From: Chryseobacterium sp. VAUSW3
Lineage (GTDB): Bacteria > Bacteroidota > Bacteroidia > Flavobacteriales > Weeksellaceae
DNA length: 64,000 bases
Reading direction: 5' to 3'
Assembly: GCF_002205795.1 (NCBI RefSeq)
Contig: NZ_NIUY01000002.1
Location: 496,001 to 560,000 of the forward strand
The notes beneath the pieces are model-generated. The model was not told the DNA's origin, made no database searches, and saw only the letters and a list, made by a program, of their open reading frames with translations. This document shows positions 1 through 64,000 of the stretch, one piece after another; the first letter of the stretch is position 1, and each line of letters starts with the position of its first letter. The position numbers and the translations under genes were made by a program.

Positions 1-633
1 TATTACAAGAAAATGGATAATTTAATCCCATATTATTTGGATAATGTGAGAATCCGTTATTCCGGTGAAAACAATGCAGAAGGATATGCTTATGGAGTCG
101 ATACCCGTTTGTTTGGTGAATTTGTTCCGGGTGTGGATTCCTGGATTTCTGCAAGTTACGCCCGGGTTTACGAAAATATTGAGGGAAAAGGAAATATCCC
201 AAGACCTACAGATCCACGGTTCAGGTTTTCGATGTTTTATCAGGATTATATGCCGAAATTCCCATCAATGCGGGTAAATCTAACTTTAACTTATGCCAAC
301 GGACTACCTTCAGGAACACCAATTTCTTTAGATGAAAACGGAAAGCCTGATTTCGAAGCTCCCTACAGGTACCAAAGGACTTTACCTTCTTATAAAAGAG
401 TTGACATCGGTTTATCTAAAGTTTTCATTGATCAAAATGACAATAAAGTTAACTCGGGATTCTGGAGCAATTTCAATGAACTGGTTTTAGGTGTTCAGAT
501 TTTCAATGCATTCAATATCAGCAATACGGTTGCAAACCAGTGGGTGAATGATGTTTCTACAGGTTACAACTATCCGGTTCCGGTAAGGTTGACAGGCAGA
601 TTCTTCAACGTAAAACTTGAATTTAAGCTTTAA
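1..633 (+). CDS. TonB-dependent receptor, C-terminal part (5' end outside window)
   Basis: The frame is open from base 1, so the gene begins upstream; 210 codons remain and the ATG at 13 is internal. The visible part is rich in alternating polar and aromatic residues, as in outer-membrane beta strands. It has the hairpin-and-strand pattern 'LGVQIFNAFNISNTV' near the end, which is typical of the last strands of Bacteroidota TonB-dependent receptors. It finishes with a short strand, NVKLEFKL. The plug and TonB box would lie outside the window, so the substrate cannot be judged. A strong hairpin follows 20 bp after the stop. Family assignment is fairly sure; it could also be another large porin-like barrel. 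Confidence 0.75.
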   Translation, partial: YYKKMDNLIPYYLDNVRIRYSGENNAEGYAYGVDTRLFGEFVPGVDSWISASYARVYENIEGKGNIPRPTDPRFRFSMFYQDYMPKFPSMRVNLTLTYANGLPSGTPISLDENGKPDFEAPYRYQRTLPSYKRVDIGLSKVFIDQNDNKVNSGFWSNFNELVLGVQIFNAFNISNTVANQWVNDVSTGYNYPVPVRLTGRFFNVKLEFKL

Positions 634-652
634 AAAAGAATTTTAAAACATA

Positions 653-685
653 AAAATCCCGAGACTGAAACAGTTTCGGGATTTT
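653..685. terminator. Bidirectional intrinsic terminator
   Basis: A 15-bp stem (arms 653-667 and 671-685, one G-T pair) closes on an AAA loop, with A-rich and T-rich flanks on both sides. It sits between the converging receptor gene (+) and the GNAT-nitrilase gene (-) and can serve both. Confidence 0.85.
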
Positions 686-689
686 ATTT

Positions 690-2207
690 TTATTCTGTAT
701 CACTGTTATAATTCACCGTGGCGTACAAATCCAATCTGCGGTCTGTCATTGTCCGCACAGCGCCATAATGATGCAGTTCTTTCAGTAGATTCAGATCTAC
801 ATCTACAATCAGTGTGGTTTCTGTATTCGCGGTAGCTTCACCTTTAATAGCATTAGACGGAAAAGCAAAATCCGAAGGCGTAAAAACCGCCGCCTGGCCA
901 AACTGGATATCCATATTATTTACACCCGGCAAATTCCCGACACACCCGGCGATTGCAACATAGCATTCATTTTCTATAGCTCTTGCCGCCGCGCAGTGAC
1001 GAACGCGGGTGTAGGCATTTTGGGTATCGGTTAAATAAGGAACAAATAAAATTTTCATCCCCTGATCTGCTAAAATCCTTGGCAGTTCCGGAAATTCCAC
1101 ATCATAACAGATAACCAATCCCACTTTTCCACAATCGGTGTCGATGACTTTGATCTCGTTGCCGCCTTTCATCCCGTAATATTTTTTCTCATTGGGTGTG
1201 ATGTGAATTTTTCTGTGTTCATCAATTTTTCCGTCACGGTGAAGCAGGTAGCTGATGTTGTAAAGTTCACCATCTTCTACAATTGGCATACTTCCGCCAA
1301 CGATATTAATGTTGTAACCGATGGCAAATTCCGAAAGTTTTTGTTTGATTTCTTCTGTTAATTCAGCGAGTTTGAACATACTTTCACGTTCCGACAGATG
1401 ATTGAAAGGAGCAAGTAAAGGTGTGTTGAAAAGTTCCGGGAACATGATGAAATCCGATTTATAATCTGCCATCACATTCACGAAAAACTCTACCTGCTCA
1501 AAAAACGCATCCAGATTTTTAAAATGCCTCATCTGCCACTGAACCAAACCCAGACGAATGACAGAATCCTGCATTGTATTGGGCTTTTTGCTGTAATAAA
1601 TGTTGTTCCACTGAAGTAACACCGCGTTTTGTTCAGAATGCTGATCTTCCGGTAAATAGTTTTTGAGAATTCTTACCGGCAGAAAATTATTGGCGAGTTG
1701 AAAACTTAACACCGGATCATAAATTTCTTTATTTCTTACTTTCTGGATATAGGCTCTTGGCGAAAGTTCCGAACTGTACAGGTGATAATTCGGGATTCTG
1801 CCGCCAACCATTATCGATTTTAAGTTGAGGGTTTCGCAAAGTTCTTTTCTTACATCATAAAGTCTTCTGGCAAGCCGAAGTTTTCTAAATTCGGGATCTA
1901 CAAAAACTTCAATTCCGTACAAAACATTTCCGGTTTCCGAATGGGTGTTAAAGGTGTAATTTCCTGTGATTTCTTTGTATGTATGATCGTCGCCGTACAG
2001 CTCGTACTGTACGATGAGTGATAGTGCAACCGCCGCAATTTTGCCATCCACAGTAATGCAAATCTGTCCGTCACGGAAAATCCGGATCAGCTTTTGGATG
2101 CTTTTTTTAGACCAAATGTTTTCCGACATTGCCGGATAGGCTTTCTGCATGGTTTCTTTAAGCTCATCATAATCTTCAATGGCCAGTTTTCTGATGTCTA
2201 TCTGCAT
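690..2207 (-). CDS. Bifunctional GNAT acetyltransferase / carbon-nitrogen hydrolase
   Basis: A two-domain protein of 505 residues. Residues 1-165 look like a GNAT N-acetyltransferase, with the acetyl-CoA loop region around 'DPEFRKLRLARRLY' (104-117). Residues 215-490 are a nitrilase-superfamily amidase with the catalytic triad visible as E258 (FPELF), K333 (HRKIHITP) and C367 (VICYDVEFPE). The fused arrangement is known as a family in many bacteria; its substrate is not established. The gene is the last of a leftward operon, 33 bp behind anmK, which hints at cell-wall or amide recycling only by association. The start is supported by full GNAT coverage. Confidence 0.85.
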   Translation of the reverse strand: MQIDIRKLAIEDYDELKETMQKAYPAMSENIWSKKSIQKLIRIFRDGQICITVDGKIAAVALSLIVQYELYGDDHTYKEITGNYTFNTHSETGNVLYGIEVFVDPEFRKLRLARRLYDVRKELCETLNLKSIMVGGRIPNYHLYSSELSPRAYIQKVRNKEIYDPVLSFQLANNFLPVRILKNYLPEDQHSEQNAVLLQWNNIYYSKKPNTMQDSVIRLGLVQWQMRHFKNLDAFFEQVEFFVNVMADYKSDFIMFPELFNTPLLAPFNHLSERESMFKLAELTEEIKQKLSEFAIGYNINIVGGSMPIVEDGELYNISYLLHRDGKIDEHRKIHITPNEKKYYGMKGGNEIKVIDTDCGKVGLVICYDVEFPELPRILADQGMKILFVPYLTDTQNAYTRVRHCAAARAIENECYVAIAGCVGNLPGVNNMDIQFGQAAVFTPSDFAFPSNAIKGEATANTETTLIVDVDLNLLKELHHYGAVRTMTDRRLDLYATVNYNSDTE

Positions 2208-2240
2208 ATATTTTATGTTTTTTGAATTAAAATTTTCTGA

Positions 2241-3287
2241 TCAAACAATTAGTCCGGACGAATGGTCGGCAGTGCTTCCCGTTGCAGAGCAAAGTACATT
2301 GATTTCGTTATTCATCCTCAAAACTCCCATGAATGCGAAAATAAGCGCTTCTTTGAAATCGATGAGTTCAGGTGCAGGGATTTTTATTTCCGTTGATGAT
2401 TTGGTTTTAATACGCTCAATTAAATAAGTGTTGTAGGTACCGCCACCTGTAAACAAAACGTTTTTAAACTGATATTGATTAAAAACCTGAGCAATTTGCC
2501 CGGATGCATGTTCGGTGAATGTTGCCAGAATATTCTCCGGCGTTTCATTTTCCAGCAAAGGAATGATGTTTTTGTTTACCCATTCGATTCCTAAAGATTT
2601 GGGATGTTTCGCTGAGTAAAATTCAAGCGAATTTAATGAAGCTAAAATCTTTTCGTTCACCTGACCGTTTCTTGCAATATTTCCGTTTTCATCGTAATTT
2701 TTCCCGAGAACGGTGGCGTATTTGTTGAGAACAATATTTACCGGGCAAATATCAAAGGCGATTCTTTTTCCTTCTTGTTTGGTAGAAATATTCGAAAATC
2801 CGCCAATATTAAGGCAAGCGTCGAATTCAGAAAAAAGCAGTTCATCACCAATCGGTACGAGCGGCGCGCCGTTACCTCCCATAAGCACATCCTGGCTACG
2901 GAAATCGTACACAGTTGGAATATTATTTAAAATCTTAATTGCCCTTCCATCACCAATCTGTAAAGTAAATTTGCGTTGTGGCTGATGGAAAACTGTGTGA
3001 CCGTGAGATGCAATTAAATCGATTTCCGTTAATGAATTTTTGGAGATAAATTCCTTTACTTTTTGACCAAGATAGAAGCCATAATCAGCATTCAGGGCTA
3101 ATAATTCATCAGGTTTTAAGTGAATTGCACTGTTGAGTTTTTCTGCCCAATCAGAAGGATAGGGTAGTGTCTCGGCATGAAGAATACTGTAGTTCCATTC
3201 GGAATTAAGGTGCTGAAATTTGGCAAAACAAATATCAAGTCCATCGAGGCTTGTTCCCGACATTAACCCGATTGTGTGAAAGGTCAT
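2241..3287 (-). CDS. anmK: Anhydro-N-acetylmuramic acid kinase
   Basis: Phosphorylates and opens 1,6-anhydro-MurNAc released during peptidoglycan turnover, giving MurNAc-6-phosphate in the cytoplasm. The N-terminus carries the family signature GLMSGTSLDG (residues 7-16). Further matches are 'ASHGHTVFHQP', 'DFRSQDVLMGGNGAPLVPI' and the C-terminal 'VLFTGGGTYN', all typical of AnmK. At 348 residues it is somewhat shorter than the E. coli protein, as expected for Bacteroidota. It lies 29 bp behind lptC in an apparent four-gene operon. Confidence 0.95.
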   Translation of the reverse strand: MTFHTIGLMSGTSLDGLDICFAKFQHLNSEWNYSILHAETLPYPSDWAEKLNSAIHLKPDELLALNADYGFYLGQKVKEFISKNSLTEIDLIASHGHTVFHQPQRKFTLQIGDGRAIKILNNIPTVYDFRSQDVLMGGNGAPLVPIGDELLFSEFDACLNIGGFSNISTKQEGKRIAFDICPVNIVLNKYATVLGKNYDENGNIARNGQVNEKILASLNSLEFYSAKHPKSLGIEWVNKNIIPLLENETPENILATFTEHASGQIAQVFNQYQFKNVLFTGGGTYNTYLIERIKTKSSTEIKIPAPELIDFKEALIFAFMGVLRMNNEINVLCSATGSTADHSSGLIV

Positions 3288-3316
3288 AAGAAAAGATTTT
3301 TTCGAATTTACGAAAA

Positions 3317-3907
3317 TTATCTTCCTTTTTCGGGGATTTTTTTTGCGTTAATGTTGCCGGAATTGTTGTAGAAGGTATATTCGGAGAAATCGTCCTTAGC
3401 TTTCATACCGTTTGCGCCTACAAGTGTGGAGCCATCTTTATCGGTAACATATACTGTATCCGAAGTATAAATCAGTCTTTTATTCTGATCCCAAAATACC
3501 GACTGCATTGCGAACATCTGATTTTCGTTCGTAGTTATTCTTACATTTCCTTTGGCCTCGTAAAACTTCTTTTTTTCATTGAATTTGGCAAAATTCGCTT
3601 TTATTTTTCCGGGCTCTTTCGGTTTTTTCTTGTCGTAAAAAAGAATATTGATTCCTTTTCTTGCTACAATATAGGGCGAGTCAATAAATTCGAATTTCTC
3701 GATAAGTGGTGCGGTAGCACGTAATTTGATCATTCCCGAATCACGCTGCACAATATTGGCGTTGTTGATGATCTGCGAAGGGAAGTTGGTATTGTTGTTT
3801 TTATTAATCGCCGTTAAATCTTCATCACATGAAATTAAACCAAAAAATATAGCACAACCCAGTAGGGCGGCTATATTTTTATAGAATATTTTAAGAAGAA
3901 AATTCAT
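3317..3907 (-). CDS. lptC: LPS export component LptC, lipoprotein form
   Basis: LptC forms part of the Lpt bridge that carries lipopolysaccharide from the inner to the outer membrane. The 196-residue protein starts with a lipoprotein signal ending in FFGLISC (C27). The body shows the beta-jellyroll pattern of LptC, with the recognisable segments 'MIKLRATAPLIEKFE', 'YEAKGNVRITTNENQMFA' and 'LIYTSDTVYVTDKDG'. E. coli LptC has a membrane anchor rather than a lipobox, so the lipobox is a lineage trait. It begins 3 bp after the preceding outer-membrane protein gene, so the two are surely co-transcribed. Confidence 0.85.
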   Translation of the reverse strand: MNFLLKIFYKNIAALLGCAIFFGLISCDEDLTAINKNNNTNFPSQIINNANIVQRDSGMIKLRATAPLIEKFEFIDSPYIVARKGINILFYDKKKPKEPGKIKANFAKFNEKKKFYEAKGNVRITTNENQMFAMQSVFWDQNKRLIYTSDTVYVTDKDGSTLVGANGMKAKDDFSEYTFYNNSGNINAKKIPEKGR

Positions 3908-3910
3908 TTC

Positions 3911-5185
3911 TTAATCATAAAGACGTTTATTAAACCATTTATCGGCGAAATTTAGTCCGATTCTCAGGTTTACAAAATTCTGGCGAATCATATTATTTTC
4001 CAGCGTTCCTCTTTTTCCGATTTCCAAACCAAGGTCGATACCACTCATTCTGGCTGCGCTCCGGTTTTCGAAAGGCAAACTAACACCTCCTGTTATAGCA
4101 AACTGATTGATATTGGTTCCGTTGAATGATAGATTTCCTTTTTCGTAATAAGCTCCGTAACGGTAAGTTACTCTCGAGAAATAATTTCTGAAGTTATTGA
4201 AGTTTGGCAGATACCAACCTCCGGCTGCAATTCTGTAAGAATTTTGGTTCGTGAAAGGCTGTCCTAAAAACTGAATCGTTTCGCCCTTTTTATAGTCAAC
4301 CTGCGTTCCAACAAACCATTTCGCATCGCGGCCGTAACCGGCACCGAACGAAAATTCCATTGGAATAAGGTTTTTATCTGTACTGAAATCCTCGTCAATA
4401 ATGCTAATATTTTCTTTTTGATTTCCTGTACTGTAATAATAGGTGCTGTTGGTATAATTGGTTTCCATTTCACCGGTGTTCCCGAAGGTGTAAGTTGCCC
4501 CTAACGTAAGTTTTCTGTCGGTACCAAATTTTTTCTGATACGCAGATCCCAGTGTGAAATTGAAGGTTTTAATCTTATTTTTGGTTTCGTACCCATTGAT
4601 CAACTCCGCGTTGGAATAGGTGAGTTCATTAATATCATATAAGTTTCCGAAGTAGAAATTTGTTCTGAATCCTAAACCAAGTTCGGGAGAAATCTGATAA
4701 GATAATGCGGCCTGAACCGTACTTAATGTACCCTCACCACGGAAGATATTTGCCCTTTTTACCTCATTCTCCAAATCTTCCTGAATGAGGACAGAATATT
4801 TTTTGGAACTGTAAGGCTGGTAACCCATTCCAAATTTTACTTTTGGCGATAAAGGGAAAGCAATAGCAATATTAGAGAGATAAGAAGAATGTTTGGTAAC
4901 ATTCGAATTGTCGTAATCGGATTTGAAAAAATTATTTTCGTTGGTTCCCTCAACTTTTATGGTGGTAAGTTCTAAATTTTTATTTGCACCAGGATTGGCA
5001 AAATTAAAATTATTATTGAAATCCCAGATATAAGCAGTAGAAATGCCACCCATCGCATTCACATCAGTGGTGTTATCGTATTTCACATCCCCGATTCCGA
5101 AGGCAGCGTAAGGAGAATTACCAATCGTTTGAGCATTCAGGAAAAATCCTGCTGCTGCGAGTGGTAATACAAAAAATCTTTTCAT
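3911..5185 (-). CDS. Outer-membrane beta-barrel protein upstream of lptC
   Basis: The 424 residues begin with a signal peptide ending around FFLNAQ (residue 19) and continue as repeated amphipathic strands with many Tyr, Phe and Asn. The start of the mature protein, 'IGNSPYAAFGIGD', and the strand 'FPLSPKVKFGMGYQPYSS' resemble FadL/PorV-like transport barrels of flavobacteria. I cannot name a substrate. It is the first gene of the operon with lptC, anmK and the GNAT-nitrilase, so a role in envelope biogenesis is plausible by context only. Confidence 0.7.
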   Translation of the reverse strand: MKRFFVLPLAAAGFFLNAQTIGNSPYAAFGIGDVKYDNTTDVNAMGGISTAYIWDFNNNFNFANPGANKNLELTTIKVEGTNENNFFKSDYDNSNVTKHSSYLSNIAIAFPLSPKVKFGMGYQPYSSKKYSVLIQEDLENEVKRANIFRGEGTLSTVQAALSYQISPELGLGFRTNFYFGNLYDINELTYSNAELINGYETKNKIKTFNFTLGSAYQKKFGTDRKLTLGATYTFGNTGEMETNYTNSTYYYSTGNQKENISIIDEDFSTDKNLIPMEFSFGAGYGRDAKWFVGTQVDYKKGETIQFLGQPFTNQNSYRIAAGGWYLPNFNNFRNYFSRVTYRYGAYYEKGNLSFNGTNINQFAITGGVSLPFENRSAARMSGIDLGLEIGKRGTLENNMIRQNFVNLRIGLNFADKWFNKRLYD

Positions 5186-5398
5186 TCTCTATTTTTAAAA
5201 ATAATGCGCAAATATCTTAAATAATACTGAATTGAGGAAATTTACTTTGGTTAAAGTTTGTTAAGGGGTACTACTGGCAACGAAACAGAAATTCAGTTCA
5301 TTGAAATATTTGGTGAAGAACCTCATTACGGTAAAAATATTTCTTCAAGACCAATGTTTTAATACAGCCCGGCAGTCGGGATGTGAATCAAAATTTTT

Positions 5399-5406
5399 TA
5401 TCTTTG
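5399..5406 (+). promoter_or_regulatory. -7 promoter box (TATCTTTG) of the holB-like gene
   Basis: Exact match to the Bacteroidota -7 consensus TAnnTTTG, ending only 4 bases before the ATG at 5411. Transcription would start at or next to the start codon, giving a leaderless or almost leaderless mRNA. Confidence 0.65.
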
Positions 5407-5410
5407 AAAA

Positions 5411-6529
5411 ATGAATTGGGAACAGATCGTAGGCCAGGAAAACCTTAAAAAACTCCTGAGAGACAGCATTGCAAGCAACAGGGTAAGTCATGCTCAGCTT
5501 TTCATCGGCAAAGAAGGATACGGAACTTTGCCACTTGCAATGGCTTTTGCAAAGGAAATTTTCAGAAAAGAAAACGAACACTCATCCTCCAAGGTAGAAC
5601 ATCTTAATCATTTGGATTTACATTTCAGTTTTCCTGTGTTTAAAGAAAAAAGCAGCGGACTTTCCGATAATTTCCTTGAAAGTTTCAGGGAAATGATTCT
5701 TGCCAATCCTTACTCAAACAATGAAGACTGGACGAAAATTCTGGAGTCCGAGAACAAGCAACTGACTATTTATGCAGATGAAGTTGATGAACTGAACAAA
5801 AAATTCGCGCTGAAAAGTTTTGAAGGCGGAAGCAAAATCCTTATCGTTTGGCAGGCAGATAAGATGAATGTTTCTGCAGCCAACAAATTCCTGAAGTTTC
5901 TGGAAGAACCACCAAAAGACACGTTGATTATTTTAACGGCCGAAAACATCGATTTTATTTTACCCACAATTCTATCGAGAACCCAGTTGGTTGAAATTCC
6001 CAGAATTGAAGATCCGGACATCGAGAATTTCCTGAAAAACAATTACAAAATTGAAGAGGAAAAGTTGAAAGAAACAGTGTTTCAGGCTCAGGGAGACTGG
6101 AACATTGCGCAGAAAATTCTTCTTTCAGAAAATGGTGATACCGAATTCGAAGAGCTTTTCGTAATGTGGGTCAGGGAGGCATTTCAGGTGAAAAAGAAAC
6201 CTGAGTTTTTGAAAAACATCGTTTTTTGGGGACGTAATATTGCAGGCTGGAACCGCGAAAAGCAGAAAAGTTTTCTGGATTACTGTTCCGAAATGTTTCG
6301 CCTCGCCCTTCTTCAGAATTATGGAAACGAAACTTTGGTTTACAAAAAAATAGATTCCGGAGGTTTTAAATGGGATAGTTTTTCCCGATTTATTCACGGT
6401 GCCAATATTGAAGCGATTCTCACCGAAATTTCTGAGGCAGATTATCATCTGGAACGTAATGCCAACTCTAAACTGGTCTGGACGGATTTAGGGATAAAAC
6501 TTTCGCGATATATCCACAAAACTCCTTAG
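5411..6529 (+). CDS. holB: DNA polymerase III delta' subunit (HolB-like clamp-loader protein)
   Basis: A 372-residue clamp-loader subunit. It opens with 'WEQIVGQENLKKLL' and then 'HAQLFIGKEGYGTLPLAMAFA', a degenerate P-loop that has lost the Lys of GxGK, as expected for the non-ATP-binding delta' subunit. Further family marks are 'NKFLKFLEEPPKDT' and the SRC-like motif LSRTQLVEIP. No zinc cysteines are seen between these regions, unlike E. coli HolB, which is usual in this phylum. The -7 box lies only 4 bases upstream. The gene stands alone on the plus strand between two leftward operons. Confidence 0.85.
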   Translation: MNWEQIVGQENLKKLLRDSIASNRVSHAQLFIGKEGYGTLPLAMAFAKEIFRKENEHSSSKVEHLNHLDLHFSFPVFKEKSSGLSDNFLESFREMILANPYSNNEDWTKILESENKQLTIYADEVDELNKKFALKSFEGGSKILIVWQADKMNVSAANKFLKFLEEPPKDTLIILTAENIDFILPTILSRTQLVEIPRIEDPDIENFLKNNYKIEEEKLKETVFQAQGDWNIAQKILLSENGDTEFEELFVMWVREAFQVKKKPEFLKNIVFWGRNIAGWNREKQKSFLDYCSEMFRLALLQNYGNETLVYKKIDSGGFKWDSFSRFIHGANIEAILTEISEADYHLERNANSKLVWTDLGIKLSRYIHKTP

Positions 6530-6561
6530 TACTACATTTAAAATTCGGAAATATGTAATGA

Positions 6562-6590
6562 ATAAAGCAGAGTAAATTTCTCTGCTTTAT
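6562..6590. terminator. Hairpin between converging holB-like gene and curli operon
   Basis: Perfect 11-bp arms (6562-6572 and 6580-6590) with a 7-base loop. There is no long T run on either side, so efficiency is uncertain, but its place between convergent genes fits a shared terminator. Confidence 0.6.
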
Positions 6591-6638
6591 CAAAAAAACA
6601 CATTGAGAAATAATAAAATTCTCATCCAAATAAAAACA

Positions 6639-8132
6639 TCATTCCCAGTCCGGCATTTCTGCATTTGTGAATAAAGTGGTTCTCGTATTATCCTGTAAAG
6701 TAATTTTTAAAACATTTTTCACAGATATACCGTCATTCGAAGTGTTTGTGAAAATTACCTCGGCATCGTTAGGAGAAAATCGTGGATCCAAATCATTGCT
6801 GCCATCGGGTTTTTCGCTTTGCTCAGAAATATCGAGTATTGTATCGGTCTGCATATTATAAATAAAAAGGTGGGTATTGAGCTGTCTGTAATTATCATCC
6901 TGATGTCCGGAAACATCGTAAGTGTAAAGTAAAAGGTTACCGTCTACTGAAAAGTTTAGGCCACCCGCTGCACCAGGAACGTTTTCGAGAATTGTTTTAA
7001 TTGTATTTCCAAGCAAATCAATTATAAAGATTTTTACATTATAGCCGTTGGGATCATTTGTTTTTAAGGCAATTTTACTTCCGTCATAACTCCATTCACA
7101 TTCGGTAATAAAACTTCCGTCTGGTGTGGTGTAAACCAGTTCCAGCCCGCTGCCATCTTTATTTATTCTGTAAAGTTTAGAAAAACTAGGGTACACAAAT
7201 TCTTTTCCATTAGTCCTCCAGGAATAATCGAGTTCAGTATTGCTAAATCCAGCTACCGGAATTGTAGTTACTTTAAAAACTTCCGATCCATCAGGCTTCG
7301 TCGTGAATATATGGGTGTTTCCACCTTCAGTACGTAAAAAAGAAATAAGGCCCGCATTGTTATTTTTTCGAGGCCGCCAACTATTGAATGCAGCATCGGT
7401 TAAGTTATAGTTTGCGCCGTTATCGTCACTGGAAATAATGATAAGATTTCCGTTCTCTTTCCTTACAAAATGATATCTGTTTTGCGGCACCTTGTTGGTT
7501 GTAAATTTAAATACAGCACTATACACATCACTATGGATTCCATCATTCACGGCGACCTGCCAAAAATAACTTACACCATATTTCAGATCTTTAAGTGTGT
7601 ACGTTGTTTCCTTCAAATCATTTATTTCAATTACATTAGTATTTAAATTATTCTTTACGATCAGTTTGTACTTCAGAACATCCAGCGAATCCGGATCTGT
7701 TGATTTCCAAGATAACTGAACGGTAAGAGGCTGATCCTGGGCGTTATCTGAAGGACTCAAAAGTTCAGGAACCGAAGGAGCTGTATTTAATGATTCATCA
7801 TCATCCATTTCGAATGCCAGGGTTACAAGCTGACCGCTGTTCTTAAGATTCGCAGACTGAAAATTGTTGAGATATCCCGAAATCTCTGCTTTCACCGAAT
7901 AATCACCGATAGGTACGTCTGTAATTTCAAAACTCCCATCTGCTCCCGTAAAAACAGTATTTGTAGATGGGGAAGTAGTAATTTTTGCGTTTTTTAAAGG
8001 ATCGTTGGTTCCTCTTCGAACTACTTTACCTTTAATGGTGCCGGTCTGTACCTGATCTACTATTTCTTCTTTGCATGAAAACAAAGTGAGTGACAATAAA
8101 CTGATGAGTACAAATGTATATAACGCTTTCAT
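6639..8132 (-). CDS. Curli-operon lipoprotein: regulatory-like, Fn3-like and beta-propeller domains
   Basis: A 497-residue lipoprotein (signal ending LTLFSC, C20). Residues 30-105 match a carboxypeptidase-regulatory-like beta-sandwich ('GTIKGKVVRRGTNDPLKNAKI'). Residues 115-212 resemble a fibronectin type III domain ('TAPSVPELLSPSDNAQDQ', 'YFWQVAVNDG'). From about 220 to the end there are TolB/WD40-like propeller repeats ('EWSYDGSKIALKTN', 'DPRFSPNDAEVIFTN'). It starts 12 bp after csgG and is the last gene of the curli operon. It probably sits in the outer membrane and may anchor, sense or help assemble the fibre; that role is inferred from position alone. Confidence 0.75.
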   Translation of the reverse strand: MKALYTFVLISLLSLTLFSCKEEIVDQVQTGTIKGKVVRRGTNDPLKNAKITTSPSTNTVFTGADGSFEITDVPIGDYSVKAEISGYLNNFQSANLKNSGQLVTLAFEMDDDESLNTAPSVPELLSPSDNAQDQPLTVQLSWKSTDPDSLDVLKYKLIVKNNLNTNVIEINDLKETTYTLKDLKYGVSYFWQVAVNDGIHSDVYSAVFKFTTNKVPQNRYHFVRKENGNLIIISSDDNGANYNLTDAAFNSWRPRKNNNAGLISFLRTEGGNTHIFTTKPDGSEVFKVTTIPVAGFSNTELDYSWRTNGKEFVYPSFSKLYRINKDGSGLELVYTTPDGSFITECEWSYDGSKIALKTNDPNGYNVKIFIIDLLGNTIKTILENVPGAAGGLNFSVDGNLLLYTYDVSGHQDDNYRQLNTHLFIYNMQTDTILDISEQSEKPDGSNDLDPRFSPNDAEVIFTNTSNDGISVKNVLKITLQDNTRTTLFTNAEMPDWE

Positions 8133-8144
8133 AATTTATTAGTT

Positions 8145-9518
8145 TTATTTATTACCGAAATAGTAATTAAGACCAAGACCGATTCTCATAATATTATCGT
8201 TCTGTTTTCCACTGACCAAACCATCCAGTTTATCACGGAATCCATAATCATACTGATAGTACAGTCTTGTTGAAAAATTATCACTGATAATATAATCTAT
8301 ACCTCCGCCCAGATTAGCTTTATAAAATGGTTTATATTCCGAAAATAAAGCTCCTACACCCGCATAAACAAACGGCGTAAACTTGAACTGAGGAAAAAAC
8401 ATATACTGTAAATTGAGTTCCGGTCCCACAAAGTTTCTATTGAGTACTGCAGTATTTTTAATTTTAATATTGTTTATGCTGGCTTCAAGACTGAAATTAT
8501 CGTTTAAGGCCATGCTGATGCCAATTTTACTGCCCAATTTATTTTCGGCATTTTTATAGTCTCCGTTAATTTGCTGACTTTCTACAGATGCTGAAACTGA
8601 TATTGCTTTTCTAATTGAATTTTTCACCTTATTTCCCAACAGCCTTTGATTATTGAGTTCGTTTTCTGCGGTGTAAGTGCTTATCAAATGATTTACGGCA
8701 GGATCTTTTTTATCAACAGCATTCCCCCAAATATCATTCTGTACCCCTTCAATAATCAGGGTTTTTACCGCTTTTTCAATGGCTTCAGTTACTGCAAGCT
8801 GTATGGGTTCGTTTTGTGTAAATCCCACTTCGGATTCTAGCAGTCGTTCCGTATCTATATATTTAAAAAAATTACCGCTAACTCCTGTGGAAAGTATATT
8901 TTTGGAGACATACACCGTTTTAAGAATTTCACCGTTTAAAGTTGATACTGCTCTCAGATAAACTGTAATCCTGTCCTGTCTGTATTGTGTAGATCCGCCA
9001 ATTCCGAAGTACCGCGCTCCAATACCGCCTGTCATTACATTACTGTCGTAAGAAATAATTCCGCCTTCAAGCAAAACGCCGGCAAAAAGCAGTGGAGGGA
9101 GCGTCTGTACGTTTTTATCACTTTCTTTTGAATATTCCTGGCGGGTGGAGCGTATGATTTGTCTTTCATTGAGAAGATTTGCGATATTTTCTCTTTCGAT
9201 GGGAATAAACCATTTGCTGTCTTCCAAAGCTTTTATAAGAATTGTTGTAGTGCCCTGTGGAACGGCTGTACTCCAGTTATTTCCCATCTCCGAAGGTTTA
9301 TACTGGCCTGTTTGGTCTCTGAATTTATAAACTCCGACTACGATTTTTTCCTTAGGCGGTGGAATCTGCTTTAACTCGGAAGTTAAATTGGTAACTTCTC
9401 CCAGCGTTGATTTTTCTCCATTTGCAGGTAAGTTAAAAATTGTACTGCAACTTTGAAGAGAGAAAAAAAGCAGGAAAAACAAAATATTGTTCCTTACAGA
9501 ATGGGTAATTATTTTCAT
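8145..9518 (-). CDS. csgG: Curli secretion channel CsgG with C-terminal barrel-like extension
   Basis: CsgG forms the nonameric outer-membrane pore that exports curlin. The lipobox is LQSC (C24). The core (52-285) follows E. coli CsgG closely: 'WSTAVPQ', 'SKWFIPIERE', 'NLLNERQIIR', 'GGIGARYFGIG' and 'RLLESEVGFTQNEP'. At the constriction loop the window has Asn80-Asn81-Trp82 where E. coli (from memory) has Asn55-Phe56, and the local Tyr is lost with a one-residue insertion. E. coli CsgG ends near the equivalent of residue 285; here about 165 more residues (295-457) form an alternating-strand pattern like an 8-stranded outer-membrane barrel. Starts 9 bp after csgF. Confidence 0.95.
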   Translation of the reverse strand: MKIITHSVRNNILFFLLFFSLQSCSTIFNLPANGEKSTLGEVTNLTSELKQIPPPKEKIVVGVYKFRDQTGQYKPSEMGNNWSTAVPQGTTTILIKALEDSKWFIPIERENIANLLNERQIIRSTRQEYSKESDKNVQTLPPLLFAGVLLEGGIISYDSNVMTGGIGARYFGIGGSTQYRQDRITVYLRAVSTLNGEILKTVYVSKNILSTGVSGNFFKYIDTERLLESEVGFTQNEPIQLAVTEAIEKAVKTLIIEGVQNDIWGNAVDKKDPAVNHLISTYTAENELNNQRLLGNKVKNSIRKAISVSASVESQQINGDYKNAENKLGSKIGISMALNDNFSLEASINNIKIKNTAVLNRNFVGPELNLQYMFFPQFKFTPFVYAGVGALFSEYKPFYKANLGGGIDYIISDNFSTRLYYQYDYGFRDKLDGLVSGKQNDNIMRIGLGLNYYFGNK

Positions 9519-9527
9519 AGCGGTATT

Positions 9528-9938
9528 TTATCTTGGAATAATGATTTGAGATTGCTCACCAGTCTGGGTATCGAGAATATTGATAACCAAACCTTGTGAT
9601 GCCTCCGAAACATCAAGAAAAAGAGAACCGAACATGTATTTTCCTGGTGCAATGCCTCCGTTTCCGAATTTGTCATCGATAAGTTTTCCTGTAAGCTGAC
9701 TTAGAAGTTGGCGGTTCAGGCTTTGTGTGAAGCTGTCCATCGAGTTGAAATCATCCAGTAAATTGCCAAATTTATTATCACCGTCATCAAACTGATTTTG
9801 GGCATTTGCAGAGCTGAGTAACCACTGGTAATTGAATGTATCACCGCCAAAAGCCGGATTAATGGGTTTATAAACTATTTGTTGCGCAGATATGCCTGAA
9901 ACAGCAAAAAATAGAAGTATGATTACATAATTTTTCAT
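9528..9938 (-). CDS. csgF: Curli assembly factor CsgF
   Basis: CsgF caps the CsgG pore at the cell surface and links it to the growing fibre. The 136-residue protein has a signal peptide (cleavage near ISAQ, residue 19). It then shows the CsgF N-terminal signature 'PINPAFGG...WLLSSANAQN', which in E. coli inserts into the CsgG channel. The middle helix region 'FTQSLNRQLLSQL' and the C-terminal 'NILDTQTGEQSQI' also match. It lies between csgE and csgG with gaps of 11 and 9 bp. Confidence 0.95.
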   Translation of the reverse strand: MKNYVIILLFFAVSGISAQQIVYKPINPAFGGDTFNYQWLLSSANAQNQFDDGDNKFGNLLDDFNSMDSFTQSLNRQLLSQLTGKLIDDKFGNGGIAPGKYMFGSLFLDVSEASQGLVINILDTQTGEQSQIIIPR

Positions 9939-9949
9939 GGCTGGCTTTT

Positions 9950-10681
9950 TTAGTATCTGAATTCATTTCTAATCAAACTTTTTTTTCTGTTGTAATCCAG
10001 AATTATTTTTACACTTAAAGTTGCCTGTTCCGTAAGATAATCTTCACTTGGATTTGCAATAAAGCTGTATAAGGTTCTATCTTCTAACCCTATAGAAATC
10101 TGGCTTCCCCTTCCCATAGTTGGCGTTTCATCGATGGTAATTACACTGCTTATTTTCTCCGGCAATTTCGAATATTCAAGGTAAAAAAGGTCGTAGAAAT
10201 CTTTACCTGCTTTTGTCTTGGTTTGATCTATAGTAATACCTTTTAATTCAAAGATTTCATTTTCATTGATATTCGTGATTTTATCCTGAAACATATTAGC
10301 GTTAATCTCTAAACTGTCTTTAGATACAGGCTTGTCAGTTTCCTCTTCTTTTATGAATAAAAAAACCTTTAATGCATCATTTTTTTGAATGTTAACACTC
10401 ATCTGACTAAGGGTTTTGGTTTCATCCGGTTTTAATGTGAACTTGCCTGACTGCTTGTTGTTCGAAAGATTACCGGATTTACTTTTTTTAATAGAAACAA
10501 AAAGATAGTTAAGTTCTCGATAGGCGGTTGTGTGGTTACTTGCTGTAGCCTTTAGTGTTAGTTGTCCTTCAATAAAATTACTTTCGATTTTTGATGATAT
10601 TTCACTTTTTTCTTGTTGTGCTTTTATTTGTTGAATAGAACACACAAGAAGAAAAAAAAATATAGGTGTTAGAATTTTCAT
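9950..10681 (-). CDS. csgE: CsgE with N-terminal CsgC/CsgH-like domain
   Basis: CsgE gives specificity to the CsgG pore from the periplasm. The CsgE domain is residues 143-243, with 'GKDFYDLF' (159-166, compare GHDFYRAF in E. coli), 'TIDETPTMGRGSQISI' and 'TLYSFIANP'. E. coli CsgE is about 130 residues; this protein has 243. The extra N-terminal part (about 30-127, after a signal peptide) shows 'KFTLKPDETKTLSQMSVNI' followed by alternating hydrophobics. That resembles the Ig-like curli chaperones CsgC and CsgH, which block premature amyloid formation. The resemblance is from memory of those sequences. The next gene (csgF) starts 11 bp on. Confidence 0.9.
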   Translation of the reverse strand: MKILTPIFFFLLVCSIQQIKAQQEKSEISSKIESNFIEGQLTLKATASNHTTAYRELNYLFVSIKKSKSGNLSNNKQSGKFTLKPDETKTLSQMSVNIQKNDALKVFLFIKEEETDKPVSKDSLEINANMFQDKITNINENEIFELKGITIDQTKTKAGKDFYDLFYLEYSKLPEKISSVITIDETPTMGRGSQISIGLEDRTLYSFIANPSEDYLTEQATLSVKIILDYNRKKSLIRNEFRY

Positions 10682-10690
10682 CTTTAAGAA

Positions 10691-11104
10691 TTAATAGTTT
10701 CTCATGTATATCGTCATATTATCTCCCTTTACATGTAACTGCATTTTCTCAGAAATACTGTTGCTTCCTACCACATCAATAATATTATTATTTCCCTGTG
10801 TCGTAATAACAGCGCTTGCACGTGTCTTTTCGAAAACATTATTGAAATTAAGATAATTGTAATCTCCTAATTGTAAGGTTGAGAGATTGGTGTTGCTGTT
10901 GGCATATATTTCCGCAAAATTGTGAGTACCATATTGCACAGTTGTAACCTCATAGTTTTTAGTCGAAATAGAGTTATCCTGTATTTGGGCAACAATAGCC
11001 ATAGCATTCTTGCTGTTGATATTCTCAAAAGAAAACTGTTGGCCTGTTACAACTAAAAGGCACATCAGCAGATTTACAGACAATATTTTTGCTAAAGTAT
11101 TCAT
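10691..11104 (-). CDS. Minor curlin-like protein (possible nucleator, CsgB-like)
   Basis: A 137-residue exported protein with a hydrophobic N-terminal signal. It carries four curlin-type turns at 57-62 (QYGTHN), 78-83 (QLGDYN), 102-107 (TQGNNN) and 125-130 (VKGDNM), spaced 21-24 residues apart. That is close to the 22-residue curlin repeat but less regular than in the neighbouring major subunit. Fewer and imperfect repeats, and the place just before csgE, suggest the minor subunit or nucleator that anchors the fibre. This is an inference; E. coli CsgB is similar in size. It lies 183 bp behind the major curlin gene and 9 bp ahead of csgE. Confidence 0.7.
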   Translation of the reverse strand: MNTLAKILSVNLLMCLLVVTGQQFSFENINSKNAMAIVAQIQDNSISTKNYEVTTVQYGTHNFAEIYANSNTNLSTLQLGDYNYLNFNNVFEKTRASAVITTQGNNNIIDVVGSNSISEKMQLHVKGDNMTIYMRNY

Positions 11105-11194
11105 GGTTAGGAAGATAAAATTAGTTATTACCCGTGATTTACATATCCCTGCTATTTGTTAGTTTTGTTTATAACAGTTTTCAGGTAGTGCTAA

Positions 11195-11231
11195 GGGTTA
11201 TTTAACCCGGAACTTTTAACGTTAAAAAGTT
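11195..11231. repeat. Two adjacent inverted repeats in the curli intergenic region
   Basis: GGGTTA-TT-TAACCC at 11195-11208 and an imperfect dyad (AACTTTTAAC / GTTAAAAAGTT) at 11211-11231 lie between the terminator hairpin and the minor curlin gene. They could be operator sites or RNA-stabilising or processing structures. Confidence 0.55.
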
Positions 11232-11242
11232 ACGGAAAGAAA

Positions 11243-11268
11243 ATAGGGGAACCTGATGATTCCCCTAT
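11243..11268 (-). terminator. Terminator or attenuator after the major curlin gene
   Basis: On the minus strand, 20 bp past the curlin stop, a perfect 9-bp stem (ATAGGGGAA / TTCCCCTAT, 8-base loop) is followed by TTTCTTT. It would end most transcripts after the major subunit and leave the downstream assembly genes to read-through or a separate promoter. Confidence 0.75.
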
Positions 11269-11287
11269 AATTAAGAATGTAAACAAA

Positions 11288-12172
11288 TTAGTTAGATTGT
11301 AAACTAACCAGTGTATTACTGTTTCCGATTTGAGTTCCTACATGTAAATGATTATTACCGGATTGTCCAACAAATGTATAGTTGTCATTACCTAGCTGTA
11401 AATCCATTGCGGTGTTGTCATTTCCACTTTGCCATTGGAACAGCGTATTATCATTTCCCACTTGCATTCCCATGTTGGTATTGTCGTTACCCACTTGCCA
11501 TGAATCTGCATAATTATTATCACCTAGCTGTAAATGAGTCGCATTGTTATCGTTACCATCTTGTGTTTGCCAAATATAATTGTCTGATCCCAATTGTGTT
11601 GCAGCAGCGTCATTTCGGTTGCCCCACTGTTCTTGTCTTACTACATTGTCAAAACCTACCTGAAGCGACGTGGCTATATTTCTGTTACCGATTTGCTCTT
11701 GGTCTGAAAGGTTACCCATACCCAACTGTATTGTACTGGCATCATTTCGATTACCATCCTGGTATTGATAAGCTTCATTAAATGCACCGGATTGATCAGA
11801 TGAAACGGTATTCCTATTCCCAATTTGCATTTGTTCAGTATAATTCAATAGACCTAGCTGTGAAGTTGAGGCCGAGTTTCTGTTACCGTGCTGCTCAACA
11901 TCATTAATGTTCATAATTCCTACTTGGTCAACATCTATATTGTTTCTGTTACCATCACTCAACGCAAAATTCATGTTACCTGCTCCCACCTGATCAATGG
12001 TAGCAATGTTACGGTTTCCGTCCTGGGTAAGTAAATTAAGGTTTACTAAACCTGTTTGGGTAACATAGCCCTCATTTAAATTCCCTACTTGGGTTGATAC
12101 ATCAATATTCCCTTGAGAATATCCGAATCCGAAAGTCATAAGTGTAATAACACTTGCAAATAATTTTTTCAT
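11288..12172 (-). CDS. Major curlin-repeat amyloid subunit (CsgA-like)
   Basis: 294 residues: a 19-residue signal peptide (MKKLFASVITLMTFGFGYS) and then exactly 25 consecutive 11-residue units with no insertion or deletion. Position 3 of the unit is Asn in 24 of 25, position 9 Gln in 24 of 25, and position 11 Gly in 24 of 25. Pairs of units make the 22-residue curlin repeat (QxGxxN...QxGxxN) that stacks as a beta-solenoid. E. coli CsgA has five such repeats; this has 12.5. It is the first gene of the operon, has its own promoter, and is followed by a terminator-like hairpin, which fits high expression of the structural subunit. Confidence 0.92.
   Translation of the reverse strand: MKKLFASVITLMTFGFGYSQGNIDVSTQVGNLNEGYVTQTGLVNLNLLTQDGNRNIATIDQVGAGNMNFALSDGNRNNIDVDQVGIMNINDVEQHGNRNSASTSQLGLLNYTEQMQIGNRNTVSSDQSGAFNEAYQYQDGNRNDASTIQLGMGNLSDQEQIGNRNIATSLQVGFDNVVRQEQWGNRNDAAATQLGSDNYIWQTQDGNDNNATHLQLGDNNYADSWQVGNDNTNMGMQVGNDNTLFQWQSGNDNTAMDLQLGNDNYTFVGQSGNNHLHVGTQIGNSNTLVSLQSN
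11291..12115 (-). repeat. Tandem array of 25 units of 33 bp (11 codons)
   Basis: Covers codons 20-294 of the curlin gene. The period is exact at 33 bp over 825 bp. Sequence between units is diverged, so the array is conserved at protein rather than DNA level. Confidence 0.9.
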
Positions 12173-12204
12173 GGTTAAAAAATTTTATTGGTTAGTTTGT
12201 GAGA

Positions 12205-12212
12205 CAAATGTA
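12205..12212 (-). promoter_or_regulatory. -7 box (TACATTTG) of the curli operon
   Basis: Minus-strand exact match to TAnnTTTG, 32 bp before the ATG of the major curlin. No clear TTTG -33 box is seen at the usual distance, which suits an activator-dependent promoter. Confidence 0.7.
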
Positions 12213-12232
12213 GAATGATTAGAAAATAAAAA

Positions 12233-12297
12233 AATCACCTATTCAAATGAAAATTAAAATATCACCATAAACAATGATTTGTGAGGTGATTACACCT
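12233..12297. promoter_or_regulatory. Array of ATCACC sites upstream of the curli promoter
   Basis: AATCACCT (12233-12240), ATCACC (12261-12266) and the dyad AGGTG-N4-CACCT (12284-12297) have centres 27 bp apart. They lie roughly 35 to 100 bp upstream of the expected curlin start site. This is a candidate activator-binding array. Confidence 0.45.
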
Positions 12298-12349
12298 ATT
12301 ACATTTATATCTTTAATATATCAAATTAATAATACCAGTTAAAAAACCA

Positions 12350-12376
12350 GGAAACTTTTTTGGTTTACTAGTTTCC
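12350..12376. promoter_or_regulatory. Dyad operator, probably for the adjacent TetR-type repressor
   Basis: GGAAACT-N13-AGTTTCC, perfect 7-bp arms, overlaps the TTTG at 12359-12362 that would be the -33 element of the tetR promoter. Position and size fit autorepression by a TetR dimer pair. Confidence 0.55.
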
Positions 12377-12383
12377 ATCGTTG

Positions 12384-12391
12384 TATATTTG
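12384..12391 (+). promoter_or_regulatory. -7 box (TATATTTG) of the TetR-RND operon
   Basis: Exact TAnnTTTG match, 17 bp before the ATG at 12409, with TTTG at 12359-12362 in -33 position (21 bp between). Confidence 0.75.
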
Positions 12392-12408
12392 CAGCAAAAT
12401 TATCATCA

Positions 12409-13008
12409 ATGGATAAAAAATTTCTGGAAAAAGTAGTGGAGCTCTTCATCGATAACGGTGCAAAGACGCTTACTATGGATGATATTGCAAAAGAGTTCGG
12501 AATGTCGAAAAAAACACTTTATCAGAAGTATGCAAATAAAGAAGCACTTTTGGAAGATGTTCTCGCATTTAAACTCGAAGAAGTCATCGTAAAACTTAAT
12601 GAACTCGATGTTCAGGTAGAAAATGCGGTAGAACGTATGTTCTGTCGTGATGAACATATTGAAAGGGCGGTACAGTCTAATAATTCGCTTCTTATTCGGC
12701 AACTCATCAAATATTATCCTGCCATTTTCAACAAACATATGATGGATTTCGCTGAAAAATTTTCGGAAGTAATGGTTCATAATATTGAAAGAGGCCGCCA
12801 ACAGGGCTATTACCGTGAAGATTTCAATGCAACCATTTATGCGAAATTATTCTTTCAGCTTGCAATGTCCTACGACAGCTCACCGTTCCTGGACACCTCA
12901 ATAATTGACAGAACCGAATACAACAACGAAGCATTTATGTTTTACATGAACGCAATTACAACCGAAAAAGGAAAAGAACAATTAAAAAAATATAACAATT
13001 TAAAATAA
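12409..13008 (+). CDS. TetR/AcrR-family transcriptional repressor
   Basis: 199 residues with the N-terminal helix-turn-helix typical of TetR: 'TMDDIAKEFGMSKKTLYQKY' at about 22-41, followed by 'KEALLEDVL'. The rest is an all-helical ligand-binding domain with little recognisable sequence. It is the first gene of an RND efflux operon, and its stop overlaps the next start (TAATG). It therefore very probably represses its own operon until an effector, likely a pump substrate, binds. A dyad across its promoter is the likely operator. Confidence 0.92.
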   Translation: MDKKFLEKVVELFIDNGAKTLTMDDIAKEFGMSKKTLYQKYANKEALLEDVLAFKLEEVIVKLNELDVQVENAVERMFCRDEHIERAVQSNNSLLIRQLIKYYPAIFNKHMMDFAEKFSEVMVHNIERGRQQGYYREDFNATIYAKLFFQLAMSYDSSPFLDTSIIDRTEYNNEAFMFYMNAITTEKGKEQLKKYNNLK

Positions 13009-14345
13009 TGAAGAAGATAATTTTAAGTTTCATCCTGTGTGGAGGCCTCGTCTTTGGTCAGGAAACTAAAGTGCTCACCCTTCCTGAAGCCATTTCCTAC
13101 GCACTGCAGCATAAAGCAGAGGCTGAGAAAGCAAGGCTGAACATACGGAAAGGAGACGCACAGATTGCCGAAGTAAAGGCCAATGCTTATCCGAATATAA
13201 GTTTCAACAGCAGTACGGCATACAATCCGCTATTGCAGGAAACGGTTTTGCCAGGCGAAATGTTTGGCGCTCCGGGACAGCAGGTAAAAGTTTCTTTCGG
13301 ACAGAAATGGACCTCCAGCAACATGGTACAGCTTACCCAAAACCTTTTTAACCAATCGGTTTTTGTGGGATTGAAAGCGGCAAAATCTACAAAAGAATTT
13401 TACCTTATTAATGCCCAGCTTACTGAAGAACAAATTATCGAAAAAGTGGCAAACGCATATTTTCAGGTTTATCAGGCAGATCAAATGCTTAAGAATGCCG
13501 AAAGCAACCTCTCAATCACGAACCAAACCATTAAAATCATTAAAGGTTTATACGATGCAGGCTTAGCCAGAAAAATCGATTACGACAGGGTAGTGGTTGC
13601 AAGAAATAATGTGAGTTCAGGAGTTCAGCAACTTGAAAACACTGTGGATCTTACAGAAAATGCTTTGAAATTTATGATTGGGATGCCCATGTCCCAGGAA
13701 ATTACGTTGCCTGAACAGACTTTTGAACCTGCATTACTTCCGGACCGAACAGCCGATTTATCAGAAAGAACCGAAATCAAACTCATGAATAAGCAGCTCG
13801 AACTGCTCGAATGGCAAAAAAAAGCTTCTGAAGCCGAATTTTATCCTACCGCAGCCCTCAGCGCTAATTACGGATTCCTTGGGCAAGGACAAAAAATGCC
13901 TTTGTGGAACGGCAAAGATGATGGCGTTTATTGGTCGGATATGGCATCCATTGCGCTCAATATTCGAGTTCCTATTTTCAACGGTTTCGCGACAAAATCA
14001 AGGGTTGAACTGAACAAAATTGAAATTGAAAAAGCCCAGGCAGATTTAAGAGAAACACAACTTGGATTAGATCTTGAACATAAAAATGCGATTACTAATC
14101 TGGAGAATAACATGACCATGATCGGCATGCAGGAAGAAAACGTAAAGCTGGCCGAAAACGTGCTCTCCAATACAAGAAGCAATTACCAGCACGGTCTCGC
14201 TACACTTAATGATATTTTGGATGCGGAGCGCGATCTCACCGAAGCAAAAAATAATCTTACAAAAGCAAAACTCGATTACAAACTTGCAGAAATCGACCTG
14301 CTGAAATCTCAAGGTAAACTAAAAACTTTAAACGATATTAATTAA
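13008..14345 (+). CDS. Outer-membrane efflux protein (TolC family)
   Basis: 445 residues with signal peptide (cleavage near LVFGQ) and two similar OEP halves of long alpha-helices. Motifs are 'LPEAISYALQHKAEAEKARL' early, 'IRVPIFNGFATKSRVELNKIE' at the middle barrel turn, and 'ATLNDILDAERDLTEAKNNL' near the end. It forms the outer-membrane exit duct of a tripartite pump. It shares one base with the upstream repressor gene and lies 6 bp ahead of the adaptor gene, so the pump is encoded as one transcript. Confidence 0.93.
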   Translation: MKKIILSFILCGGLVFGQETKVLTLPEAISYALQHKAEAEKARLNIRKGDAQIAEVKANAYPNISFNSSTAYNPLLQETVLPGEMFGAPGQQVKVSFGQKWTSSNMVQLTQNLFNQSVFVGLKAAKSTKEFYLINAQLTEEQIIEKVANAYFQVYQADQMLKNAESNLSITNQTIKIIKGLYDAGLARKIDYDRVVVARNNVSSGVQQLENTVDLTENALKFMIGMPMSQEITLPEQTFEPALLPDRTADLSERTEIKLMNKQLELLEWQKKASEAEFYPTAALSANYGFLGQGQKMPLWNGKDDGVYWSDMASIALNIRVPIFNGFATKSRVELNKIEIEKAQADLRETQLGLDLEHKNAITNLENNMTMIGMQEENVKLAENVLSNTRSNYQHGLATLNDILDAERDLTEAKNNLTKAKLDYKLAEIDLLKSQGKLKTLNDIN

Positions 14346-14351
14346 TAAACT

Positions 14352-15407
14352 ATGAAAAAAAATACCATCATTACAATATTGGCCATCCTCGGGATTGGTG
14401 TGGCTTTTTTCTTTATCCTTCAGCGCAACAAAAAAAGCAACGAAGAGAAAGTGGCTGTGGTAGCAGAGAAAAATAAGGACGTAGCAGTTCGTACCGCCAT
14501 TGTAAAAACCGAAGATGTAAGCGGAGAATTTTCTGTTAACGGAACTTTCCTTCCAAACCGCCAGGCGCAGATCTCCGCAGAAATGGGCGGGCAGCTTATC
14601 GCTCTTTACGTTAAAGAAGGAAGTTATGTAAGAGCCGGACAAAGTATCGGAAGACTTGCCGGTGAAAAACTGAATGTTAATGTTTCAGGTGCAAAAGCAA
14701 ATCTGGATAATGCAATTATGGCCCTAAACCGTTATGAACAGGCTTATAAAACCGGTGGAGTTACTGCTTTGCAGCTTGATCAGGCAAGACTTCAGGTTAA
14801 AAACGCCAGAACTCAGTTACAGTCTGCAAACCTTCAGTCGGGCGATACCAATGTGGTTTCAAAAGTAAGCGGAATCGTAAACCAGAAATTTGTAGAAGTT
14901 GGAACTGTTGTTGGTGCCGGAACTCCTATTGTTGAAGTTGTAGATATTTCATCGGTTAAACTTAAGGTAGATGTAGATCAGTCTATGGTCAGCCAGCTTT
15001 CAGTAGGAAATACAGTAAAAGTTCAGCCTGATGTGATTGAAGGAGCGATTGACGGAAGAATCACATTTATTGCACCATCAGCTTCCGGCGCATTAAAATT
15101 CCCGGTAGAAATTACAGTACCGAACAGTTTTAATAAACTGAAAGCAGGAATGTACGGAACCGCAATATTCAACAGAAGTGGTGCAACCAACGTACTTACC
15201 ATTCCACGTGATGCTTTTGTGGGAAGTGTAAGTGATAATCAGGTATTTGTTGTAAGAAACAATATCGCCTATCTCACAAAGATTAAAGGAGGTGTAAACT
15301 ACGGCGACCGTGTAGAAGTTATCAGTGGTTTGAAGGCTGGTGACGAAGTTGTAACCAGCGGCCAGATTAACCTGACAGATAAAACTCCTATCCGTAAACT
15401 TAAGTAA
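14352..15407 (+). CDS. RND efflux periplasmic adaptor (HlyD/MFP family)
   Basis: 351 residues with an N-terminal hydrophobic anchor (about 5-23) and then the lipoyl-like half-motif 'GQLIALYVKEGSYVRAGQSI'. A helical hairpin follows ('ANLDNAIMALNRYEQAYKTG' to 'QLQSANLQ'), then the second lipoyl half 'VSGIVNQKFVEVGTVVGAGT' and a beta-barrel domain. It bridges the inner-membrane pump and the TolC-like duct. There is no lipobox Cys, so it is anchored by the transmembrane helix. Confidence 0.93.
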   Translation: MKKNTIITILAILGIGVAFFFILQRNKKSNEEKVAVVAEKNKDVAVRTAIVKTEDVSGEFSVNGTFLPNRQAQISAEMGGQLIALYVKEGSYVRAGQSIGRLAGEKLNVNVSGAKANLDNAIMALNRYEQAYKTGGVTALQLDQARLQVKNARTQLQSANLQSGDTNVVSKVSGIVNQKFVEVGTVVGAGTPIVEVVDISSVKLKVDVDQSMVSQLSVGNTVKVQPDVIEGAIDGRITFIAPSASGALKFPVEITVPNSFNKLKAGMYGTAIFNRSGATNVLTIPRDAFVGSVSDNQVFVVRNNIAYLTKIKGGVNYGDRVEVISGLKAGDEVVTSGQINLTDKTPIRKLK

Positions 15408-15427
15408 TAATCGGTAAAAATAAATAA

Positions 15428-18400
15428 ATGAAATTAGCAGAAGTATCGATTAAGAGACCCAGTTTGGTCATCGTAATGCTTGCATTACTGATCATTGGTG
15501 GACTCTTCAGCTATACCCAGCTCAATTACGAGCTTATTCCAAAATTCGAAGTAAAGGTAGTAACCGTTGCCACAGTATATCCAGGTGCATCGCCGGCAGA
15601 GGTAGAAAATACAGTTTCCAGAAAAATAGAAGACGCGGTTTCGGCTTTGGAAGGCGTAAAGAAAATTCAGTCCAAATCATACGAAAGTCTTTCGGTAGTT
15701 ATTATTCAGTTTAATAATGATGCCGATGTGGATTTTGCTTTGAATGAAGCCCAGCGAAAGATTAACGCAATCCGTTCCGATCTTCCAGAAGACATCGATG
15801 AACCTTCGCTTACCCAGTTCTCGCTTTCGGATATGCCGATCGTAAGAATGGGGGTAACCGGTAATTTGACTGAGAATGAACTCTACGAACTCATTGACCA
15901 AAGAATTCAGCCTGAATTTTCTAGGATTCCCGGCGTATCAAAAGTAGACATCATCGGTGGACAGGAACGCGAAATCCGCATCAACCTTAATCAGGAAAAA
16001 CTTGAAGGTTACGGACTTACCATCCCCGAAGTTCAGCAGATGATCACCATGTCAAACCTCGATTTCCCTACGGGAAGTTTGAAGACCCGTGAAAACAGCA
16101 CACTCATCCGTCTGGCAGGGAAAATTACATCAGTTGAAGAACTCAGAAATCTTACCATTTCTTCAAAAAATGGTCAGAACATCCGCCTTTCCGACATTGC
16201 TGAAGTTCAGGACACGCAGAAGGTAGCAGATAAAATTGCCCGTATCAATCAGGAAAATACCATGATGCTCCAGGTACAGAAGCAGACTGATGCCAATGCG
16301 GTAGAGGTAAGTGAACTGGTGCAGATGAAAATCGCCCAGATTCAAGAGCAGTACAAAGACCGTAACATCAAAATTGCAATAGCCAGTGATACTTCCATAT
16401 TTACCCTTGAAGCGGCGAATGCTGTAATCAAAGATTTATTGATTGCTATTGGGCTTGTGGCGTTTGTAATGATGTTCTTCTTACACAGTTTCAGAAACGC
16501 GCTTATTGTAATGGTGGCGATTCCAACATCGCTTATTGCAACATTTATTGGGATGTATATTCTGGGTTACAGTTTGAACCTTATGAGTTTGCTAGGGCTT
16601 TCCCTTGTGGTAGGTATTCTTGTGGATGACGCGATTGTAGTTATCGAGAATATTCACCGCCACATGGAGATGGGCAAGAATAAAGTGCGTGCATCTTATG
16701 ACGGAGCAAAAGAAATTGGTTTTACCGTTACTGCCATTACCTTGGTAATTGTAGTGGTATTTCTTCCGATAGCGATGAGTTCCGGTTTGGTTTCAGATAT
16801 TATTTCCCAATTTTGTGTTACGGTGATTATCGCAACATTGCTTTCATTGTTAGTATCTTTTACCGTTGTACCTTGGCTTTTCTCACGTTATGGAAAGCTG
16901 GAAGTTATTGACAATAAATCTTTCTTTGGTAAAATACTTGAAAAATTCGAGGACGGACTTACCTGGTTTACCCACAGAATTGAAGGAATCCTGAAATGGA
17001 GTTTAGTAAACAAACTGAAAACTTTTGGGATTACCGTTATTTTATTTGTTAGTGCAATTGCATTGGCAGTAATGGGTTACATCGGCTCCGATTTCTTCCC
17101 GGGAACTGATAAAGGAGAATTCCTCGTACAGATTGAAATGCCGAAAGATACTTCTCTTGAAGAAACCAACTTTATCACGCAGGATGCAGAAAAATATCTT
17201 GCGCAAAAACCTGAAATCGTAAAGATGATTACCTCGGTAGGTCAGGTGAGTGGAGGTATGGGCGCAATGCAGTCTACCAACTATAAATCTGAAATCAGTC
17301 TTGAATTGGTGCCTAAATCTGAAAGAGAAGATGATACCAAAGTATATGCTGCCAAGCTGAAACGTGAACTGGAAAAAGTATTGGTCGGCGCTAAAGTTAC
17401 AACGGTACCCGTCGGTTTTATGGGTGCAGAAGAGGCGCCGCTTCAAATGACAGTAACCGGAACCACCCTGGAAGACGCAATGTCTTATGCAAAAACTGCC
17501 GAAGCGCAACTGCATAAAATTGACGGTGCCTCTGAAATAAAACTGAGTGTAGAAGAAGGAAATCCGGAAATTTCAGTTACGGTAGACCGTGATAAAATGA
17601 CATCTCTTGGGTTGAATGTTGCTACAGTAGGACAAACGCTGCGAACCGCTTTCAGTGGAAATACCGACAATAAATTCCGTACCGGAAATAATGAATATGA
17701 TATCAATATCATCCTGGATGAAGCCAACCGTACAAGTATTGATGACGTGCGGAATATCAACTTTGTTAATAAAGATGGTTTCAGAATTCAGTTATCGCAG
17801 TTTGCAGACATCAACTTTACTTCCGGCCCGGCGTTGCTTGAGCGTTATGACCGTTCACCTTCAGTTACCGTTCAGGCACAGACTGTAGGAAAAACAACCG
17901 GAGCCGTAGCTGCCGAATGGGAAGCAAAAATGGCTGAAGTTAAAAAACCTGCCGGTGTAAACTGGGTTTGGGGCGGTAATATGGAGAACCAAAGCGAAGG
18001 TTTCGGAACGTTGGGAGTAGCTTTACTGGCTGCGATTATGCTTGTTTACATGATTATGGTGGTACTTTACGATGACTTTCTGAAACCGTTTATCGTACTG
18101 TTCTCAATTCCGTTATCATTTATCGGAGCACTTTGGGCACTGGCATTAACCAACCAGAGTTTAAATATCTTTACGATCCTTGGTATTATTATGCTTATCG
18201 GTCTTGTAGCGAAGAATGCTATATTACTCGTAGACTTTGCCAACCACAGACTCGATAAAGGCGAAACCATTGAGAACGCGCTGATTCAGGCTAACCATGC
18301 AAGGTTAAGACCGATTCTTATGACAACCATTGCGATGGTTTTCGGTATGCTTCCAATTGCGTTGGCTTCCGGTGCTGCTGCGGAAATGAATAATGGTCTG

Positions 18401-18583
18401 GCGATCGTTATCATTGGTGGTCTAATTTCATCGCTTTTCCTTACGCTGATCATTGTACCTGTGGTATATCTGATTGTTGTAAAACTGGAATACCGTTTTT
18501 CTAAGAAGGAAAAAACAAACTACGAGGAGGAAATGGTGGCTGATTACGAGCACATCCATCCAGAACAGGAAATTGATTTTTAA
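15428..18583 (+). CDS. RND multidrug efflux permease (AcrB/HAE1 family)
   Basis: 1051 residues, the normal length for the family. The N-terminus 'ISIKRPSLVIVM'-type helix is present. The proton-relay helix 4 has 'LVVGILVDDAIVVIENIHRH' with the Asp pair, and helices 10-12 hold 'GLVAKNAILLVDFANHRLDKG' and 'RLRPILMTTIAMVFGMLPIA'. It extrudes lipophilic compounds driven by protons. The specific substrate cannot be read from sequence. It is the last gene of the operon and is followed by a strong terminator. Confidence 0.96.
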   Translation: MKLAEVSIKRPSLVIVMLALLIIGGLFSYTQLNYELIPKFEVKVVTVATVYPGASPAEVENTVSRKIEDAVSALEGVKKIQSKSYESLSVVIIQFNNDADVDFALNEAQRKINAIRSDLPEDIDEPSLTQFSLSDMPIVRMGVTGNLTENELYELIDQRIQPEFSRIPGVSKVDIIGGQEREIRINLNQEKLEGYGLTIPEVQQMITMSNLDFPTGSLKTRENSTLIRLAGKITSVEELRNLTISSKNGQNIRLSDIAEVQDTQKVADKIARINQENTMMLQVQKQTDANAVEVSELVQMKIAQIQEQYKDRNIKIAIASDTSIFTLEAANAVIKDLLIAIGLVAFVMMFFLHSFRNALIVMVAIPTSLIATFIGMYILGYSLNLMSLLGLSLVVGILVDDAIVVIENIHRHMEMGKNKVRASYDGAKEIGFTVTAITLVIVVVFLPIAMSSGLVSDIISQFCVTVIIATLLSLLVSFTVVPWLFSRYGKLEVIDNKSFFGKILEKFEDGLTWFTHRIEGILKWSLVNKLKTFGITVILFVSAIALAVMGYIGSDFFPGTDKGEFLVQIEMPKDTSLEETNFITQDAEKYLAQKPEIVKMITSVGQVSGGMGAMQSTNYKSEISLELVPKSEREDDTKVYAAKLKRELEKVLVGAKVTTVPVGFMGAEEAPLQMTVTGTTLEDAMSYAKTAEAQLHKIDGASEIKLSVEEGNPEISVTVDRDKMTSLGLNVATVGQTLRTAFSGNTDNKFRTGNNEYDINIILDEANRTSIDDVRNINFVNKDGFRIQLSQFADINFTSGPALLERYDRSPSVTVQAQTVGKTTGAVAAEWEAKMAEVKKPAGVNWVWGGNMENQSEGFGTLGVALLAAIMLVYMIMVVLYDDFLKPFIVLFSIPLSFIGALWALALTNQSLNIFTILGIIMLIGLVAKNAILLVDFANHRLDKGETIENALIQANHARLRPILMTTIAMVFGMLPIALASGAAAEMNNGLAIVIIGGLISSLFLTLIIVPVVYLIVVKLEYRFSKKEKTNYEEEMVADYEHIHPEQEIDF

Positions 18584-18601
18584 TCAACAACTTTTCTAAA
18601 T

Positions 18602-18636
18602 AAAAAAATCCCTGAAGTTATTTCAGGGATTTTTTT
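18602..18636. terminator. Bidirectional terminator between RND pump and MATE genes
   Basis: ATCCCTGAA / TTCAGGGAT stem with a 5-base loop, extended by A6 and T6 flanks to about 15 bp. It serves both convergent genes. Confidence 0.9.
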
Positions 18637-18653
18637 ATTATTTAAATATTTAA

Positions 18654-20015
18654 TTATATCGCAGCATTGATTTTTCTTTGAGATAGACTCAAAAACCTGT
18701 AAACAAGCAAAGCTGCTGATACAGTCAGACCAAGACCAAGGGCAATCCACATGCCGAAAGCGCCCATCTTTAACGGAACACAAAGTACATAGCCCAACGG
18801 AATTGCAATAAGCCAGTAGGCGATAAAGGTGATGATTGATGGGATTTTCACGTCCTGTATTCCCCGGAGACTTCCCAGAGCCACCACCTGAATACCATCT
18901 GAAAGTTGGAACAGTGCAGCGATAATCATGAGTTTTGCAGCAAGCTGAACCACATCTACATCTTCAGGTTTCGTAAAGAATGTGGGCAGAATGTGTCTTC
19001 CGATGATAAAAAACAAACCACAAACAAACATAAAAATAAATACGAGTTTCAGGTTATTAATGCCTATATTTTTTAATCCCACATAGTCCCTTTCTCCTAA
19101 TTTTCGGCCAATCAAAACGGTTGATGCCACGCTGAATCCGACACAGAGATTAAAGGTAAATGATGCCATTGAGAGTGCAATCTGGTGTGATGCAATGTCT
19201 TTTGCCGATACCAGACCACAGATGAAAGCAGCACCCGCAAATGCTGTAACTTCAAAAAACATCTGCAACGCAGTAGGAAATCCTATTTTCAGCATTTTTC
19301 TGAACATTTCTTTGGAAAATTCTGCGATTTTTAAAGAAAATGCTTTGATGTATCTTCTTGTTTTTTCCTCTTTCAGCAATACATAGTAAAGAAATACCAT
19401 CATAAAAATTCTTGCAATTAAACTGGCTAAGGCAGAACCTTTTACGCCCATCGGAGGAAATCCGAACATTCCTTTTATGAAAACATAATTCAAACCAACA
19501 TTAATAACGTTTGCAATAATGGTAGCTTTGGTAACACCGATTGTATACGACAAACCCTCGGAAACTTCACGCAGTGTCTGGAAAACCATGAACGGTAGGA
19601 TGCTTATCGTCATAATGCTGAGAAAACCTATCGTGTCAGGAATAATTTCTTCCGGCTGATCCATGTGATAGAGGAGAGGCATGGCAGCATAGAGAAGTAT
19701 CATCAGCAATAAACCAATGCCGATATTAATGACAAATCCATGGCGGAATACAGAATTGATGACGCTGTGCTTTTCCTGCGAATGTGCCTCAGAAACCAAT
19801 GGCGGAATAGCAAATGAAAATCCCAGCGCAAATACGAAAATCGAGAAAAACACAGCATTTCCCAGGGAAACCGATGCCAGAGCCTGCGCACCCAGAAGTT
19901 TACCGACAATAATATTATCGAATAAATTAACCGAAACCTGGCCCACCTGTGTAATCATTACCGGAAGCGCCAGTGTGAGACACGCTTTGGTGTATTGCTT
20001 ATTGAGAAATTTCAT
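18654..20015 (-). CDS. MATE-family multidrug efflux transporter
   Basis: About 453 residues with 12 predicted membrane helices and the family features 'LALPVMITQVGQVSVNLFDN' near the start and 'VGFSVASTVLIGRKLGE' in the second half. It probably exchanges cationic drugs or metabolites for sodium or protons. The longer ATG at 20033 is rejected because a -7 box (20031-20038) overlaps it; the start at 20015 (MKFLNKQY) leaves a 15-base gap behind the box. Convergent with the RND operon, so two unrelated pumps share a terminator. Confidence 0.93.
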   Translation of the reverse strand: MKFLNKQYTKACLTLALPVMITQVGQVSVNLFDNIIVGKLLGAQALASVSLGNAVFFSIFVFALGFSFAIPPLVSEAHSQEKHSVINSVFRHGFVINIGIGLLLMILLYAAMPLLYHMDQPEEIIPDTIGFLSIMTISILPFMVFQTLREVSEGLSYTIGVTKATIIANVINVGLNYVFIKGMFGFPPMGVKGSALASLIARIFMMVFLYYVLLKEEKTRRYIKAFSLKIAEFSKEMFRKMLKIGFPTALQMFFEVTAFAGAAFICGLVSAKDIASHQIALSMASFTFNLCVGFSVASTVLIGRKLGERDYVGLKNIGINNLKLVFIFMFVCGLFFIIGRHILPTFFTKPEDVDVVQLAAKLMIIAALFQLSDGIQVVALGSLRGIQDVKIPSIITFIAYWLIAIPLGYVLCVPLKMGAFGMWIALGLGLTVSAALLVYRFLSLSQRKINAAI

Positions 20016-20030
20016 AAAAAAAATTTGCAG

Positions 20031-20038
20031 CAAAAATA
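20031..20038 (-). promoter_or_regulatory. -7 box (TATTTTTG) of the MATE gene
   Basis: Exact minus-strand TAnnTTTG match; it decides the start codon at 20015. Confidence 0.6.
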
Positions 20039-20071
20039 CTGCAAACTTCCTGGTTTATTTACTTAATGTTA

Positions 20072-21256
20072 TTATTTCCTTACAAAATTCTCAACATCCT
20101 CTGCCGAAACCGGATTTGAGCCTAAGATAATGAGCCGTTCTACTACGTTACGGAGCTCCCGGATATTACCGGTCCAACTGAAATTCTCGAGGGCTGCAAT
20201 GGCTTTCTCATCAAAAGTTTTTTGTGCGGTTCCGTGTTCCTCAGAGATAATTTTTGAAAAATGTTCAACCAACAGTCGAATATCTTCTTTTCGTTCATCC
20301 AGCGGTGGAACATAAATTTCAATAACCGAAAGCCTGTGATAAAGGTCTTCTCTGAACTTTCCGGCTTCAATTTCGGCTTTCATATTTTTATTGGTGGCCG
20401 CCAAAACTCTAACGTCAACCTTAATCTCTTTATCGCTGCCAACAGGCGAAACTTTGCTTTCCTGCAGTGCACGAAGTACTTTTGCCTGTGCAACAAGACT
20501 CATGTCACCAATTTCATCAAGAAATATAGTTCCGTTATTGGCAAGTTCAAATTTCCCCTGCTTATCTTTAATTGCTCCCGTAAAACTTCCTTTCACATGA
20601 CCGAAAAGTTCAGACTCGATAAGTTCCGAAGGAATTGCGGCGCAATTTACTTCAATCATTGGTCCTTTACTTCGGTCACTTTGCGCATGGATGGAGTGGG
20701 CTACAAGTTCTTTTCCGGCTCCGTTTGGTCCTGTAATTAAAACCCTGGCATCGGAGGTGGCTACTTTTTCAATCATGTCCTGAATTTTCTTCAGGGCAGC
20801 AGACTGACCGATCATCTGGTATTTTTTATTGACTTTCTTTTTTAAAGTCGTGTTTTCTACTTTAAGAACCTGGTTGGTTCTGGTGAGGTTTCTTTTGTCT
20901 AAAGCATTTTTTACACTCGTAATAAGGCGGTTAATGTCAATTGGTTTCGATATAAAATCATAAGCACCTTCTTTCAGACAATCTACCGCAGTATCGATGT
21001 CTGCATGTCCGGAAATCATTACAAAAGTAGTGTCGGGTTTTAACTGTAAAGCCTGTTTCAACAGTTCAGTACCCGAAACTTTAGGCATTTTAATATCGGA
21101 AACCACCAAAGCGAAATCTTCTTTCTCAATATGCTTTAATCCCTCCAGCCCGTCTTCGGCAATTACAAATTCGTAATCCGGCAGTTCATCGGAAAGGATA
21201 CTTTGAAGTACGCCAGAAATGGCTTTTTCATCTTCAACAATTAAGATTTTTTGCAT
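20072..21256 (-). CDS. NtrC-type sigma-54 response regulator without DNA-binding domain
   Basis: 394 residues. The receiver (1-120) has the acidic pair E8/D9, phosphoacceptor D54 and a Lys in 'DFISKP'. The AAA+ domain (about 145-375) has Walker A GPNGAGKE, the sigma-54 loop GSFTGA (A to S at the second place of the usual GAFTGA), Walker B 'GTIFLDEIGD' and the arginine finger region 'FREDLYHRL'. The chain stops at 'SAEDVENFVRK', where a Fis-type helix-turn-helix normally follows. It may activate from solution or with a partner. No histidine kinase is adjacent. Confidence 0.9.
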   Translation of the reverse strand: MQKILIVEDEKAISGVLQSILSDELPDYEFVIAEDGLEGLKHIEKEDFALVVSDIKMPKVSGTELLKQALQLKPDTTFVMISGHADIDTAVDCLKEGAYDFISKPIDINRLITSVKNALDKRNLTRTNQVLKVENTTLKKKVNKKYQMIGQSAALKKIQDMIEKVATSDARVLITGPNGAGKELVAHSIHAQSDRSKGPMIEVNCAAIPSELIESELFGHVKGSFTGAIKDKQGKFELANNGTIFLDEIGDMSLVAQAKVLRALQESKVSPVGSDKEIKVDVRVLAATNKNMKAEIEAGKFREDLYHRLSVIEIYVPPLDERKEDIRLLVEHFSKIISEEHGTAQKTFDEKAIAALENFSWTGNIRELRNVVERLIILGSNPVSAEDVENFVRK

Positions 21257-21334
21257 TAATAAAAATTTATGGATTTAATAAAATTCAGTTTTAGAATTTG
21301 CAGAATATGTAGCAATAAACGTACCTAAAACGAA

Positions 21335-22003
21335 TTAGAGGTCATATTGTCTTTGTCCGAAAATGGCAGACCCTATTCGTACAGAATTTGCTCCACAAGT
21401 GATGGCGAGTGGGTAATCGTCGCTCATTCCCATTGATAAAATTTTTAATGGTTTTTGCAGACACATTTTATCGAAAATTTGTTTTAGGAAAGTGAATTCT
21501 TTCATCACTTGGTCTTTATTATCGGTGAACGTCGCCATTCCCATTAAACCCTCTATTTCTATGTTTGGATAATTACCATTCAACCAATCTGTGAAAAGTT
21601 CTTTGGCTTCATGAATTTCTAAACCGAATTTAGATTCTTCTTCTGCTATTTTCACCTGAAGCAGAACCTTAATTTTCCTGTTATGCTTGGCTGCCTGTCG
21701 GTCGATTTCTTCCAATAGTTTAGCTGAATCTACACTTTGTATTGTATCAATAAAATCTGCAATATATTTTACTTTATTGGTTTGGAGATGACCGATAAGA
21801 TGCCATTGAATATCCTTTGGAAGCAGCGGTTGCTTTTCACGCAGTTCCTGTACTTTATTTTCACCGAATATACGCTGGCCAAGACTATAAACCTCCATTA
21901 TTTTTTCTGCAGGATGAGTTTTTGATACCGCAACTAGCTGTACATCATCTGGTAAATTGTTTTTAATTCTTTGATAATTGGTGTTGATTTCTTTAGAAGA
22001 CAT
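21335..22003 (-). CDS. YggS-family pyridoxal-phosphate homeostasis protein
   Basis: 222 residues of the PLP-binding YggS/PLPBP family, which keeps free vitamin B6 and amino-acid pools in balance rather than catalysing a known reaction. The PLP lysine is K28 in VAVSKTHP. Other family marks are 'FGENKVQEL', 'WHLIGHLQTNK', 'LMGMATFTDN' and 'LSMGMSDDYPLAI', and it ends with 'VRIGSAIFGQR'. Its promoter (22056-22063) diverges from that of the sensory operon and lies against the shared repeat element. Confidence 0.95.
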   Translation of the reverse strand: MSSKEINTNYQRIKNNLPDDVQLVAVSKTHPAEKIMEVYSLGQRIFGENKVQELREKQPLLPKDIQWHLIGHLQTNKVKYIADFIDTIQSVDSAKLLEEIDRQAAKHNRKIKVLLQVKIAEEESKFGLEIHEAKELFTDWLNGNYPNIEIEGLMGMATFTDNKDQVMKEFTFLKQIFDKMCLQKPLKILSMGMSDDYPLAITCGANSVRIGSAIFGQRQYDL

Positions 22004-22031
22004 GAGGTTTTTTGCATAATCAGTAAAAAAG

Positions 22032-22050
22032 GGTGTTTTTACTGTATTTC
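22032..22050 (+). promoter_or_regulatory. Direct-repeat element, copy 1 (sensory operon)
   Basis: GGTGTTTT (22032-22039), 3-bp spacer TAC, then TGTATTTC (22043-22050): two half-sites 11 bp apart. From its second G to the -7 box is 34 bp. It also overlaps the expected start of the divergent yggS transcript. Confidence 0.7.
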
Positions 22051-22055
22051 GTAAT

Positions 22056-22063
22056 CAAATATA
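22056..22063 (-). promoter_or_regulatory. -7 box (TATATTTG) of yggS
   Basis: Minus-strand exact TAnnTTTG match, 52 bp before the yggS ATG. Confidence 0.55.
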
Positions 22064-22066
22064 AAG

Positions 22067-22074
22067 TATTTTTG
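22067..22074 (+). promoter_or_regulatory. -7 box (TATTTTTG) of the sensory operon
   Basis: Exact TAnnTTTG match 15 bp before the ATG at 22090; it rules out the in-frame ATG at 22033. Confidence 0.75.
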
Positions 22075-22089
22075 GTTAAAATAAAAATT

Positions 22090-22644
22090 ATGAAAAAAAA
22101 AATCTATACTTTCGGTGGGTTGCTGTGTGTGCTGTCAACGGTTGTTTTAGCAGGTTGTAATCAGGCAAATAAGCAGGAAAATTCCGGCGAAGGTAAGCTA
22201 GAAGTGACCCAGACAGAAGTTACCAGCAGTTACCAGAAAAAAATGATTGATAAAGATCTCATGTTGAAACTGGATTCGACTTACTCCGCAAACAACTACA
22301 GGTATATCAACGAAAAACGTAGTAAGAACAACCCAGATTCCCGTGAATTTTGGTATACTTTAGAAGATCTGGAAGGCTATATCGCTTTTGCAAAAAAAGA
22401 AGCCGAAAGCAAAAATCAGAAGGTAACAGGAATAAAAATAAAAATGGGACAATATCCTGAAAAAGGTGATTTTGATTCCCGGTTAGACTCCAAACTCTAT
22501 GGATATCAGACTGTTTATTTAATTCCGACGGTAATTTCTGCTGATAAGGAAGAATCTTCTACAAAACAAAGTTCATCAATGAAAGGTGAAGAAATCGAAG
22601 GCGTTCCAGGTATGGACTTTTCTTCGGCAAACCCTCCTTACTAG
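22090..22644 (+). CDS. Lipoprotein, first gene of a sensory operon
   Basis: 184 residues with a lipoprotein signal ending VVLAGC. I do not recognise the family. The mature part is polar and mixed, with 'SREFWYTLEDLEGYIAFAKKEAE' and 'ITGIKIKMGQYPEKG'-like segments and a low-complexity Ser/Lys stretch near the end. The start is chosen at 22090 because the -7 box lies at 22067-22074. It lies 9 bp ahead of a polytopic membrane protein, then kinase and regulator, so it may be an external sensor or ligand-binding partner of the kinase; that is inference. Confidence 0.8.
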   Translation: MKKKIYTFGGLLCVLSTVVLAGCNQANKQENSGEGKLEVTQTEVTSSYQKKMIDKDLMLKLDSTYSANNYRYINEKRSKNNPDSREFWYTLEDLEGYIAFAKKEAESKNQKVTGIKIKMGQYPEKGDFDSRLDSKLYGYQTVYLIPTVISADKEESSTKQSSSMKGEEIEGVPGMDFSSANPPY

Positions 22645-22653
22645 ACCAATGCT

Positions 22654-23331
22654 ATGGAAATTAACAGGTTGTATTTAACCGGTGCTTTACTGGTTATTTA
22701 TTTTATTATTATTATTTTATTAATCATTAGAAGAAAACATTTGGGGCCGCACATCTGGTATTTTATTATATCCATGATTTTTGTATTCCTATCAGAATTA
22801 TTCGCGACCATCGGTAAAATAATGTATGGAGAACAATATAATTCCACACCATTTATGTCCGGAGGAGTAATTATTTGTTCTTTAAGTACGGTTCTCATCT
22901 ATTACTATAAAATTCTCGAAAAGCGGCGTTCGAAGAACATACAGTTAGGAATTGTCTGTTTAAATTTTCTGAATATTATATTGTCAGTAATATTTATAGA
23001 TGATTTCTTTTTATTTCTTCCTTATATAACATACTTTATCACAATATTTCTGCTTTTGCTTTCCATTACGCTTTTTTTCTTTGAAACATTTAATTCCGAG
23101 AAAATATTTAACATTATAACCTATTATCCTTTCTGGATTTCCATAAGCCTTATTGTAATTTATTTGGGCGTTTTACCACTGATTATTATGAGTAAAAATG
23201 CAATTCAGTTATCAATTTCTAAAAATATTTTTCTCATATTACTTTATTCTGTTAACTTTACGGGATATACCATTATGCTGGCAGGTATTTTTTTTAGTAG
23301 AAAAGAAATATTAATTATGGATAATCATTGA
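22654..23331 (+). CDS. Polytopic membrane protein, probable sensor partner
   Basis: 225 residues with about six to seven hydrophobic helices over nearly the whole length, short loops and a basic 'RRKH' after the first helix. No named domain is recognised. Its stop codon overlaps the start of the histidine kinase gene (TTGA), so the two proteins are translationally coupled. The kinase itself has only one membrane helix and no input domain, so this protein is a likely signal-receiving subunit, comparable in layout to 7TM-type sensors. The signal is unknown. Confidence 0.75.
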   Translation: MEINRLYLTGALLVIYFIIIILLIIRRKHLGPHIWYFIISMIFVFLSELFATIGKIMYGEQYNSTPFMSGGVIICSLSTVLIYYYKILEKRRSKNIQLGIVCLNFLNIILSVIFIDDFFLFLPYITYFITIFLLLLSITLFFFETFNSEKIFNIITYYPFWISISLIVIYLGVLPLIIMSKNAIQLSISKNIFLILLYSVNFTGYTIMLAGIFFSRKEILIMDNH

Positions 23332-24098
23332 AAGCCAATGAAGTTGACATATTGATTATAATTTCAACCATCATGATACTGTCCGTAGTATTAATGATGG
23401 TTTTGATCTATGTATTCTACGTAAGAAAAAAAGGCGAGTTGTTGCTTTCCCAAAAAGAGAATGACATGAAATTTCAGCAGGAACTTACCCTTGCACAGAT
23501 TGAGATGCGCGAAGTTACTTTAAACTATATAGGTCAGGAACTGCACGACGATATTGGGCAGAAGCTTTCTGTAGCCAAACTTATGATTAATCAATTGATT
23601 TCACAGTGTGATGAAATGGCTAAAGTAAGTTTATCGGAGATTAACGAATTGCTGGGGGAAACCATTCAGGACATTAGGAATATGTCAAAAACTTTTATAA
23701 CGGATCAAGTAGAGCATTTCGGACTTATTGATACCCTGGAAATCGAAATGAACAGAATTGCCAGACTGAAATTAATTGACATTGAACTCCGTAGCAATAA
23801 ACATGATATTGAAATTAACCCGAAAGATGGGGTTATCATCTTTAGAATCATTCAGGAAAGTGTGAATAATACACTTAAACATTCAAAAGCGAAAAACCTA
23901 AATATAGAAGTTAAAGACAGTCCCAAAACATTGAAAATAATCATTCAGGATAATGGGGTAGGAATTAAAGGAGGGAAGACAGACGGTTCCGGACTCAACA
24001 ATATGAAGAAAAGAGCTTTGATGATGAATGCAGATTTGCAGATTACAAGTAAAGCAAATGTGGGTACAGTTCTAAAACTTATATATCCCAAAAAATAA
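23328..24098 (+). CDS. Histidine kinase (NarX/DesK-type, HisKA_3)
   Basis: 256 residues: one N-terminal membrane helix (about 8-28), a short coiled linker, then the HisKA_3 box 'GQELHDDIGQKLSVAKLMI' with the phospho-His in LHDD. The ATPase domain follows with N-box 'IIQESVNNTLKHSKA', G1 'QDNGVGI' and G2 'GSGLNNMKKRA'. There is no extracellular sensor domain. The start is the TTG at 23328, overlapping the preceding TGA; no in-frame ATG lies nearer than residue 16. The response regulator gene follows 5 bp downstream. Confidence 0.92.
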   Translation: MKANEVDILIIISTIMILSVVLMMVLIYVFYVRKKGELLLSQKENDMKFQQELTLAQIEMREVTLNYIGQELHDDIGQKLSVAKLMINQLISQCDEMAKVSLSEINELLGETIQDIRNMSKTFITDQVEHFGLIDTLEIEMNRIARLKLIDIELRSNKHDIEINPKDGVIIFRIIQESVNNTLKHSKAKNLNIEVKDSPKTLKIIIQDNGVGIKGGKTDGSGLNNMKKRALMMNADLQITSKANVGTVLKLIYPKK

Positions 24099-24103
24099 AA
24101 AAC

Positions 24104-24748
24104 ATGGAAGCTGTAAAAGTTGCAATTGTGGATGATCACAAGCTGGTTTCTAAAGCGCTTGAAAATATGATTTCACTGAATCCTAACTTTCAGGTTACGA
24201 TGAACTGTTTCAACGGACAGGATTTTATAGACGAGCTGGAGAAAGTAAAAACTTATCCCGATGTTGTTTTAATGGACATTAATATGCCGATTAAAAACGG
24301 TATTGAAACGACGGCGGAAATTTCACGTAAATTTCCTAATCTCAAAGTAATCGCTTTAACAATGGAGGATAATGAAGGAACAATTATTAAAATGATGAAA
24401 GCCGGCGCTAAAGGCTATCTGCTCAAAGATATGTCGCCCGATATTCTTTTTAATGCCATTAATATCGTGCATGAAAAAGGCATTTTTTATACCGATATGG
24501 TTACCCAGAGTCTTTTGAAAATTAAAACTGAAGAAAAATTCATGAAAAACCTGAATGAAACTTTAAAAGACCGTGAACTGGAATTTATTAAACTTGCCTG
24601 CTCCGAACTTACCTATAGGGAAATTGCAGATCAGATGTTCGTAAGTCCCCGTACCATAGATGGTTACAGAGATTCAATTTTTCTGAAACTTAATGTAAAA
24701 ACCCGCGTCGGTATTGTTCTGTTTGCAATAAAACACAACTTATGTTAA
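24104..24748 (+). CDS. LuxR/NarL-family response regulator
   Basis: 214 residues. The receiver has D10/D11, phosphoacceptor D58 (VVLMDINMP) and 'AKGYLLKD' with the conserved Lys. The C-terminal GerE-type helix-turn-helix is 'RELEFIKLACSELTYREIAD', then 'VSPRTIDGYRDSIFLKL'. It is the cognate partner of the kinase just upstream. The same direct-repeat element stands before its operon and again starts 5 bp after its stop codon, so it is the best candidate to bind that element. This is inference. Confidence 0.94.
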   Translation: MEAVKVAIVDDHKLVSKALENMISLNPNFQVTMNCFNGQDFIDELEKVKTYPDVVLMDINMPIKNGIETTAEISRKFPNLKVIALTMEDNEGTIIKMMKAGAKGYLLKDMSPDILFNAINIVHEKGIFYTDMVTQSLLKIKTEEKFMKNLNETLKDRELEFIKLACSELTYREIADQMFVSPRTIDGYRDSIFLKLNVKTRVGIVLFAIKHNLC

Positions 24749-24753
24749 AAAAG

Positions 24754-24772
24754 GGTGTTTTCACGGTATTTT
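24754..24772 (+). promoter_or_regulatory. Direct-repeat element, copy 2
   Basis: GGTGTTTT (24754-24761), CAC, GGTATTTT (24765-24772). Its second G lies 34 bp from a -7 box, the same distance as in copy 1. Confidence 0.75.
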
Positions 24773-24788
24773 TAAGATAATTATTAAT

Positions 24789-24796
24789 TACTTTTG
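24789..24796 (+). promoter_or_regulatory. -7 box (TACTTTTG) behind the sensory operon
   Basis: Exact TAnnTTTG match 34 bp from copy 2 of the repeat element. No plus-strand gene of normal size follows. Confidence 0.65.
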
Positions 24797-24802
24797 TGGT
24801 AT

Positions 24803-24858
24803 CAAATATGACACAAATAATGAAAAAAAGAGAACCGGTTTTTGGCTGGTTCTTTTTT
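24803..24858 (+). ncRNA. Possible small RNA of about 55 nt
   Basis: From the expected start about 7 bases after the -7 box to the terminator T run. It has no ribosome-binding leader; the only ORF starts 5 bases in and runs through the terminator. The promoter has the same repeat element and spacing as the sensory operon. Existence as a transcript is inferred. Confidence 0.4.
24831..24858 (+). terminator. Intrinsic terminator behind the sensory operon
   Basis: AGAACC / GGTTCT stem with an 11-base loop, extended by A-T pairs and followed by a run of T. It ends the regulator transcript, the possible small RNA, or both. Confidence 0.8.
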
Positions 24859-24914
24859 ATTTTTAAATACCAAAAAAGTAAGTATTTAAATCGCTTAAAG
24901 CATGTTTACAATTT

Positions 24915-25601
24915 TTAATATTTACGCATCAATAGCTCCCTCAAAATCTTCACTCCTTCAGTCGCGGAAGTTTTAAAAAAGTTCTCATATTTTGCATAAC
25001 TGTTTTCAAGATTTGGGTCGATTACAAAAATTTCGCAGTTCGCCGGAACATAATCTATAAGCCCAGCAGCCGGATAAACCTGCATCGATGTTCCGATAAT
25101 TAAAAAAATCTCTGCTTCTGAAGCTAACTGAATTGCCTTCTCCATTTCAGGAACAATTTCACCAAACCAAACAATGTGCGGACGGAGCTGAACACCATTG
25201 GCATCGCAATCACCCACATATAAATCTTTTTCCCAGTGGAAAATTTCAGTTTCTGAATTAAGTGGACGTACTTTCAACAGTTCACCATGAAGATGGATAA
25301 CCTTACTTGAGCCCGCTCTTTCATGAAGATCATCTACATTTTGGGTAATAATTTCCACATCAAAAAACGCTTCCAGTTCCGCTAATATTAAGTGTGCAGC
25401 ATTTGGTTTTACTTCCAATAGTTGTTTTCTTCTAGCGTTATAAAAGTCCAGTACCATCTGCGGATTTTTCTCAAAGCCTTCAAAACTCGCAACATCCTCA
25501 ATGCGGTGATTTTCCCACAACCCATTCGAATCCCGGAATGTCTTCACGCCGCTTTCTGCAGAAATCCCTGCACCGGAAAATACTACCAATTTCTTTTTCA
25601 T
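24915..25601 (-). CDS. cobB: NAD-dependent protein deacylase (sirtuin, CobB-like)
   Basis: 228 residues. NAD-binding motifs are GAGISAESG (10-18), 'TFRDSNGLW', 'TQNVDDLHERAG' and catalytic H105 in HLHG. Y54 and R57 (FYNARR) are the pair that marks class III sirtuins acting on succinyl- or malonyl-lysine. The usual four zinc cysteines are absent; only one Cys remains in the segment between HLHG and 'LRPHIVWFGE'. It is thus a zinc-free variant of the family. Monocistronic and leftward, ending into the region of the possible small RNA. Confidence 0.93.
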   Translation of the reverse strand: MKKKLVVFSGAGISAESGVKTFRDSNGLWENHRIEDVASFEGFEKNPQMVLDFYNARRKQLLEVKPNAAHLILAELEAFFDVEIITQNVDDLHERAGSSKVIHLHGELLKVRPLNSETEIFHWEKDLYVGDCDANGVQLRPHIVWFGEIVPEMEKAIQLASEAEIFLIIGTSMQVYPAAGLIDYVPANCEIFVIDPNLENSYAKYENFFKTSATEGVKILRELLMRKY

Positions 25602-25690
25602 GATTCTACTTTAAAAATAATTATTAATGTTGCTAAAACTTGCTTTAAAAGACTGCGGCTTAAATTTATGGAAATTGTTTACAAAATCGC

Positions 25691-25698
25691 TAAATTTG
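25691..25698 (+). promoter_or_regulatory. -7 box (TAAATTTG) of gpmI
   Basis: Exact TAnnTTTG match, 24 bp before the ATG. Confidence 0.65.
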
Positions 25699-25722
25699 TA
25701 AGCATAATAAAATATATTCAAA

Positions 25723-27252
25723 ATGTCAAAGAAAGCCATTTTAGCCATACTCGACGGGTGGGGATTAGGAACTGACCCGGAAGTTTCAGCGATCGCTCAG
25801 GCAAACACCCCTTTTATAGATTCCTGTTATAATAATTTCCCTAATACAACGCTGGAAGCCAGCGGAATTGCTGTCGGCTTGCCTTTCGGGCAGATGGGGA
25901 ATTCGGAAGTAGGCCACATGAATTTAGGCGCCGGAAGAGTTGTTTATCAAAATCTGGTAAAACTTAACATGGCTGTCGAAAATGCAACTTTAGGAAAAGA
26001 AAATGTAATTACCCAGGCATTTGAATATGCCAGTTTGAACAAGAAAAAAGTTCATTTTATTGGATTAGTTTCCGATGGAGGCGTTCATTCCCATATCAAT
26101 CATTTAAAAGGTTTGCTCACCGCAGCGCATGAGTATGGCTTGAATGACGATGTTTTTGTGCACGCATTTACTGATGGACGCGACTGTGATCCGCATTCGG
26201 GGAAGGGTTTTATTGCAGACATTTTAGATCACATGAAACTTACGACAGGGAAACTCGCTTCAGTTACCGGAAGATATTACGCGATGGATCGTGATAAAAG
26301 ATGGGAGCGTGTAAAATTAGCTTATGATGCCCTTGTAAAAGGAATAGGTGAGCCTACACATGATATTTTATCTACATTCGACAACTGTTATAAAGACGGA
26401 ATTACCGACGAATTCCTGCGTCCGATTATCTGCCTAAAAGAAAGTAATTTGCCTGTTACTAAGATTGAAAATGATGATGTGGTTTTCTGTTTCAACTTCC
26501 GGACAGATCGCGGGCGGGAAATTACAGAAGTCCTTTCACAGAACGATTTTCCTGAATTTGGAATGAACCATCTTAATCTTTATTATGTTACAATGACGAA
26601 CTATGATAAAGATTATAAAAATATTAAAGTGGTTTTCGACGAAAAGGTTCTGGAGCAAACCATGGGCGAAATTTTAGAGCGGAACGGAAAAACCCAGATT
26701 AGGGTAGCAGAAACTGAGAAATATCCGCATGTTACGTTTTTCTTTTCCGGCGGAAGAGAAGACGAATTTTTAGGAGAAAGAAGATTGCTTTGCCCAAGCC
26801 CAAAAGATGTTCCGACTTACGATTTCAAACCGGAAATGTCTGCTTATGACATTACAGAAAAAATTCTCCCGGAAATCGAAAATGAGACAGCAGATTTTAT
26901 CTGCCTGAATTTTGCAAATACCGATATGGTAGGCCATACTGGCGTTTTTTCTGCAGCCGTGAAAGCAGCGGAAACCGTAGATTCCTGCATCCAGAAAGTT
27001 GCAACTGCAGGTTATGAACACGGTTATGCCGTTTTCATTCTTGCGGATCATGGAAATTCTGATGTGATGAAAAATCCGGACGGAAGTCCAAATACCCAAC
27101 ATTCAACAAATCTGGTTCCGCTGATCGTAATGGATAAAGACCGAACATGGAATTTAAAACCTGGTAAATTGGGTGATGTTGCTCCTTCAATTTTAACAGT
27201 AATGGGCGTTCCGGTTCCGGAAATCATGACCGGAGAAATTCTTGTGAGTTAG
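25723..27252 (+). CDS. gpmI: 2,3-bisphosphoglycerate-independent phosphoglycerate mutase
   Basis: Interconverts 3- and 2-phosphoglycerate in glycolysis, using manganese and no bisphosphoglycerate. 509 residues, the normal length. Metal-binding D11 lies in ILDGWG, and the phosphoserine nucleophile is S61 in 'GNSEVGHMNLGAGR'. The C-terminal metal cluster is visible in 'NFANTDMVGHTG' and 'ILADHGNSD'. A single gene with its own promoter. Confidence 0.98.
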   Translation: MSKKAILAILDGWGLGTDPEVSAIAQANTPFIDSCYNNFPNTTLEASGIAVGLPFGQMGNSEVGHMNLGAGRVVYQNLVKLNMAVENATLGKENVITQAFEYASLNKKKVHFIGLVSDGGVHSHINHLKGLLTAAHEYGLNDDVFVHAFTDGRDCDPHSGKGFIADILDHMKLTTGKLASVTGRYYAMDRDKRWERVKLAYDALVKGIGEPTHDILSTFDNCYKDGITDEFLRPIICLKESNLPVTKIENDDVVFCFNFRTDRGREITEVLSQNDFPEFGMNHLNLYYVTMTNYDKDYKNIKVVFDEKVLEQTMGEILERNGKTQIRVAETEKYPHVTFFFSGGREDEFLGERRLLCPSPKDVPTYDFKPEMSAYDITEKILPEIENETADFICLNFANTDMVGHTGVFSAAVKAAETVDSCIQKVATAGYEHGYAVFILADHGNSDVMKNPDGSPNTQHSTNLVPLIVMDKDRTWNLKPGKLGDVAPSILTVMGVPVPEIMTGEILVS

Positions 27253-27333
27253 TTTTACATAAAATAATATCTTTTTAGGCGATTAATTTTTAGTTTTTCA
27301 AAAAAGCTATGCATGAAATACTAAAATTTAATA

Positions 27334-27341
27334 TATATTTG
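27334..27341 (+). promoter_or_regulatory. -7 box (TATATTTG) of the desaturase gene
   Basis: Exact TAnnTTTG match, 21 bp before the ATG at 27363; it excludes the upstream in-frame ATG at 27309. Confidence 0.7.
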
Positions 27342-27362
27342 TCTCTTCTAAAAAGCAAAATA

Positions 27363-28340
27363 ATGTATAATAAATTAGTGAGAATTGAAGTCATGCGGAA
27401 TTTAGGTAAAGAAGTTGATGACTTTATTTCCTCCTATTTAACGCCTGTTGAAAAAATTTGGCAACCTACAGATTTCCTTCCGGATCCTTCTGCAGATAGC
27501 TTTAAGCACGATGTAGAGGAGCTTCAGACCTATGCTCAGGAAATGGGATACGATCTTTTTGTTACCCTAATCGGCGACTGTATCACCGAAGAGGCATTGC
27601 CGAGTTATGAATCCTGGATTATGGGAATCGACGGTGTAGAACAGGAAAACAGATCCGGCTGGTCGCAGTGGGTTAGAAGCTGGACTGCTGAAGAAAACCG
27701 TCATGGCGATTTGCTCAACAAATACCTTTATCTATGTGGCCGCGTAAATATGCGCGAAGTAGAAATTACCACACAGTATTTAATTCAGGACGGTTTCGAT
27801 ATCGGAACGTCTATGGATCCTTACAGAAATTTTGTATATACCAGTTTTCAGGAAACGGCAACTAATATTTCGCACCGTAGAGTAGGCTCTCTTGCCAAAC
27901 AGACAGGAAATACCAAATTATCGAGAATGTGTGGTGTGATCGCTGCTGACGAAGCCCGACATGCAAAAGCCTACAAACAGTTCGTTACAAGAATATTTGA
28001 ACTGGATCCATCCGAAATGATGCTTGCTTTTGAAGACATGATGCGTAAAAAAATCGTGATGCCTGCACACTTAATGCGCGAATCTGGCCAGAAAGCAGGT
28101 GAACTTTGGGGACATTTCTCCGATGCGGCACAAAGAGCTATGGTTTACACCGGTCAGGATTACATCAACATTCTCAGTGATCTTCTTGCAGACTGGAAAA
28201 TTGAACATATCTCCGGACTTACCGAAAAAGCTGAAAAAGCACAGGAATATTTAATGAAACTTCCGGCCAGGCTTCAAAGAATTACCGACAGAATTGCAAC
28301 TCCTGATTTAGAATACCAGTTTAAATGGGTAAAATCATAA
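27363..28340 (+). CDS. Acyl-ACP desaturase (ferritin-like di-iron enzyme)
   Basis: 325 residues of the soluble stearoyl-ACP desaturase family, best known from plastids and actinobacteria and also present in Bacteroidota. It introduces a double bond into acyl chains bound to carrier protein, using reduced ferredoxin and oxygen. The two di-iron EXXH motifs are EENRH and DEARH; further iron-ligand glutamates lie in 'ITEEALPSYE' and 'SFQETATNISH'. The start at 27363 (MYNKLVRIEV) follows from the promoter. It would tune membrane fluidity. A terminator follows. Confidence 0.92.
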   Translation: MYNKLVRIEVMRNLGKEVDDFISSYLTPVEKIWQPTDFLPDPSADSFKHDVEELQTYAQEMGYDLFVTLIGDCITEEALPSYESWIMGIDGVEQENRSGWSQWVRSWTAEENRHGDLLNKYLYLCGRVNMREVEITTQYLIQDGFDIGTSMDPYRNFVYTSFQETATNISHRRVGSLAKQTGNTKLSRMCGVIAADEARHAKAYKQFVTRIFELDPSEMMLAFEDMMRKKIVMPAHLMRESGQKAGELWGHFSDAAQRAMVYTGQDYINILSDLLADWKIEHISGLTEKAEKAQEYLMKLPARLQRITDRIATPDLEYQFKWVKS

Positions 28341-28364
28341 TACAGCTTAATAATTAATTTCTGG

Positions 28365-28392
28365 GAGTGGTTGTTTTTCAACCGCTCTTTTA
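28365..28392 (+). terminator. Terminator of the desaturase gene
   Basis: GAGTGGTTG / CAACCGCTC stem (one G-T pair), 5-base T loop, followed by TTTTATTTTATT. Confidence 0.8.
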
Positions 28393-28398
28393 TTTTAT

Positions 28399-28406
28399 TA
28401 TCTTTG
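28399..28406 (+). promoter_or_regulatory. -7 box (TATCTTTG) of the HAD-map operon
   Basis: Exact TAnnTTTG match 21 bp before the ATG at 28428. Confidence 0.7.
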
Positions 28407-28427
28407 CACATCTGAAATTTTAGAATA

Positions 28428-28859
28428 ATGAAAAGCAATAAAAAACTGGCCATTGATTTCGACGGAACTATTGTTGAAGACGCATATCCCGGAATTGGCA
28501 AACCCAAAACTTTTGCATTTGAAACCCTTAAAAAACTTCAGTCCGAAGGTTACAGATTAATTTTGTGGACTTACAGACACGGGAAAACTTTAGATGAAGC
28601 TGTAGAATTCTGCAAAAAAAATGGTGTTGAATTTTATGCCGTTAATTCAAGTTTTGAAGGTGAAATTTTTGATCATTCACAAGCTTCGCGAAAAATTGAT
28701 GCCGATTTATTTATCGATGACAGAAACCTTGGCGGATTTCCGGGTTGGGGCGAAATCTATAACATCATCAATGAAAGAATCGAATTCCGTGTTGAAGGCT
28801 CAGAAGTTTTAGCCTATTCTAAAATTAAAAAAGACAAGAAAAAAGGACTTTTCTGGTAA
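28428..28859 (+). CDS. Small HAD-superfamily hydrolase
   Basis: 143 residues. Motif I is DFDGTIVE near residue 10, with the nucleophilic Asp and general acid Asp. A Thr in 'LILWTYRHG' serves as motif II and the acidic pair in 'LFIDDRNLGG' as the C-terminal motif. It has no large cap domain. The protein is probably a phosphatase acting on a small metabolite, but the substrate is unknown. It lies 12 bp ahead of map, in one operon with map and a methyltransferase. Confidence 0.85.
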   Translation: MKSNKKLAIDFDGTIVEDAYPGIGKPKTFAFETLKKLQSEGYRLILWTYRHGKTLDEAVEFCKKNGVEFYAVNSSFEGEIFDHSQASRKIDADLFIDDRNLGGFPGWGEIYNIINERIEFRVEGSEVLAYSKIKKDKKKGLFW

Positions 28860-28871
28860 AAGTTATTTCCT

Positions 28872-29681
28872 ATGATTATATTAAAGACACTCGACGAGCT
28901 GAGGCTGATGCGCGAAAGTGCACAACTTGTTTCCAAAACTTTAGGAATGCTTGCCAAAGAAATAAAACCCGGCGCTACAACCAACCATTTGGATAAACTT
29001 GGTGGCGAATTCATCCGTGATCACGGTGGCGAACCTGCATTTTTAGGAATGTACGGTTTCCCAAAAAACCTTTGTATTTCGCCTAACGCAGAAGTAGTAC
29101 ACGGCATTCCGAACGACAAACCTTTGGTGGAAGGCGACATCCTTTCAGTGGATTGTGGTGTGTATATGAATGGTTTTTATGGGGACCATGCCTATTCATT
29201 CGAGGTGGGCGAAGTAGCTCCAGAGACCAAAAAAATGCTGAAGGTTACCAAAGAATCTTTATACAAAGGCATTGCACAGTGCGTCCGCGGAAAAAGAGTA
29301 GGAGATATCTCCAATGCCATTCAGGAACATTGTGAAAAACACGGTTATGGTGTTGTGCGCGAATTGGTTGGGCACGGTTTGGGCAGAAAAATGCACGAAG
29401 ATCCTCAGGTACCGAATTACGGCAGAAAAGGCAGCGGAAAAGTTCTAAAAGACGGAATTGTACTCGCCATCGAACCTATGGTAAATTTAGGAACCGAAAA
29501 AGTGAAGTTTCACGATGATGGATGGACGGTGACTTCTCTCGACAATTCACCTTCTGCGCATTTCGAACATGATGTTTGTATTATTAATGGCAAACCCGTT
29601 TTGCTTTCAACATTCAGCTATATTTATGAAGCGCTGGGAATTGTAAGCGACGAAGAAAAACCATTTACGCTGGATTTTTAA
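28872..29681 (+). CDS. map: Methionine aminopeptidase, type I
   Basis: Removes the initiator methionine from nascent proteins. 269 residues. The five metal ligands are visible as D94, D105, H168, E201 and E232, and the substrate His is H77 in VVHGIPN. No N-terminal zinc-finger extension and no type II insertion are present. Its stop overlaps the next start (TAATG). Confidence 0.97.
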   Translation: MIILKTLDELRLMRESAQLVSKTLGMLAKEIKPGATTNHLDKLGGEFIRDHGGEPAFLGMYGFPKNLCISPNAEVVHGIPNDKPLVEGDILSVDCGVYMNGFYGDHAYSFEVGEVAPETKKMLKVTKESLYKGIAQCVRGKRVGDISNAIQEHCEKHGYGVVRELVGHGLGRKMHEDPQVPNYGRKGSGKVLKDGIVLAIEPMVNLGTEKVKFHDDGWTVTSLDNSPSAHFEHDVCIINGKPVLLSTFSYIYEALGIVSDEEKPFTLDF

Positions 29682-30445
29682 TGAAAAAAATCACCAAATT
29701 CCTTTTAAACAAAATCCCAAGACCAATGCTTATTAACTTAAGCATTTTTCTTCGGCCGTTGATTTATCAGTTGTTTAAAGGCAATACATTCACCGATCCG
29801 ATTGACGGCAAATCTTACCGTAAATTTTTACCTTACGGATACGGAAGACAGCGCGAAAATGCACTTTCTCCGGGAACTTTAAGTCTCGAAAGACACCGCC
29901 AAATGTGGCTTTATCTGAAAAATGAAACCGATTTTTTTACCAAAAATTATAAAGTTCTTCACATTGCGCCGGAACAGGAATTTCTAAGGAAATTCAAAAA
30001 AATGAAAAATCTGGATTATACTTCAGCCGATTTGTTTTCACCGATTGTTGATGTAAAAGCAGATATTCTAGATCTTCCGTTTGAAGATGAAAGCTTTGAC
30101 ATCATTTTTTGCAATCACGTTTTGGAGCATATTGAAGACGACAGAAAGGCGATGAGCGAGCTTTATCGCATAATGAGAAAAGGCGGATGGGGAATTTTTC
30201 AGGTTCCGATGAAAAATTCTTTAGAAAAAACCTACGAAGATTTCAGTATTAACGATCCTAAAGAAAGACAGAAACATTTCGGGCAGTACGACCACGTTCG
30301 CTGGTACGGAATGGATTACTTTGAAAGACTAAAAAGTGTTGGTTTTCAAACCGATATCAATTTTTATTCAAGAAAATTTTCCGATGAAAATCGAAAAAAA
30401 TTTGGTCTTATTGAAAATGAAATCCTTCCGGTAGTTTTCAAATAA
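29681..30445 (+). CDS. Class I SAM-dependent methyltransferase
   Basis: 254 residues. The SAM-binding region is 'YKVLHIAPEQEF' (a modified motif I), then 'DYTSADLFSPIVDVKADILDL', and the motif around 'FDIIFCNHVLEHIEDDRKAM', typical of Methyltransf_11 proteins. A basic N-terminal part and 'KSYRKFLPYGYGRQRENALS'-like segment precede it. The substrate is unknown. It is translationally coupled to map, an arrangement seen in related flavobacteria as far as I recall. Confidence 0.85.
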   Translation: MKKITKFLLNKIPRPMLINLSIFLRPLIYQLFKGNTFTDPIDGKSYRKFLPYGYGRQRENALSPGTLSLERHRQMWLYLKNETDFFTKNYKVLHIAPEQEFLRKFKKMKNLDYTSADLFSPIVDVKADILDLPFEDESFDIIFCNHVLEHIEDDRKAMSELYRIMRKGGWGIFQVPMKNSLEKTYEDFSINDPKERQKHFGQYDHVRWYGMDYFERLKSVGFQTDINFYSRKFSDENRKKFGLIENEILPVVFK

Positions 30446-30463
30446 TAACAATTCAATTATCGC

Positions 30464-30471
30464 TATCTTTG
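30464..30471 (+). promoter_or_regulatory. -7 box (TATCTTTG) upstream of era
   Basis: Exact TAnnTTTG match 70 bp before the era ATG. Confidence 0.55.
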
Positions 30472-30541
30472 CAAGATAGTTTTCAGAACAGGGAATTCCG
30501 ATTCATCACCATTCTGAAAAATCACTTAAATTTCAATTAAA

Positions 30542-31417
30542 ATGCACAAGGCAGGATTCGTAAATATCGTTGGGAAACCCAATGTCGGGAAATCAACACT
30601 TCTTAATAAACTGATGGGCGAGAAGCTCGCGATTGTTACCCAGAAAGCACAAACCACAAGACACAGGATTTTTGGGATGTACAACGAAGAAGATTTACAG
30701 ATTGTATTTTCGGATACGCCGGGAGTTTTGGATCCGAAGTACGGTTTACAGGAAAAAATGATGGATTTTGTGAAGGATTCTCTTCAGGATGCCGATGTTT
30801 TCTTGTTTATTGTTGATATTTTAGATAAAACTGAACCTTTCGAATTTTTGGTAGAAAAACTCAATAAAATTCCGGTTCCGGTTCTTATTCTGATCAATAA
30901 AATTGACGAATCCAACCAGGAAGATCTTGAAAAAGCAATGGAGCAGTGGCACGAAAGAATTCCAAAGGCTGAAATTCTTCCTATCTCTGCTTTAAAAGGT
31001 TTCAATACCGATGTAATCTTACCAAAACTGAAATCTTTGCTTCCGGAAAATCCACCATATTACGATAAAGATCTTTATACCGATAAGCCTGAAAGATTCT
31101 TCGTTAACGAAGCGATCCGTGAAAAAATCCTGTTGAATTACGAGAAAGAAATTCCGTATTCTGTAGAAGTTGTTACCGAAATGTTTAAGGAAAAAGAAGG
31201 AATTATCTTCATTGACTCCATTATTTATGTTGAAAGAGACACCCAAAAAGGAATTATTATCGGTCATAAAGGTGAAGCCATTAAGAAAGTTGGAACCGAA
31301 GCGCGACTTGATCTGGAAAAATTCTTCGCCAAAAAAATACATCTGAATCTTTTTGTAAAAGTGAAAAAAGACTGGCGGAAAAATGAAAGGGATTTAAAGA
31401 ATTTCGGATATCGATAA
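30542..31417 (+). CDS. era: GTPase Era
   Basis: Ribosome-assembly GTPase that binds 16S rRNA near its 3' end. 291 residues. G1 is GKPNVGKST (11-19), the effector loop 'TTRHRIFG', G3 DTPG, and G4 NKID. The C-terminal KH domain includes the segment 'GIIIGHKGEAIKKVGTEARL'. The length and order are standard for the family. Confidence 0.98.
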   Translation: MHKAGFVNIVGKPNVGKSTLLNKLMGEKLAIVTQKAQTTRHRIFGMYNEEDLQIVFSDTPGVLDPKYGLQEKMMDFVKDSLQDADVFLFIVDILDKTEPFEFLVEKLNKIPVPVLILINKIDESNQEDLEKAMEQWHERIPKAEILPISALKGFNTDVILPKLKSLLPENPPYYDKDLYTDKPERFFVNEAIREKILLNYEKEIPYSVEVVTEMFKEKEGIIFIDSIIYVERDTQKGIIIGHKGEAIKKVGTEARLDLEKFFAKKIHLNLFVKVKKDWRKNERDLKNFGYR

Positions 31418-31456
31418 ACAAAAAGCCCAGCCATTGCGTTTTACAAAGGATTTTCT

Positions 31457-31464
31457 TATTTTTG
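31457..31464 (+). promoter_or_regulatory. -7 box (TATTTTTG) of the DoxX-family gene
   Basis: Exact TAnnTTTG match 14 bp before the ATG. Confidence 0.6.
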
Positions 31465-31478
31465 GTAAAAATTGATAC

Positions 31479-31907
31479 ATGAATTATTTTACTTCAACGA
31501 AAAGCAATCCTTTAATTATAGATATTGTTCTTCTTGTTATTAGAATTTTTGTTGGTTTTGCAATGCTGTCGCATGGTTTTCCTAAGCTGCAGGACTTGCT
31601 GTCAGGTGAAGAAATTCAGTTTTTCAGCTTTATGGGTCTTAGTGCTAAAACATCGCTCACCTTAGCGGTTTTTGCTGAATTTGTGTGTTCTATTTTTATC
31701 ATCCTCGGCCTTTTTACGAGGTTTGCAGTATTCTTTCTGATTATTACAATGGCTGTTGCCGGACTTATTGTACACGGCGGAGATCCTTTCCAGAAAAAAG
31801 AAACCAGTTTGCTATATCTCTCTGTTTATCTCATGCTTTTTGCTTTCGGTCCGGGGAAATTCTCGGTCGATTACATGATTGGCAGAAGAAAAGAAAACAA
31901 TTGGTAA
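31479..31907 (+). CDS. DoxX-family membrane protein
   Basis: 142 residues with four hydrophobic helices. Family marks are 'RIFVGFAMLSHGFPKLQDL' in helix 1, 'AVFAEFVCSIFIILGLFTR' in helix 2, and 'LYLSVYLMLFAFGPGKFSVD' at the C-terminus. DoxX-like proteins are linked to quinone or redox functions in some organisms, but the biochemical role here is unknown. It has its own promoter; the following peptidase gene lies 76 bp downstream. Confidence 0.9.
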   Translation: MNYFTSTKSNPLIIDIVLLVIRIFVGFAMLSHGFPKLQDLLSGEEIQFFSFMGLSAKTSLTLAVFAEFVCSIFIILGLFTRFAVFFLIITMAVAGLIVHGGDPFQKKETSLLYLSVYLMLFAFGPGKFSVDYMIGRRKENNW

Positions 31908-31983
31908 CATCAGCTTACATTGAAAATTACAAATGCATTAACGCAAGTTTCTGCATTTTTTTATAAAACCAAATCTAATATTT

Positions 31984-34386
31984 ATGAGAATTAAACTAAC
32001 ATTAGTTGCCCTTCTCTACGCAGGATTTACCTTTGCGCAGGAGAGCATAACCTACCAGCAGCCTTCTGCTGAAATTCTTCAGCTTGCAGATTTCCAGCGG
32101 GCACCAAGTGTAATGATGGACAGTAAAAAGGAATGGCTCATTTTTTCTTACCGCCCAACGTACAAATCTCTTGATGATCTTAATCAGGAAGAAATGCGCC
32201 TTGCAGGTTTACGGGTAAATCCTGTGACCAATATCTCGAGTACGATAACATACGTTAATAACTTAAAAATTAGAAAGTTAAAAGACAAAAACGAAATTCA
32301 GGTTAAAGGGCTTCCAGCGAACGCTAAAATTGCTTACACCAGCTTTTCACCAGACGAAAAGAAACTTGCATTTACCAACACCACAGCCAAAGGAGTAGAA
32401 CTTTGGATACTTGATCTGGCCACAGCTACCGCAAAAAAACTTACAGGCGATCAACTAAATGCCAATTTAGGCACTCCGTATGTTTGGATGAAAGATTCGG
32501 AAACACTTTTGGTAAAGCAGATTCCTGCCAGCAGAAGTGCGCTGATTGATGATAAAAAAATGCTTCCGGCCGGACCTACGGTTTCAAACGCTGACGGAAA
32601 AGTATCCCAAAACAGAACCTATCAGGATTTGCTTAAAAACCCACAGGATGAAGCCAATTTCGAAACTTTAGCCAAAGCAGAACTTGTAAAAGTTTCGCTT
32701 AACGGGAACCAGCAGCCTTTCAAGCCGGCAGCAATTTATTCAGGGATGAGTTTTTCACCGGACGGAAGCTACTTGATGCTCACGACCATCCAGCGACCTT
32801 ATTCGTATATCGTTCCGCTGAGCCGTTTCCCTATGACTTCTACAGTTTTCGACAAAGACGGAAATTCAGTGAAAACTGTAAATGAAATTCCACTCACTGA
32901 AATTATGCCTAAAGGATTTTCTTCGGTAAGAACCGGAAAAAGAAATATGAGCTGGAGAGACGATCAGCCTGCAACTTTAGTATATGCAGAGGCATTAGAT
33001 GGAGGCGACCAGTCTAAAAATGTAGATTACCGCGACGAGATTTTCCTTTGGGAAGCACCTTTCAACAATACACCGAAATCTTTTTTTAAAACCAAACAGC
33101 GTTTCAGCGGTATCGATTGGTCAAATGGAGATTTCGCCATTATTTCCGACAGTTGGTATGATACGAGAAATACCAAATCTTATCTCATCAATTTAAAGAA
33201 TAACAGTTCAAAAATCATTGACGACCGCAATTATCAGGATGTTTACAGTGATCCGGGTAACTTTAATACGACAAAAAACCAATACGGAAGAACGGTTATT
33301 GATACCAAAAACAACAAAGCGTATCTTGTAGGCGAAGGATTTACAAAAGACGGCCAGTTTCCTTTTATTGATGAAGTAGATATGAGTTCTTCATCGAAAA
33401 AGAGAATTTACACCTCGAAACTGAAGAATTCCAAAGAAAATATCATCGATATTTTAGATGCGAAATCCGGAAATGTTCTTGTGGTAGAACAGTCATCCAA
33501 CCAATATCCGAATTATTCTATCAGAAATATTAAAAACGGAAAGGGAACTGCGGTAACTCATTTCGCAAATCCTTTTGAAAGCATTAAAAATGTATACAAA
33601 GAAGTTATCAAATACAAAAGAAATGATGGAGTAGAACTTACCGGAACGCTTTATCTGCCGGCAAACTTCGACAGAAAAAACCCGAAAGAAAAATTACCTC
33701 TGCTAATTTGGGCTTATCCTACAGAATACAAAGACAAAAATACGGCAGGACAAAACACCCAAAATCCTAACGATTTTACTTTCCCAAGTTACGGCTCGTT
33801 CATTTATTGGGTGAACAAAGGCTACGCAGTTCTGGATGATGCTGCTTTCCCGATCATCGGCGAAGGAAAAGCAGAACCTAATGATACATTTTTACCTCAG
33901 TTGGTTGCCAACGGTAAGGCAGCCATTGATGCCGTAGATAAATTAGGCTATATCGACAGATCCAAAGTTGCAGTTGGCGGACATTCTTACGGCGCATTTA
34001 TGACTGCAAACCTGTTGACACATTCGAAAGATTATGCCTGCGGAATCGCGAGAAGCGGGGCTTATAACAGAACACTTACGCCGTTTGGATTCCAGTCTGA
34101 GCAAAGAAATTATTGGGATGTACCGGAAGTTTACAACACCATGTCGCCATTTATGAATGCTGACAAGATGAAAACGCCAATGTTGCTGATTCACGGTGAA
34201 GCTGATAATAATCCGGGAACATTTACTTTGCAAACGGAAAGGTATTTCCAAGCACTGAAAAATCTTGGTGCACCGGTAAGAATGGTACTTTTGCCAAAAG
34301 AATCTCATGGGTATGCAGCCAAAGAAAGTATTCTGCATGTCTTATGGGAGCAGGATCAGTTCCTTGAGAAATGTCTGAAAAAATAA
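31984..34386 (+). CDS. Exported S9-family prolyl oligopeptidase-like peptidase
   Basis: 800 residues with a signal peptide ending GFTFAQ. The N-terminal two thirds form a beta-propeller ('TSFSPDEKKLAFTN', 'MSFSPDGSYLMLTT'). The C-terminal alpha/beta-hydrolase carries the triad: S668 in GGHSYGAF, Asp in 'HGEADNNPGT' and His in 'KESHGY'. The subgroup resembles glutamyl or dipeptidyl peptidases of Bacteroidota. It probably releases amino acids from oligopeptides in the periplasm. A terminator follows directly. Confidence 0.93.
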   Translation: MRIKLTLVALLYAGFTFAQESITYQQPSAEILQLADFQRAPSVMMDSKKEWLIFSYRPTYKSLDDLNQEEMRLAGLRVNPVTNISSTITYVNNLKIRKLKDKNEIQVKGLPANAKIAYTSFSPDEKKLAFTNTTAKGVELWILDLATATAKKLTGDQLNANLGTPYVWMKDSETLLVKQIPASRSALIDDKKMLPAGPTVSNADGKVSQNRTYQDLLKNPQDEANFETLAKAELVKVSLNGNQQPFKPAAIYSGMSFSPDGSYLMLTTIQRPYSYIVPLSRFPMTSTVFDKDGNSVKTVNEIPLTEIMPKGFSSVRTGKRNMSWRDDQPATLVYAEALDGGDQSKNVDYRDEIFLWEAPFNNTPKSFFKTKQRFSGIDWSNGDFAIISDSWYDTRNTKSYLINLKNNSSKIIDDRNYQDVYSDPGNFNTTKNQYGRTVIDTKNNKAYLVGEGFTKDGQFPFIDEVDMSSSSKKRIYTSKLKNSKENIIDILDAKSGNVLVVEQSSNQYPNYSIRNIKNGKGTAVTHFANPFESIKNVYKEVIKYKRNDGVELTGTLYLPANFDRKNPKEKLPLLIWAYPTEYKDKNTAGQNTQNPNDFTFPSYGSFIYWVNKGYAVLDDAAFPIIGEGKAEPNDTFLPQLVANGKAAIDAVDKLGYIDRSKVAVGGHSYGAFMTANLLTHSKDYACGIARSGAYNRTLTPFGFQSEQRNYWDVPEVYNTMSPFMNADKMKTPMLLIHGEADNNPGTFTLQTERYFQALKNLGAPVRMVLLPKESHGYAAKESILHVLWEQDQFLEKCLKK

Positions 34387-34391
34387 TAATG

Positions 34392-34423
34392 AAAAGTCTT
34401 CCGTAATTCGGAGGACTTTTTTT
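34392..34423 (+). terminator. Terminator of the S9 peptidase gene
   Basis: AGTCTTCC / GGAGGACT arms (one wobble) around a short loop, followed by seven T. Confidence 0.85.
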
Positions 34424-34625
34424 AATCTCTGTGGTTTAGTTTACCGCATTATTATGAGAGTGAATAGAAACATATATTTTAATAGAAAAACATAAAACTC
34501 CTTTATCTGAAAATAATATAATTTAACATAATATAAATTATAGGAATTTTTTATGATCTTACCTATTTTAATAAAAAAATAAATTATCACTATCTTTACT
34601 GCGTTTTTGACCGTTATTGTTACTT

Positions 34626-34662
34626 TTCTGTAACCGTATATTTGATCAATTCTGTAACCGTA
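34626..34662 (+). promoter_or_regulatory. Direct repeat over the promoter of the paired lipoproteins
   Basis: TTCTGTAACCGTA occurs twice, at 34626-34638 and 34650-34662, 24 bp apart. The first overlaps the -7 box TATATTTG (34637-34644) and the second lies in the 5' leader. Candidate repressor or RNA-level site. The rest of the 288-bp gap from 34387 holds a terminator and AT-rich DNA without further signals that I can see. Confidence 0.55.
34637..34644 (+). promoter_or_regulatory. -7 box (TATATTTG) of the first lipoprotein
   Basis: Exact TAnnTTTG match, 30 bp before the ATG at 34675; it excludes the in-frame ATG at 34642. Confidence 0.7.
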
Positions 34663-34674
34663 AATATCATCAGT

Positions 34675-35133
34675 ATGAAATACTTTCTTTTAATACCCGC
34701 AATTGGTTTTTCCTTATTCAGCTGTAATCAAAATTCTGATAAAAAAAATCTTGCAGCCGATTCTCTGGCATCAGAAAATATAGAAACGTGTTATGAAGCT
34801 GTACACGGTCAGGATTCCGTAAAACTTTCTATAATTTATTCTTCCGGAAATATAACGGGAAGTTTACTGTACAATAATCCGCAGGCCAGCAATTCGTCAT
34901 CAGGAACTTTCACAGGAACCAAATCCGGAGATACACTGAAATTATTGTCCAGAACTGTAACCGGCGGAAATATCAGTTTCAACGAAATTTATCTTCTGAA
35001 CAAATCCGGTAAGCTCTATGAAGGCGTTGGTGAAGTTGAAAAAATCAATGATTCCACTACAGTTTTTTCAGATCCTACAAAAATCGATTTTAACAAGAGT
35101 TTTGTTTTTAGCAAAACTGAATGTAATTTCTGA
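34675..35133 (+). CDS. Lipoprotein, first of a paralogous pair
   Basis: 152 residues with a lipoprotein signal ending SLFSC. The mature part is a small beta-rich domain: 'ETCYEAVHGQDSVKLSIIY', 'GNITGSLLYNN', 'KSGDTLKL', 'EIYLLNKSGKLYEGVGEVE', with a C-terminal Cys. I recognise no named family. The next gene encodes a clear paralogue. The two conserved Cys (one early, one near the C-terminus) may form a disulfide. The start follows from the promoter at 34637. Function unknown. Confidence 0.85.
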   Translation: MKYFLLIPAIGFSLFSCNQNSDKKNLAADSLASENIETCYEAVHGQDSVKLSIIYSSGNITGSLLYNNPQASNSSSGTFTGTKSGDTLKLLSRTVTGGNISFNEIYLLNKSGKLYEGVGEVEKINDSTTVFSDPTKIDFNKSFVFSKTECNF

Positions 35134-35199
35134 TCCGACTTAACATAATATACATAAGGCTCAATTTTAAATTTATTTCCCCACAAAAAAATAAACTTT

Positions 35200-35712
35200 A
35201 TGAAAAACTTCTTTTTATTAGCATTTATCGTTCTTTCAGCAGTAAGTTGTGAGAAAAAATCTAATGAAACAGTTATTACTGAAGCTACGGCAGATTCTAC
35301 TGTTGTTGTTCCTGAAAGCAACGAACCTCTTGAATCTTCTACCCTACAGACCTGTTATATGGAAGTAGCTGGAAAAGACACGCTTTTTGTCTCTTTAGAT
35401 GACAATCTCGGTACGATAACGGGAAAAATGCGTTATAAAAATTTCGAAAAAGACAGCTCTATCGGTGATGTGATGGGAACCCAAAACGGAGATACACTTA
35501 AATTAAGTTATACATTTCAGGCAGAAGGTACCACTTCCGACCGTGAAATCTATTTCCTTAGAAAAGACGGAAATTTAATTGAAGGAATTGGTGAGCATAA
35601 AACCGAAGGAAACAGAGATTTCTATGCAAATCCCGCCCAACTAAAATATGAGGGACACACGCTGAAATCTGTTGATTGCACAGACTTTGAGAAAAATTTT
35701 AAATCAAAATAA
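35200..35712 (+). CDS. Lipoprotein, second of the paralogous pair
   Basis: 170 residues; lipoprotein signal ending AVSC. The mature domain parallels the preceding gene: 'QTCYMEVAGKDTLFVSL', 'GTITGKMRYKN', 'QNGDTLKLSY', 'EIYFLRKDGNLIEGIGEH' and a C-terminal 'SVDC'. It differs by a longer acidic linker after the lipobox and a basic tail (KNFKSK). The pair arose by tandem duplication. It lies 66 bp after the first and may share its transcript; no good -7 box is visible between them. Function unknown. Confidence 0.85.
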   Translation: MKNFFLLAFIVLSAVSCEKKSNETVITEATADSTVVVPESNEPLESSTLQTCYMEVAGKDTLFVSLDDNLGTITGKMRYKNFEKDSSIGDVMGTQNGDTLKLSYTFQAEGTTSDREIYFLRKDGNLIEGIGEHKTEGNRDFYANPAQLKYEGHTLKSVDCTDFEKNFKSK

Positions 35713-35735
35713 GTCCATTTAATTTTAAGAAAAAC

Positions 35736-35767
35736 AAAAAAGAGCGACCGGAAATGGTTGCTCTTTT
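35736..35767. terminator. Bidirectional terminator between lipoprotein and GH30 genes
   Basis: AGAGCGACC / GGTTGCTCT stem (one wobble), 6-base loop, A- and T-rich flanks on both sides. Confidence 0.85.
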
Positions 35768-35787
35768 CTTTGAAAAAATAAAACTGA

Positions 35788-37233
35788 TTATAGTACAATA
35801 GTCTGAATTGAATGTGCTGGCGCTGATAATTTAGCAGCCTGCCCTTCAATCCATAAATAAGTTTCGATGTCCTGATCAGACTCATTCATGATAACGGTTA
35901 CCAGTTCACCGTTCTCGTTCATGAAAGCGGTCGAAATTAAGGCTGCTCTGTTCGATGAATTACCAATTCTCTGCGATCCCGGCTTAATATATTTCGAAAC
36001 ATGACCGATATAATAGTATTCGTAGGTATAATGCACTTCGCCGGTTCTTGTATCGGCAATTATGGGTGCAAAACAGAAGTTCCCCACATGGTTTGGGCCG
36101 CCGGTCTCGTCGAGAAGGACATTCCAGTCTGTCCAAAGTGCAGTTCCTTTGTTGAAATCATTAAGCATATTGCGGCCGTAAAGTTCACCCAGCGAAACAT
36201 CATAAATCTGATCCATTTTAAACTGTTCTTTACAGCCTTCGGTAAATGCCAGAAACATATTAGGAAAGGCCTTCTGGGTTTCTTCCAAATTATCAAAAAG
36301 CTGGGTTTTGTTGTTCCAGGTTTCGTACCAGTGGTACCCAATTCCGTGGGCATATTTTGCAGTTTCCGGATCCTGCAAAGTGGTGGTTGCGCGCTGATAG
36401 ATTAAATCGCGGTTGTGATCCCATATAATTACCTGTTTGTCCTTATAGCCATTCTTCCATAAAGTCGGTCCAAGATTTTTTCTTAGAAAATCTCCTTCTT
36501 CTTCAGCAGTGTAAATGCAGCTTTCCCAGGTCTGGGTCGCCATTGGTTCGTTTTGGATGCTTAATCCCCAAACCGGCATTCCGCGTTTTTCATATTCTTT
36601 AATGAACTTGATGTAATATTCGGCCCAAGGCTGGTAATATTCATCTTTCAGACGGCCGCCTTTCAGCATGCTGTTGTTTGATTTCATCCAGGCTGGCGGA
36701 CTCCAGGGTGAAAAATAAAAGGTAAACTGGTTACCAATAAGTTTCTGAGCCTCTTTAATCATCGGGATTTTATACTTTTCGTCTCGTGCCACAGAAAAAG
36801 ATTTTAACGAAACGTCGCCTTCTTTCACATAATCGTAAGATGCACTAGAAAAGTCGCACGAATTCATGTTGGTTCGTACCACGGTGTATCCCAAACCATT
36901 TTTACCATAATACGCTTCCAGAATTTCTTTCTGTTTTGCTTTTGGCATTTTGTAAAGTGTTTCTGCAGAAGCATCTGTAATGGCGCCACCGATACCGATT
37001 AATTTCTGATATTTGAAATCGGGATCTACAAAAATACACGCATCGGTTTCTTTTGGCTGAGCAAATTTTTCGAATTTTACATAACCTTTATCCTGCAGTT
37101 TTTCTTTGGTTGCTGCATTGGTAACGATGAGTTTTGCCGTTTTTTTGGTATTGTTTTTCCAGTAATTCTGGCTGAAGGCATTTATGAAAGTTCCCAACAG
37201 GAAACATGAAATCAACGTTTTTCTCATTTTCAT
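35788..37233 (-). CDS. Glycoside hydrolase family 30 (glucosylceramidase-like)
   Basis: 481 residues with a signal peptide (cleavage near NAFSQ). The acid/base is E229 in SIQNEP and the nucleophile E332 in AFTEGC. 'FSPWSPPAWMK', 'GIGYHWYETW', 'ALWTDWNVLLDETGGPN' and 'YIGHVSKYIKPGSQRI' follow the GBA-like GH30 pattern with its C-terminal beta-sandwich. Members act on beta-glucosidic or beta-1,6-glucan bonds among others; the exact linkage cannot be read. Last gene of the SusCD locus, 30 bp behind the esterase. Confidence 0.93.
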   Translation of the reverse strand: MKMRKTLISCFLLGTFINAFSQNYWKNNTKKTAKLIVTNAATKEKLQDKGYVKFEKFAQPKETDACIFVDPDFKYQKLIGIGGAITDASAETLYKMPKAKQKEILEAYYGKNGLGYTVVRTNMNSCDFSSASYDYVKEGDVSLKSFSVARDEKYKIPMIKEAQKLIGNQFTFYFSPWSPPAWMKSNNSMLKGGRLKDEYYQPWAEYYIKFIKEYEKRGMPVWGLSIQNEPMATQTWESCIYTAEEEGDFLRKNLGPTLWKNGYKDKQVIIWDHNRDLIYQRATTTLQDPETAKYAHGIGYHWYETWNNKTQLFDNLEETQKAFPNMFLAFTEGCKEQFKMDQIYDVSLGELYGRNMLNDFNKGTALWTDWNVLLDETGGPNHVGNFCFAPIIADTRTGEVHYTYEYYYIGHVSKYIKPGSQRIGNSSNRAALISTAFMNENGELVTVIMNESDQDIETYLWIEGQAAKLSAPAHSIQTIVL

Positions 37234-37263
37234 TATTTTTTATACTTACTAAATGTTTTTCGG

Positions 37264-39192
37264 TTAATCAAGATTAACCCGATATCTTACTTTTTCTGTC
37301 GACAAAGGAAAATTATCAGTTCTGAAAGGTGAAACCGGAAGATTATTTTCTGTAACAAGATTGTTTTCAGAAGCATCACCCTTCCACCCAAACCTTACTG
37401 CTACTGGATTTTTTACCTTATCACTAATTACCACTACTCTATTTTTAAAAATTTTTGCTGTAGCCGGATAAAAAATTCTATCGTTTCCTGCAATTTCGAA
37501 ACCTTTGACTTCTGCAGAATTATCTGATGTTTTAAGGTTTACAGACGGTTTAAAACCGACCGAAATTTTATTTTTCTGGACTTTGAAATCTTTAAAAACC
37601 GGACTTACCTGGCCATTATTTAAGGCAAGATTTGCCAGTCTTTCACCTACTGATTTTTTATTTCCGGGGTGAATATCCTTTGGATTTCCGATGTCTGTAG
37701 TTACAACCATGCCTGTATTTTGTAATTTCAGAGTATTGGTCTGGGCTTCGCGCATTTCGGCCCAGGCGCTTCCTTCGTTACTGTTACCAGGCGTTTCAAA
37801 AGTTGCAAGCTGAACATAATAAAATGGCAGCTGTTTTCCGAATTTTTCTCTCCAACTGTTGATGAGTAAAGGAAAACTTTTATTGTATTCTGCGGCTCTG
37901 TCGGCATTGGATTCGCCCTGATACCAAAGGATTCCTTTGAGCTGAAAGGGAATTAGCGGTGCAATCATGGCATTGTAAGCCAACGACGGAAATTCATTTT
38001 CGTTGATTTTATTGAAGATTTTTTCGACTGTAATTTTCCAGTTTCCGGTGAGTGAAATTGAGGATTTTGAAGTGACGAGTTTTAATTTCTCAGGTTCGCC
38101 CCAAATTCCGCCGCCGCTACCGTTGTCCGTAATTTTTGCAACAATTATATTTTCACCCACTTTCAGCAGATTTTGTGGAACAGTGTAAACCCTTTCTGCA
38201 TCGTAGGAATTATTGGTTCCTATTTGTTTTCCATTGAAATACGTAACGTCTTCGTCATCGATCTGAGAAAGGAACAGTGTCGCATTTCCGGCAAGATCTT
38301 CCTGAGTTAAAATCACTTTTTTTCTGAGCCAAACAATTCCGTCTAATCCTTCAAAACCTTGGTCTTCCCATCTTTTTGGCTGGTAAATTTCAGGGAGTTT
38401 GGTATCATCAAAATCATTCTTCAGATAAAATGTTTCATTGAAATCCAAAGTATTTATCTGATGCTTTTTTTGAAGACCTGCTATTTTCGAAGCTGTAGAA
38501 AATTTTGTTAAAGAATCCAGAGAAATTTTCGGCATTTTTGAAATCATGTCCCGAAAATCCACCGAATTTTCAAACCCATTTCTCGGAATCCAGGTTTCCA
38601 CATTAGTACCGCCCCAGGAAGAATTAATCAATCCTATCGGAATTTTAGTTTCCCGGTACATATTCTTTGCGAAAAAATAAGCAACACCCGAGAAATCTCC
38701 TATCGTTGAAGCGTTGGCAATTTTCCACTCCGTTGGCGCAATATTTTTCTGAGGTAATGTGTTAATGGCTCTTTCAACTTTCAGATGTCTGATGAGAGGA
38801 AAATTCTGTTGAATTAATTCATCCTGAAAACCATCAACTCTGGCAAGATTCCACTCCATATTGCTTTGGCCGCTGCAGAGCCAAACATCGCCGATTAATA
38901 TATTTTTTAAAACAATTTCGTTACTGCCTGAAATTTTCATTTCAAACGGGCCACCAAATTTTTCTTCATTTAAAATTACTTTCCAGTTTCCGGAAGCATC
39001 AGTAACAGCCGTTTTTAGCTGATTTTTAAACGTAACCGTAACTTTCTCATTGGGCTCAGCAAATCCCCACACCGGAATTTTCGCATCCCGCTGCAAAACC
39101 AGATTGTGTGAGAAAAAATGAGGTACAGAAACAGTTGCCGTAAATAATTTTACAGCAAAAAAAAGTAATAAAATGATGATTTTCTGTTTCAT
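37264..39192 (-). CDS. SGNH-type carbohydrate esterase (sialate O-acetylesterase-like)
   Basis: 642 residues with a signal peptide. The nucleophile motif is 'WLCSGQSNMEW' at about 103-113; the oxyanion block 'SSWGGTNVETW' and the catalytic 'DIHPGNKKSVGERLA' follow. Between them lies an inserted beta-sandwich ('GENIIVAKITDNGSGGGIWG') like a sugar-binding domain. The family removes acetyl groups from sialic acids or from plant or microbial glycans. In a GH30 locus it most likely strips O-acetyl decorations so the glycosidases can act. Positioned between the two GH30 genes. Confidence 0.88.
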   Translation of the reverse strand: MKQKIIILLLFFAVKLFTATVSVPHFFSHNLVLQRDAKIPVWGFAEPNEKVTVTFKNQLKTAVTDASGNWKVILNEEKFGGPFEMKISGSNEIVLKNILIGDVWLCSGQSNMEWNLARVDGFQDELIQQNFPLIRHLKVERAINTLPQKNIAPTEWKIANASTIGDFSGVAYFFAKNMYRETKIPIGLINSSWGGTNVETWIPRNGFENSVDFRDMISKMPKISLDSLTKFSTASKIAGLQKKHQINTLDFNETFYLKNDFDDTKLPEIYQPKRWEDQGFEGLDGIVWLRKKVILTQEDLAGNATLFLSQIDDEDVTYFNGKQIGTNNSYDAERVYTVPQNLLKVGENIIVAKITDNGSGGGIWGEPEKLKLVTSKSSISLTGNWKITVEKIFNKINENEFPSLAYNAMIAPLIPFQLKGILWYQGESNADRAAEYNKSFPLLINSWREKFGKQLPFYYVQLATFETPGNSNEGSAWAEMREAQTNTLKLQNTGMVVTTDIGNPKDIHPGNKKSVGERLANLALNNGQVSPVFKDFKVQKNKISVGFKPSVNLKTSDNSAEVKGFEIAGNDRIFYPATAKIFKNRVVVISDKVKNPVAVRFGWKGDASENNLVTENNLPVSPFRTDNFPLSTEKVRYRVNLD

Positions 39193-39204
39193 AAATCAGG
39201 ATTT

Positions 39205-40650
39205 CTAAAAAATATACGTTGCTGCAGATTTTCCCGGAATTGTAACTGCGGCAGAGTTTCCTTTATATTTCAGATTAAAGTTTTCAGCGTTATCGCTCTC
39301 ATTCTGAACGATGAGCACGGTTTTACCCGAAGGTGTTACAAATGCTGCTGTAGCAATGTTCTCCGTTTGTGTTGAAGCAATTCTAACCGAATTCTGAGGT
39401 ACAAATTTCGAAGCATGTCCGATAATATAATACGCGACATTTCTGGTGAAATCCTGGGAAGAATTAACTGTAATTGCTCCTTTACATTCGGTACATCCGC
39501 CCGGTGTGTGTGGCTGGAACGCGGCATCGTTTGCTAGATTCCACTCCAAGGCGATTTTACTCCAGTTCCGCATGGAGCCGATGATTACGTTTTTTGTGTG
39601 CCAGTTTAAATCATCTTTGAAATTACCTTTAGAACCCGTCCACTGTTCGGTGAAATAAAGATTTTTGTCGGGATGTGCATTATGAACCGTACTTAAAGCT
39701 GAAATATCGCCTTCGTAAAGGTGAAAGGCAGATCCGTCTATATATTTACGTGCTTCAGAATCATTTAAAATATTGATGGCATATTCTGGCTTATTGCAAT
39801 TGTGATCATACACAACGATTTTCGTGGTAACTCCTGCTTTTTTAAACTCCGGGCCCAAATGATTTTTAATGAAATCTTTCTGCATTTCGGAAGTCATTAG
39901 AAGACTTGGATTATTACCGGGATGCAAAGGTTCGTTTTGAGGTGTAATTGCGTCAATTGTTATTCCCTCTTTTTTCATTCCCTGAATATATTTCACGAAA
40001 TATTTAGCGTAAACTCCGTAATATTCAGGTTTTAAACTTCCGCCAATTGAGCTTCCGTTGTCTTTCATCCAAACTGGCGGCGACCAGGGCGCTGCAATAA
40101 TTTTAATCTTGGGATTGATGGCGATAATTTCTTTCAGCATTGCAATTAAATCTTTGTCTCTTGCCAGAGAAAATTTCTCCAGATTTAAATCTGTTTGCCC
40201 AGCCGGTAAATCGTTATAAGAAAAGACTTCGGCATCCAAATCTGAGGCACCGATGCTTAACCGCAAGTAACTCACTGAAATCGAATTGCCGGAATTGCCA
40301 AAGATTTCATTTAAAAGTGCTTTTCTTTTGTCGACTGAAAGTGTGTTAATGACCTGAACGCTGCCACCTGTAAGGGTGTATCCAAAGCCATCAACGGTTT
40401 GAAATTTTTGTGTATCATCAATTTCAATAATTGGAAAATTGTTGGTATCTGTAGAAAACTGAAGGGAATTCTGCTGCTGAAGTTTTACCGAACCATCACC
40501 TTTTGTAAGCCAATATTCAATATTTTTTGCTCCTGAATTTTCGGTTTCTGTCAACACTCTATTCCCACAGGAAAGCAATGAAAAAAGTGCCACACCGCTA
40601 AGTGCAGCACTTTTTAGAAAAGAACGATTTGATTGTATAATCTTCATCAT
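39205..40650 (-). CDS. Second glycoside hydrolase family 30, lipoprotein
   Basis: 481 residues with a lipoprotein signal ending SLLSC, so probably surface- or periplasm-anchored. GH30 marks: 'GFGYTLTGGSVQVI', 'AAPWSPPVWMKDNG', the acid/base in 'ITPQNEPLHPGNNP' and the nucleophile in 'LYFTEQWTGS'; then 'KIALEWNLANDAAFQP' and the C-terminal sandwich. It diverges strongly from the other GH30 in this locus, consistent with a different subfamily, perhaps endo-beta-1,6-glucanase-like. Its start overlaps the susD stop by one base. Confidence 0.92.
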   Translation of the reverse strand: MMKIIQSNRSFLKSAALSGVALFSLLSCGNRVLTETENSGAKNIEYWLTKGDGSVKLQQQNSLQFSTDTNNFPIIEIDDTQKFQTVDGFGYTLTGGSVQVINTLSVDKRKALLNEIFGNSGNSISVSYLRLSIGASDLDAEVFSYNDLPAGQTDLNLEKFSLARDKDLIAMLKEIIAINPKIKIIAAPWSPPVWMKDNGSSIGGSLKPEYYGVYAKYFVKYIQGMKKEGITIDAITPQNEPLHPGNNPSLLMTSEMQKDFIKNHLGPEFKKAGVTTKIVVYDHNCNKPEYAINILNDSEARKYIDGSAFHLYEGDISALSTVHNAHPDKNLYFTEQWTGSKGNFKDDLNWHTKNVIIGSMRNWSKIALEWNLANDAAFQPHTPGGCTECKGAITVNSSQDFTRNVAYYIIGHASKFVPQNSVRIASTQTENIATAAFVTPSGKTVLIVQNESDNAENFNLKYKGNSAAVTIPGKSAATYIF

Positions 40651-42101
40651 TAATATCCTGGATTTTGGGTAAGGTTAGGATTATTATCAATCTGGGACTG
40701 TGGAATTGGCCAGAGTAAACGCTGCTGGGTTAAATTTCCTGCGAAACTTAAGATGTTTCCGTTCCCGTCTTTACGGTTTTTCAGAATTTCCAGAGCTTTG
40801 CCGGTTCTTTTAAGATCAAACCAACGCTGACCTTCGAAAGCAAGCTCCAGTTTACGTTCGTGTAAGATTTTATTGATGCCGTCTTCAAGACCTGAAATGT
40901 TGATATTTCCTAGTCCAGCTCTGTTTCTTACCTGGTTTACCAATGCTGCAGCTCCGGTGTAATCACCCAATCTTACTTTTGCTTCTGCTCTCAGTAACAA
41001 CAGATCCGCATATCTTAGGATGTAAATATTCTGGTTTCCGGTGGTATCTCTCTGTTTCCACGCAAACGGATAATTGCTGCTCGGCCAGTAACTGTCGGCC
41101 CAGCCTACTGCCTGAAACTTTACCGAAGAAGTTTTTCTCACAGTATCTCCCTCATCATTAAAGGCTTTTACCAGGTCATTGGATGGAGTGTTGAATTTTT
41201 TCCAGTCGTCACCGGTGAACATAAATACACCCCACCACCAGATGCTGCCGCCATTTCCGTTGATTTCGAAAATAGATTCGGCATTAGCAGTATGATTACC
41301 GTCGAATAAATGATCATAATTCGGTAAAAGGCTGTAGCCCTGACCCATCAGTTGATCTGTGTACTCGACGACTTTTGCGTAATCAGGAACTGGTTTTGTG
41401 GCGTGTACCTGTGCCAATAAAGCCAGAGCAGCACCCTTAGTCACTTTAAATTTGTCTGCGTTACCTGGCAAAGCTGGCAGTGCTCCTTCCAGATCCGACA
41501 GAATAAGCGCATATACATCGCTCACCGGTTTTCTTGCCGGATAAACCTGCGCATAAACTTCATCGAAAGTTTCGGAAGTAACGCCTATGACCGCTTTAGT
41601 AACTAACGGAATATCACCCCAAAGCTGAACTGCGTGGAAGTAATAAAGTGCTCTCATCGTTGCTGCTTCGGCTTTCATTTGTGCTTTTCGGGAGGCAGTA
41701 AGTGCGGGATCTGGTACATTATCTACATAATTCAGGATCTTGTTACAATCGTTGATCAGACCATACAGATAATTCCAGTCGCGATTTACATTGTTGTTCG
41801 TGGCCATAATACGGTATTCTGCCTGCTGAATATTCTGCGGATTGTCTCCACCTACATAAGCAACATCTGACTGGGCATCACCATTGAAAAAATAATCCAG
41901 CTGCCAGTATTCGCTGCCTAAGCCGTTATAAAGCGTTTTCATTAAATCCTCTGCTTCAGCTGCTGTTTTGTAAGGCGTATCACTTAATTCTATAGCACGG
42001 TCTGTTATCGGTTCGGTATCCAGATAATCTGAGCAGGAAGTAGTTCCGAAGGCAAGACAGGTTCCTAATAATAGATAAAATATGGTGTTATTAAGTTTCA
42101 T
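40650..42101 (-). CDS. SusD/RagB-family glycan-binding lipoprotein
   Basis: 483 residues with a lipobox at GTTSC (C23), followed by 'SDYLDTEPITDRAIE' as in SusD homologues. Helical TPR-like body with 'ATMRALYYFHAVQLWGDIPLVTK', and the C-terminal block 'DLLLLRAEAKVRLGDYTGAAAL' to 'LELAFEGQRWFDLKRTGKA' and a closing 'NPNLTQNPGY'. It forms the lid over the SusC channel at the cell surface and binds the oligosaccharide before import. It starts 17 bp after susC. Confidence 0.97.
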   Translation of the reverse strand: MKLNNTIFYLLLGTCLAFGTTSCSDYLDTEPITDRAIELSDTPYKTAAEAEDLMKTLYNGLGSEYWQLDYFFNGDAQSDVAYVGGDNPQNIQQAEYRIMATNNNVNRDWNYLYGLINDCNKILNYVDNVPDPALTASRKAQMKAEAATMRALYYFHAVQLWGDIPLVTKAVIGVTSETFDEVYAQVYPARKPVSDVYALILSDLEGALPALPGNADKFKVTKGAALALLAQVHATKPVPDYAKVVEYTDQLMGQGYSLLPNYDHLFDGNHTANAESIFEINGNGGSIWWWGVFMFTGDDWKKFNTPSNDLVKAFNDEGDTVRKTSSVKFQAVGWADSYWPSSNYPFAWKQRDTTGNQNIYILRYADLLLLRAEAKVRLGDYTGAAALVNQVRNRAGLGNINISGLEDGINKILHERKLELAFEGQRWFDLKRTGKALEILKNRKDGNGNILSFAGNLTQQRLLWPIPQSQIDNNPNLTQNPGY

Positions 42102-42118
42102 TGTGTAAATATTAATAA

Positions 42119-44881
42119 TTAAAAATTAGCTTTAAGTCCTAAAATTACTGTTCTTACTTGCGGATAGGTTCCGTAATCGATTCCCAGAACACCGTTTGTT
42201 GTAGCAAATGCATTCACTTCCGGATCGAAACCTGAATAATCGGTCCATGTAACCAGATTTTGTCCGGTAACATATACATTTAGTTTATTAAGACCTTTAA
42301 AAGGATTATTGAAGTTGTACCCCAGTGTGGCCGCTTTCAGTTTAATAAACGATCCGTCTTCGATAAAGCGGTCTGAAATTACCATAGCTGAAGAGGAATT
42401 TGCTCTTGGAACATTTGTAATCTGCCCTGGCGTTGTCCATCTGTTTAAAACAACTGTAGACTGGTTTTTGAAATCATTCATTAATTCTAGCTCAAACCTT
42501 GATGCATTGTAGATATCGTTTCCTTGAGAACCGGTAATCTGCACGTCCATGTACCAGTTTTTGTAGGTGAAATTATTTGTAAAACCGAAAGTAAAATCCG
42601 GGTTCGGATCACCGATAAAAGTTCTGTCGGCGGTATTAAATTCACCGTTTCCATCAAGATCTTTGTATACAATATCTCCCGTTTGAGGATTTACCCCTTC
42701 CATTTGATAGCCAAAGAAAGAGCCTATGGGCTGGCCTGCAGAAAAACGAACCAAATCACCCATTCCCTCAATACCAATCCTGTCGATATTCGGCATATAA
42801 GCTAAGCTGTTGATATTACTTTTGTTAAATGAAATATTAAAATTCGTATTCCAGGTAAAATCGTCCCGCTTAATGTTGATGGTATTTAAGGTAAGCTCCA
42901 GACCTTTATTTTCCATTGAACCTACATTTCTCAGAATATTGCCGATTTGTCCCATTTTAATCGGCATAATGAGATCATCTGTAGTTCTTTTATAAATATC
43001 AGCAGTTAATCTGATGCGGTTATTTACAAAACCTAAATCGAGACCGAAATTGGTATCTGTCGTTACTTCCCAACCGATATCACTACTCCACTGGTAAGTA
43101 GACCAGGTACCATTTTCGCCAGCTTGGTTCAGTCTTTCAAGGTTGTAATGCGCATAAGGAGGTATTCCTGAGGCGTTACCTGTTTTACCCCAGCCTCCTC
43201 TAATTTTTAATTCAGAAATTACTTTACTGTCTGCAAGGAAATCTTCGTTAGCAACATTCCAGGAAGCAGAAACTCCAGGGAAGAATCCCCATTTCTTATT
43301 ATCGGCAAGAGCAGAACTGCCGTTGTAGCGGAATACGCCCATTACTGTATATTTGCCATTCAGCGTATACAAGGCTCTTCCGAAATATGAAAGTTCTCTT
43401 AAAATTTCTTTTCTGAAGATTTCATTTGGATTTTCGGAAAGTTCGTAAATAAATTCTCTTAAATCCTGTGGGAAGCGGTTACCCCAATAATATTGCCCTT
43501 GTACATTTCGTTCATGCAACTGAAAACCTCCCAATAAATTTAAGTCGTGAGCATCAGACTTAATAGTGTAATTCAACGTGTTTTCAAAATTAAAGTCTTG
43601 GAAAAGATTAAAGGTTTGGCTTCCCGTACCTCTTTCCTGGCGGCCGTAAACAGATCTGAAAGGATCAATAAACCTGTCGTTTACACTGTCGATCACATCA
43701 AGAGAAACGCTGGGTTTCCATACAAGATTCTTTAAAATATTCACATCAAGTCCCAGATTCGATAAAAACCTGTGAGTATTTGTATTATCCAACCCTCTGT
43801 ACTGAAAAGCTACGGGATTTTCCCAACCTGCTGTAAACGGATTCATGGCAAACTGCCCGTCCTTGTATCCATCGATATAATTTCCGTCGGCATCTGTTTC
43901 TCTTACTTTCAACTGATTAGCGTAGGCAGGCATAAAGGTGGGTGTAGTTAAAGTACTTAAAATAACCCCAGCTCTTGCTCCTGCAGCGTTATCGTTTGTG
44001 TTTTTGAGTTTTGTATTGATGTAATTTAAGCTGGCGTGTACTTTCAGCCAACTGGCTATTTTAGAATCTAAATTAATTTTGGCAGAAACCCTGTCGAATC
44101 TGGAAGGATCTACAATCCCATCAATTCCCTGATAGCCTAAAGCGGTATACGTTCTCAAATTTTCATCACCAAATGAATAATTGACGTTATAATTCTGGTC
44201 AAAACCTGTTCGGAAAACTTCGCTTCTCCAGTCGGTATTAATTCCTGCATATCTTGGATTGTCTATTGTAGCCACATACGCAGGATTAATTTCGTTCATC
44301 AAAGCTCTATACTGTTCCGGATTCAGTACATCTACGTTATTAGCAGCCTTTGAAACACCCCAATACGCGTTGAAATTAAGTTGAGGCTTGTCGTTTTTTG
44401 CTCTTTTTGTAGTAATAATAACAACTCCGGAAGAACCGTTGATTCCATAAATAGCGGCAGATGTAGCATCTTTAAGAATCGTTAAATCCACAATATCATC
44501 CGGGTTAATACCACTAATGTCGTTGGTTTGTATTCCATCAACCACGTAAAGCGGATTTACACCAGAGGAAATGGAGTTGTTACCACGAATTTTTACATTC
44601 AAAGACTGGCCGGGTTTACCGGAGTTCTGAATTACATTTACACCGGCAGCATTTCCCTGTAAGGCCTGGCCAACATCGTAAATCGGGCGATTCTCAAAAA
44701 CATCAGCTTTAATGTTCTCAATAGCACTGGTTGCGTTTTTCTTTTTCACAGATCCATAGCCAATCACCACTACTTCTTCAATCTTCTTTTCTTTCAAAGA
44801 ATCTGTAACCTGGGCGTTAACTCCAACAGTGAAATAAAGAACGGCGATTAACCCGAGACTTTTAGAATAATTTAAATTCAT
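42119..44881 (-). CDS. SusC/RagA-family TonB-dependent glycan transporter
   Basis: 920 residues. After the signal peptide comes directly the TonB-box region 'KKIEEVVVIGYGSVKKK' and the plug with 'GKPGQSLNVKIRGNNSIS', 'NPLYVVDGIQTND' and 'ILKDATSAAIYG'. The carboxypeptidase-like N-terminal extension found in most SusC proteins is absent. The barrel follows to the final 'VRTVILGLKANF' with terminal Phe. With SusD it imports oligosaccharides across the outer membrane. First gene of the leftward locus; a palindrome lies on its leader. Confidence 0.97.
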   Translation of the reverse strand: MNLNYSKSLGLIAVLYFTVGVNAQVTDSLKEKKIEEVVVIGYGSVKKKNATSAIENIKADVFENRPIYDVGQALQGNAAGVNVIQNSGKPGQSLNVKIRGNNSISSGVNPLYVVDGIQTNDISGINPDDIVDLTILKDATSAAIYGINGSSGVVIITTKRAKNDKPQLNFNAYWGVSKAANNVDVLNPEQYRALMNEINPAYVATIDNPRYAGINTDWRSEVFRTGFDQNYNVNYSFGDENLRTYTALGYQGIDGIVDPSRFDRVSAKINLDSKIASWLKVHASLNYINTKLKNTNDNAAGARAGVILSTLTTPTFMPAYANQLKVRETDADGNYIDGYKDGQFAMNPFTAGWENPVAFQYRGLDNTNTHRFLSNLGLDVNILKNLVWKPSVSLDVIDSVNDRFIDPFRSVYGRQERGTGSQTFNLFQDFNFENTLNYTIKSDAHDLNLLGGFQLHERNVQGQYYWGNRFPQDLREFIYELSENPNEIFRKEILRELSYFGRALYTLNGKYTVMGVFRYNGSSALADNKKWGFFPGVSASWNVANEDFLADSKVISELKIRGGWGKTGNASGIPPYAHYNLERLNQAGENGTWSTYQWSSDIGWEVTTDTNFGLDLGFVNNRIRLTADIYKRTTDDLIMPIKMGQIGNILRNVGSMENKGLELTLNTINIKRDDFTWNTNFNISFNKSNINSLAYMPNIDRIGIEGMGDLVRFSAGQPIGSFFGYQMEGVNPQTGDIVYKDLDGNGEFNTADRTFIGDPNPDFTFGFTNNFTYKNWYMDVQITGSQGNDIYNASRFELELMNDFKNQSTVVLNRWTTPGQITNVPRANSSSAMVISDRFIEDGSFIKLKAATLGYNFNNPFKGLNKLNVYVTGQNLVTWTDYSGFDPEVNAFATTNGVLGIDYGTYPQVRTVILGLKANF

Positions 44882-44899
44882 TTTATATAGTTTTTGTTA

Positions 44900-44912
44900 T
44901 CTCAATTTGAGA
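44900..44912. promoter_or_regulatory. Palindromic operator of the SusCD locus
   Basis: TCTCAA-T-TTGAGA, perfect 6-bp arms, with two further symmetric pairs outside. It lies 18 bp before the susC ATG at the expected transcription start, the place for a repressor. The adjacent NrtR-type regulator is the likely protein. Confidence 0.6.
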
Positions 44913-44915
44913 CAA

Positions 44916-44923
44916 TAAATGTA
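44916..44923 (-). promoter_or_regulatory. Probable -7 box (TACATTTA) of susC
   Basis: Minus strand, one mismatch to TAnnTTTG in the last base, 34 bp before the ATG. Confidence 0.5.
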
Positions 44924-45008
44924 TACTTTTTTTTAATACAATAATTATTTTTTTAATTTATTTCAATTTTTCTCCTATTTTTGAGGCTTTAAATACTTAA
45001 TTTTTGTT

Positions 45009-45036
45009 AAAAATTAGTTTCAGGAAGCTAATTTTT
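45009..45036. repeat. Inverted repeat between susC and the MFS gene
   Basis: AAAAATTAG / CTAATTTTT, perfect 9-bp arms with a 10-base centre, about 50 bp before the MFS start codon. Could be a hairpin in the leader or a second regulator site; the sequence differs from the palindrome at 44900. Confidence 0.5.
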
Positions 45037-45083
45037 CTTCCCGAAATATTAACTCAGCAATAAAAAATCTGTTTTTTTTAAAT

Positions 45084-46277
45084 ATGATTCAGAATTACTC
45101 CAGGATTGCACTTCCTCTTAAAATCAGTTTTCTAGTCTTCTCGATGGTTCTCAACTGTATGGGAGTGATTATTCTGCAACTCTCAGCAACGAATATTTCT
45201 TATACTAATCTGGGATTTCTCGAGGCTTTTAAGGATTTACCAATAGCGATCTTCTCACTGTTCGCCGCAACTTTTATCAACCGTTTCGGCAGCAAAACTT
45301 CTTTAATTTTTTCACTTTTAATTGTAGCCATTTGTTGTATCTTACTGCCGTTTGTAGGAGGTTTTTGGTTTTTTAAACTCTGGTTCGCAATTATGGGAAT
45401 CTGCTTTTCGGTGGCTAAAATTTCGGTTTACGGTATTTTAAGAAACAATATTTTACAGGAGATTCCGCTTGCGAAAGTCATGAGCAGTGTGGAAGCCTCG
45501 TTTATGATCGGAATATTTGTAGTAAATATGGGTTTTGGCTGGCTTATCTCCAGCACATATTCAGAATACTGGAAGTTCGGATTCTGGATTATTTCTTTAT
45601 TAGCTTTGGCCAATGTTTTTCTGCTGATGAAGACAGAAGTCTTACCGGATGCTGAACATTCACAGATATTTTATTTTAGTGAAATTACAGGATTCTTCAA
45701 CCGCAAATATTTTCTCTTCTTTCTTATTATTTTTTCTATTGTTTTTATTGAGCAGAATTTTAATTCCTGGCTCCCCTCTTTCTACAAAAAACATCTGAAT
45801 GTAAATTCTTTTTTTGCCCTGCAGGCCTCGGCGTTTCTGGCACTTTTTTCTTACGTAGGAAGAATTGTAACTGCAAGAATTATTCAGCATTTTTCTTTGG
45901 CAAGATATTTTATTGGCTGTACCATAGCCATTCTTCTGATGCTTTTCTTATTCCAAACGCTGGTTACAAATGGTTATCTGCAGATTACGCTCTTTATTTT
46001 CCCATTGATAGGATTGTTTCTTTCACCACTTTATCCTGTCATCAGTTCTCAATCGATTAACCACATCCGTAAGGCAGAAATACATCTTTTTACCAGTCTT
46101 ATTGTAATTTTTTCGTCATTGGGAAGTTCTGTCGGGTCCGTTATTATGTCGTATGTATTTCAGTTTGAGTACGGTGGATATTACGCGCTCTTTATTTCGG
46201 GGGCTGTCATTGTTTTATTATTATTAAGTTTTATTTATTTCAGGTCTTATGTCTCAAAAAAAGAAAATAATTACTAG
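45084..46277 (+). CDS. MFS transporter, probable sugar uptake
   Basis: 397 residues with 12 hydrophobic helices. Typical MFS positions: 'NRFGSKTSL' in the loop after helix 2, and 'VGRIVTARIIQHFS' in the second half. It is divergent from the SusCD locus and stands 11 bp ahead of a NrtR-type regulator. The most likely role is to carry the released mono- or disaccharide across the inner membrane. The family includes many other substrates, so this rests on position. Confidence 0.82.
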   Translation: MIQNYSRIALPLKISFLVFSMVLNCMGVIILQLSATNISYTNLGFLEAFKDLPIAIFSLFAATFINRFGSKTSLIFSLLIVAICCILLPFVGGFWFFKLWFAIMGICFSVAKISVYGILRNNILQEIPLAKVMSSVEASFMIGIFVVNMGFGWLISSTYSEYWKFGFWIISLLALANVFLLMKTEVLPDAEHSQIFYFSEITGFFNRKYFLFFLIIFSIVFIEQNFNSWLPSFYKKHLNVNSFFALQASAFLALFSYVGRIVTARIIQHFSLARYFIGCTIAILLMLFLFQTLVTNGYLQITLFIFPLIGLFLSPLYPVISSQSINHIRKAEIHLFTSLIVIFSSLGSSVGSVIMSYVFQFEYGGYYALFISGAVIVLLLLSFIYFRSYVSKKENNY

Positions 46278-46288
46278 TTTTGTTAGAT

Positions 46289-47032
46289 ATGAAAGTAGAC
46301 GACTCAAAAAATAAGCAGAATTTACAGGAGCTCATCGATACCAGAGACTTTGTAGAACATATTTCGGTGGATTGTGTAATCTTTGGATTTCATCACGATA
46401 TTCTGAAAGTTTTACTGCTAAAATATCACGATTTAGATCTTTGGTCTTTGCCGGGCGGATTTGTCTTTAATGATGAAGATCTTCGCGAAGCTGCTTGCCG
46501 TGTGCTTTATGAACGAACTCACCTCTCGGATATTTTTTTAGAACAGTTTCACACTTTCGGCCGCAAAAACCGAACGGAGAATAATGTTCACCAGATTCTA
46601 CTGAAGAATAAAAACATCGACGTTCCGCCAGATCACTGGATTTTTCAGCGTTTTATCACGGTAGGATACTGCAGTCTCATCGATTTTTCATTGGTCGATA
46701 CTTTTCCCGATGCTTTCAACGAAACATGCGCATGGTTCGAAGTAAATAAACTTCCGAAAATGGCTTTCGATCACGAAAGAATTATCAACTGCGGTTTAGA
46801 GCATATCCGTAAAAATATCGACACCCAAATTGTCGCCAGTAATCTGCTGCCCGAAAAATTTACCATGAAGGAACTCCAAACCGTGTATGAAACTGTGCTT
46901 GATGAAAAATTCCGCAGAAATAATTTTCAGCGTAAAATCTTGGCCCTTAACTCATTGGAACGACTCGAGAAATTTTTCGATGGCTCTGCCAATAAAGCAC
47001 CGTATCTCTACAAGTTTGCCGACAAAAAATAA
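46289..47032 (+). CDS. NrtR-type transcriptional regulator (Nudix-like plus winged helix)
   Basis: 247 residues. The N-terminal part is a Nudix fold ('VDCVIFGFHHDILKVLLLKY', 'WSLPGGFVFNDEDLREAACR') whose Nudix box is degenerate ('ACRVLYERTH' instead of REUXEE), as in the non-enzymatic NrtR/AraR regulators. The C-terminal region 'EKFTMKELQTVYETVLDEKF' to 'NFQRKILA' is the winged helix that binds DNA. The family is known in Bacteroidota as sugar-responsive repressors. The ATG at 46289 is preferred to the TTG at 46280. It probably controls the SusCD locus and its own operon. Confidence 0.85.
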   Translation: MKVDDSKNKQNLQELIDTRDFVEHISVDCVIFGFHHDILKVLLLKYHDLDLWSLPGGFVFNDEDLREAACRVLYERTHLSDIFLEQFHTFGRKNRTENNVHQILLKNKNIDVPPDHWIFQRFITVGYCSLIDFSLVDTFPDAFNETCAWFEVNKLPKMAFDHERIINCGLEHIRKNIDTQIVASNLLPEKFTMKELQTVYETVLDEKFRRNNFQRKILALNSLERLEKFFDGSANKAPYLYKFADKK

Positions 47033-47109
47033 ATATTAAACCGCTTATTTTTTGCCGAAAGATTTCCTCACCTTTGCGAAAAATCCTAATTTAGGCAAAA
47101 CTAAAAATT

Positions 47110-48291
47110 ATGTCATACTACCCGCTTACAACCATTCCGGATTATTATTTAATGGATGATCTTTTGACTGATGAACACAAATTAATCCGGCAATCCGTGA
47201 GAGATTGGGTTGAAAGTTTTGTGATGCCGAAAATAGATGAGGCAGCACAAAATCATACCGATATTCCTAATCTAATGAAGGAATTGGGGAAAATCGGTGC
47301 CCTTGGACCGTATATTCCTGAAGAATACGGCGGCTCCGGACTCGATCAGATTTCCTACGGAATTATCATGCAGGAACTCGAAAGAGGTGATTCTGCAGTT
47401 CGTTCTGCCGCTTCTGTACAAAGTTCACTGGTAATGTTCCCGATTAACGAATATGGTTCTGAGGAACAAAAACATAAATATTTACCACACCTGGCTTCAG
47501 GAGAAATGATCGGGGCATTCGGTCTTACCGAACCTAATCACGGTTCTGATCCAGGTTCTATGGAAACGCATTTTGAAGATAAAGGCGACCATTATTTGCT
47601 GAACGGCGCAAAAATGTGGATTACCAACGCGCCGCTTTGCGATATTGCAGTAGTTTGGGCAAAAAATGAAGAAGGAAAAGTTCAGGGACTGATTGTTGAA
47701 CGTGCCTTCGAAGGCTTTACAACTCCCGAAACTCATAATAAATGGAGCCTTCGGGCTTCAAAAACCGGTGAGCTGGTTTTCAACAATGTAAAAGTTCCTA
47801 AAGAAAATTTATTACCTAAAGTGGTGGGATTAAAAGGTCCGCTCTCCTGTTTAAATTCTGCACGTTACGGAATTTCGTGGGGCGTAATCGGCGCTGCAAT
47901 CGACTGTTACTGCACCGCACTTCAGTATACCAAAGAAAGAAAACAGTTCGGAAAACCTATTGCTTCATTCCAGTTACAGCAGAAAAAAATTGCTGAATTC
48001 TTAACAGAAATTACCAAAGCACAGTTACTTTGCCTTCAGTTAGGAAACCTTAAAAATGCGCATAAAGCAAGCCCGGCACAAATTTCAATGGCGAAAAGAA
48101 ACAATGTGAAAATGGCGATTGATATTGCCAGAGAATCCCGACAAATGCTTGGCGGAATGGGAATCATGGGCGAATTCCCAATGATGCGTCATGCCGCGAA
48201 TTTAGAATCGGTTATTACTTATGAAGGTACGCACGATATCCATTTGCTGATCACTGGCATGGATGTCACAGGAATCAACGCTTTCGGATAG
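47110..48291 (+). CDS. gcdH: Acyl-CoA dehydrogenase, glutaryl-CoA dehydrogenase type
   Basis: 393 residues. FAD-linked dehydrogenase; the catalytic base is E372 in 'ITYEGTHDIH', the position and motif of glutaryl-CoA dehydrogenase. 'GAFGLTEPNHGSDPGSMET', 'MWITNAPLCDIAVVWAK' and 'SARYGISWGVIGAA' also follow that branch. It would convert glutaryl-CoA to crotonyl-CoA with loss of CO2 in lysine and tryptophan breakdown. A single gene with a strong terminator behind it. Confidence 0.9.
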   Translation: MSYYPLTTIPDYYLMDDLLTDEHKLIRQSVRDWVESFVMPKIDEAAQNHTDIPNLMKELGKIGALGPYIPEEYGGSGLDQISYGIIMQELERGDSAVRSAASVQSSLVMFPINEYGSEEQKHKYLPHLASGEMIGAFGLTEPNHGSDPGSMETHFEDKGDHYLLNGAKMWITNAPLCDIAVVWAKNEEGKVQGLIVERAFEGFTTPETHNKWSLRASKTGELVFNNVKVPKENLLPKVVGLKGPLSCLNSARYGISWGVIGAAIDCYCTALQYTKERKQFGKPIASFQLQQKKIAEFLTEITKAQLLCLQLGNLKNAHKASPAQISMAKRNNVKMAIDIARESRQMLGGMGIMGEFPMMRHAANLESVITYEGTHDIHLLITGMDVTGINAFG

Positions 48292-48311
48292 AAAATATTT
48301 CTTTACCATAC

Positions 48312-48341
48312 AAAAAGCCTTCAGGAATCTGAAGGCTTTTT
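48312..48341. terminator. Bidirectional terminator, gcdH / AddB-like
   Basis: Perfect 13-bp arms (AAAAAGCCTTCAG / CTGAAGGCTTTTT) with loop GAAT. Confidence 0.92.
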
Positions 48342-48343
48342 CG

Positions 48344-51076
48344 TTAGTTACCCCAGGTTTCTTTCACTTCTTCAACAAACTCAAGTTCCGGATTTAGAAT
48401 GTCGAGAATTACATTTTTTATTGATCTCATCGGAGTTTCTAAAAGCGCTCGCGAGATTTCTTTTTCTCCGAAAAGATGAAGATTCTGCACACCTTTGTTC
48501 ACTTCAGCAAAACTCCAGATTCCACATTGCAGAAAATTATCCGGATATTTTTCTTCATTTAAAACCGAATAAGCGTACACACAAAGCTGCATCGCCTGCT
48601 TATAATCATATCTGAAAAATAATTTTTCAAGTTTTTCTTCGTCTTCAGGCTTTTTCGGAACTGAGAGCGAAAGATTTTTAGTTTTCGCCGTTTTAAAATC
48701 AATAATCCTGAGATTTCCGTTAAGGCGGTCAACACGGTCAATAAATCCGTAAAAATAAACGGGATCCCCTTTTTCACTATCAAGGAAAAACTGCACATCT
48801 TCAAAGTTTCCTTCAACGCTTAAAATTTCAAGCGAGTTGCCCTGTTCCAACAAATTTCTGTCGTAATCAATTACACTGCGTACTACCCTTTCTGCAATAG
48901 ATTTATGAATGAAATTCATCCCTTTTTCGTAAAATTCAGTTTGGTGTTTCAGCTTTTCTATCGCGCGGTTAATTACATCAATAATCACTTCATTAGAAAT
49001 CTCTAAATCACTTACAGTTAATTCTTTACCGATAAATTTTTCATAAATATCTTGAAGCGAATAATGCACGAGATTACCGTAACTGCGCTGCGAAAGTTCT
49101 TCTTCAATTTCACTGGTTTCTCTTGTATTGAGAATTTTGGTGAGATAAAAATCTACAGGATTATAAATATAAGAGGTAAGATGCGAAGCCGAAATTTTCT
49201 TTTTCCACTCATTCAGTTTTTCAAGGACTTTCGGGGTTTTTTCAATATGGATTGGTTCCTGGCGAATCGGATCTGAAGAATTTTCGATGATGATATTTTC
49301 AATCTCGTGATGGCTGTCTTCAATCTCCATTTGGGTAATAAACCGGCTTTTTTCGCCTGTATTCACCCCTGAACCCAAGGCGTTGAAAAGTAGATGAACA
49401 TTCTTCGAATCCTGAATTAAGCGGTAAAAATGATAGGCATAAATCCCATCGTTTTCTAAAAAAGTATGCAAACCGAAATGTTTCCTGATATCAAACGGCA
49501 GATAGGTATTCTGTGAATTTCCGAGCGGCAATTTACCTTCGTTCGCAGAGAGCAAAATAATATTTTCGAAGTTCAAGAGCCTTGTTTCCAAAAGTCCCAT
49601 CACCTGTAAACCTGCCAACGGCTCGCCCTGAAAATCAATCGCTTCGGAATTTACCAACTGATTGATCAGCACCTCCAGGGTGTCCATGTTTATCTGAAAA
49701 TTGTAAGGTGAAAGCTGATTTTTAATAATTTTAAAACTCTTTTCGAAATGCGCAATATTTTCATAAAGAATATCATCCAGCGGTCTGAATTTCAATACGT
49801 AACAGTAATTGATGAGCAAATCCAGGAATTCTTTTACAGAACCGGGCTTCTGAAAAAGTTTGAAATAAGAAAGGTCTGAAAGCAATTCCCCAAACTGTTT
49901 TTTAGAAATATAAACAATGTTTCGCTCTTCAATTGTAGTTTTGAAAGCAGCTATAATTTCTCTGTCGGATTCATCATTCGGAAGTTCCTCCAGTACCGCA
50001 AGCACATCATTGTAATAATAGGAAGAATCCTTTTGCTCAAGCTGTTTCTGAAGATAAAACAGTTTTTTAATCGCATTACTGAAAGCAAGATTTTTCAGCG
50101 GAAAACCCATGGTAATATTAAGATATTCCACCGAGCTGATCGCGTCTAAAGTTGCCGGAAGCAAGTTTTCGTCGAGCAAAACGACTGCAGTTTTCGACAG
50201 ATCTTCAGGTGTTATTCCTTTAAAAATTTCGGGAAGTACTTTGGCCTGTGTAATATTTCCGGAAACCTCATAAACTTTAATTCGTTTTTCCTGTGCAAAA
50301 TCGTTTGCAACCCATTGGAACGGGCGACTTTCATTAAATTCTTTCCAGGTTTTATGGTTGCGAAGAAATTTGCCAGCTTCCTGGCGTTCATCATTCATGT
50401 AGTAGTCATCAGCCTGGAAAAAACACTGCGCTTTATCCCACTGAAGCAGACTTTTTACCAGTTGTTCCTCGACCGGCGTAAATGCATTAAAACCACAGAA
50501 CACGAATTTCTGATCAGTTTTCTGGGCAAAATCTGCAATTTTTCTTTTTGCTGTTTCATGAATCATGCCTGAAGTTGCCCAGTTTTTTTCTGTAAGTTTC
50601 TTTTTTAGGATCGGAAGAAAAACATTCATCTTCTGCCAGAAATTCAGGAACTTTCTTCTCGGGTTGTCTTCTGATTCGCCAAGGTTTTCAGACCAGTTTT
50701 TGATGCGTTCTTCATCGAACATATAGACCAAAACCTGCTCATCGCTTTCTGAAAATTTCATAATATCATCCCAATCCTTCAGCAGCGTTGGAAACCATTT
50801 AAGAAAAGAAGCAAAATCTTCAGAAGGCTGAATCTCGCGGTAGATGTCGAATGCGAAAAGCCATAGCGAAATTCCCTGCAGATGCTGTTTGCCGGAAAGA
50901 TCGCGTATTAAATCTTCCACTGTGAAAAAGTTTGGCAAAAAGCCGGAATATTGCTTTTCTTTCAGTATTTTTTTGATGAAAACAACAGGTCTTTTTCCGG
51001 GAAGAACAATATTGAATTGTGAGAGATCCGAATTTTGGGACAACAGTTCGGTGATGATTTTATTGAGAAATTTCAT
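48344..51076 (-). CDS. PD-(D/E)XK nuclease with inactive helicase-like part (AddB-like)
   Basis: About 910 residues. The C-terminal nuclease has 'YGNLVHYSLQDIYEKF', 'FYGFIDRVDRLNG' and 'LRIIDFKTAKT', giving the Asp and DxK of the RecB-type active site. The N-terminal part resembles a UvrD-like helicase without a functional Walker A ('VLPGKRPVVFIKKILK'), as in AddB. It would work in recombinational repair with a RecB/AddA-like helicase, which is not in this window. The ATG at 51076 is chosen: a near-consensus -7 box (CATCTTTG, 51085-51092) lies between it and the longer start at 51112. Confidence 0.85.
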   Translation of the reverse strand: MKFLNKIITELLSQNSDLSQFNIVLPGKRPVVFIKKILKEKQYSGFLPNFFTVEDLIRDLSGKQHLQGISLWLFAFDIYREIQPSEDFASFLKWFPTLLKDWDDIMKFSESDEQVLVYMFDEERIKNWSENLGESEDNPRRKFLNFWQKMNVFLPILKKKLTEKNWATSGMIHETAKRKIADFAQKTDQKFVFCGFNAFTPVEEQLVKSLLQWDKAQCFFQADDYYMNDERQEAGKFLRNHKTWKEFNESRPFQWVANDFAQEKRIKVYEVSGNITQAKVLPEIFKGITPEDLSKTAVVLLDENLLPATLDAISSVEYLNITMGFPLKNLAFSNAIKKLFYLQKQLEQKDSSYYYNDVLAVLEELPNDESDREIIAAFKTTIEERNIVYISKKQFGELLSDLSYFKLFQKPGSVKEFLDLLINYCYVLKFRPLDDILYENIAHFEKSFKIIKNQLSPYNFQINMDTLEVLINQLVNSEAIDFQGEPLAGLQVMGLLETRLLNFENIILLSANEGKLPLGNSQNTYLPFDIRKHFGLHTFLENDGIYAYHFYRLIQDSKNVHLLFNALGSGVNTGEKSRFITQMEIEDSHHEIENIIIENSSDPIRQEPIHIEKTPKVLEKLNEWKKKISASHLTSYIYNPVDFYLTKILNTRETSEIEEELSQRSYGNLVHYSLQDIYEKFIGKELTVSDLEISNEVIIDVINRAIEKLKHQTEFYEKGMNFIHKSIAERVVRSVIDYDRNLLEQGNSLEILSVEGNFEDVQFFLDSEKGDPVYFYGFIDRVDRLNGNLRIIDFKTAKTKNLSLSVPKKPEDEEKLEKLFFRYDYKQAMQLCVYAYSVLNEEKYPDNFLQCGIWSFAEVNKGVQNLHLFGEKEISRALLETPMRSIKNVILDILNPELEFVEEVKETWGN

Positions 51077-51168
51077 AAAGAATGCAAAGATGAAAAATAA
51101 GCATAATTTCATAAAAAAACATCAGAAATAAAATAATTCTGATGTTTTTTCTATATTTTGAACTTTAA

Positions 51169-51585
51169 TTATTGAACCACGATATTCTTTTCGATCCAGA
51201 TATTTGCACCGGCTGTATCTTTGCCGTTCCAGAATCTGAAAACATAAGTTCCGGTTTGTTGTGGCCTGAAATTGATCTGTGAAACTCTTGTCGCAACTTC
51301 ACCACAACTGGCTGAAGTTTTAAATTTATATGATATTACTTTACGCTCCAACGGTGCAACGTGCTGATAATCATAACCATAAAATCCTTCGCACTGCGTA
51401 CTGAACTGCGAGAAGGTTTTTATCGTTTGCGTAGTATAAATATCCATCGTATCCTGCGCGATTTTTACACTGTCTATTTTCAATGGTTCTGTACTTAAAA
51501 TCTCATCACCTTCCAAACGGTCGTTGCAACTTGCCAAACTGAAAATCAAAAGAGCAACGAAAATGGATTTGAATATTGTTCTCAT
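51169..51585 (-). CDS. Small lipoprotein of unknown function
   Basis: 138 residues; lipoprotein signal ending SLASC (C20). The mature part has two Cys (in 'STQCEGFYGYDYQH' and 'TSASCGEVATRV') that could form a disulfide. It also has a beta-rich C-terminus, 'INFRPQQTGTYVFRFWNGKD'-like, of the kind found in small Ig-like domains. No named family is recognised. It stands alone between the AddB-like gene and rsmG, all leftward, with gaps over 50 bp. Confidence 0.75.
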   Translation of the reverse strand: MRTIFKSIFVALLIFSLASCNDRLEGDEILSTEPLKIDSVKIAQDTMDIYTTQTIKTFSQFSTQCEGFYGYDYQHVAPLERKVISYKFKTSASCGEVATRVSQINFRPQQTGTYVFRFWNGKDTAGANIWIEKNIVVQ

Positions 51586-51638
51586 AAAATTGAAATTTAT
51601 TAGTGAAATAATATCAATAATTGCTTTAATCTGATGAA

Positions 51639-52274
51639 TTATGAATTGAAATTTCCTTTAGATAAATATACTACTTTTTTGGTTTCGAAAAACTCACTAT
51701 CAAAAAATTTATTCAGTTCAAAGATTTCCGCTTTCATTCCGGCGAGTTCTTCAGATAAATCGCCACCTTTTAAATAAAGAACGCCGTTGTGTTTAGGGTT
51801 AAACTGTTCTTTTTCGAATTTTCCCTTCAACCATCGTAGAAAAACCGGCATCTGTGTTACCGCTCTGCTTACAACAAAATGGAATTTTTCTTTTAAATTT
51901 TCTGCTCTGCCATGAACTGCGGTCACATTTTTTAATCCGATTGCCTGCGAAACTTCTTTTACAACTGTGATTTTTTTACCAATAGAATCGATCAGCGTAA
52001 AATGCGAATCCGGAAACAAAATAGCCAGCGGAATTCCCGGGAAACCACCGCCAGTTCCAATATCAAGAATTTTTGTGTTCGGAGCAAATTCCATCACTTT
52101 TGCGATTCCGAGAGAATGCAGAATATGTTTTTCGTAAAGCGAATCCATATCTTTGCGGGAAATCACATTTATTTTTTCATTCCATTCTCCGTAGAGTTCT
52201 TCCAGTTTACTAAACTGTTCTTTCTGTTGTTCGGTAAGGTTCGGGAAATACTTTTCTATAAGTTCAGCAGGCAT
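51639..52274 (-). CDS. rsmG: 16S rRNA (guanine-527-N7)-methyltransferase RsmG
   Basis: 211 residues. Methylates G527 of 16S rRNA. Signatures: 'WNEKINVISRKDMDSLYEKH', the SAM-binding loop 'ILDIGTGGGFPGIPLAI', 'HFTLIDSIGKKITVV' and 'FHFVVSRAVTQMP'. Usual length. A -7 box (TAAATTTG) lies 16 bp before the start. Divergent from the aminotransferase gene, the two promoters being about 34 bp apart. Confidence 0.97.
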   Translation of the reverse strand: MPAELIEKYFPNLTEQQKEQFSKLEELYGEWNEKINVISRKDMDSLYEKHILHSLGIAKVMEFAPNTKILDIGTGGGFPGIPLAILFPDSHFTLIDSIGKKITVVKEVSQAIGLKNVTAVHGRAENLKEKFHFVVSRAVTQMPVFLRWLKGKFEKEQFNPKHNGVLYLKGGDLSEELAGMKAEIFELNKFFDSEFFETKKVVYLSKGNFNS

Positions 52275-52290
52275 TTAAATATAATTTCCA

Positions 52291-52298
52291 CAAATTTA
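52291..52298 (-). promoter_or_regulatory. -7 box (TAAATTTG) of rsmG
   Basis: Exact minus-strand TAnnTTTG match. Confidence 0.65.
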
Positions 52299-52331
52299 AA
52301 AAAACAAGTTCAGAACTTTGCAGAAAAAAAT

Positions 52332-52339
52332 TATCTTTG
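52332..52339 (+). promoter_or_regulatory. -7 box (TATCTTTG) of the aminotransferase gene
   Basis: Exact TAnnTTTG match; the TTG at 52337 lies inside it and so cannot be the start codon. Confidence 0.65.
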
Positions 52340-52357
52340 AGAGATTTAAGAATGATT

Positions 52358-53557
52358 ATGGAAAAACACTCTGAAAGGCTTAACAGAATGAGCTTTTCGC
52401 AGACTTTTGTAATGAGTAACAAAGTTCGGGAAATGAAAGCCAACGGACTGGATGTTATAAGTTTAACACTTGGAGAACCCGATTTTGATGTTCCGAAAAA
52501 CATTAAAGAAGCGGCTTTTGAGGCAATCAATAACAATTTCAGCCACTACTCTCCTGTTCCGGGATTTCTTGATTTAAGGCAAGCCATTTGTGACAAACTG
52601 AAGCGCGATAACAATCTCGATTATCTTCCTTCTCAAATTTGCGTATCCAATGGTGCAAAGCAGTCTATTTTAAATGTTTTAGCGTCGGTCCTTAATGACG
52701 GGGATGAAGTGATTCTGCCGGCTCCCTATTGGGTGAGTTATGATGAAATGGTGAAAATGATGGGCGGAACTTCGGTTTTTGTGGAAACATCAATTGAAAC
52801 TGAATTTAAAATTACCGCCGAACAGCTCGAAAAAGCAATTACGCCAAAAACTAAAGTATTACTTTACAGTTCGCCGTGTAACCCGTCGGGAAGTGTTTAT
52901 ACGTATGAAGAACTGGAAAAAATCGCGAATGTGATTGCCAGGTATCCGCAAATCACCATTATTTCTGATGAGATTTATGAATTTATAAATTACGACGGAA
53001 AACATACCTCAATTGCTGAATTCCCGCAGGTCTATGAGCAAACCGCCGTTATCAACGGAATGTCGAAAGCGTTCGCAATGACAGGCTGGCGAATTGGCTA
53101 CTCTGCGTGCCCAACATGGCTCGCGAAAGGCTGCGAAAAAATTCAGGGACAAATGACGAGCGGCGCCAATACGATGGCACAGAAAGCGTCGGTAACTGCG
53201 CTGAAAACAGATCCTTCGGAATACCGTTATATGATTGATGAATTTAAAAAAAGAAGAGAGATCGTATATCATCTGATGAAAGAAATTCCCGGATTCAAGG
53301 TGAATTATCCTGAAGCAGCGTTTTATTTCTTTCCGGATATTTCTTTCTATATCGGTAAAACTTTAAACGGAACTGAAATAAAAGACGCCGATGATTTTGC
53401 GATGTTTTTGCTTGAAAACGCCTATGTAGGAACGGTGGGTGGCGTTTCTTTCGGAAATGCAAACTGTATCCGTTTTTCTTACGCAGCTTCTGAAAAAGAG
53501 CTTAAAGACGCCATGAACAGGATAAAAGTCTGCCTGGAAGAAGCGATTATTGAATAA
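52358..53557 (+). CDS. Pyridoxal-phosphate aminotransferase, class I (aspartate type)
   Basis: About 399 residues. PLP-binding Lys is K237 (in NGMSKAFAMTGWRIGY) with 'YSSPCNPSGSVY' and 'ISDEIYEFI' as the Asn and Asp/Tyr contacts. 'SLTLGEPDFDVP' at the N-terminus fits the AAT-Igamma branch, which uses aspartate, glutamate and sometimes prephenate. Start: ATG at 52358 (MEKHSERL), with 52352 as an alternative; both follow the promoter. A perfect palindromic terminator follows. Confidence 0.92.
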   Translation: MEKHSERLNRMSFSQTFVMSNKVREMKANGLDVISLTLGEPDFDVPKNIKEAAFEAINNNFSHYSPVPGFLDLRQAICDKLKRDNNLDYLPSQICVSNGAKQSILNVLASVLNDGDEVILPAPYWVSYDEMVKMMGGTSVFVETSIETEFKITAEQLEKAITPKTKVLLYSSPCNPSGSVYTYEELEKIANVIARYPQITIISDEIYEFINYDGKHTSIAEFPQVYEQTAVINGMSKAFAMTGWRIGYSACPTWLAKGCEKIQGQMTSGANTMAQKASVTALKTDPSEYRYMIDEFKKRREIVYHLMKEIPGFKVNYPEAAFYFFPDISFYIGKTLNGTEIKDADDFAMFLLENAYVGTVGGVSFGNANCIRFSYAASEKELKDAMNRIKVCLEEAIIE

Positions 53558-53579
53558 ATTAAACACACAACTACAAAAT

Positions 53580-53611
53580 AACAAAGGTTCGAAAATTTTC
53601 GAACCTTTGTT
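53580..53611. terminator. Perfect 32-bp palindrome, bidirectional terminator
   Basis: 16-bp arms without any mismatch, centred between 53595 and 53596 in AAAA/TTTT, between two convergent genes. Confidence 0.88.
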
Positions 53612-53628
53612 ATTATTATGAAAAATTA

Positions 53629-54408
53629 TTAAAATTTAATAATGTCTTTCATTTTTTCGTTTTCTTCGTTTACCAAATCATCATCAACCAGGATTTTTCC
53701 GCTGTGTTCATCAATGATAATTTTTTTTCTCTGCGCAATTTCCATCTGCTTTTGTGGAGGAAGTGTAAAGAAGGATCCTTTTGGCGCACCTCTTTCCAAA
53801 CCTACAACAGCAAGCCCTGTTGGTGAATTGGTACGGATTCTTTGATAAGAAGCCAGCAATCTTTCGTCGATATTTTTTGCAAACTCCTGCGATTTTTCAA
53901 CTAAGAAATCTTCTTCTTTCTGGGTTTCAGCAACCAGACTTTCCAGTTCTTCTTTTTTGAATTTCAGGTGATTTTTAAGTTCTTCGATTTTATTGTTCAA
54001 CTCTTCAAAAGTCTCATTTTTATGCGCAATTTTCGCTCCAAATTCCTTAATTCTTTTTTCAGCCAGCTGAATTTCAAGCTCCTGGAATTCTATTTCTTTT
54101 CCTAAGGCTTCAAATTCTTTATTGTTTCTTACCGTTTCCTGCTGAGCTTTGTATTTGTCGATCAGGGTTTTCGCATGATTGATGACTTCATTTTTTGTAT
54201 TGATTTCATCATTCTGTTCTTTTATTTCGTTCTGAAATTTATCAGCTCTTTTCTCCAGACCTTCGATTTCAATCTCCAGATCCTCAACTTCAATTGGTAA
54301 TTCACCTCTTGTATTGCGGATTTCATCTAATCTTGAATCGATGATTTGCAGGTCATAAAGCGCCCTTAACTTATCTTCAACAGAGATTTCTACAGTTTTT
54401 TTAGCCAT
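53629..54408 (-). CDS. Coiled-coil protein of the COG1579 type, zinc ribbon lost
   Basis: 259 residues, mostly long alpha-helical coiled coil (about 15-190, heptads rich in Glu/Lys). The C-terminal part 'GLERGAPKGSFFTLPPQ', then 'RKKIIIDEHSGKILVDDD', lines up with the C4 zinc ribbon of the CT398/COG1579 family. All four cysteines are missing. The family is linked in some bacteria to RNA or flagellar/secretion complexes, but no firm function applies here. It ends the transcript that begins with the Nif3-like gene, 4 bp upstream. Confidence 0.85.
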   Translation of the reverse strand: MAKKTVEISVEDKLRALYDLQIIDSRLDEIRNTRGELPIEVEDLEIEIEGLEKRADKFQNEIKEQNDEINTKNEVINHAKTLIDKYKAQQETVRNNKEFEALGKEIEFQELEIQLAEKRIKEFGAKIAHKNETFEELNNKIEELKNHLKFKKEELESLVAETQKEEDFLVEKSQEFAKNIDERLLASYQRIRTNSPTGLAVVGLERGAPKGSFFTLPPQKQMEIAQRKKIIIDEHSGKILVDDDLVNEENEKMKDIIKF

Positions 54409-54412
54409 ATTT

Positions 54413-55510
54413 TTATAAAAAATAATTTACAGGATTTGTATTCTCAACAGATTTTGAGACTGCAAATTTAGGAAAAATTTCCGATAAAATCTCAATTAAT
54501 TGTTGGGTTACAAATTGTTCAGACTCAAAATGACCGATGTCGCAAATAAGCATTTTGCCTTCATTCTGAAAAAATTCATGATATTTTACATCTCCCGTTA
54601 AATACGCATCACAGTTCTGCGAAAGCGCGGCTTTTATGCCACTTGCACCACTTCCGCCTAAAACACCTACCCTTTTTATTTTTTTGTTGTTAAGCTGAGA
54701 GTGACGAATCATCTTTAAACTGAATTTTTCTTTTACAAACTTAAGGAAATCAGTCTCATCCATTTCTGTTTCAAGGTCACCAAATCTTCCTAATCCGGAA
54801 TATTGATTTTCGTTTTCGAGTGTGATGATTTGGTAAGCGACTTCCTCATAAGGATGCGCATTCTTCAAGGCAGCCATCATTTGATGCTGTTTATAGTGTT
54901 CAAAAATTACAGAAACCATCTGCTCATCAGCATTTTCACGGATATTTTGGATTCCGGAAAATGGATTTGAACCTTCAATCGGTCTGAACGTTCCTTTACC
55001 CTGAACCGTAAAACTGCACTCATCATAAAATCCTATATTTCCTGCGCCAGCTTTAAAGAGGGCGTTTTTAACAGCTTCTGTATAATTATTCGGAACGTAT
55101 ACTTCCAGCTTTCTAAGGTTTTGGGGTTTTGGCATTAAAATCTTCTGATTCTGAAGACCTAATTCCTCGCAAATCCTGAAATTAACTCCAAAATAATCAT
55201 TGTCAAAAGCTGTATGAATCGCATAAATTGCAATTTTATTCTCCATCGCTTTTAAAACTGCCCGTTCTACATAGTTTTTTCCTGTAATTGACTTTAAACC
55301 GGAAAAAATAATGGGATGAAAGGTGACAATAAAATTTACTTTTTTGGAAACAGCTTCGTCGATGACTTGTTCCAAAGCGTCATGACAAACAAGTATTCCG
55401 GTAACATTACGCTGCAGATTACCGCACAATAATCCAACATTATCAAAATCTTCTGCCTGTTTTAGAGCGATTTTTTTTTCTATTTCAGAAACCACTTCCT
55501 TTACTGTCAT
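54413..55510 (-). CDS. Nif3-like dinuclear metal-centre protein
   Basis: 365 residues with the YbgI/YqfO architecture: two Nif3 halves around an inserted CutA-like domain (about 130-235, 'LRKLEVYVPNNYTEAVKNAL'). Metal ligands are visible in 'VTFHPIIFSG' and 'ICDIGHFESEQ'. The family is widespread and has been tied to GTP cyclohydrolase-like chemistry, but its function is uncertain. The start at 55510 (MTVKEVV) fits family length; the longer frame to 55585 would overlap the divergent channel gene. Confidence 0.9.
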   Translation of the reverse strand: MTVKEVVSEIEKKIALKQAEDFDNVGLLCGNLQRNVTGILVCHDALEQVIDEAVSKKVNFIVTFHPIIFSGLKSITGKNYVERAVLKAMENKIAIYAIHTAFDNDYFGVNFRICEELGLQNQKILMPKPQNLRKLEVYVPNNYTEAVKNALFKAGAGNIGFYDECSFTVQGKGTFRPIEGSNPFSGIQNIRENADEQMVSVIFEHYKQHQMMAALKNAHPYEEVAYQIITLENENQYSGLGRFGDLETEMDETDFLKFVKEKFSLKMIRHSQLNNKKIKRVGVLGGSGASGIKAALSQNCDAYLTGDVKYHEFFQNEGKMLICDIGHFESEQFVTQQLIEILSEIFPKFAVSKSVENTNPVNYFL

Positions 55511-55552
55511 TTTCTTAAGTTTGTAGCGAAAGTAAGAATTATTTCTTACATT

Positions 55553-55560
55553 TAATTTTG
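55553..55560 (+). promoter_or_regulatory. -7 box (TAATTTTG) of the ion-channel gene
   Basis: Exact TAnnTTTG match ending 10 bases before the ATG, so the leader is very short. Confidence 0.6.
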
Positions 55561-55570
55561 AATTACACCT

Positions 55571-56398
55571 ATGGAAAAGGAACATAACTTTATATCCGAA
55601 CGCACGAAATGGAAACGTCAGGTTTACCGTATTATCTTTCTTTCAGACACTAAACTTGGTAAGCTCTTCGACCTTGTTCTTTTGGTTCTTATCTTATTAA
55701 GCACCTTCATCGTCATGATGGAAAGTGTAAAGATTTTCGATGCTAAGCTCCATCTTGTTTTTGTAATTCTTGAAATCATCATCACTGCATTTTTTACGGT
55801 TGAATATGTGTTACGAGTTCTTACCATTAAAAATAAGAAAGCATATATCTTCAGTTTTTTTGGAATCATCGATTTTCTGGCAATCCTTCCTTTTTACCTG
55901 AGTCTGTTTTTCCCCATTACAAAGTACTTTTTGATTTTAAGAATGCTCAGGATGCTGAGGGTTTTCAGGATTTTTAACCTTCTGGATTTTATGAATGATG
56001 GCTATTTCATCGTAAGAGCTCTGAAACACAGTTCCAGAAAGATATATATATTTCTCCTGTTTTTGGTAATATTCTGTGTAATCGTGGGTTCGCTGATGTT
56101 TATGGTGGAGGGTCACCGGGAAGGATTTGAAAGCATTCCACAGAGTATTTACTGGGCGGTAGTGACTGTAACAACAGTGGGTTATGGTGATGTTTCGCCG
56201 GGTACACCACTCGGTAAATTCCTTTCAGTTCTTCTAATGCTTGCCGGTTATTCTATCATTGCTGTGCCGACAGGAATTGTAACCGCAGAAATGCGCAACA
56301 AACGCCAAAATCTGGAGAAAGTTTGTGACCGGTGCGGGAATGAGGATATTGATGATGATTCGCGTTATTGCAAAATCTGCGGCGAAAAAGTGGTATAA
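55571..56398 (+). CDS. Voltage-gated potassium channel with C-terminal zinc ribbon
   Basis: 275 residues with six membrane helices. S4 carries arginines at every third place (R124, R127, R130, R133 in RMLRMLRVFRIF). The pore filter is TTVGYGD (201-207), selective for potassium. After S6 ('GYSIIAVPTGIVTAEM') the chain ends in a small ribbon with C252-x2-C255 and C267-x2-C270. The channel family is clear; the zinc ribbon in place of a longer cytoplasmic domain is notable and may gate or anchor the tetramer. Confidence 0.93.
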   Translation: MEKEHNFISERTKWKRQVYRIIFLSDTKLGKLFDLVLLVLILLSTFIVMMESVKIFDAKLHLVFVILEIIITAFFTVEYVLRVLTIKNKKAYIFSFFGIIDFLAILPFYLSLFFPITKYFLILRMLRMLRVFRIFNLLDFMNDGYFIVRALKHSSRKIYIFLLFLVIFCVIVGSLMFMVEGHREGFESIPQSIYWAVVTVTTVGYGDVSPGTPLGKFLSVLLMLAGYSIIAVPTGIVTAEMRNKRQNLEKVCDRCGNEDIDDDSRYCKICGEKVV

Positions 56399-56405
56399 AA
56401 AAAGA

Positions 56406-56430
56406 AGATGCATTTTAGCGCATCTCCTTT
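56406..56430 (+). terminator. Terminator of the channel gene
   Basis: AGATGC / GCATCT stem with 8-base loop, followed by CCTTTTCTT. Confidence 0.65.
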
Positions 56431-56511
56431 TCTTCTCAAAATTTGTGTTTTAGGTCTCAGGTTTTTACCTTTTGTTACAAATCATCATTTGTGATTATAT
56501 GAAACGGTGTT

Positions 56512-57447
56512 TTAATCTTTAAACAGTGAAACACGGGTTAATGATTGAAATTCCACGGTTGCAGCCGCATCTGCTTTCAAGAAAAAATTATAACCTTTAG
56601 GAACCGTATTTGCTGGTGGTTCGTATCCAACACTAGCTTCATCCGCTATAGTTACAAATAAGAACGTTAAGATGTTACCCGCTGGAGAATTTGAACCACT
56701 AGGAAGCGATTGAATAGAATTAATCTCGAACAAACTAACGGGATTTCTCATAATTGCCATCACGGATCCCGCGGAACCTGCACCAGCAACAACCCTTACA
56801 ACTAAACGCCACATGTGAACCTGTCCTAAAATTTGATTTTCGCGAAATTTTCCTGTTGCATCATCATAAATAAGTGGGGTCATCACCGCTGCAGATCCAA
56901 CCGTGCCGACCATCTCAGGCCAACTGGTTGTGCTTGGAGGTGCAAATGTTAACGGTGTACTTAGTATTAATGGTTGCTCAGCACCATACCCGTTACCTCC
57001 TTTCGGTAAAACAAATGATGGTAAACTCCCGCCTGAACCTCCTATAATTTTTACTACCCCATCATTACCGGCAGCTGACGAGGAGGCAACAAATAACCTT
57101 CTCCATTTCTGTCCGGGATCATCCCAATAAAAGAAACCTGAGGTTGTTAAGAATTCGCCTCTTCCGGTGCTTTCTTGGTTAGGAACCGATGCGGCAGAAG
57201 TGGCATAAACCAAGTTGGAATAATTCGAGGTTGATGCCGCTGCATAACCTTGAGCTACAGATATCGGCATATTAAATATTTCATCTCCTGTAAACCTGGG
57301 GACAAGCAAACCTGCAACTTTAGTTGCAACATCTTTACCATCAATCTGTAAAGTCGTAGTTGGCGCAGTGGTATTAATTCCCACCTGCGCGTGTGAAATC
57401 GTAAATAGGATTAACGACATTCCTAAAATAAATTTTTTTCTCATCAT
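56512..57447 (-). CDS. Secreted protein of unknown function
   Basis: 311 residues with a signal peptide (cleavage near ISHAQ). The mature start 'VGINTTAPTTTLQIDGKD' is a sequence type seen at the head of many flavobacterial cell-surface proteins. The rest is rich in Gly, Ser, Ala and Thr with beta-like stretches and no enzyme motif: 'LVPRFTGDEI', 'GFFYWDDPGQKWRRLFV', 'VEFQSLTRVSLFKD'. Its promoter region carries the third copy of the direct-repeat element of the sensory operon, so it may be a target of that regulator. Function unknown. Confidence 0.8.
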   Translation of the reverse strand: MMRKKFILGMSLILFTISHAQVGINTTAPTTTLQIDGKDVATKVAGLLVPRFTGDEIFNMPISVAQGYAAASTSNYSNLVYATSAASVPNQESTGRGEFLTTSGFFYWDDPGQKWRRLFVASSSAAGNDGVVKIIGGSGGSLPSFVLPKGGNGYGAEQPLILSTPLTFAPPSTTSWPEMVGTVGSAAVMTPLIYDDATGKFRENQILGQVHMWRLVVRVVAGAGSAGSVMAIMRNPVSLFEINSIQSLPSGSNSPAGNILTFLFVTIADEASVGYEPPANTVPKGYNFFLKADAAATVEFQSLTRVSLFKD

Positions 57448-57464
57448 GTGTGTTTTTTACGATT

Positions 57465-57472
57465 TAAAATTA
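57465..57472 (-). promoter_or_regulatory. Possible -7 box (TAATTTTA) of the secreted-protein gene
   Basis: One mismatch to TAnnTTTG; 35 bp from the second G of copy 3 of the repeat element and 17 bp before the ATG. Confidence 0.45.
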
Positions 57473-57489
57473 CTACTAATGAATAGAAT

Positions 57490-57508
57490 AAAATACCGTT
57501 AAAACACC
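57490..57508 (-). promoter_or_regulatory. Direct-repeat element, copy 3
   Basis: On the minus strand GGTGTTTT (57508-57501), AAC, GGTATTTT (57497-57490). Both half-sites are perfect relative to copy 2. Confidence 0.75.
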
Positions 57509-57724
57509 TTTTTTTAATAAATTATTTTATTGTATATTACAAAGTGTGAAAAATATACTAATCGATTCCGTCTATTAAATATTCCTTTTCCAAACAAAGA
57601 CTGTGTGTAGGCATCCTTGGAATAGTGCTAAATCTCAGCTTTTTTTGTGTATTAAAAGGGTAAATAAAAGAGTTGAATTTATCAACAAAAGAATTTATAA
57701 AAACTATTGTACGCATAAAATAAA
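57509..57724. other. Rest of a 327-bp gene-free stretch
   Basis: Between the repeat element and the isomerase terminator I see AT-rich DNA and a minus-strand ORF of 60 codons (57558-57740). Its last 28 residues look protein-like, but it has no promoter or leader that I can see. It may be a decayed gene. Confidence 0.35.
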
Positions 57725-57748
57725 AACACTCCAAATTCAAGGAGTGTT
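57725..57748 (-). terminator. Terminator of the isomerase operon
   Basis: AACACTCC / GGAGTGTT stem with 8-base loop; on the minus strand it is followed by a T run. Confidence 0.8.
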
Positions 57749-57774
57749 CTTTTTATTTGAAGAATAAGTTAAAT

Positions 57775-58899
57775 TTATCTTGTAGAATTACTTTTAACGT
57801 TTACCAATTCAACGTCGAATATTAACCATGCGTTTGGTGGAATAACTCCGCCTGCACCTGCGGATCCGTAACCCAGGTCAGATGGAATCAATAAAGTAGC
57901 AGCTTCTCCTTCTTTCAGAAGCATGATTCCTTCATCCCAGCCTTTAATTACCTGACCAACTCCGATTGGGATATCGATCGGCTGATTTCTTTTGAATGAA
58001 GAATCGAATTCTGTTCCGTCAACAAGTTTACCTGCATAATGTACCGCTACCTCGTCACCCCGCTGTGGAGCAATGCCATCCGTAGTTTTGGTGATTTTAT
58101 AATACAGTCCTGAAGGTGTTACCTGCATTCCGGCTTTTAAATCATCAACTAATTTTTGCTGGTTTGCTGCAAATTCTTCAGCCTTTTTCTTCTTGTCAGC
58201 TTCAATTTTTGCCGTTGCTGCTTTGTTGTTTTCCTGGATCTTTCCTTTTCCTTCATTGAAGATGGCAGCAGCATCGTAGTTTTTATATTCGTCACCTTTA
58301 GTGAATACTGATACTTTTTCTAAAACAATATCGGTTTTAGGTTTATCCTGGGGTCCTTTTTCAACATTTGCGATAGAATCGATCACCTCTTTTCCATTAA
58401 CAACTTCTCCGAAAATGGTATGTCTGCCATCTAACCAAGGAGTCGCCACTTCAGTGATGAAGAACTGAGAACCATTGGTGTTCGGTCCGGAGTTCGCCAT
58501 TGAAAGGATTCCTTTTCCACTGTGTTGAAGATCATTTTTTTCATCATCAAATTTGTATCCGGGATCTCCCATGCCGGTTCCTTTCGGATCGCCTCCCTGA
58601 ATCATGAAATCTTTAATCACTCTGTGAAAAATCGTTCCGTCATAATAAGGAACTCCTTTAGCTTTAGCTTTATTTTCAATTTTTCCTTCTGCCAAACCGA
58701 CGAAATTAGCAACGGTTACCGGTGCTTTTTTGTCTTCGAATTTCACAATCATATTTCCTTTGGAAGTCTGGAAATTTGCATAAAGGCCATCTTTCAAACC
58801 TTCGTAAGTTTCTTTGTCTACGTTCATTTTTTTATAAATTGGAGTGCAACTCGACAGCGAAATTGCTGCTATTGCGATTAAAAAATTTTTCTTTAGCAT
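57775..58899 (-). CDS. Lipoprotein proline isomerase: cyclophilin fused to FKBP
   Basis: 374 residues; lipobox SLSSC. Residues 40-200 are a cyclophilin: 'GTIFHRVIKDFMIQGGDPKGTG', 'GILSMANSGPNTNGSQFFIT' and 'WLDGRHTIFGEVV'. A charged coiled linker (about 215-265) follows. Residues 275-370 are an FKBP domain: 'VAVHYAGKLVDGTEFDSSF', 'VIKGWDEGIMLLKEGE', 'GYGSAGAGGVIPPNAWLIFDVEL'. Both catalytic cores look complete. It acts on periplasmic or outer-membrane protein folding. It follows the GldI-like gene by 10 bp. Confidence 0.95.
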   Translation of the reverse strand: MLKKNFLIAIAAISLSSCTPIYKKMNVDKETYEGLKDGLYANFQTSKGNMIVKFEDKKAPVTVANFVGLAEGKIENKAKAKGVPYYDGTIFHRVIKDFMIQGGDPKGTGMGDPGYKFDDEKNDLQHSGKGILSMANSGPNTNGSQFFITEVATPWLDGRHTIFGEVVNGKEVIDSIANVEKGPQDKPKTDIVLEKVSVFTKGDEYKNYDAAAIFNEGKGKIQENNKAATAKIEADKKKKAEEFAANQQKLVDDLKAGMQVTPSGLYYKITKTTDGIAPQRGDEVAVHYAGKLVDGTEFDSSFKRNQPIDIPIGVGQVIKGWDEGIMLLKEGEAATLLIPSDLGYGSAGAGGVIPPNAWLIFDVELVNVKSNSTR

Positions 58900-58909
58900 T
58901 AATTTTATT

Positions 58910-59419
58910 TTAAAGTACTTTAATTTTGATAATCAAAGGCATATCATTCGGGATCTTATCATTATCACCGTATGTTCCGAAAGCTAATATTGAAGGGACT
59001 AACAAAGTTGCCTCCTGATTTTTATCCAAATACCGAAGGGCATCCTCTACTGCTTTTAATTCCTCAAAACGGCCAAACTGAACATTTACATTCCGCTTTG
59101 GTTTATCATAAAGTTTCACCTTGTCGAAATCGTAAATTTCATATTCGTAAGATATGGTTTCGCCGTCTGGCTTTTTTTGATTTTGCTGAAGATTCTCAAT
59201 ATTAACCCAGTAATTCAGACTCATCGGATAAAATTTTTCCGCCTGATTATTGATCCAATCCTGGATCTGGGTCCGTTCCATCTGATTTAGGTTTTTTGCC
59301 CTGTTTTTGGAGGTGTTCAGATCTTTTTCACTGAGAATTCCACCAACGGGCGGATGTACCTGTTGATTCTGGGCGCAGCCAATGAGCAGTAAGGATGATA
59401 TGATGATTAATTTCTGCAT
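58910..59419 (-). CDS. gldI: GldI-like peptidyl-prolyl isomerase lipoprotein
   Basis: 169 residues from the ATG at 59419; lipoprotein signal ending LLIGC. The C-terminal half is an FKBP-type fold ('ISYEYEIYDFDKVKLYD', 'EATLLVPSILAFGTYGDNDKIPNDMPL'). The order and size match GldI, a lipoprotein isomerase needed for gliding and type IX secretion in Flavobacterium. The FKBP active-site residues are less typical than in the fused neighbour, so catalytic activity is uncertain. No other gld gene is in the window, hence the name is a family call. Confidence 0.8.
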   Translation of the reverse strand: MQKLIIISSLLLIGCAQNQQVHPPVGGILSEKDLNTSKNRAKNLNQMERTQIQDWINNQAEKFYPMSLNYWVNIENLQQNQKKPDGETISYEYEIYDFDKVKLYDKPKRNVNVQFGRFEELKAVEDALRYLDKNQEATLLVPSILAFGTYGDNDKIPNDMPLIIKIKVL

Positions 59420-59466
59420 AAATACTTTGCGAAAATAAGGAATTCGCCCCATATGCTCAAACGAAA

Positions 59467-59493
59467 AAACCGGGATAAAATTTTTCCCGGTTT
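59467..59493 (-). terminator. Terminator of ilvE
   Basis: Perfect 9-bp arms (AAACCGGGA / TCCCGGTTT), 9-base loop, T run on the minus strand. Confidence 0.85.
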
Positions 59494-59516
59494 CCAGATA
59501 TGTTTTTAATGGAAGC

Positions 59517-60590
59517 TTAGGCAGTTTCCAAAATGTTTTTTTCTACCAAAACTCTCCATCCGAAAGGATCTTCAACTTTATTGGTTTGAATATCTACAAG
59601 ATCTTTCTGCAAGGTTAAAGCAAAACTTTCTTCGAGCGAAAGACTTGGAAGCTGCAGTTTTTCTCCGTTATAACCTAACGCCTTGAAAACAGTGGTAACA
59701 ACAGCAGTTCCCACGCCCCAAACTTCTTTTAAAGTTCCGTTTTTCTGTGCTTCAATTACAGTTTTCACTGCTACCGGTTCAATTTTCACTTCAATTCCCC
59801 GTCTTTTTGCCAGCTGAATAAAACTGTCACGAGTAACCCCATCAAGAATTTTTTCAGATGTTGGCGGCGTATAAATCGTATCGTTAATTCTTACAAAAAC
59901 GTTCATCGTACCACTTTCTTCAAAATATTGGTGAGTAGCATCATCGGTCCAGATAATCTGCTCGTAACCCTGCTCTATAGCCAACTGTGTCGGATAAAAA
60001 GATGCTGCATAGTTTCCGGCTGCTTTTGCAGAACCTACACCTCCACTTGCCGCTCTCGAATAAAAATCTGAAATCAACACAGAAACGGGCTCTGAGTAAT
60101 AACTTTTTGCCGGAGTTGCCACAATAGCAAACATATATTTATTAGCTACTCTTGCTTTCAATGCTTCTTCCGTAGCGAAAATCAACGGACGAATGTAAAG
60201 CGACATCCCTTCTCCCTGTGGAATCCATGCTCTGTCGATATCTACCAAGGCTTTCAAACCGTCAATAAACATTTCTTCAGTCACCTCCGGCATTGCCAAA
60301 CGCGACGCTGATTTATTGATTCTTGCGAAATTCTTCTCCGGACGGAAAAGAAAAACCTGCCCGTCTTTATCCTTATAAGCTTTCATACCCTCGAAACAAG
60401 CCTGTCCGTAATTTACGCCCATCATCGCAGGTGAAAAAGGCAACTGACCGTAAGGTACAAGTTTTACATCACCCCATTTTCCGTTTTCATATTCACAGAT
60501 AATCATGTGGTCGATAAAAGTATTTCCAAACGAAAAATTCTCAGGATCAAAAGTTGAAATTCTCGGATTGGTAGATTTTTGAATTATCAT
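59517..60590 (-). CDS. ilvE: Branched-chain amino-acid aminotransferase
   Basis: 357 residues, class IV PLP fold. Transfers amino groups between glutamate and the keto acids of Leu, Ile and Val. PLP lysine K189 lies in GSAKAAGNYA. Other marks: 'YGQACFEGMKAYKDKDG', 'SLYIRPLIFATE', 'EESGTMNVFVRI' and 'ILDGVTRDSFIQLA'. Length and motifs fit the longer (mitochondrial-like) branch. A -7 box lies 26 bp before the start, back to back with that of mnmD. Confidence 0.97.
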   Translation of the reverse strand: MIIQKSTNPRISTFDPENFSFGNTFIDHMIICEYENGKWGDVKLVPYGQLPFSPAMMGVNYGQACFEGMKAYKDKDGQVFLFRPEKNFARINKSASRLAMPEVTEEMFIDGLKALVDIDRAWIPQGEGMSLYIRPLIFATEEALKARVANKYMFAIVATPAKSYYSEPVSVLISDFYSRAASGGVGSAKAAGNYAASFYPTQLAIEQGYEQIIWTDDATHQYFEESGTMNVFVRINDTIYTPPTSEKILDGVTRDSFIQLAKRRGIEVKIEPVAVKTVIEAQKNGTLKEVWGVGTAVVTTVFKALGYNGEKLQLPSLSLEESFALTLQKDLVDIQTNKVEDPFGWRVLVEKNILETA

Positions 60591-60615
60591 ATTAAAAATT
60601 TTTTTTGATGTTCTA

Positions 60616-60623
60616 CAAATTTA
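60616..60623 (-). promoter_or_regulatory. -7 box (TAAATTTG) of ilvE
   Basis: Exact minus-strand TAnnTTTG match. Confidence 0.65.
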
Positions 60624-60654
60624 ACATAATTTTTTAAATATCAAAATTTTAAAT

Positions 60655-60662
60655 TAATTTTG
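60655..60662 (+). promoter_or_regulatory. -7 box (TAATTTTG) of mnmD
   Basis: Exact TAnnTTTG match ending 12 bases before the ATG at 60675; the TTG at 60660 lies inside it and is not the start. Confidence 0.6.
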
Positions 60663-60674
60663 AAAAAAATTGAA

Positions 60675-61364
60675 ATGCAAAGAGCGATTAAAACCACTTC
60701 TGACGGAAGCAAAACATTGTATATCAGCAATTTAAACGAAAACTACCATTCGCATCACGGCGCGTTGCAGGAAGCAAGACATGTATTTATTGATCATGGA
60801 TTAAAACGCCTAAATAATTATGAAATTAATATTTTAGAACTCGGTTTTGGCACAGGACTTAATGTTTTAGTAACAATTGATGAATTTTTGAAAACTGATA
60901 AAAATCATGTTATTCACTATTTCACCATTGAAAAGTACCCCGTAAATGAAGGTGAAGTTAAGGAATTGGGTTATGATGTCTTTTTTGATGAACCAAATAT
61001 GAAGGAATACAACCGCAAATTACACCAGTGTGAATGGAACAAAACCACAGAATTGCTGCCCAACTTCTTTTTCACAAAATATCACTGCGACTTTTTTGAT
61101 CTTAAAGAGCTGGAATTACCTAAAATTAACCTTGTTTACTACGACTGTTTCGGTGCCAGAGTACAACCTGATTTATGGGAAAAACCGCTTTTTGAAATGG
61201 TTGCCGACAAAATGGAGACAGGCGGACTGCTTACCACCTACTCTTCCAAAGGCAGTGTACGTAGGATTTTAGAAGAACTGAACTTTAAAGTAGAGAAAAA
61301 AGCCGGACCTCCGGGAAAACGCGAAATGATCAATGCCATAAAACTGAAAACAGAGGAATGTTAA
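60675..61364 (+). CDS. mnmD: tRNA 5-aminomethyl-2-thiouridine methyltransferase, MnmD type
   Basis: 229 residues corresponding to the methyltransferase half of MnmC, without the FAD-oxidase half. It adds the last methyl group of mnm5s2U at tRNA position 34. SAM loop 'ILELGFGTGLN', catalytic region 'YYDCFGARVQPDLW', then 'TTYSSKGSVRRIL' and 'GPPGKREM' are all typical. The start was placed after the promoter. Confidence 0.9.
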   Translation: MQRAIKTTSDGSKTLYISNLNENYHSHHGALQEARHVFIDHGLKRLNNYEINILELGFGTGLNVLVTIDEFLKTDKNHVIHYFTIEKYPVNEGEVKELGYDVFFDEPNMKEYNRKLHQCEWNKTTELLPNFFFTKYHCDFFDLKELELPKINLVYYDCFGARVQPDLWEKPLFEMVADKMETGGLLTTYSSKGSVRRILEELNFKVEKKAGPPGKREMINAIKLKTEEC

Positions 61365-61380
61365 TTATATCTTAATTTAT

Positions 61381-61388
61381 TAACTTTG
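61381..61388 (+). promoter_or_regulatory. -7 box (TAACTTTG) of the Nudix gene
   Basis: Exact TAnnTTTG match 20 bp before the ATG. Confidence 0.6.
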
Positions 61389-61408
61389 TTTTGATAGAAA
61401 ACTGACAC

Positions 61409-61825
61409 ATGATCGACAAATTAAATATAAGGGTGTACGCTACAGCAGTTAAAGATCGAAAGGTACTGGTGCTGCACGAAGAATATGCCGGTGAACAGCT
61501 GATGAAACTTCCCGGTGGCGGTCTTGAATTTGGTGAAGGAGTCCTCGATTGCCTGCACCGCGAATTCGAAGAAGAACTGAATGTAAAAATCAATATCCTC
61601 GAACATCTTTATACGCAGGAAGAATTTGTAGTTTCGCGATTCCGGGACAATGAGCAGCTTTTAACAGTATATTATCTTGTTGAAATCATCGATGAAAACG
61701 AGTTTCTCATCATGGATCCCTGTATTGAAAAAACAGAATGGATTCCCATCGATACCGATGGAAACCCATTTATTTTGCCTGTAGATAAGATTGCGTTTGA
61801 AAAACTGAAAGAACGGCTGTTATAA
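61409..61825 (+). CDS. Nudix hydrolase
   Basis: 138 residues. The Nudix box is 'GGGLEFGEGVLDCLHREFEE' with the metal-binding REFEEEL; the last Gly of the consensus is replaced ('ELNV'). The rest of the fold is present ('VYATAVKDRKVLVLHEEY', 'YYLVEIIDENEF'). The substrate, usually a nucleoside diphosphate derivative, cannot be told. Its stop overlaps by a few bases with that of the convergent nuclease gene; no terminator lies between. Confidence 0.9.
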   Translation: MIDKLNIRVYATAVKDRKVLVLHEEYAGEQLMKLPGGGLEFGEGVLDCLHREFEEELNVKINILEHLYTQEEFVVSRFRDNEQLLTVYYLVEIIDENEFLIMDPCIEKTEWIPIDTDGNPFILPVDKIAFEKLKERLL

Positions 61826-62611
61826 AATATCATTCAGGATTTTAGCCAATCTCAATCCTCCATATAGCAGCTGTCGTTCCATTAAATCTGCATATTTGTA
61901 GTTATAATCGTAAGCATACGACCCATCCATTAATGTATTTGCGTAGATTTTATTGGCACTTTGGTGACTGTCATACAGCCATTCTTCGAGCGTTCCTGCC
62001 TGTATTTTCTTTACTTCTTCTTTTGATTTCACATCCAGAAGCGTTGTGTATTCGGAATAACTGTATTTCTGGAAATCTATAAGTTTAGAGTCCCACAAAG
62101 AATGGAGATTGGTATTTTCCCCAAAAAACTTGAGTTTTATTCTGTTGCCACCCAAATCTTCTGCTCTGCCAACGTGCATCGGTTGGGAAGAATCGCCCAC
62201 CAGGTGAATTAAAAATCTTAACGCCATCTCGCGGTCCTTGGCTGATGTTTTTTTATCTTTAATCTGAGCCGAAAGTGTTTTAATCTGGGTATATAAATTA
62301 GGTCCGGTCTGAGCCTTCAAACTGTCGGAAAAAGATTTGAAACTATCCTGAGGATTGATGTTTACATAATGCCACTGGTCGGTGTGCTTCCAGACACCAG
62401 TAGTATCAGATTTTATAAAATCCGGCCAGTTGGCCCAGTAAGCCAGTTTTTGGTCTCCTATAATTTTCTTCAGATGTCTTTTGGCTTTTCCGGTCAGGTG
62501 GTTTTCTGCGATATCTGCAACAACTCGGTGCCCAGTAACACCGTATGAATACATAAGGTTAGAGGCTGATACTGCGGTAAGTAGCACCAGATTGAAAAGA
62601 ATTTTTCTCAT
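61820..62611 (-). CDS. S1/P1-type nuclease
   Basis: 263 residues, exported. Zinc-cluster ligands are visible in 'GHRVVADIAENHL', 'LAYWANWPDFIKSD', 'KHTDQWHYVNIN', 'RFLIHLVGDSSQPMHVGR' and 'GGNRIKLKFFGENTNLHSLWD'. Such enzymes cut single-stranded DNA and RNA and remove 3' phosphates of nucleotides. The family usually begins the mature protein with Trp (WGxxGH), whose amino group binds zinc; here the place is Tyr (YGVTGH). It lies 3 bp behind the upstream DUF4294-type gene, so they form an operon. Confidence 0.93.
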   Translation of the reverse strand: MRKILFNLVLLTAVSASNLMYSYGVTGHRVVADIAENHLTGKAKRHLKKIIGDQKLAYWANWPDFIKSDTTGVWKHTDQWHYVNINPQDSFKSFSDSLKAQTGPNLYTQIKTLSAQIKDKKTSAKDREMALRFLIHLVGDSSQPMHVGRAEDLGGNRIKLKFFGENTNLHSLWDSKLIDFQKYSYSEYTTLLDVKSKEEVKKIQAGTLEEWLYDSHQSANKIYANTLMDGSYAYDYNYKYADLMERQLLYGGLRLAKILNDIL

Positions 62612-62614
62612 AAA

Positions 62615-63322
62615 TTATTTCTTAATTTTAAATTTTTGGTAACCGGGATAGGGAAGAAAGTATCCGGCATTCCAGTTGCTTTGGAGCAGTGATTCCAGAA
62701 ATTCATCGGTACGGTTCCGGTGAGGGTCGTATGGTTCTTTAAGCTCTATATCCGCGAGATTTCCCTTTACATTCCACCAGAAGGCACTCCAGCCTCCGCG
62801 CAGTTCCTTAATAATTTCGTATACGGTTTTTCCTGTAGCACGGTTCATCAATTTTGCGAAAACCCTTCCCTCCGTGGTCGTTAAATCTCTCAGTTGCGCT
62901 TCGTACTGGGAAGCCAAAGCATTCTGTCTTTCACTTACATATTTCTTCTGATCTCTGCGGTCCAGCGCTTTCATGTCATCCTGAATATCGGTGTACTGCT
63001 CCAAGGCAGTTAAAAACAGCGGATAAACACGGTTGAGCTTTTTATTGAGGAAAAAATAGTAGTTCTGGTCCAGTTGGTTATTGAATCTCGGTTTGTTGAA
63101 AAGGACTAATTCATCCATCACCACCACATTCTCACCATCAATTTCGTATATCTTGGCCTTTTGGGCCTCATCGTAGTAATATTTATTTCCGTATTCGTCT
63201 GTTTTCAGCAATTCCGGGGGATACTGGCTGATCGGTTTCGCAATAACAACCGAATCCTGCTGAGCATTTGCATAAAGTCCGAAAAACAGCAGAAATAATA
63301 AGACAGGTTTGTTAAAATTCAT
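62615..63322 (-). CDS. DUF4294-type exported protein
   Basis: 235 residues with a signal peptide (cleavage near ANAQ). 'DEYGNKYYYDEAQKAKIYE' and 'LNKKLNRVYPLFLTALEQY' and the end segment 'GWSAFWWNVKGNLADIELKEPYDPHRN' (given here in parts) match the Bacteroidota DUF4294 family as I recall it. Function unknown. The ATG at 63322 (MNFNKPVLLF) gives a proper signal peptide; the frame to 63346 only adds a polar stretch. First gene of an operon with the S1/P1 nuclease. Confidence 0.8.
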   Translation of the reverse strand: MNFNKPVLLFLLFFGLYANAQQDSVVIAKPISQYPPELLKTDEYGNKYYYDEAQKAKIYEIDGENVVVMDELVLFNKPRFNNQLDQNYYFFLNKKLNRVYPLFLTALEQYTDIQDDMKALDRRDQKKYVSERQNALASQYEAQLRDLTTTEGRVFAKLMNRATGKTVYEIIKELRGGWSAFWWNVKGNLADIELKEPYDPHRNRTDEFLESLLQSNWNAGYFLPYPGYQKFKIKK

Positions 63323-63379
63323 TATTTTTACTTCGTATAAAATCAAGCTTTAAAGTAACAAATTTCATTCCTTTTATCC

Positions 63380-64000
63380 ATGCAATTTGAAAATAAATCA
63401 TTAAAATTTTTAGAAGAATATTTAAACATCGCCTCACCTACAGGTTATGAACATAACGGCCAGAAAATCTGGATGAATTACATTAAACCTTATGTTGATA
63501 AAATTGAGTTCGACCATTACGGAACCTGTTACGGTATCATCAATCCTGAAGCCGATTTCAAGGTGGTTATTGAAGCTCATGCTGACGAGATTTCGTGGTA
63601 TGTAAACTATATCACCGATGACGGATTAATTTACGTGATCCGAAACGGGGGTTCGGACCAGATGATCGCCCCATCGAAAGTCGTAAATATTCACGGAGAA
63701 AAAGGCATTGTAAAAGGAGTTTTCGGCTGGCCAGCCATTCATACCAGAGGAGTAAACTCCAATGAACCCGTCCCTAAACTTGAAAACATTTTTATTGATT
63801 GTGGGGCGACCTCCAAAAAAGAAGTTGAAGATTTAGGCATTTTCGTTGGGTGCATGATTACTTATCCGGATGAATTTTTCCAGCTGAACGACAAATATTT
63901 TGTCTGCCGCGCATTAGATAACCGAATTGGCGGATTTATGATTGCTGAAGTTGCCAGAATGCTGAAAGAAAACAAGAAGAAACTCCCGTTCGGACTTTAT
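63380..64000 (+). CDS. M42-type metallopeptidase (3' end outside window)
   Basis: 207 codons are visible, from ATG 63380 to the window edge. The protein begins 'MQFENKSLKFLEEYLNIASP' and has 'VVIEAHADEISWYVNYI' with the first metal-binding His-x-Asp. 'GVFGWPAIHTRGV' follows, and 'RALDNRIGGFMIAEVARML' with the bridging Asp, all typical of the M42 glutamyl-aminopeptidase/endoglucanase-like family. The remaining ligands would lie outside. It degrades peptides in the cytoplasm. Divergent from the DUF4294-type gene. Confidence 0.9.
   Translation, partial: MQFENKSLKFLEEYLNIASPTGYEHNGQKIWMNYIKPYVDKIEFDHYGTCYGIINPEADFKVVIEAHADEISWYVNYITDDGLIYVIRNGGSDQMIAPSKVVNIHGEKGIVKGVFGWPAIHTRGVNSNEPVPKLENIFIDCGATSKKEVEDLGIFVGCMITYPDEFFQLNDKYFVCRALDNRIGGFMIAEVARMLKENKKKLPFGLY

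Follow-up and report, generated by a model that had tools for sequence, protein, structure and literature searches.

An element recurring in front of three transcription units of the window (the whole stretch of 64,000 nucleotides of Chryseobacterium sp. VAUSW3) raised the question of which protein binds it and what is controlled through it. The initial annotation had taken it for a direct repeat that marks three promoters and points to an autoregulated two-component system. The 19-bp pattern was found where it had been placed, at nt 22032-22050 (+, 2 mismatches), 24754-24772 (+, exact), and 57490-57508 (-, exact); with up to 3 mismatches, its chance expectation was 0.20, and three sites were reached in 0/100 shuffles. 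The operators, designated copies 1 to 3, were GGGTG-TTTT-TACTGT with a degenerate right arm at nt 22031-22045 (+) in front of the two-component operon, AGGGTG-TTTT-CACGGT at nt 24752-24767 (+) at the stop codon of the regulator gene, and AAGGTG-TTTT-AACGGTA at nt 57494-57510 (-), syntenic with the operator of an RNA locus, sRNA3, in other species. The corresponding -7 boxes were TATTTTTG at nt 22067-22074 (+, operon promoter, offset 35 bp), TACTTTTG at nt 24789-24796 (+, promoter of the predicted RNA sRNA1), and TAATTTTA at nt 57465-57472 (-), and the distance from the first G of GGTG to TAnn was 35, 35, and 36 bp in copies 1, 2, and 3, in agreement with the constant spacing noted before. In the genome scan that had been proposed, the 19-mer alone was barely enriched (16 matches versus 12 in the reversed control, at most 3 mismatches), but the site combined with the -7 box (GGTGNTTTNAC-N23..26-TANNTTTG) was strongly enriched, with 4 matches versus 0 in the reversed control of the source genome and, summed over the tabulated genomes, 123 versus 2 in 36 Kaistella genomes.

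The architecture of the element was compared over 60 orthologous sites, 33 behind the regulator gene and 27 upstream. Copies 2 and 3 read exactly GGTGTTTT-NAC-GGTATTTT, as a direct-repeat activator element would require, yet the second half GGTATTTT, with at most 1 mismatch, was kept in just 2/60 sites, and conserved instead was a right side, CAC(G/C/T)CT, that is the mirror image of AGGGTG. The direct repeat with an 11-bp period was thus rejected, and a direct-repeat element marking three gene promoters is considered extremely improbable. The consensus was an inverted repeat, AGGGTG-wTTT-CAC(G/C/T)CT (also written AGGGTG-wTTT-CACsCT), whose right arm was less strict in the 27 upstream sites. 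Conservation of GGTG, TTT, and AC was imposed by the search pattern and is not independent; among the positions left free, the leading G was found in 57/60 sites; of the 33 sites that follow the regulator gene, 31 had the first C of CAC, 26 the trailing C, and 32 the trailing T. The offset between operator and -7 box (TAnnTTTG) was 36 bp in 33, 35 bp in 24, and 37 bp in 2 of the 59 sites with a -7 match. With the transcript start presumably about 5 nt past TTTG, the dyad would be centred near -41, so that the activator-type placement proposed earlier was supported. No description of such an operator was met among the papers listed in literature searches by text, in which the motif itself could not be queried.

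Copy 1 precedes four genes on the + strand, encoding a lipoprotein-like protein (nt 22090-22644) and a hydrophobic, membrane-type protein (nt 22654-23331), both judged by eye and with no Pfam/NCBIfam match, followed by a histidine kinase (nt 23328-24098; HisKA_3 PF07730 and HATPase_c PF02518) and a response regulator, the predicted activator of the sites (nt 24104-24748). NarL/FixJ-type response regulators combine a receiver with a GerE domain, recognize an inverted-repeat operator, and act from an activator position. The same features were observed or predicted here, namely an N-terminal receiver domain (PF00072, E 4.9e-25), a C-terminal GerE domain (PF00196, E 3.5e-10) typical of the LuxR type, a predicted inverted-repeat operator, and its position. 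Orthologues with at least 71% identity were present in 33/36 Kaistella genomes, including the source genome. In all 33, an operator was located at or directly past the stop codon of the regulator gene, and in 31/33 another lay 5' of the operon or its detected remnant, 27 with the strict pattern and 4 (L096, L097, L102, and L111) with a relaxed one; no upstream operator was found in L099, and the contig of L108 begins within the operon. An orphan regulator, with a site 79 bp upstream and the first three operon genes not detected, was found in G020 and G034. The three Kaistella genomes lacking a regulator orthologue were G026 and G028, in which no operator was found, and G012, in which a 23-aa regulator-like fragment was located behind a relic operator. 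Since G026 is the sister of G028 (86% DNA identity; the two flanking genes lie next to each other in both), their joint loss counts as one event. The operators are placed around the regulator gene and, save for one relic, are gone with it, which indicates autoregulation as claimed by the initial annotation; on these sequence data, autoregulation by this response regulator is well supported.

The recognition helix pointed in the same direction. An R occupied one place in 33/33 Kaistella orthologues, which were set against six diverged homologues of 62-66% identity, namely five from other genera and one from Kaistella G035, where it is a second copy. K was found at this place in 5/6, four of these five having operator-like dyads that end in CCT, while none was seen at the fifth, L126; the R-type homologue L127 has GGGTGATTTTCAC. 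An R accompanied a CAC right arm, and a K, in the diverged homologues, a CCT right arm. This comparison is of a small sample read by eye. Dyad, synteny, co-loss, and covariation of helix and operator fit the LuxR-type regulator as the predicted binder of the inverted repeat, and the candidate named at the outset was thereby retained. The Riemerella two-component system in the accessible part of one report (PMC5399024) has an OmpR-type regulator, which is different from the LuxR-type regulator here.

Copy 2 is predicted to drive not a protein gene but a transcript of about 60 nt, sRNA1 (nt 24800-24859, +), with an unstructured 5' part and an intrinsic terminator (fold z -4.06). The terminator showed compensatory changes at 9/13 pairs in an alignment of 29/33 sequences, from which L100, L101, L115, and L120 were omitted as their 3' parts differ. 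The 5' part bears CACAAATrATGAAAA or a variant, and promoter, this start-site mimic, and terminator were jointly kept in 29/33 genomes; an sRNA1-like RNA was also observed behind the regulator in two other genera (G039 and G047; 2/6 diverged loci examined) despite a diverged operator. A promoter for sir2, the next gene in the source genome, was rejected as a general reading of copy 2 because the site and the sRNA1 region persist in four genomes in which no sir2 was detected (G009, G032, G017, and G024). It is also highly improbable that sRNA1 and sRNA3 encode short leader or toxin-like peptides starting at the ATG of the motif: several sRNA1 sequences could code for 8-aa peptides such as MKKKRTGF, but the predicted peptides were 3 to 52 aa long and differed in frame, with no conserved peptide among them, 10/33 gave none by the search rule (some of these do have an ATG elsewhere), and the motif of L114 lacks an ATG. 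Thus, as predicted from sequence, sRNA1 has its own promoter and terminator and no conserved ORF, as a sponge RNA would.

Copy 3 is, by synteny, the predicted promoter of another conserved RNA locus, sRNA3, which in this clade has a secreted-type ORF set into it. The operator faces a channel-like gene in 17 genomes, where it is predicted to drive a terminated RNA containing ACAAATGA once or twice; in four others, namely the source genome, G005, G023, and G027, the promoter at the syntenic position precedes an ORF for a secreted-type protein, and the channel gene was present at all 21 of these loci. The gene behind copy 3 (nt 56512-57447, -) encodes a 311-aa secreted-type protein (QVGINTTAP...) with no Pfam/NCBIfam match and has AACACACATGATGAGAAA around its start codon (nt 57437-57454, -). 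Its 3' UTR (nt 56396-56511, -) corresponds to the remaining part of sRNA3 and, in the source genome, contains two sites complementary to the core of an RNA family, sRNA-F, described below (nt 56481-56495 and 56426-56450) as well as a terminator-like hairpin; since these are retained, the 311-aa ORF sits inside the sRNA3 unit. This arrangement suggests that mRNA and sponge may be interconvertible at this locus via gain or loss of an ORF.

Both sRNA1 and sRNA3 bear start mimics resembling ACACAAATrATGAAAA, and three of the four exact matches to ACACAAATGATG in the source genome were genes of another family read on the opposite strand; this family, here called sRNA-F, has its genes outside the window. 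These genes consist of a variable 5' part (often a hairpin), a core around AATAAATTTTTTTTCATCATTTGTGTTTTT, a terminator hairpin, and a T-run. By covariance model, sRNA-F was detected in 34/36 Kaistella genomes with 2-7 copies each, being absent exactly in G026 and G028, and in 18/25 other genera of the bacterial family, while strict filters left it in 0/39 genomes of other families of the order. The 21-nt core TTTTTTTCATCATTTGTGTTT was unchanged in 30/30 best-per-genome model matches and 47/49 distinct copies, a constancy that is inflated and partly built in because the copies were picked by the core or a core-derived model and that refers to the copies examined, weaker model matches being outside the sample; a 30-nt version was exact in 18/49 distinct copies. 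No operator core was found within 250 nt upstream of any of these 49 copies. Searches of Rfam with sRNA1, sRNA3, and sRNA-F gave nothing above the gathering score except a tRNA beside one sRNA-F copy, matches below that score being regarded as chance, and one sRNA-F copy of the source genome had no match in phages or plasmids. In G006, G007, G008, G010, G017, and G035, sRNA-F genes were found in tandem, about 170-178 bp apart, and G041, of another genus, had eleven model matches with lower scores, some clustered about 105 bp apart.

Complementarity was scored against the 30-nt core with dinucleotide shuffles. At a level of at most 1% of shuffles, extended complementarity as expected of a sponge was found for sRNA1 in 29/33 genomes (at most 3/300 shuffles) and for sRNA3 in 15/17 (60 shuffles each, best window). 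Exceptions among sRNA1 were that of G033, which was not complementary (190/300), and the weak cases L098, L100, and L101, with 6, 7, and 17/300 among the three. The mimic of the source-genome sRNA1, GACACAAATAATGAAAAA (nt 24810-24827, +), is complementary to the core bar one A.C mismatch in mid-duplex that is common to 13/29 aligned sequences and counts against a sponge. The start of the copy-3 gene formed a predicted duplex of -25.6 kcal/mol with the core (0/300 shuffles), and its 3' UTR reached 1/300. Leaders of regulated genes, with only full -7 match sites included and the operon, sRNA1, and sRNA2 (see below) sites left out, were complementary at this level in 16/41 cases (short mRNA leaders 11/31, long leaders 5/10), several of the 16 being orthologues of one 269-276-aa gene; the remaining 25/41 had no complementarity at p<=0.01, as did the other regulated sites (0/2), and the operon's own leader was weakly complementary (9/300). 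These leaders and the four sRNA1 exceptions likewise count against the sponge reading.

These values bear on another alternative, an ordinary autoregulated two-component system in which copy 2 is a mere promoter before a terminator, and the motif no more than the A-rich sequence usual at starts in these bacteria. Starts in this phylum are normally A-rich, the motif often includes ATG, and at up to 3 mismatches the mimic occurred 37 times in the source genome versus 20 in the reversed control, an enrichment of about twofold only. However, control start regions of the window were complementary to the core in 1/47 cases (p<=0.01, 100 shuffles each), and promoter, mimic, and terminator persist together in the genomes counted above, among them the four examined in which sir2 was not found. 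This alternative is regarded as quite improbable. With at most 2 mismatches, 11 sites resembling AACACAAATGATGAAAAA were located in the source genome: the three sRNA-F genes, sRNA1, the copy-3 start, one other terminated RNA, one site behind two operator-like repeats, three more starts of secreted-type genes, and one site within a CDS, the sole one with no evident role. Two further observations were made. An RNA-like unit of about 60 nt (L294, G000:C1:738444-738461) has a start mimic, ATCACAAATGATGAAAAA, and a terminator, with no operator seen in front, and is possibly a sponge under other control. A 503-aa secreted-type protein (L295, G000:C4:164682) has a start region one mismatch from the mimic, and its gene lies just 3' of that for another LuxR-type response regulator, a paralogue (C4:163954-164535).

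RsmY and RsmZ act as decoys of the protein RsmA, and GlmY as a decoy of RapZ. As with RsmY and RsmZ, ACACAAATGATG could be a protein-binding site and the regulator-driven RNAs decoys of an RNA-binding protein such as an RRM-1 protein, the match to sRNA-F reflecting shared binding or coincidence. The one or two motif copies of sRNA3, the mid-duplex mismatch tolerated by sRNA1, and an RRM protein that binds Bacteroides sRNAs according to the accessible text of PMC11697453 agree with such a decoy; however, sRNA-F carries the complement of the motif rather than the motif itself, and complementarity can extend past the motif, e.g., over about 30 nt at the copy-3 start. Taken jointly, the decoy and its account of the sRNA-F match appear unlikely.

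The best and simplest reading, which we hold to be moderately probable from the sequence comparisons, is that sponges made under the regulator titrate a family of sRNAs directed against start codons. The LuxR/NarL-type regulator (nt 24104-24748) would bind AGGGTG-wTTT-CACsCT centred near -41 and activate its own operon, sRNA1 encoded right past its stop codon, the sRNA3 unit about 30 kb away via copy 3, and a small number of genes for secreted or surface proteins and for DNA uptake. Mimicking the start region ACACAAATGATGAAAAA, sRNA1 and sRNA3 would serve as sponges for sRNA-F, whose core around TTTTTTTCATCATTTGTGTTT would pair with the start codons of mRNAs for secreted proteins; a signal would thus raise the sponges, titrate sRNA-F, and free the translation of surface proteins, some of whose genes may also be transcribed by the regulator. 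The computation shows that the operator is conserved, is placed around the regulator gene and is lost with it, that the terminator covaries, that the RNAs are complementary, and that the sRNA-F family exists; from this we infer transcription, binding of the regulator, RNA pairing in cells, titration, the direction of the effect, and the signal. Two findings on distribution count against sponges: sRNA-F occurs in 12 of 18 other genera without a regulator of at least 50% identity (own tally), and G012, with only a fragment of the regulator left, still has it. For the fuller claim, that a two-component system governs surface-protein translation by start-codon-mimic sponges, with sRNA3 partly the 3' UTR of a target mRNA, titrating multicopy sRNAs spread over the bacterial family, the balance tips only slightly in favour.

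Operators were linked to several further genes, including those for T9SS-sorted proteins (PF18962 in L062, L138, and L139), ComEA-like helix-hairpin-helix proteins (L177 in the source genome, with HHH_3 above and NCBIfam comEA below the cut-off, and L069, L085, and L173, assigned by similar sequence), ComEC (L160 by profile; L166 and L005 by sequence likeness judged by eye, L005 being in the source genome with an operator of 2 mismatches), a prolyl-oligopeptidase-type protein (L087), and a Pif1-like helicase (L148, with L167 similar). Since operators precede ComEA-like and ComEC genes in several genomes, these sequences suggest that the regulator controls DNA uptake genes. Another short RNA behind an operator, sRNA2, was predicted at L092, L098, L100, L101, L118 (3' of sRNA1), and L131; it has a conserved U-rich stretch near TTTCTTTATATTTATTTTTTTTAAAGC and its own terminator.

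The proposed circuit resembles known systems in its way of working. According to the accessible text of PMC9732341, QrrX of Vibrio cholerae is an RNA sponge that pairs with the multicopy Qrr1-4, is switched on by a dedicated LysR-type transcription factor, QrrT, and belongs to RNAs found with Hfq. A proposed sponge against a multicopy sRNA family and a dedicated transcription factor are shared with it, whereas here the factor is a two-component regulator, the sponge is coded directly behind it, several sponge loci are involved, and the phylum is different. FopS sRNAs of Bacteroides thetaiotaomicron, as described in the accessible text of PMC11697453, are multicopy, possess a conserved single-stranded seed and a terminator, and act at start regions to repress mRNAs of surface proteins; nowhere does that text use the word 'sponge'. 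Similarly, sRNA-F is multicopy, belongs to the same phylum, has a conserved core and a terminator, and matches starts of secreted-type genes, with no match to the Rfam sRNA families searched, a set that may not include FopS. QseE/QseF-GlmY of Escherichia coli, in the portion available of PMC6075780, is a two-component system transcribing a regulatory sRNA, as predicted here, but from sigma-54 promoters, unlike the present system. By analogy, the sponge would work like QrrX and the sRNA family like FopS, with membership in neither claimed. Among the open-licence papers listed in literature searches, none described a sponge or an sRNA family of this kind from the bacterial family.

Circuits of sRNAs in Bacteroidota are only starting to be known, and these bacteria initiate translation without the usual Shine-Dalgarno pairing. 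If true, an sRNA family with a core over the start codon, together with mimics made under a regulator, would be the start-codon counterpart of anti-Shine-Dalgarno sRNAs. The two-component system would give the circuit a clear input, and its few elements could be deleted individually in environmental strains. For the regulator, the predicted operator and regulon, with ComEA-like and ComEC proteins among the members of the latter, can also be put to the test.
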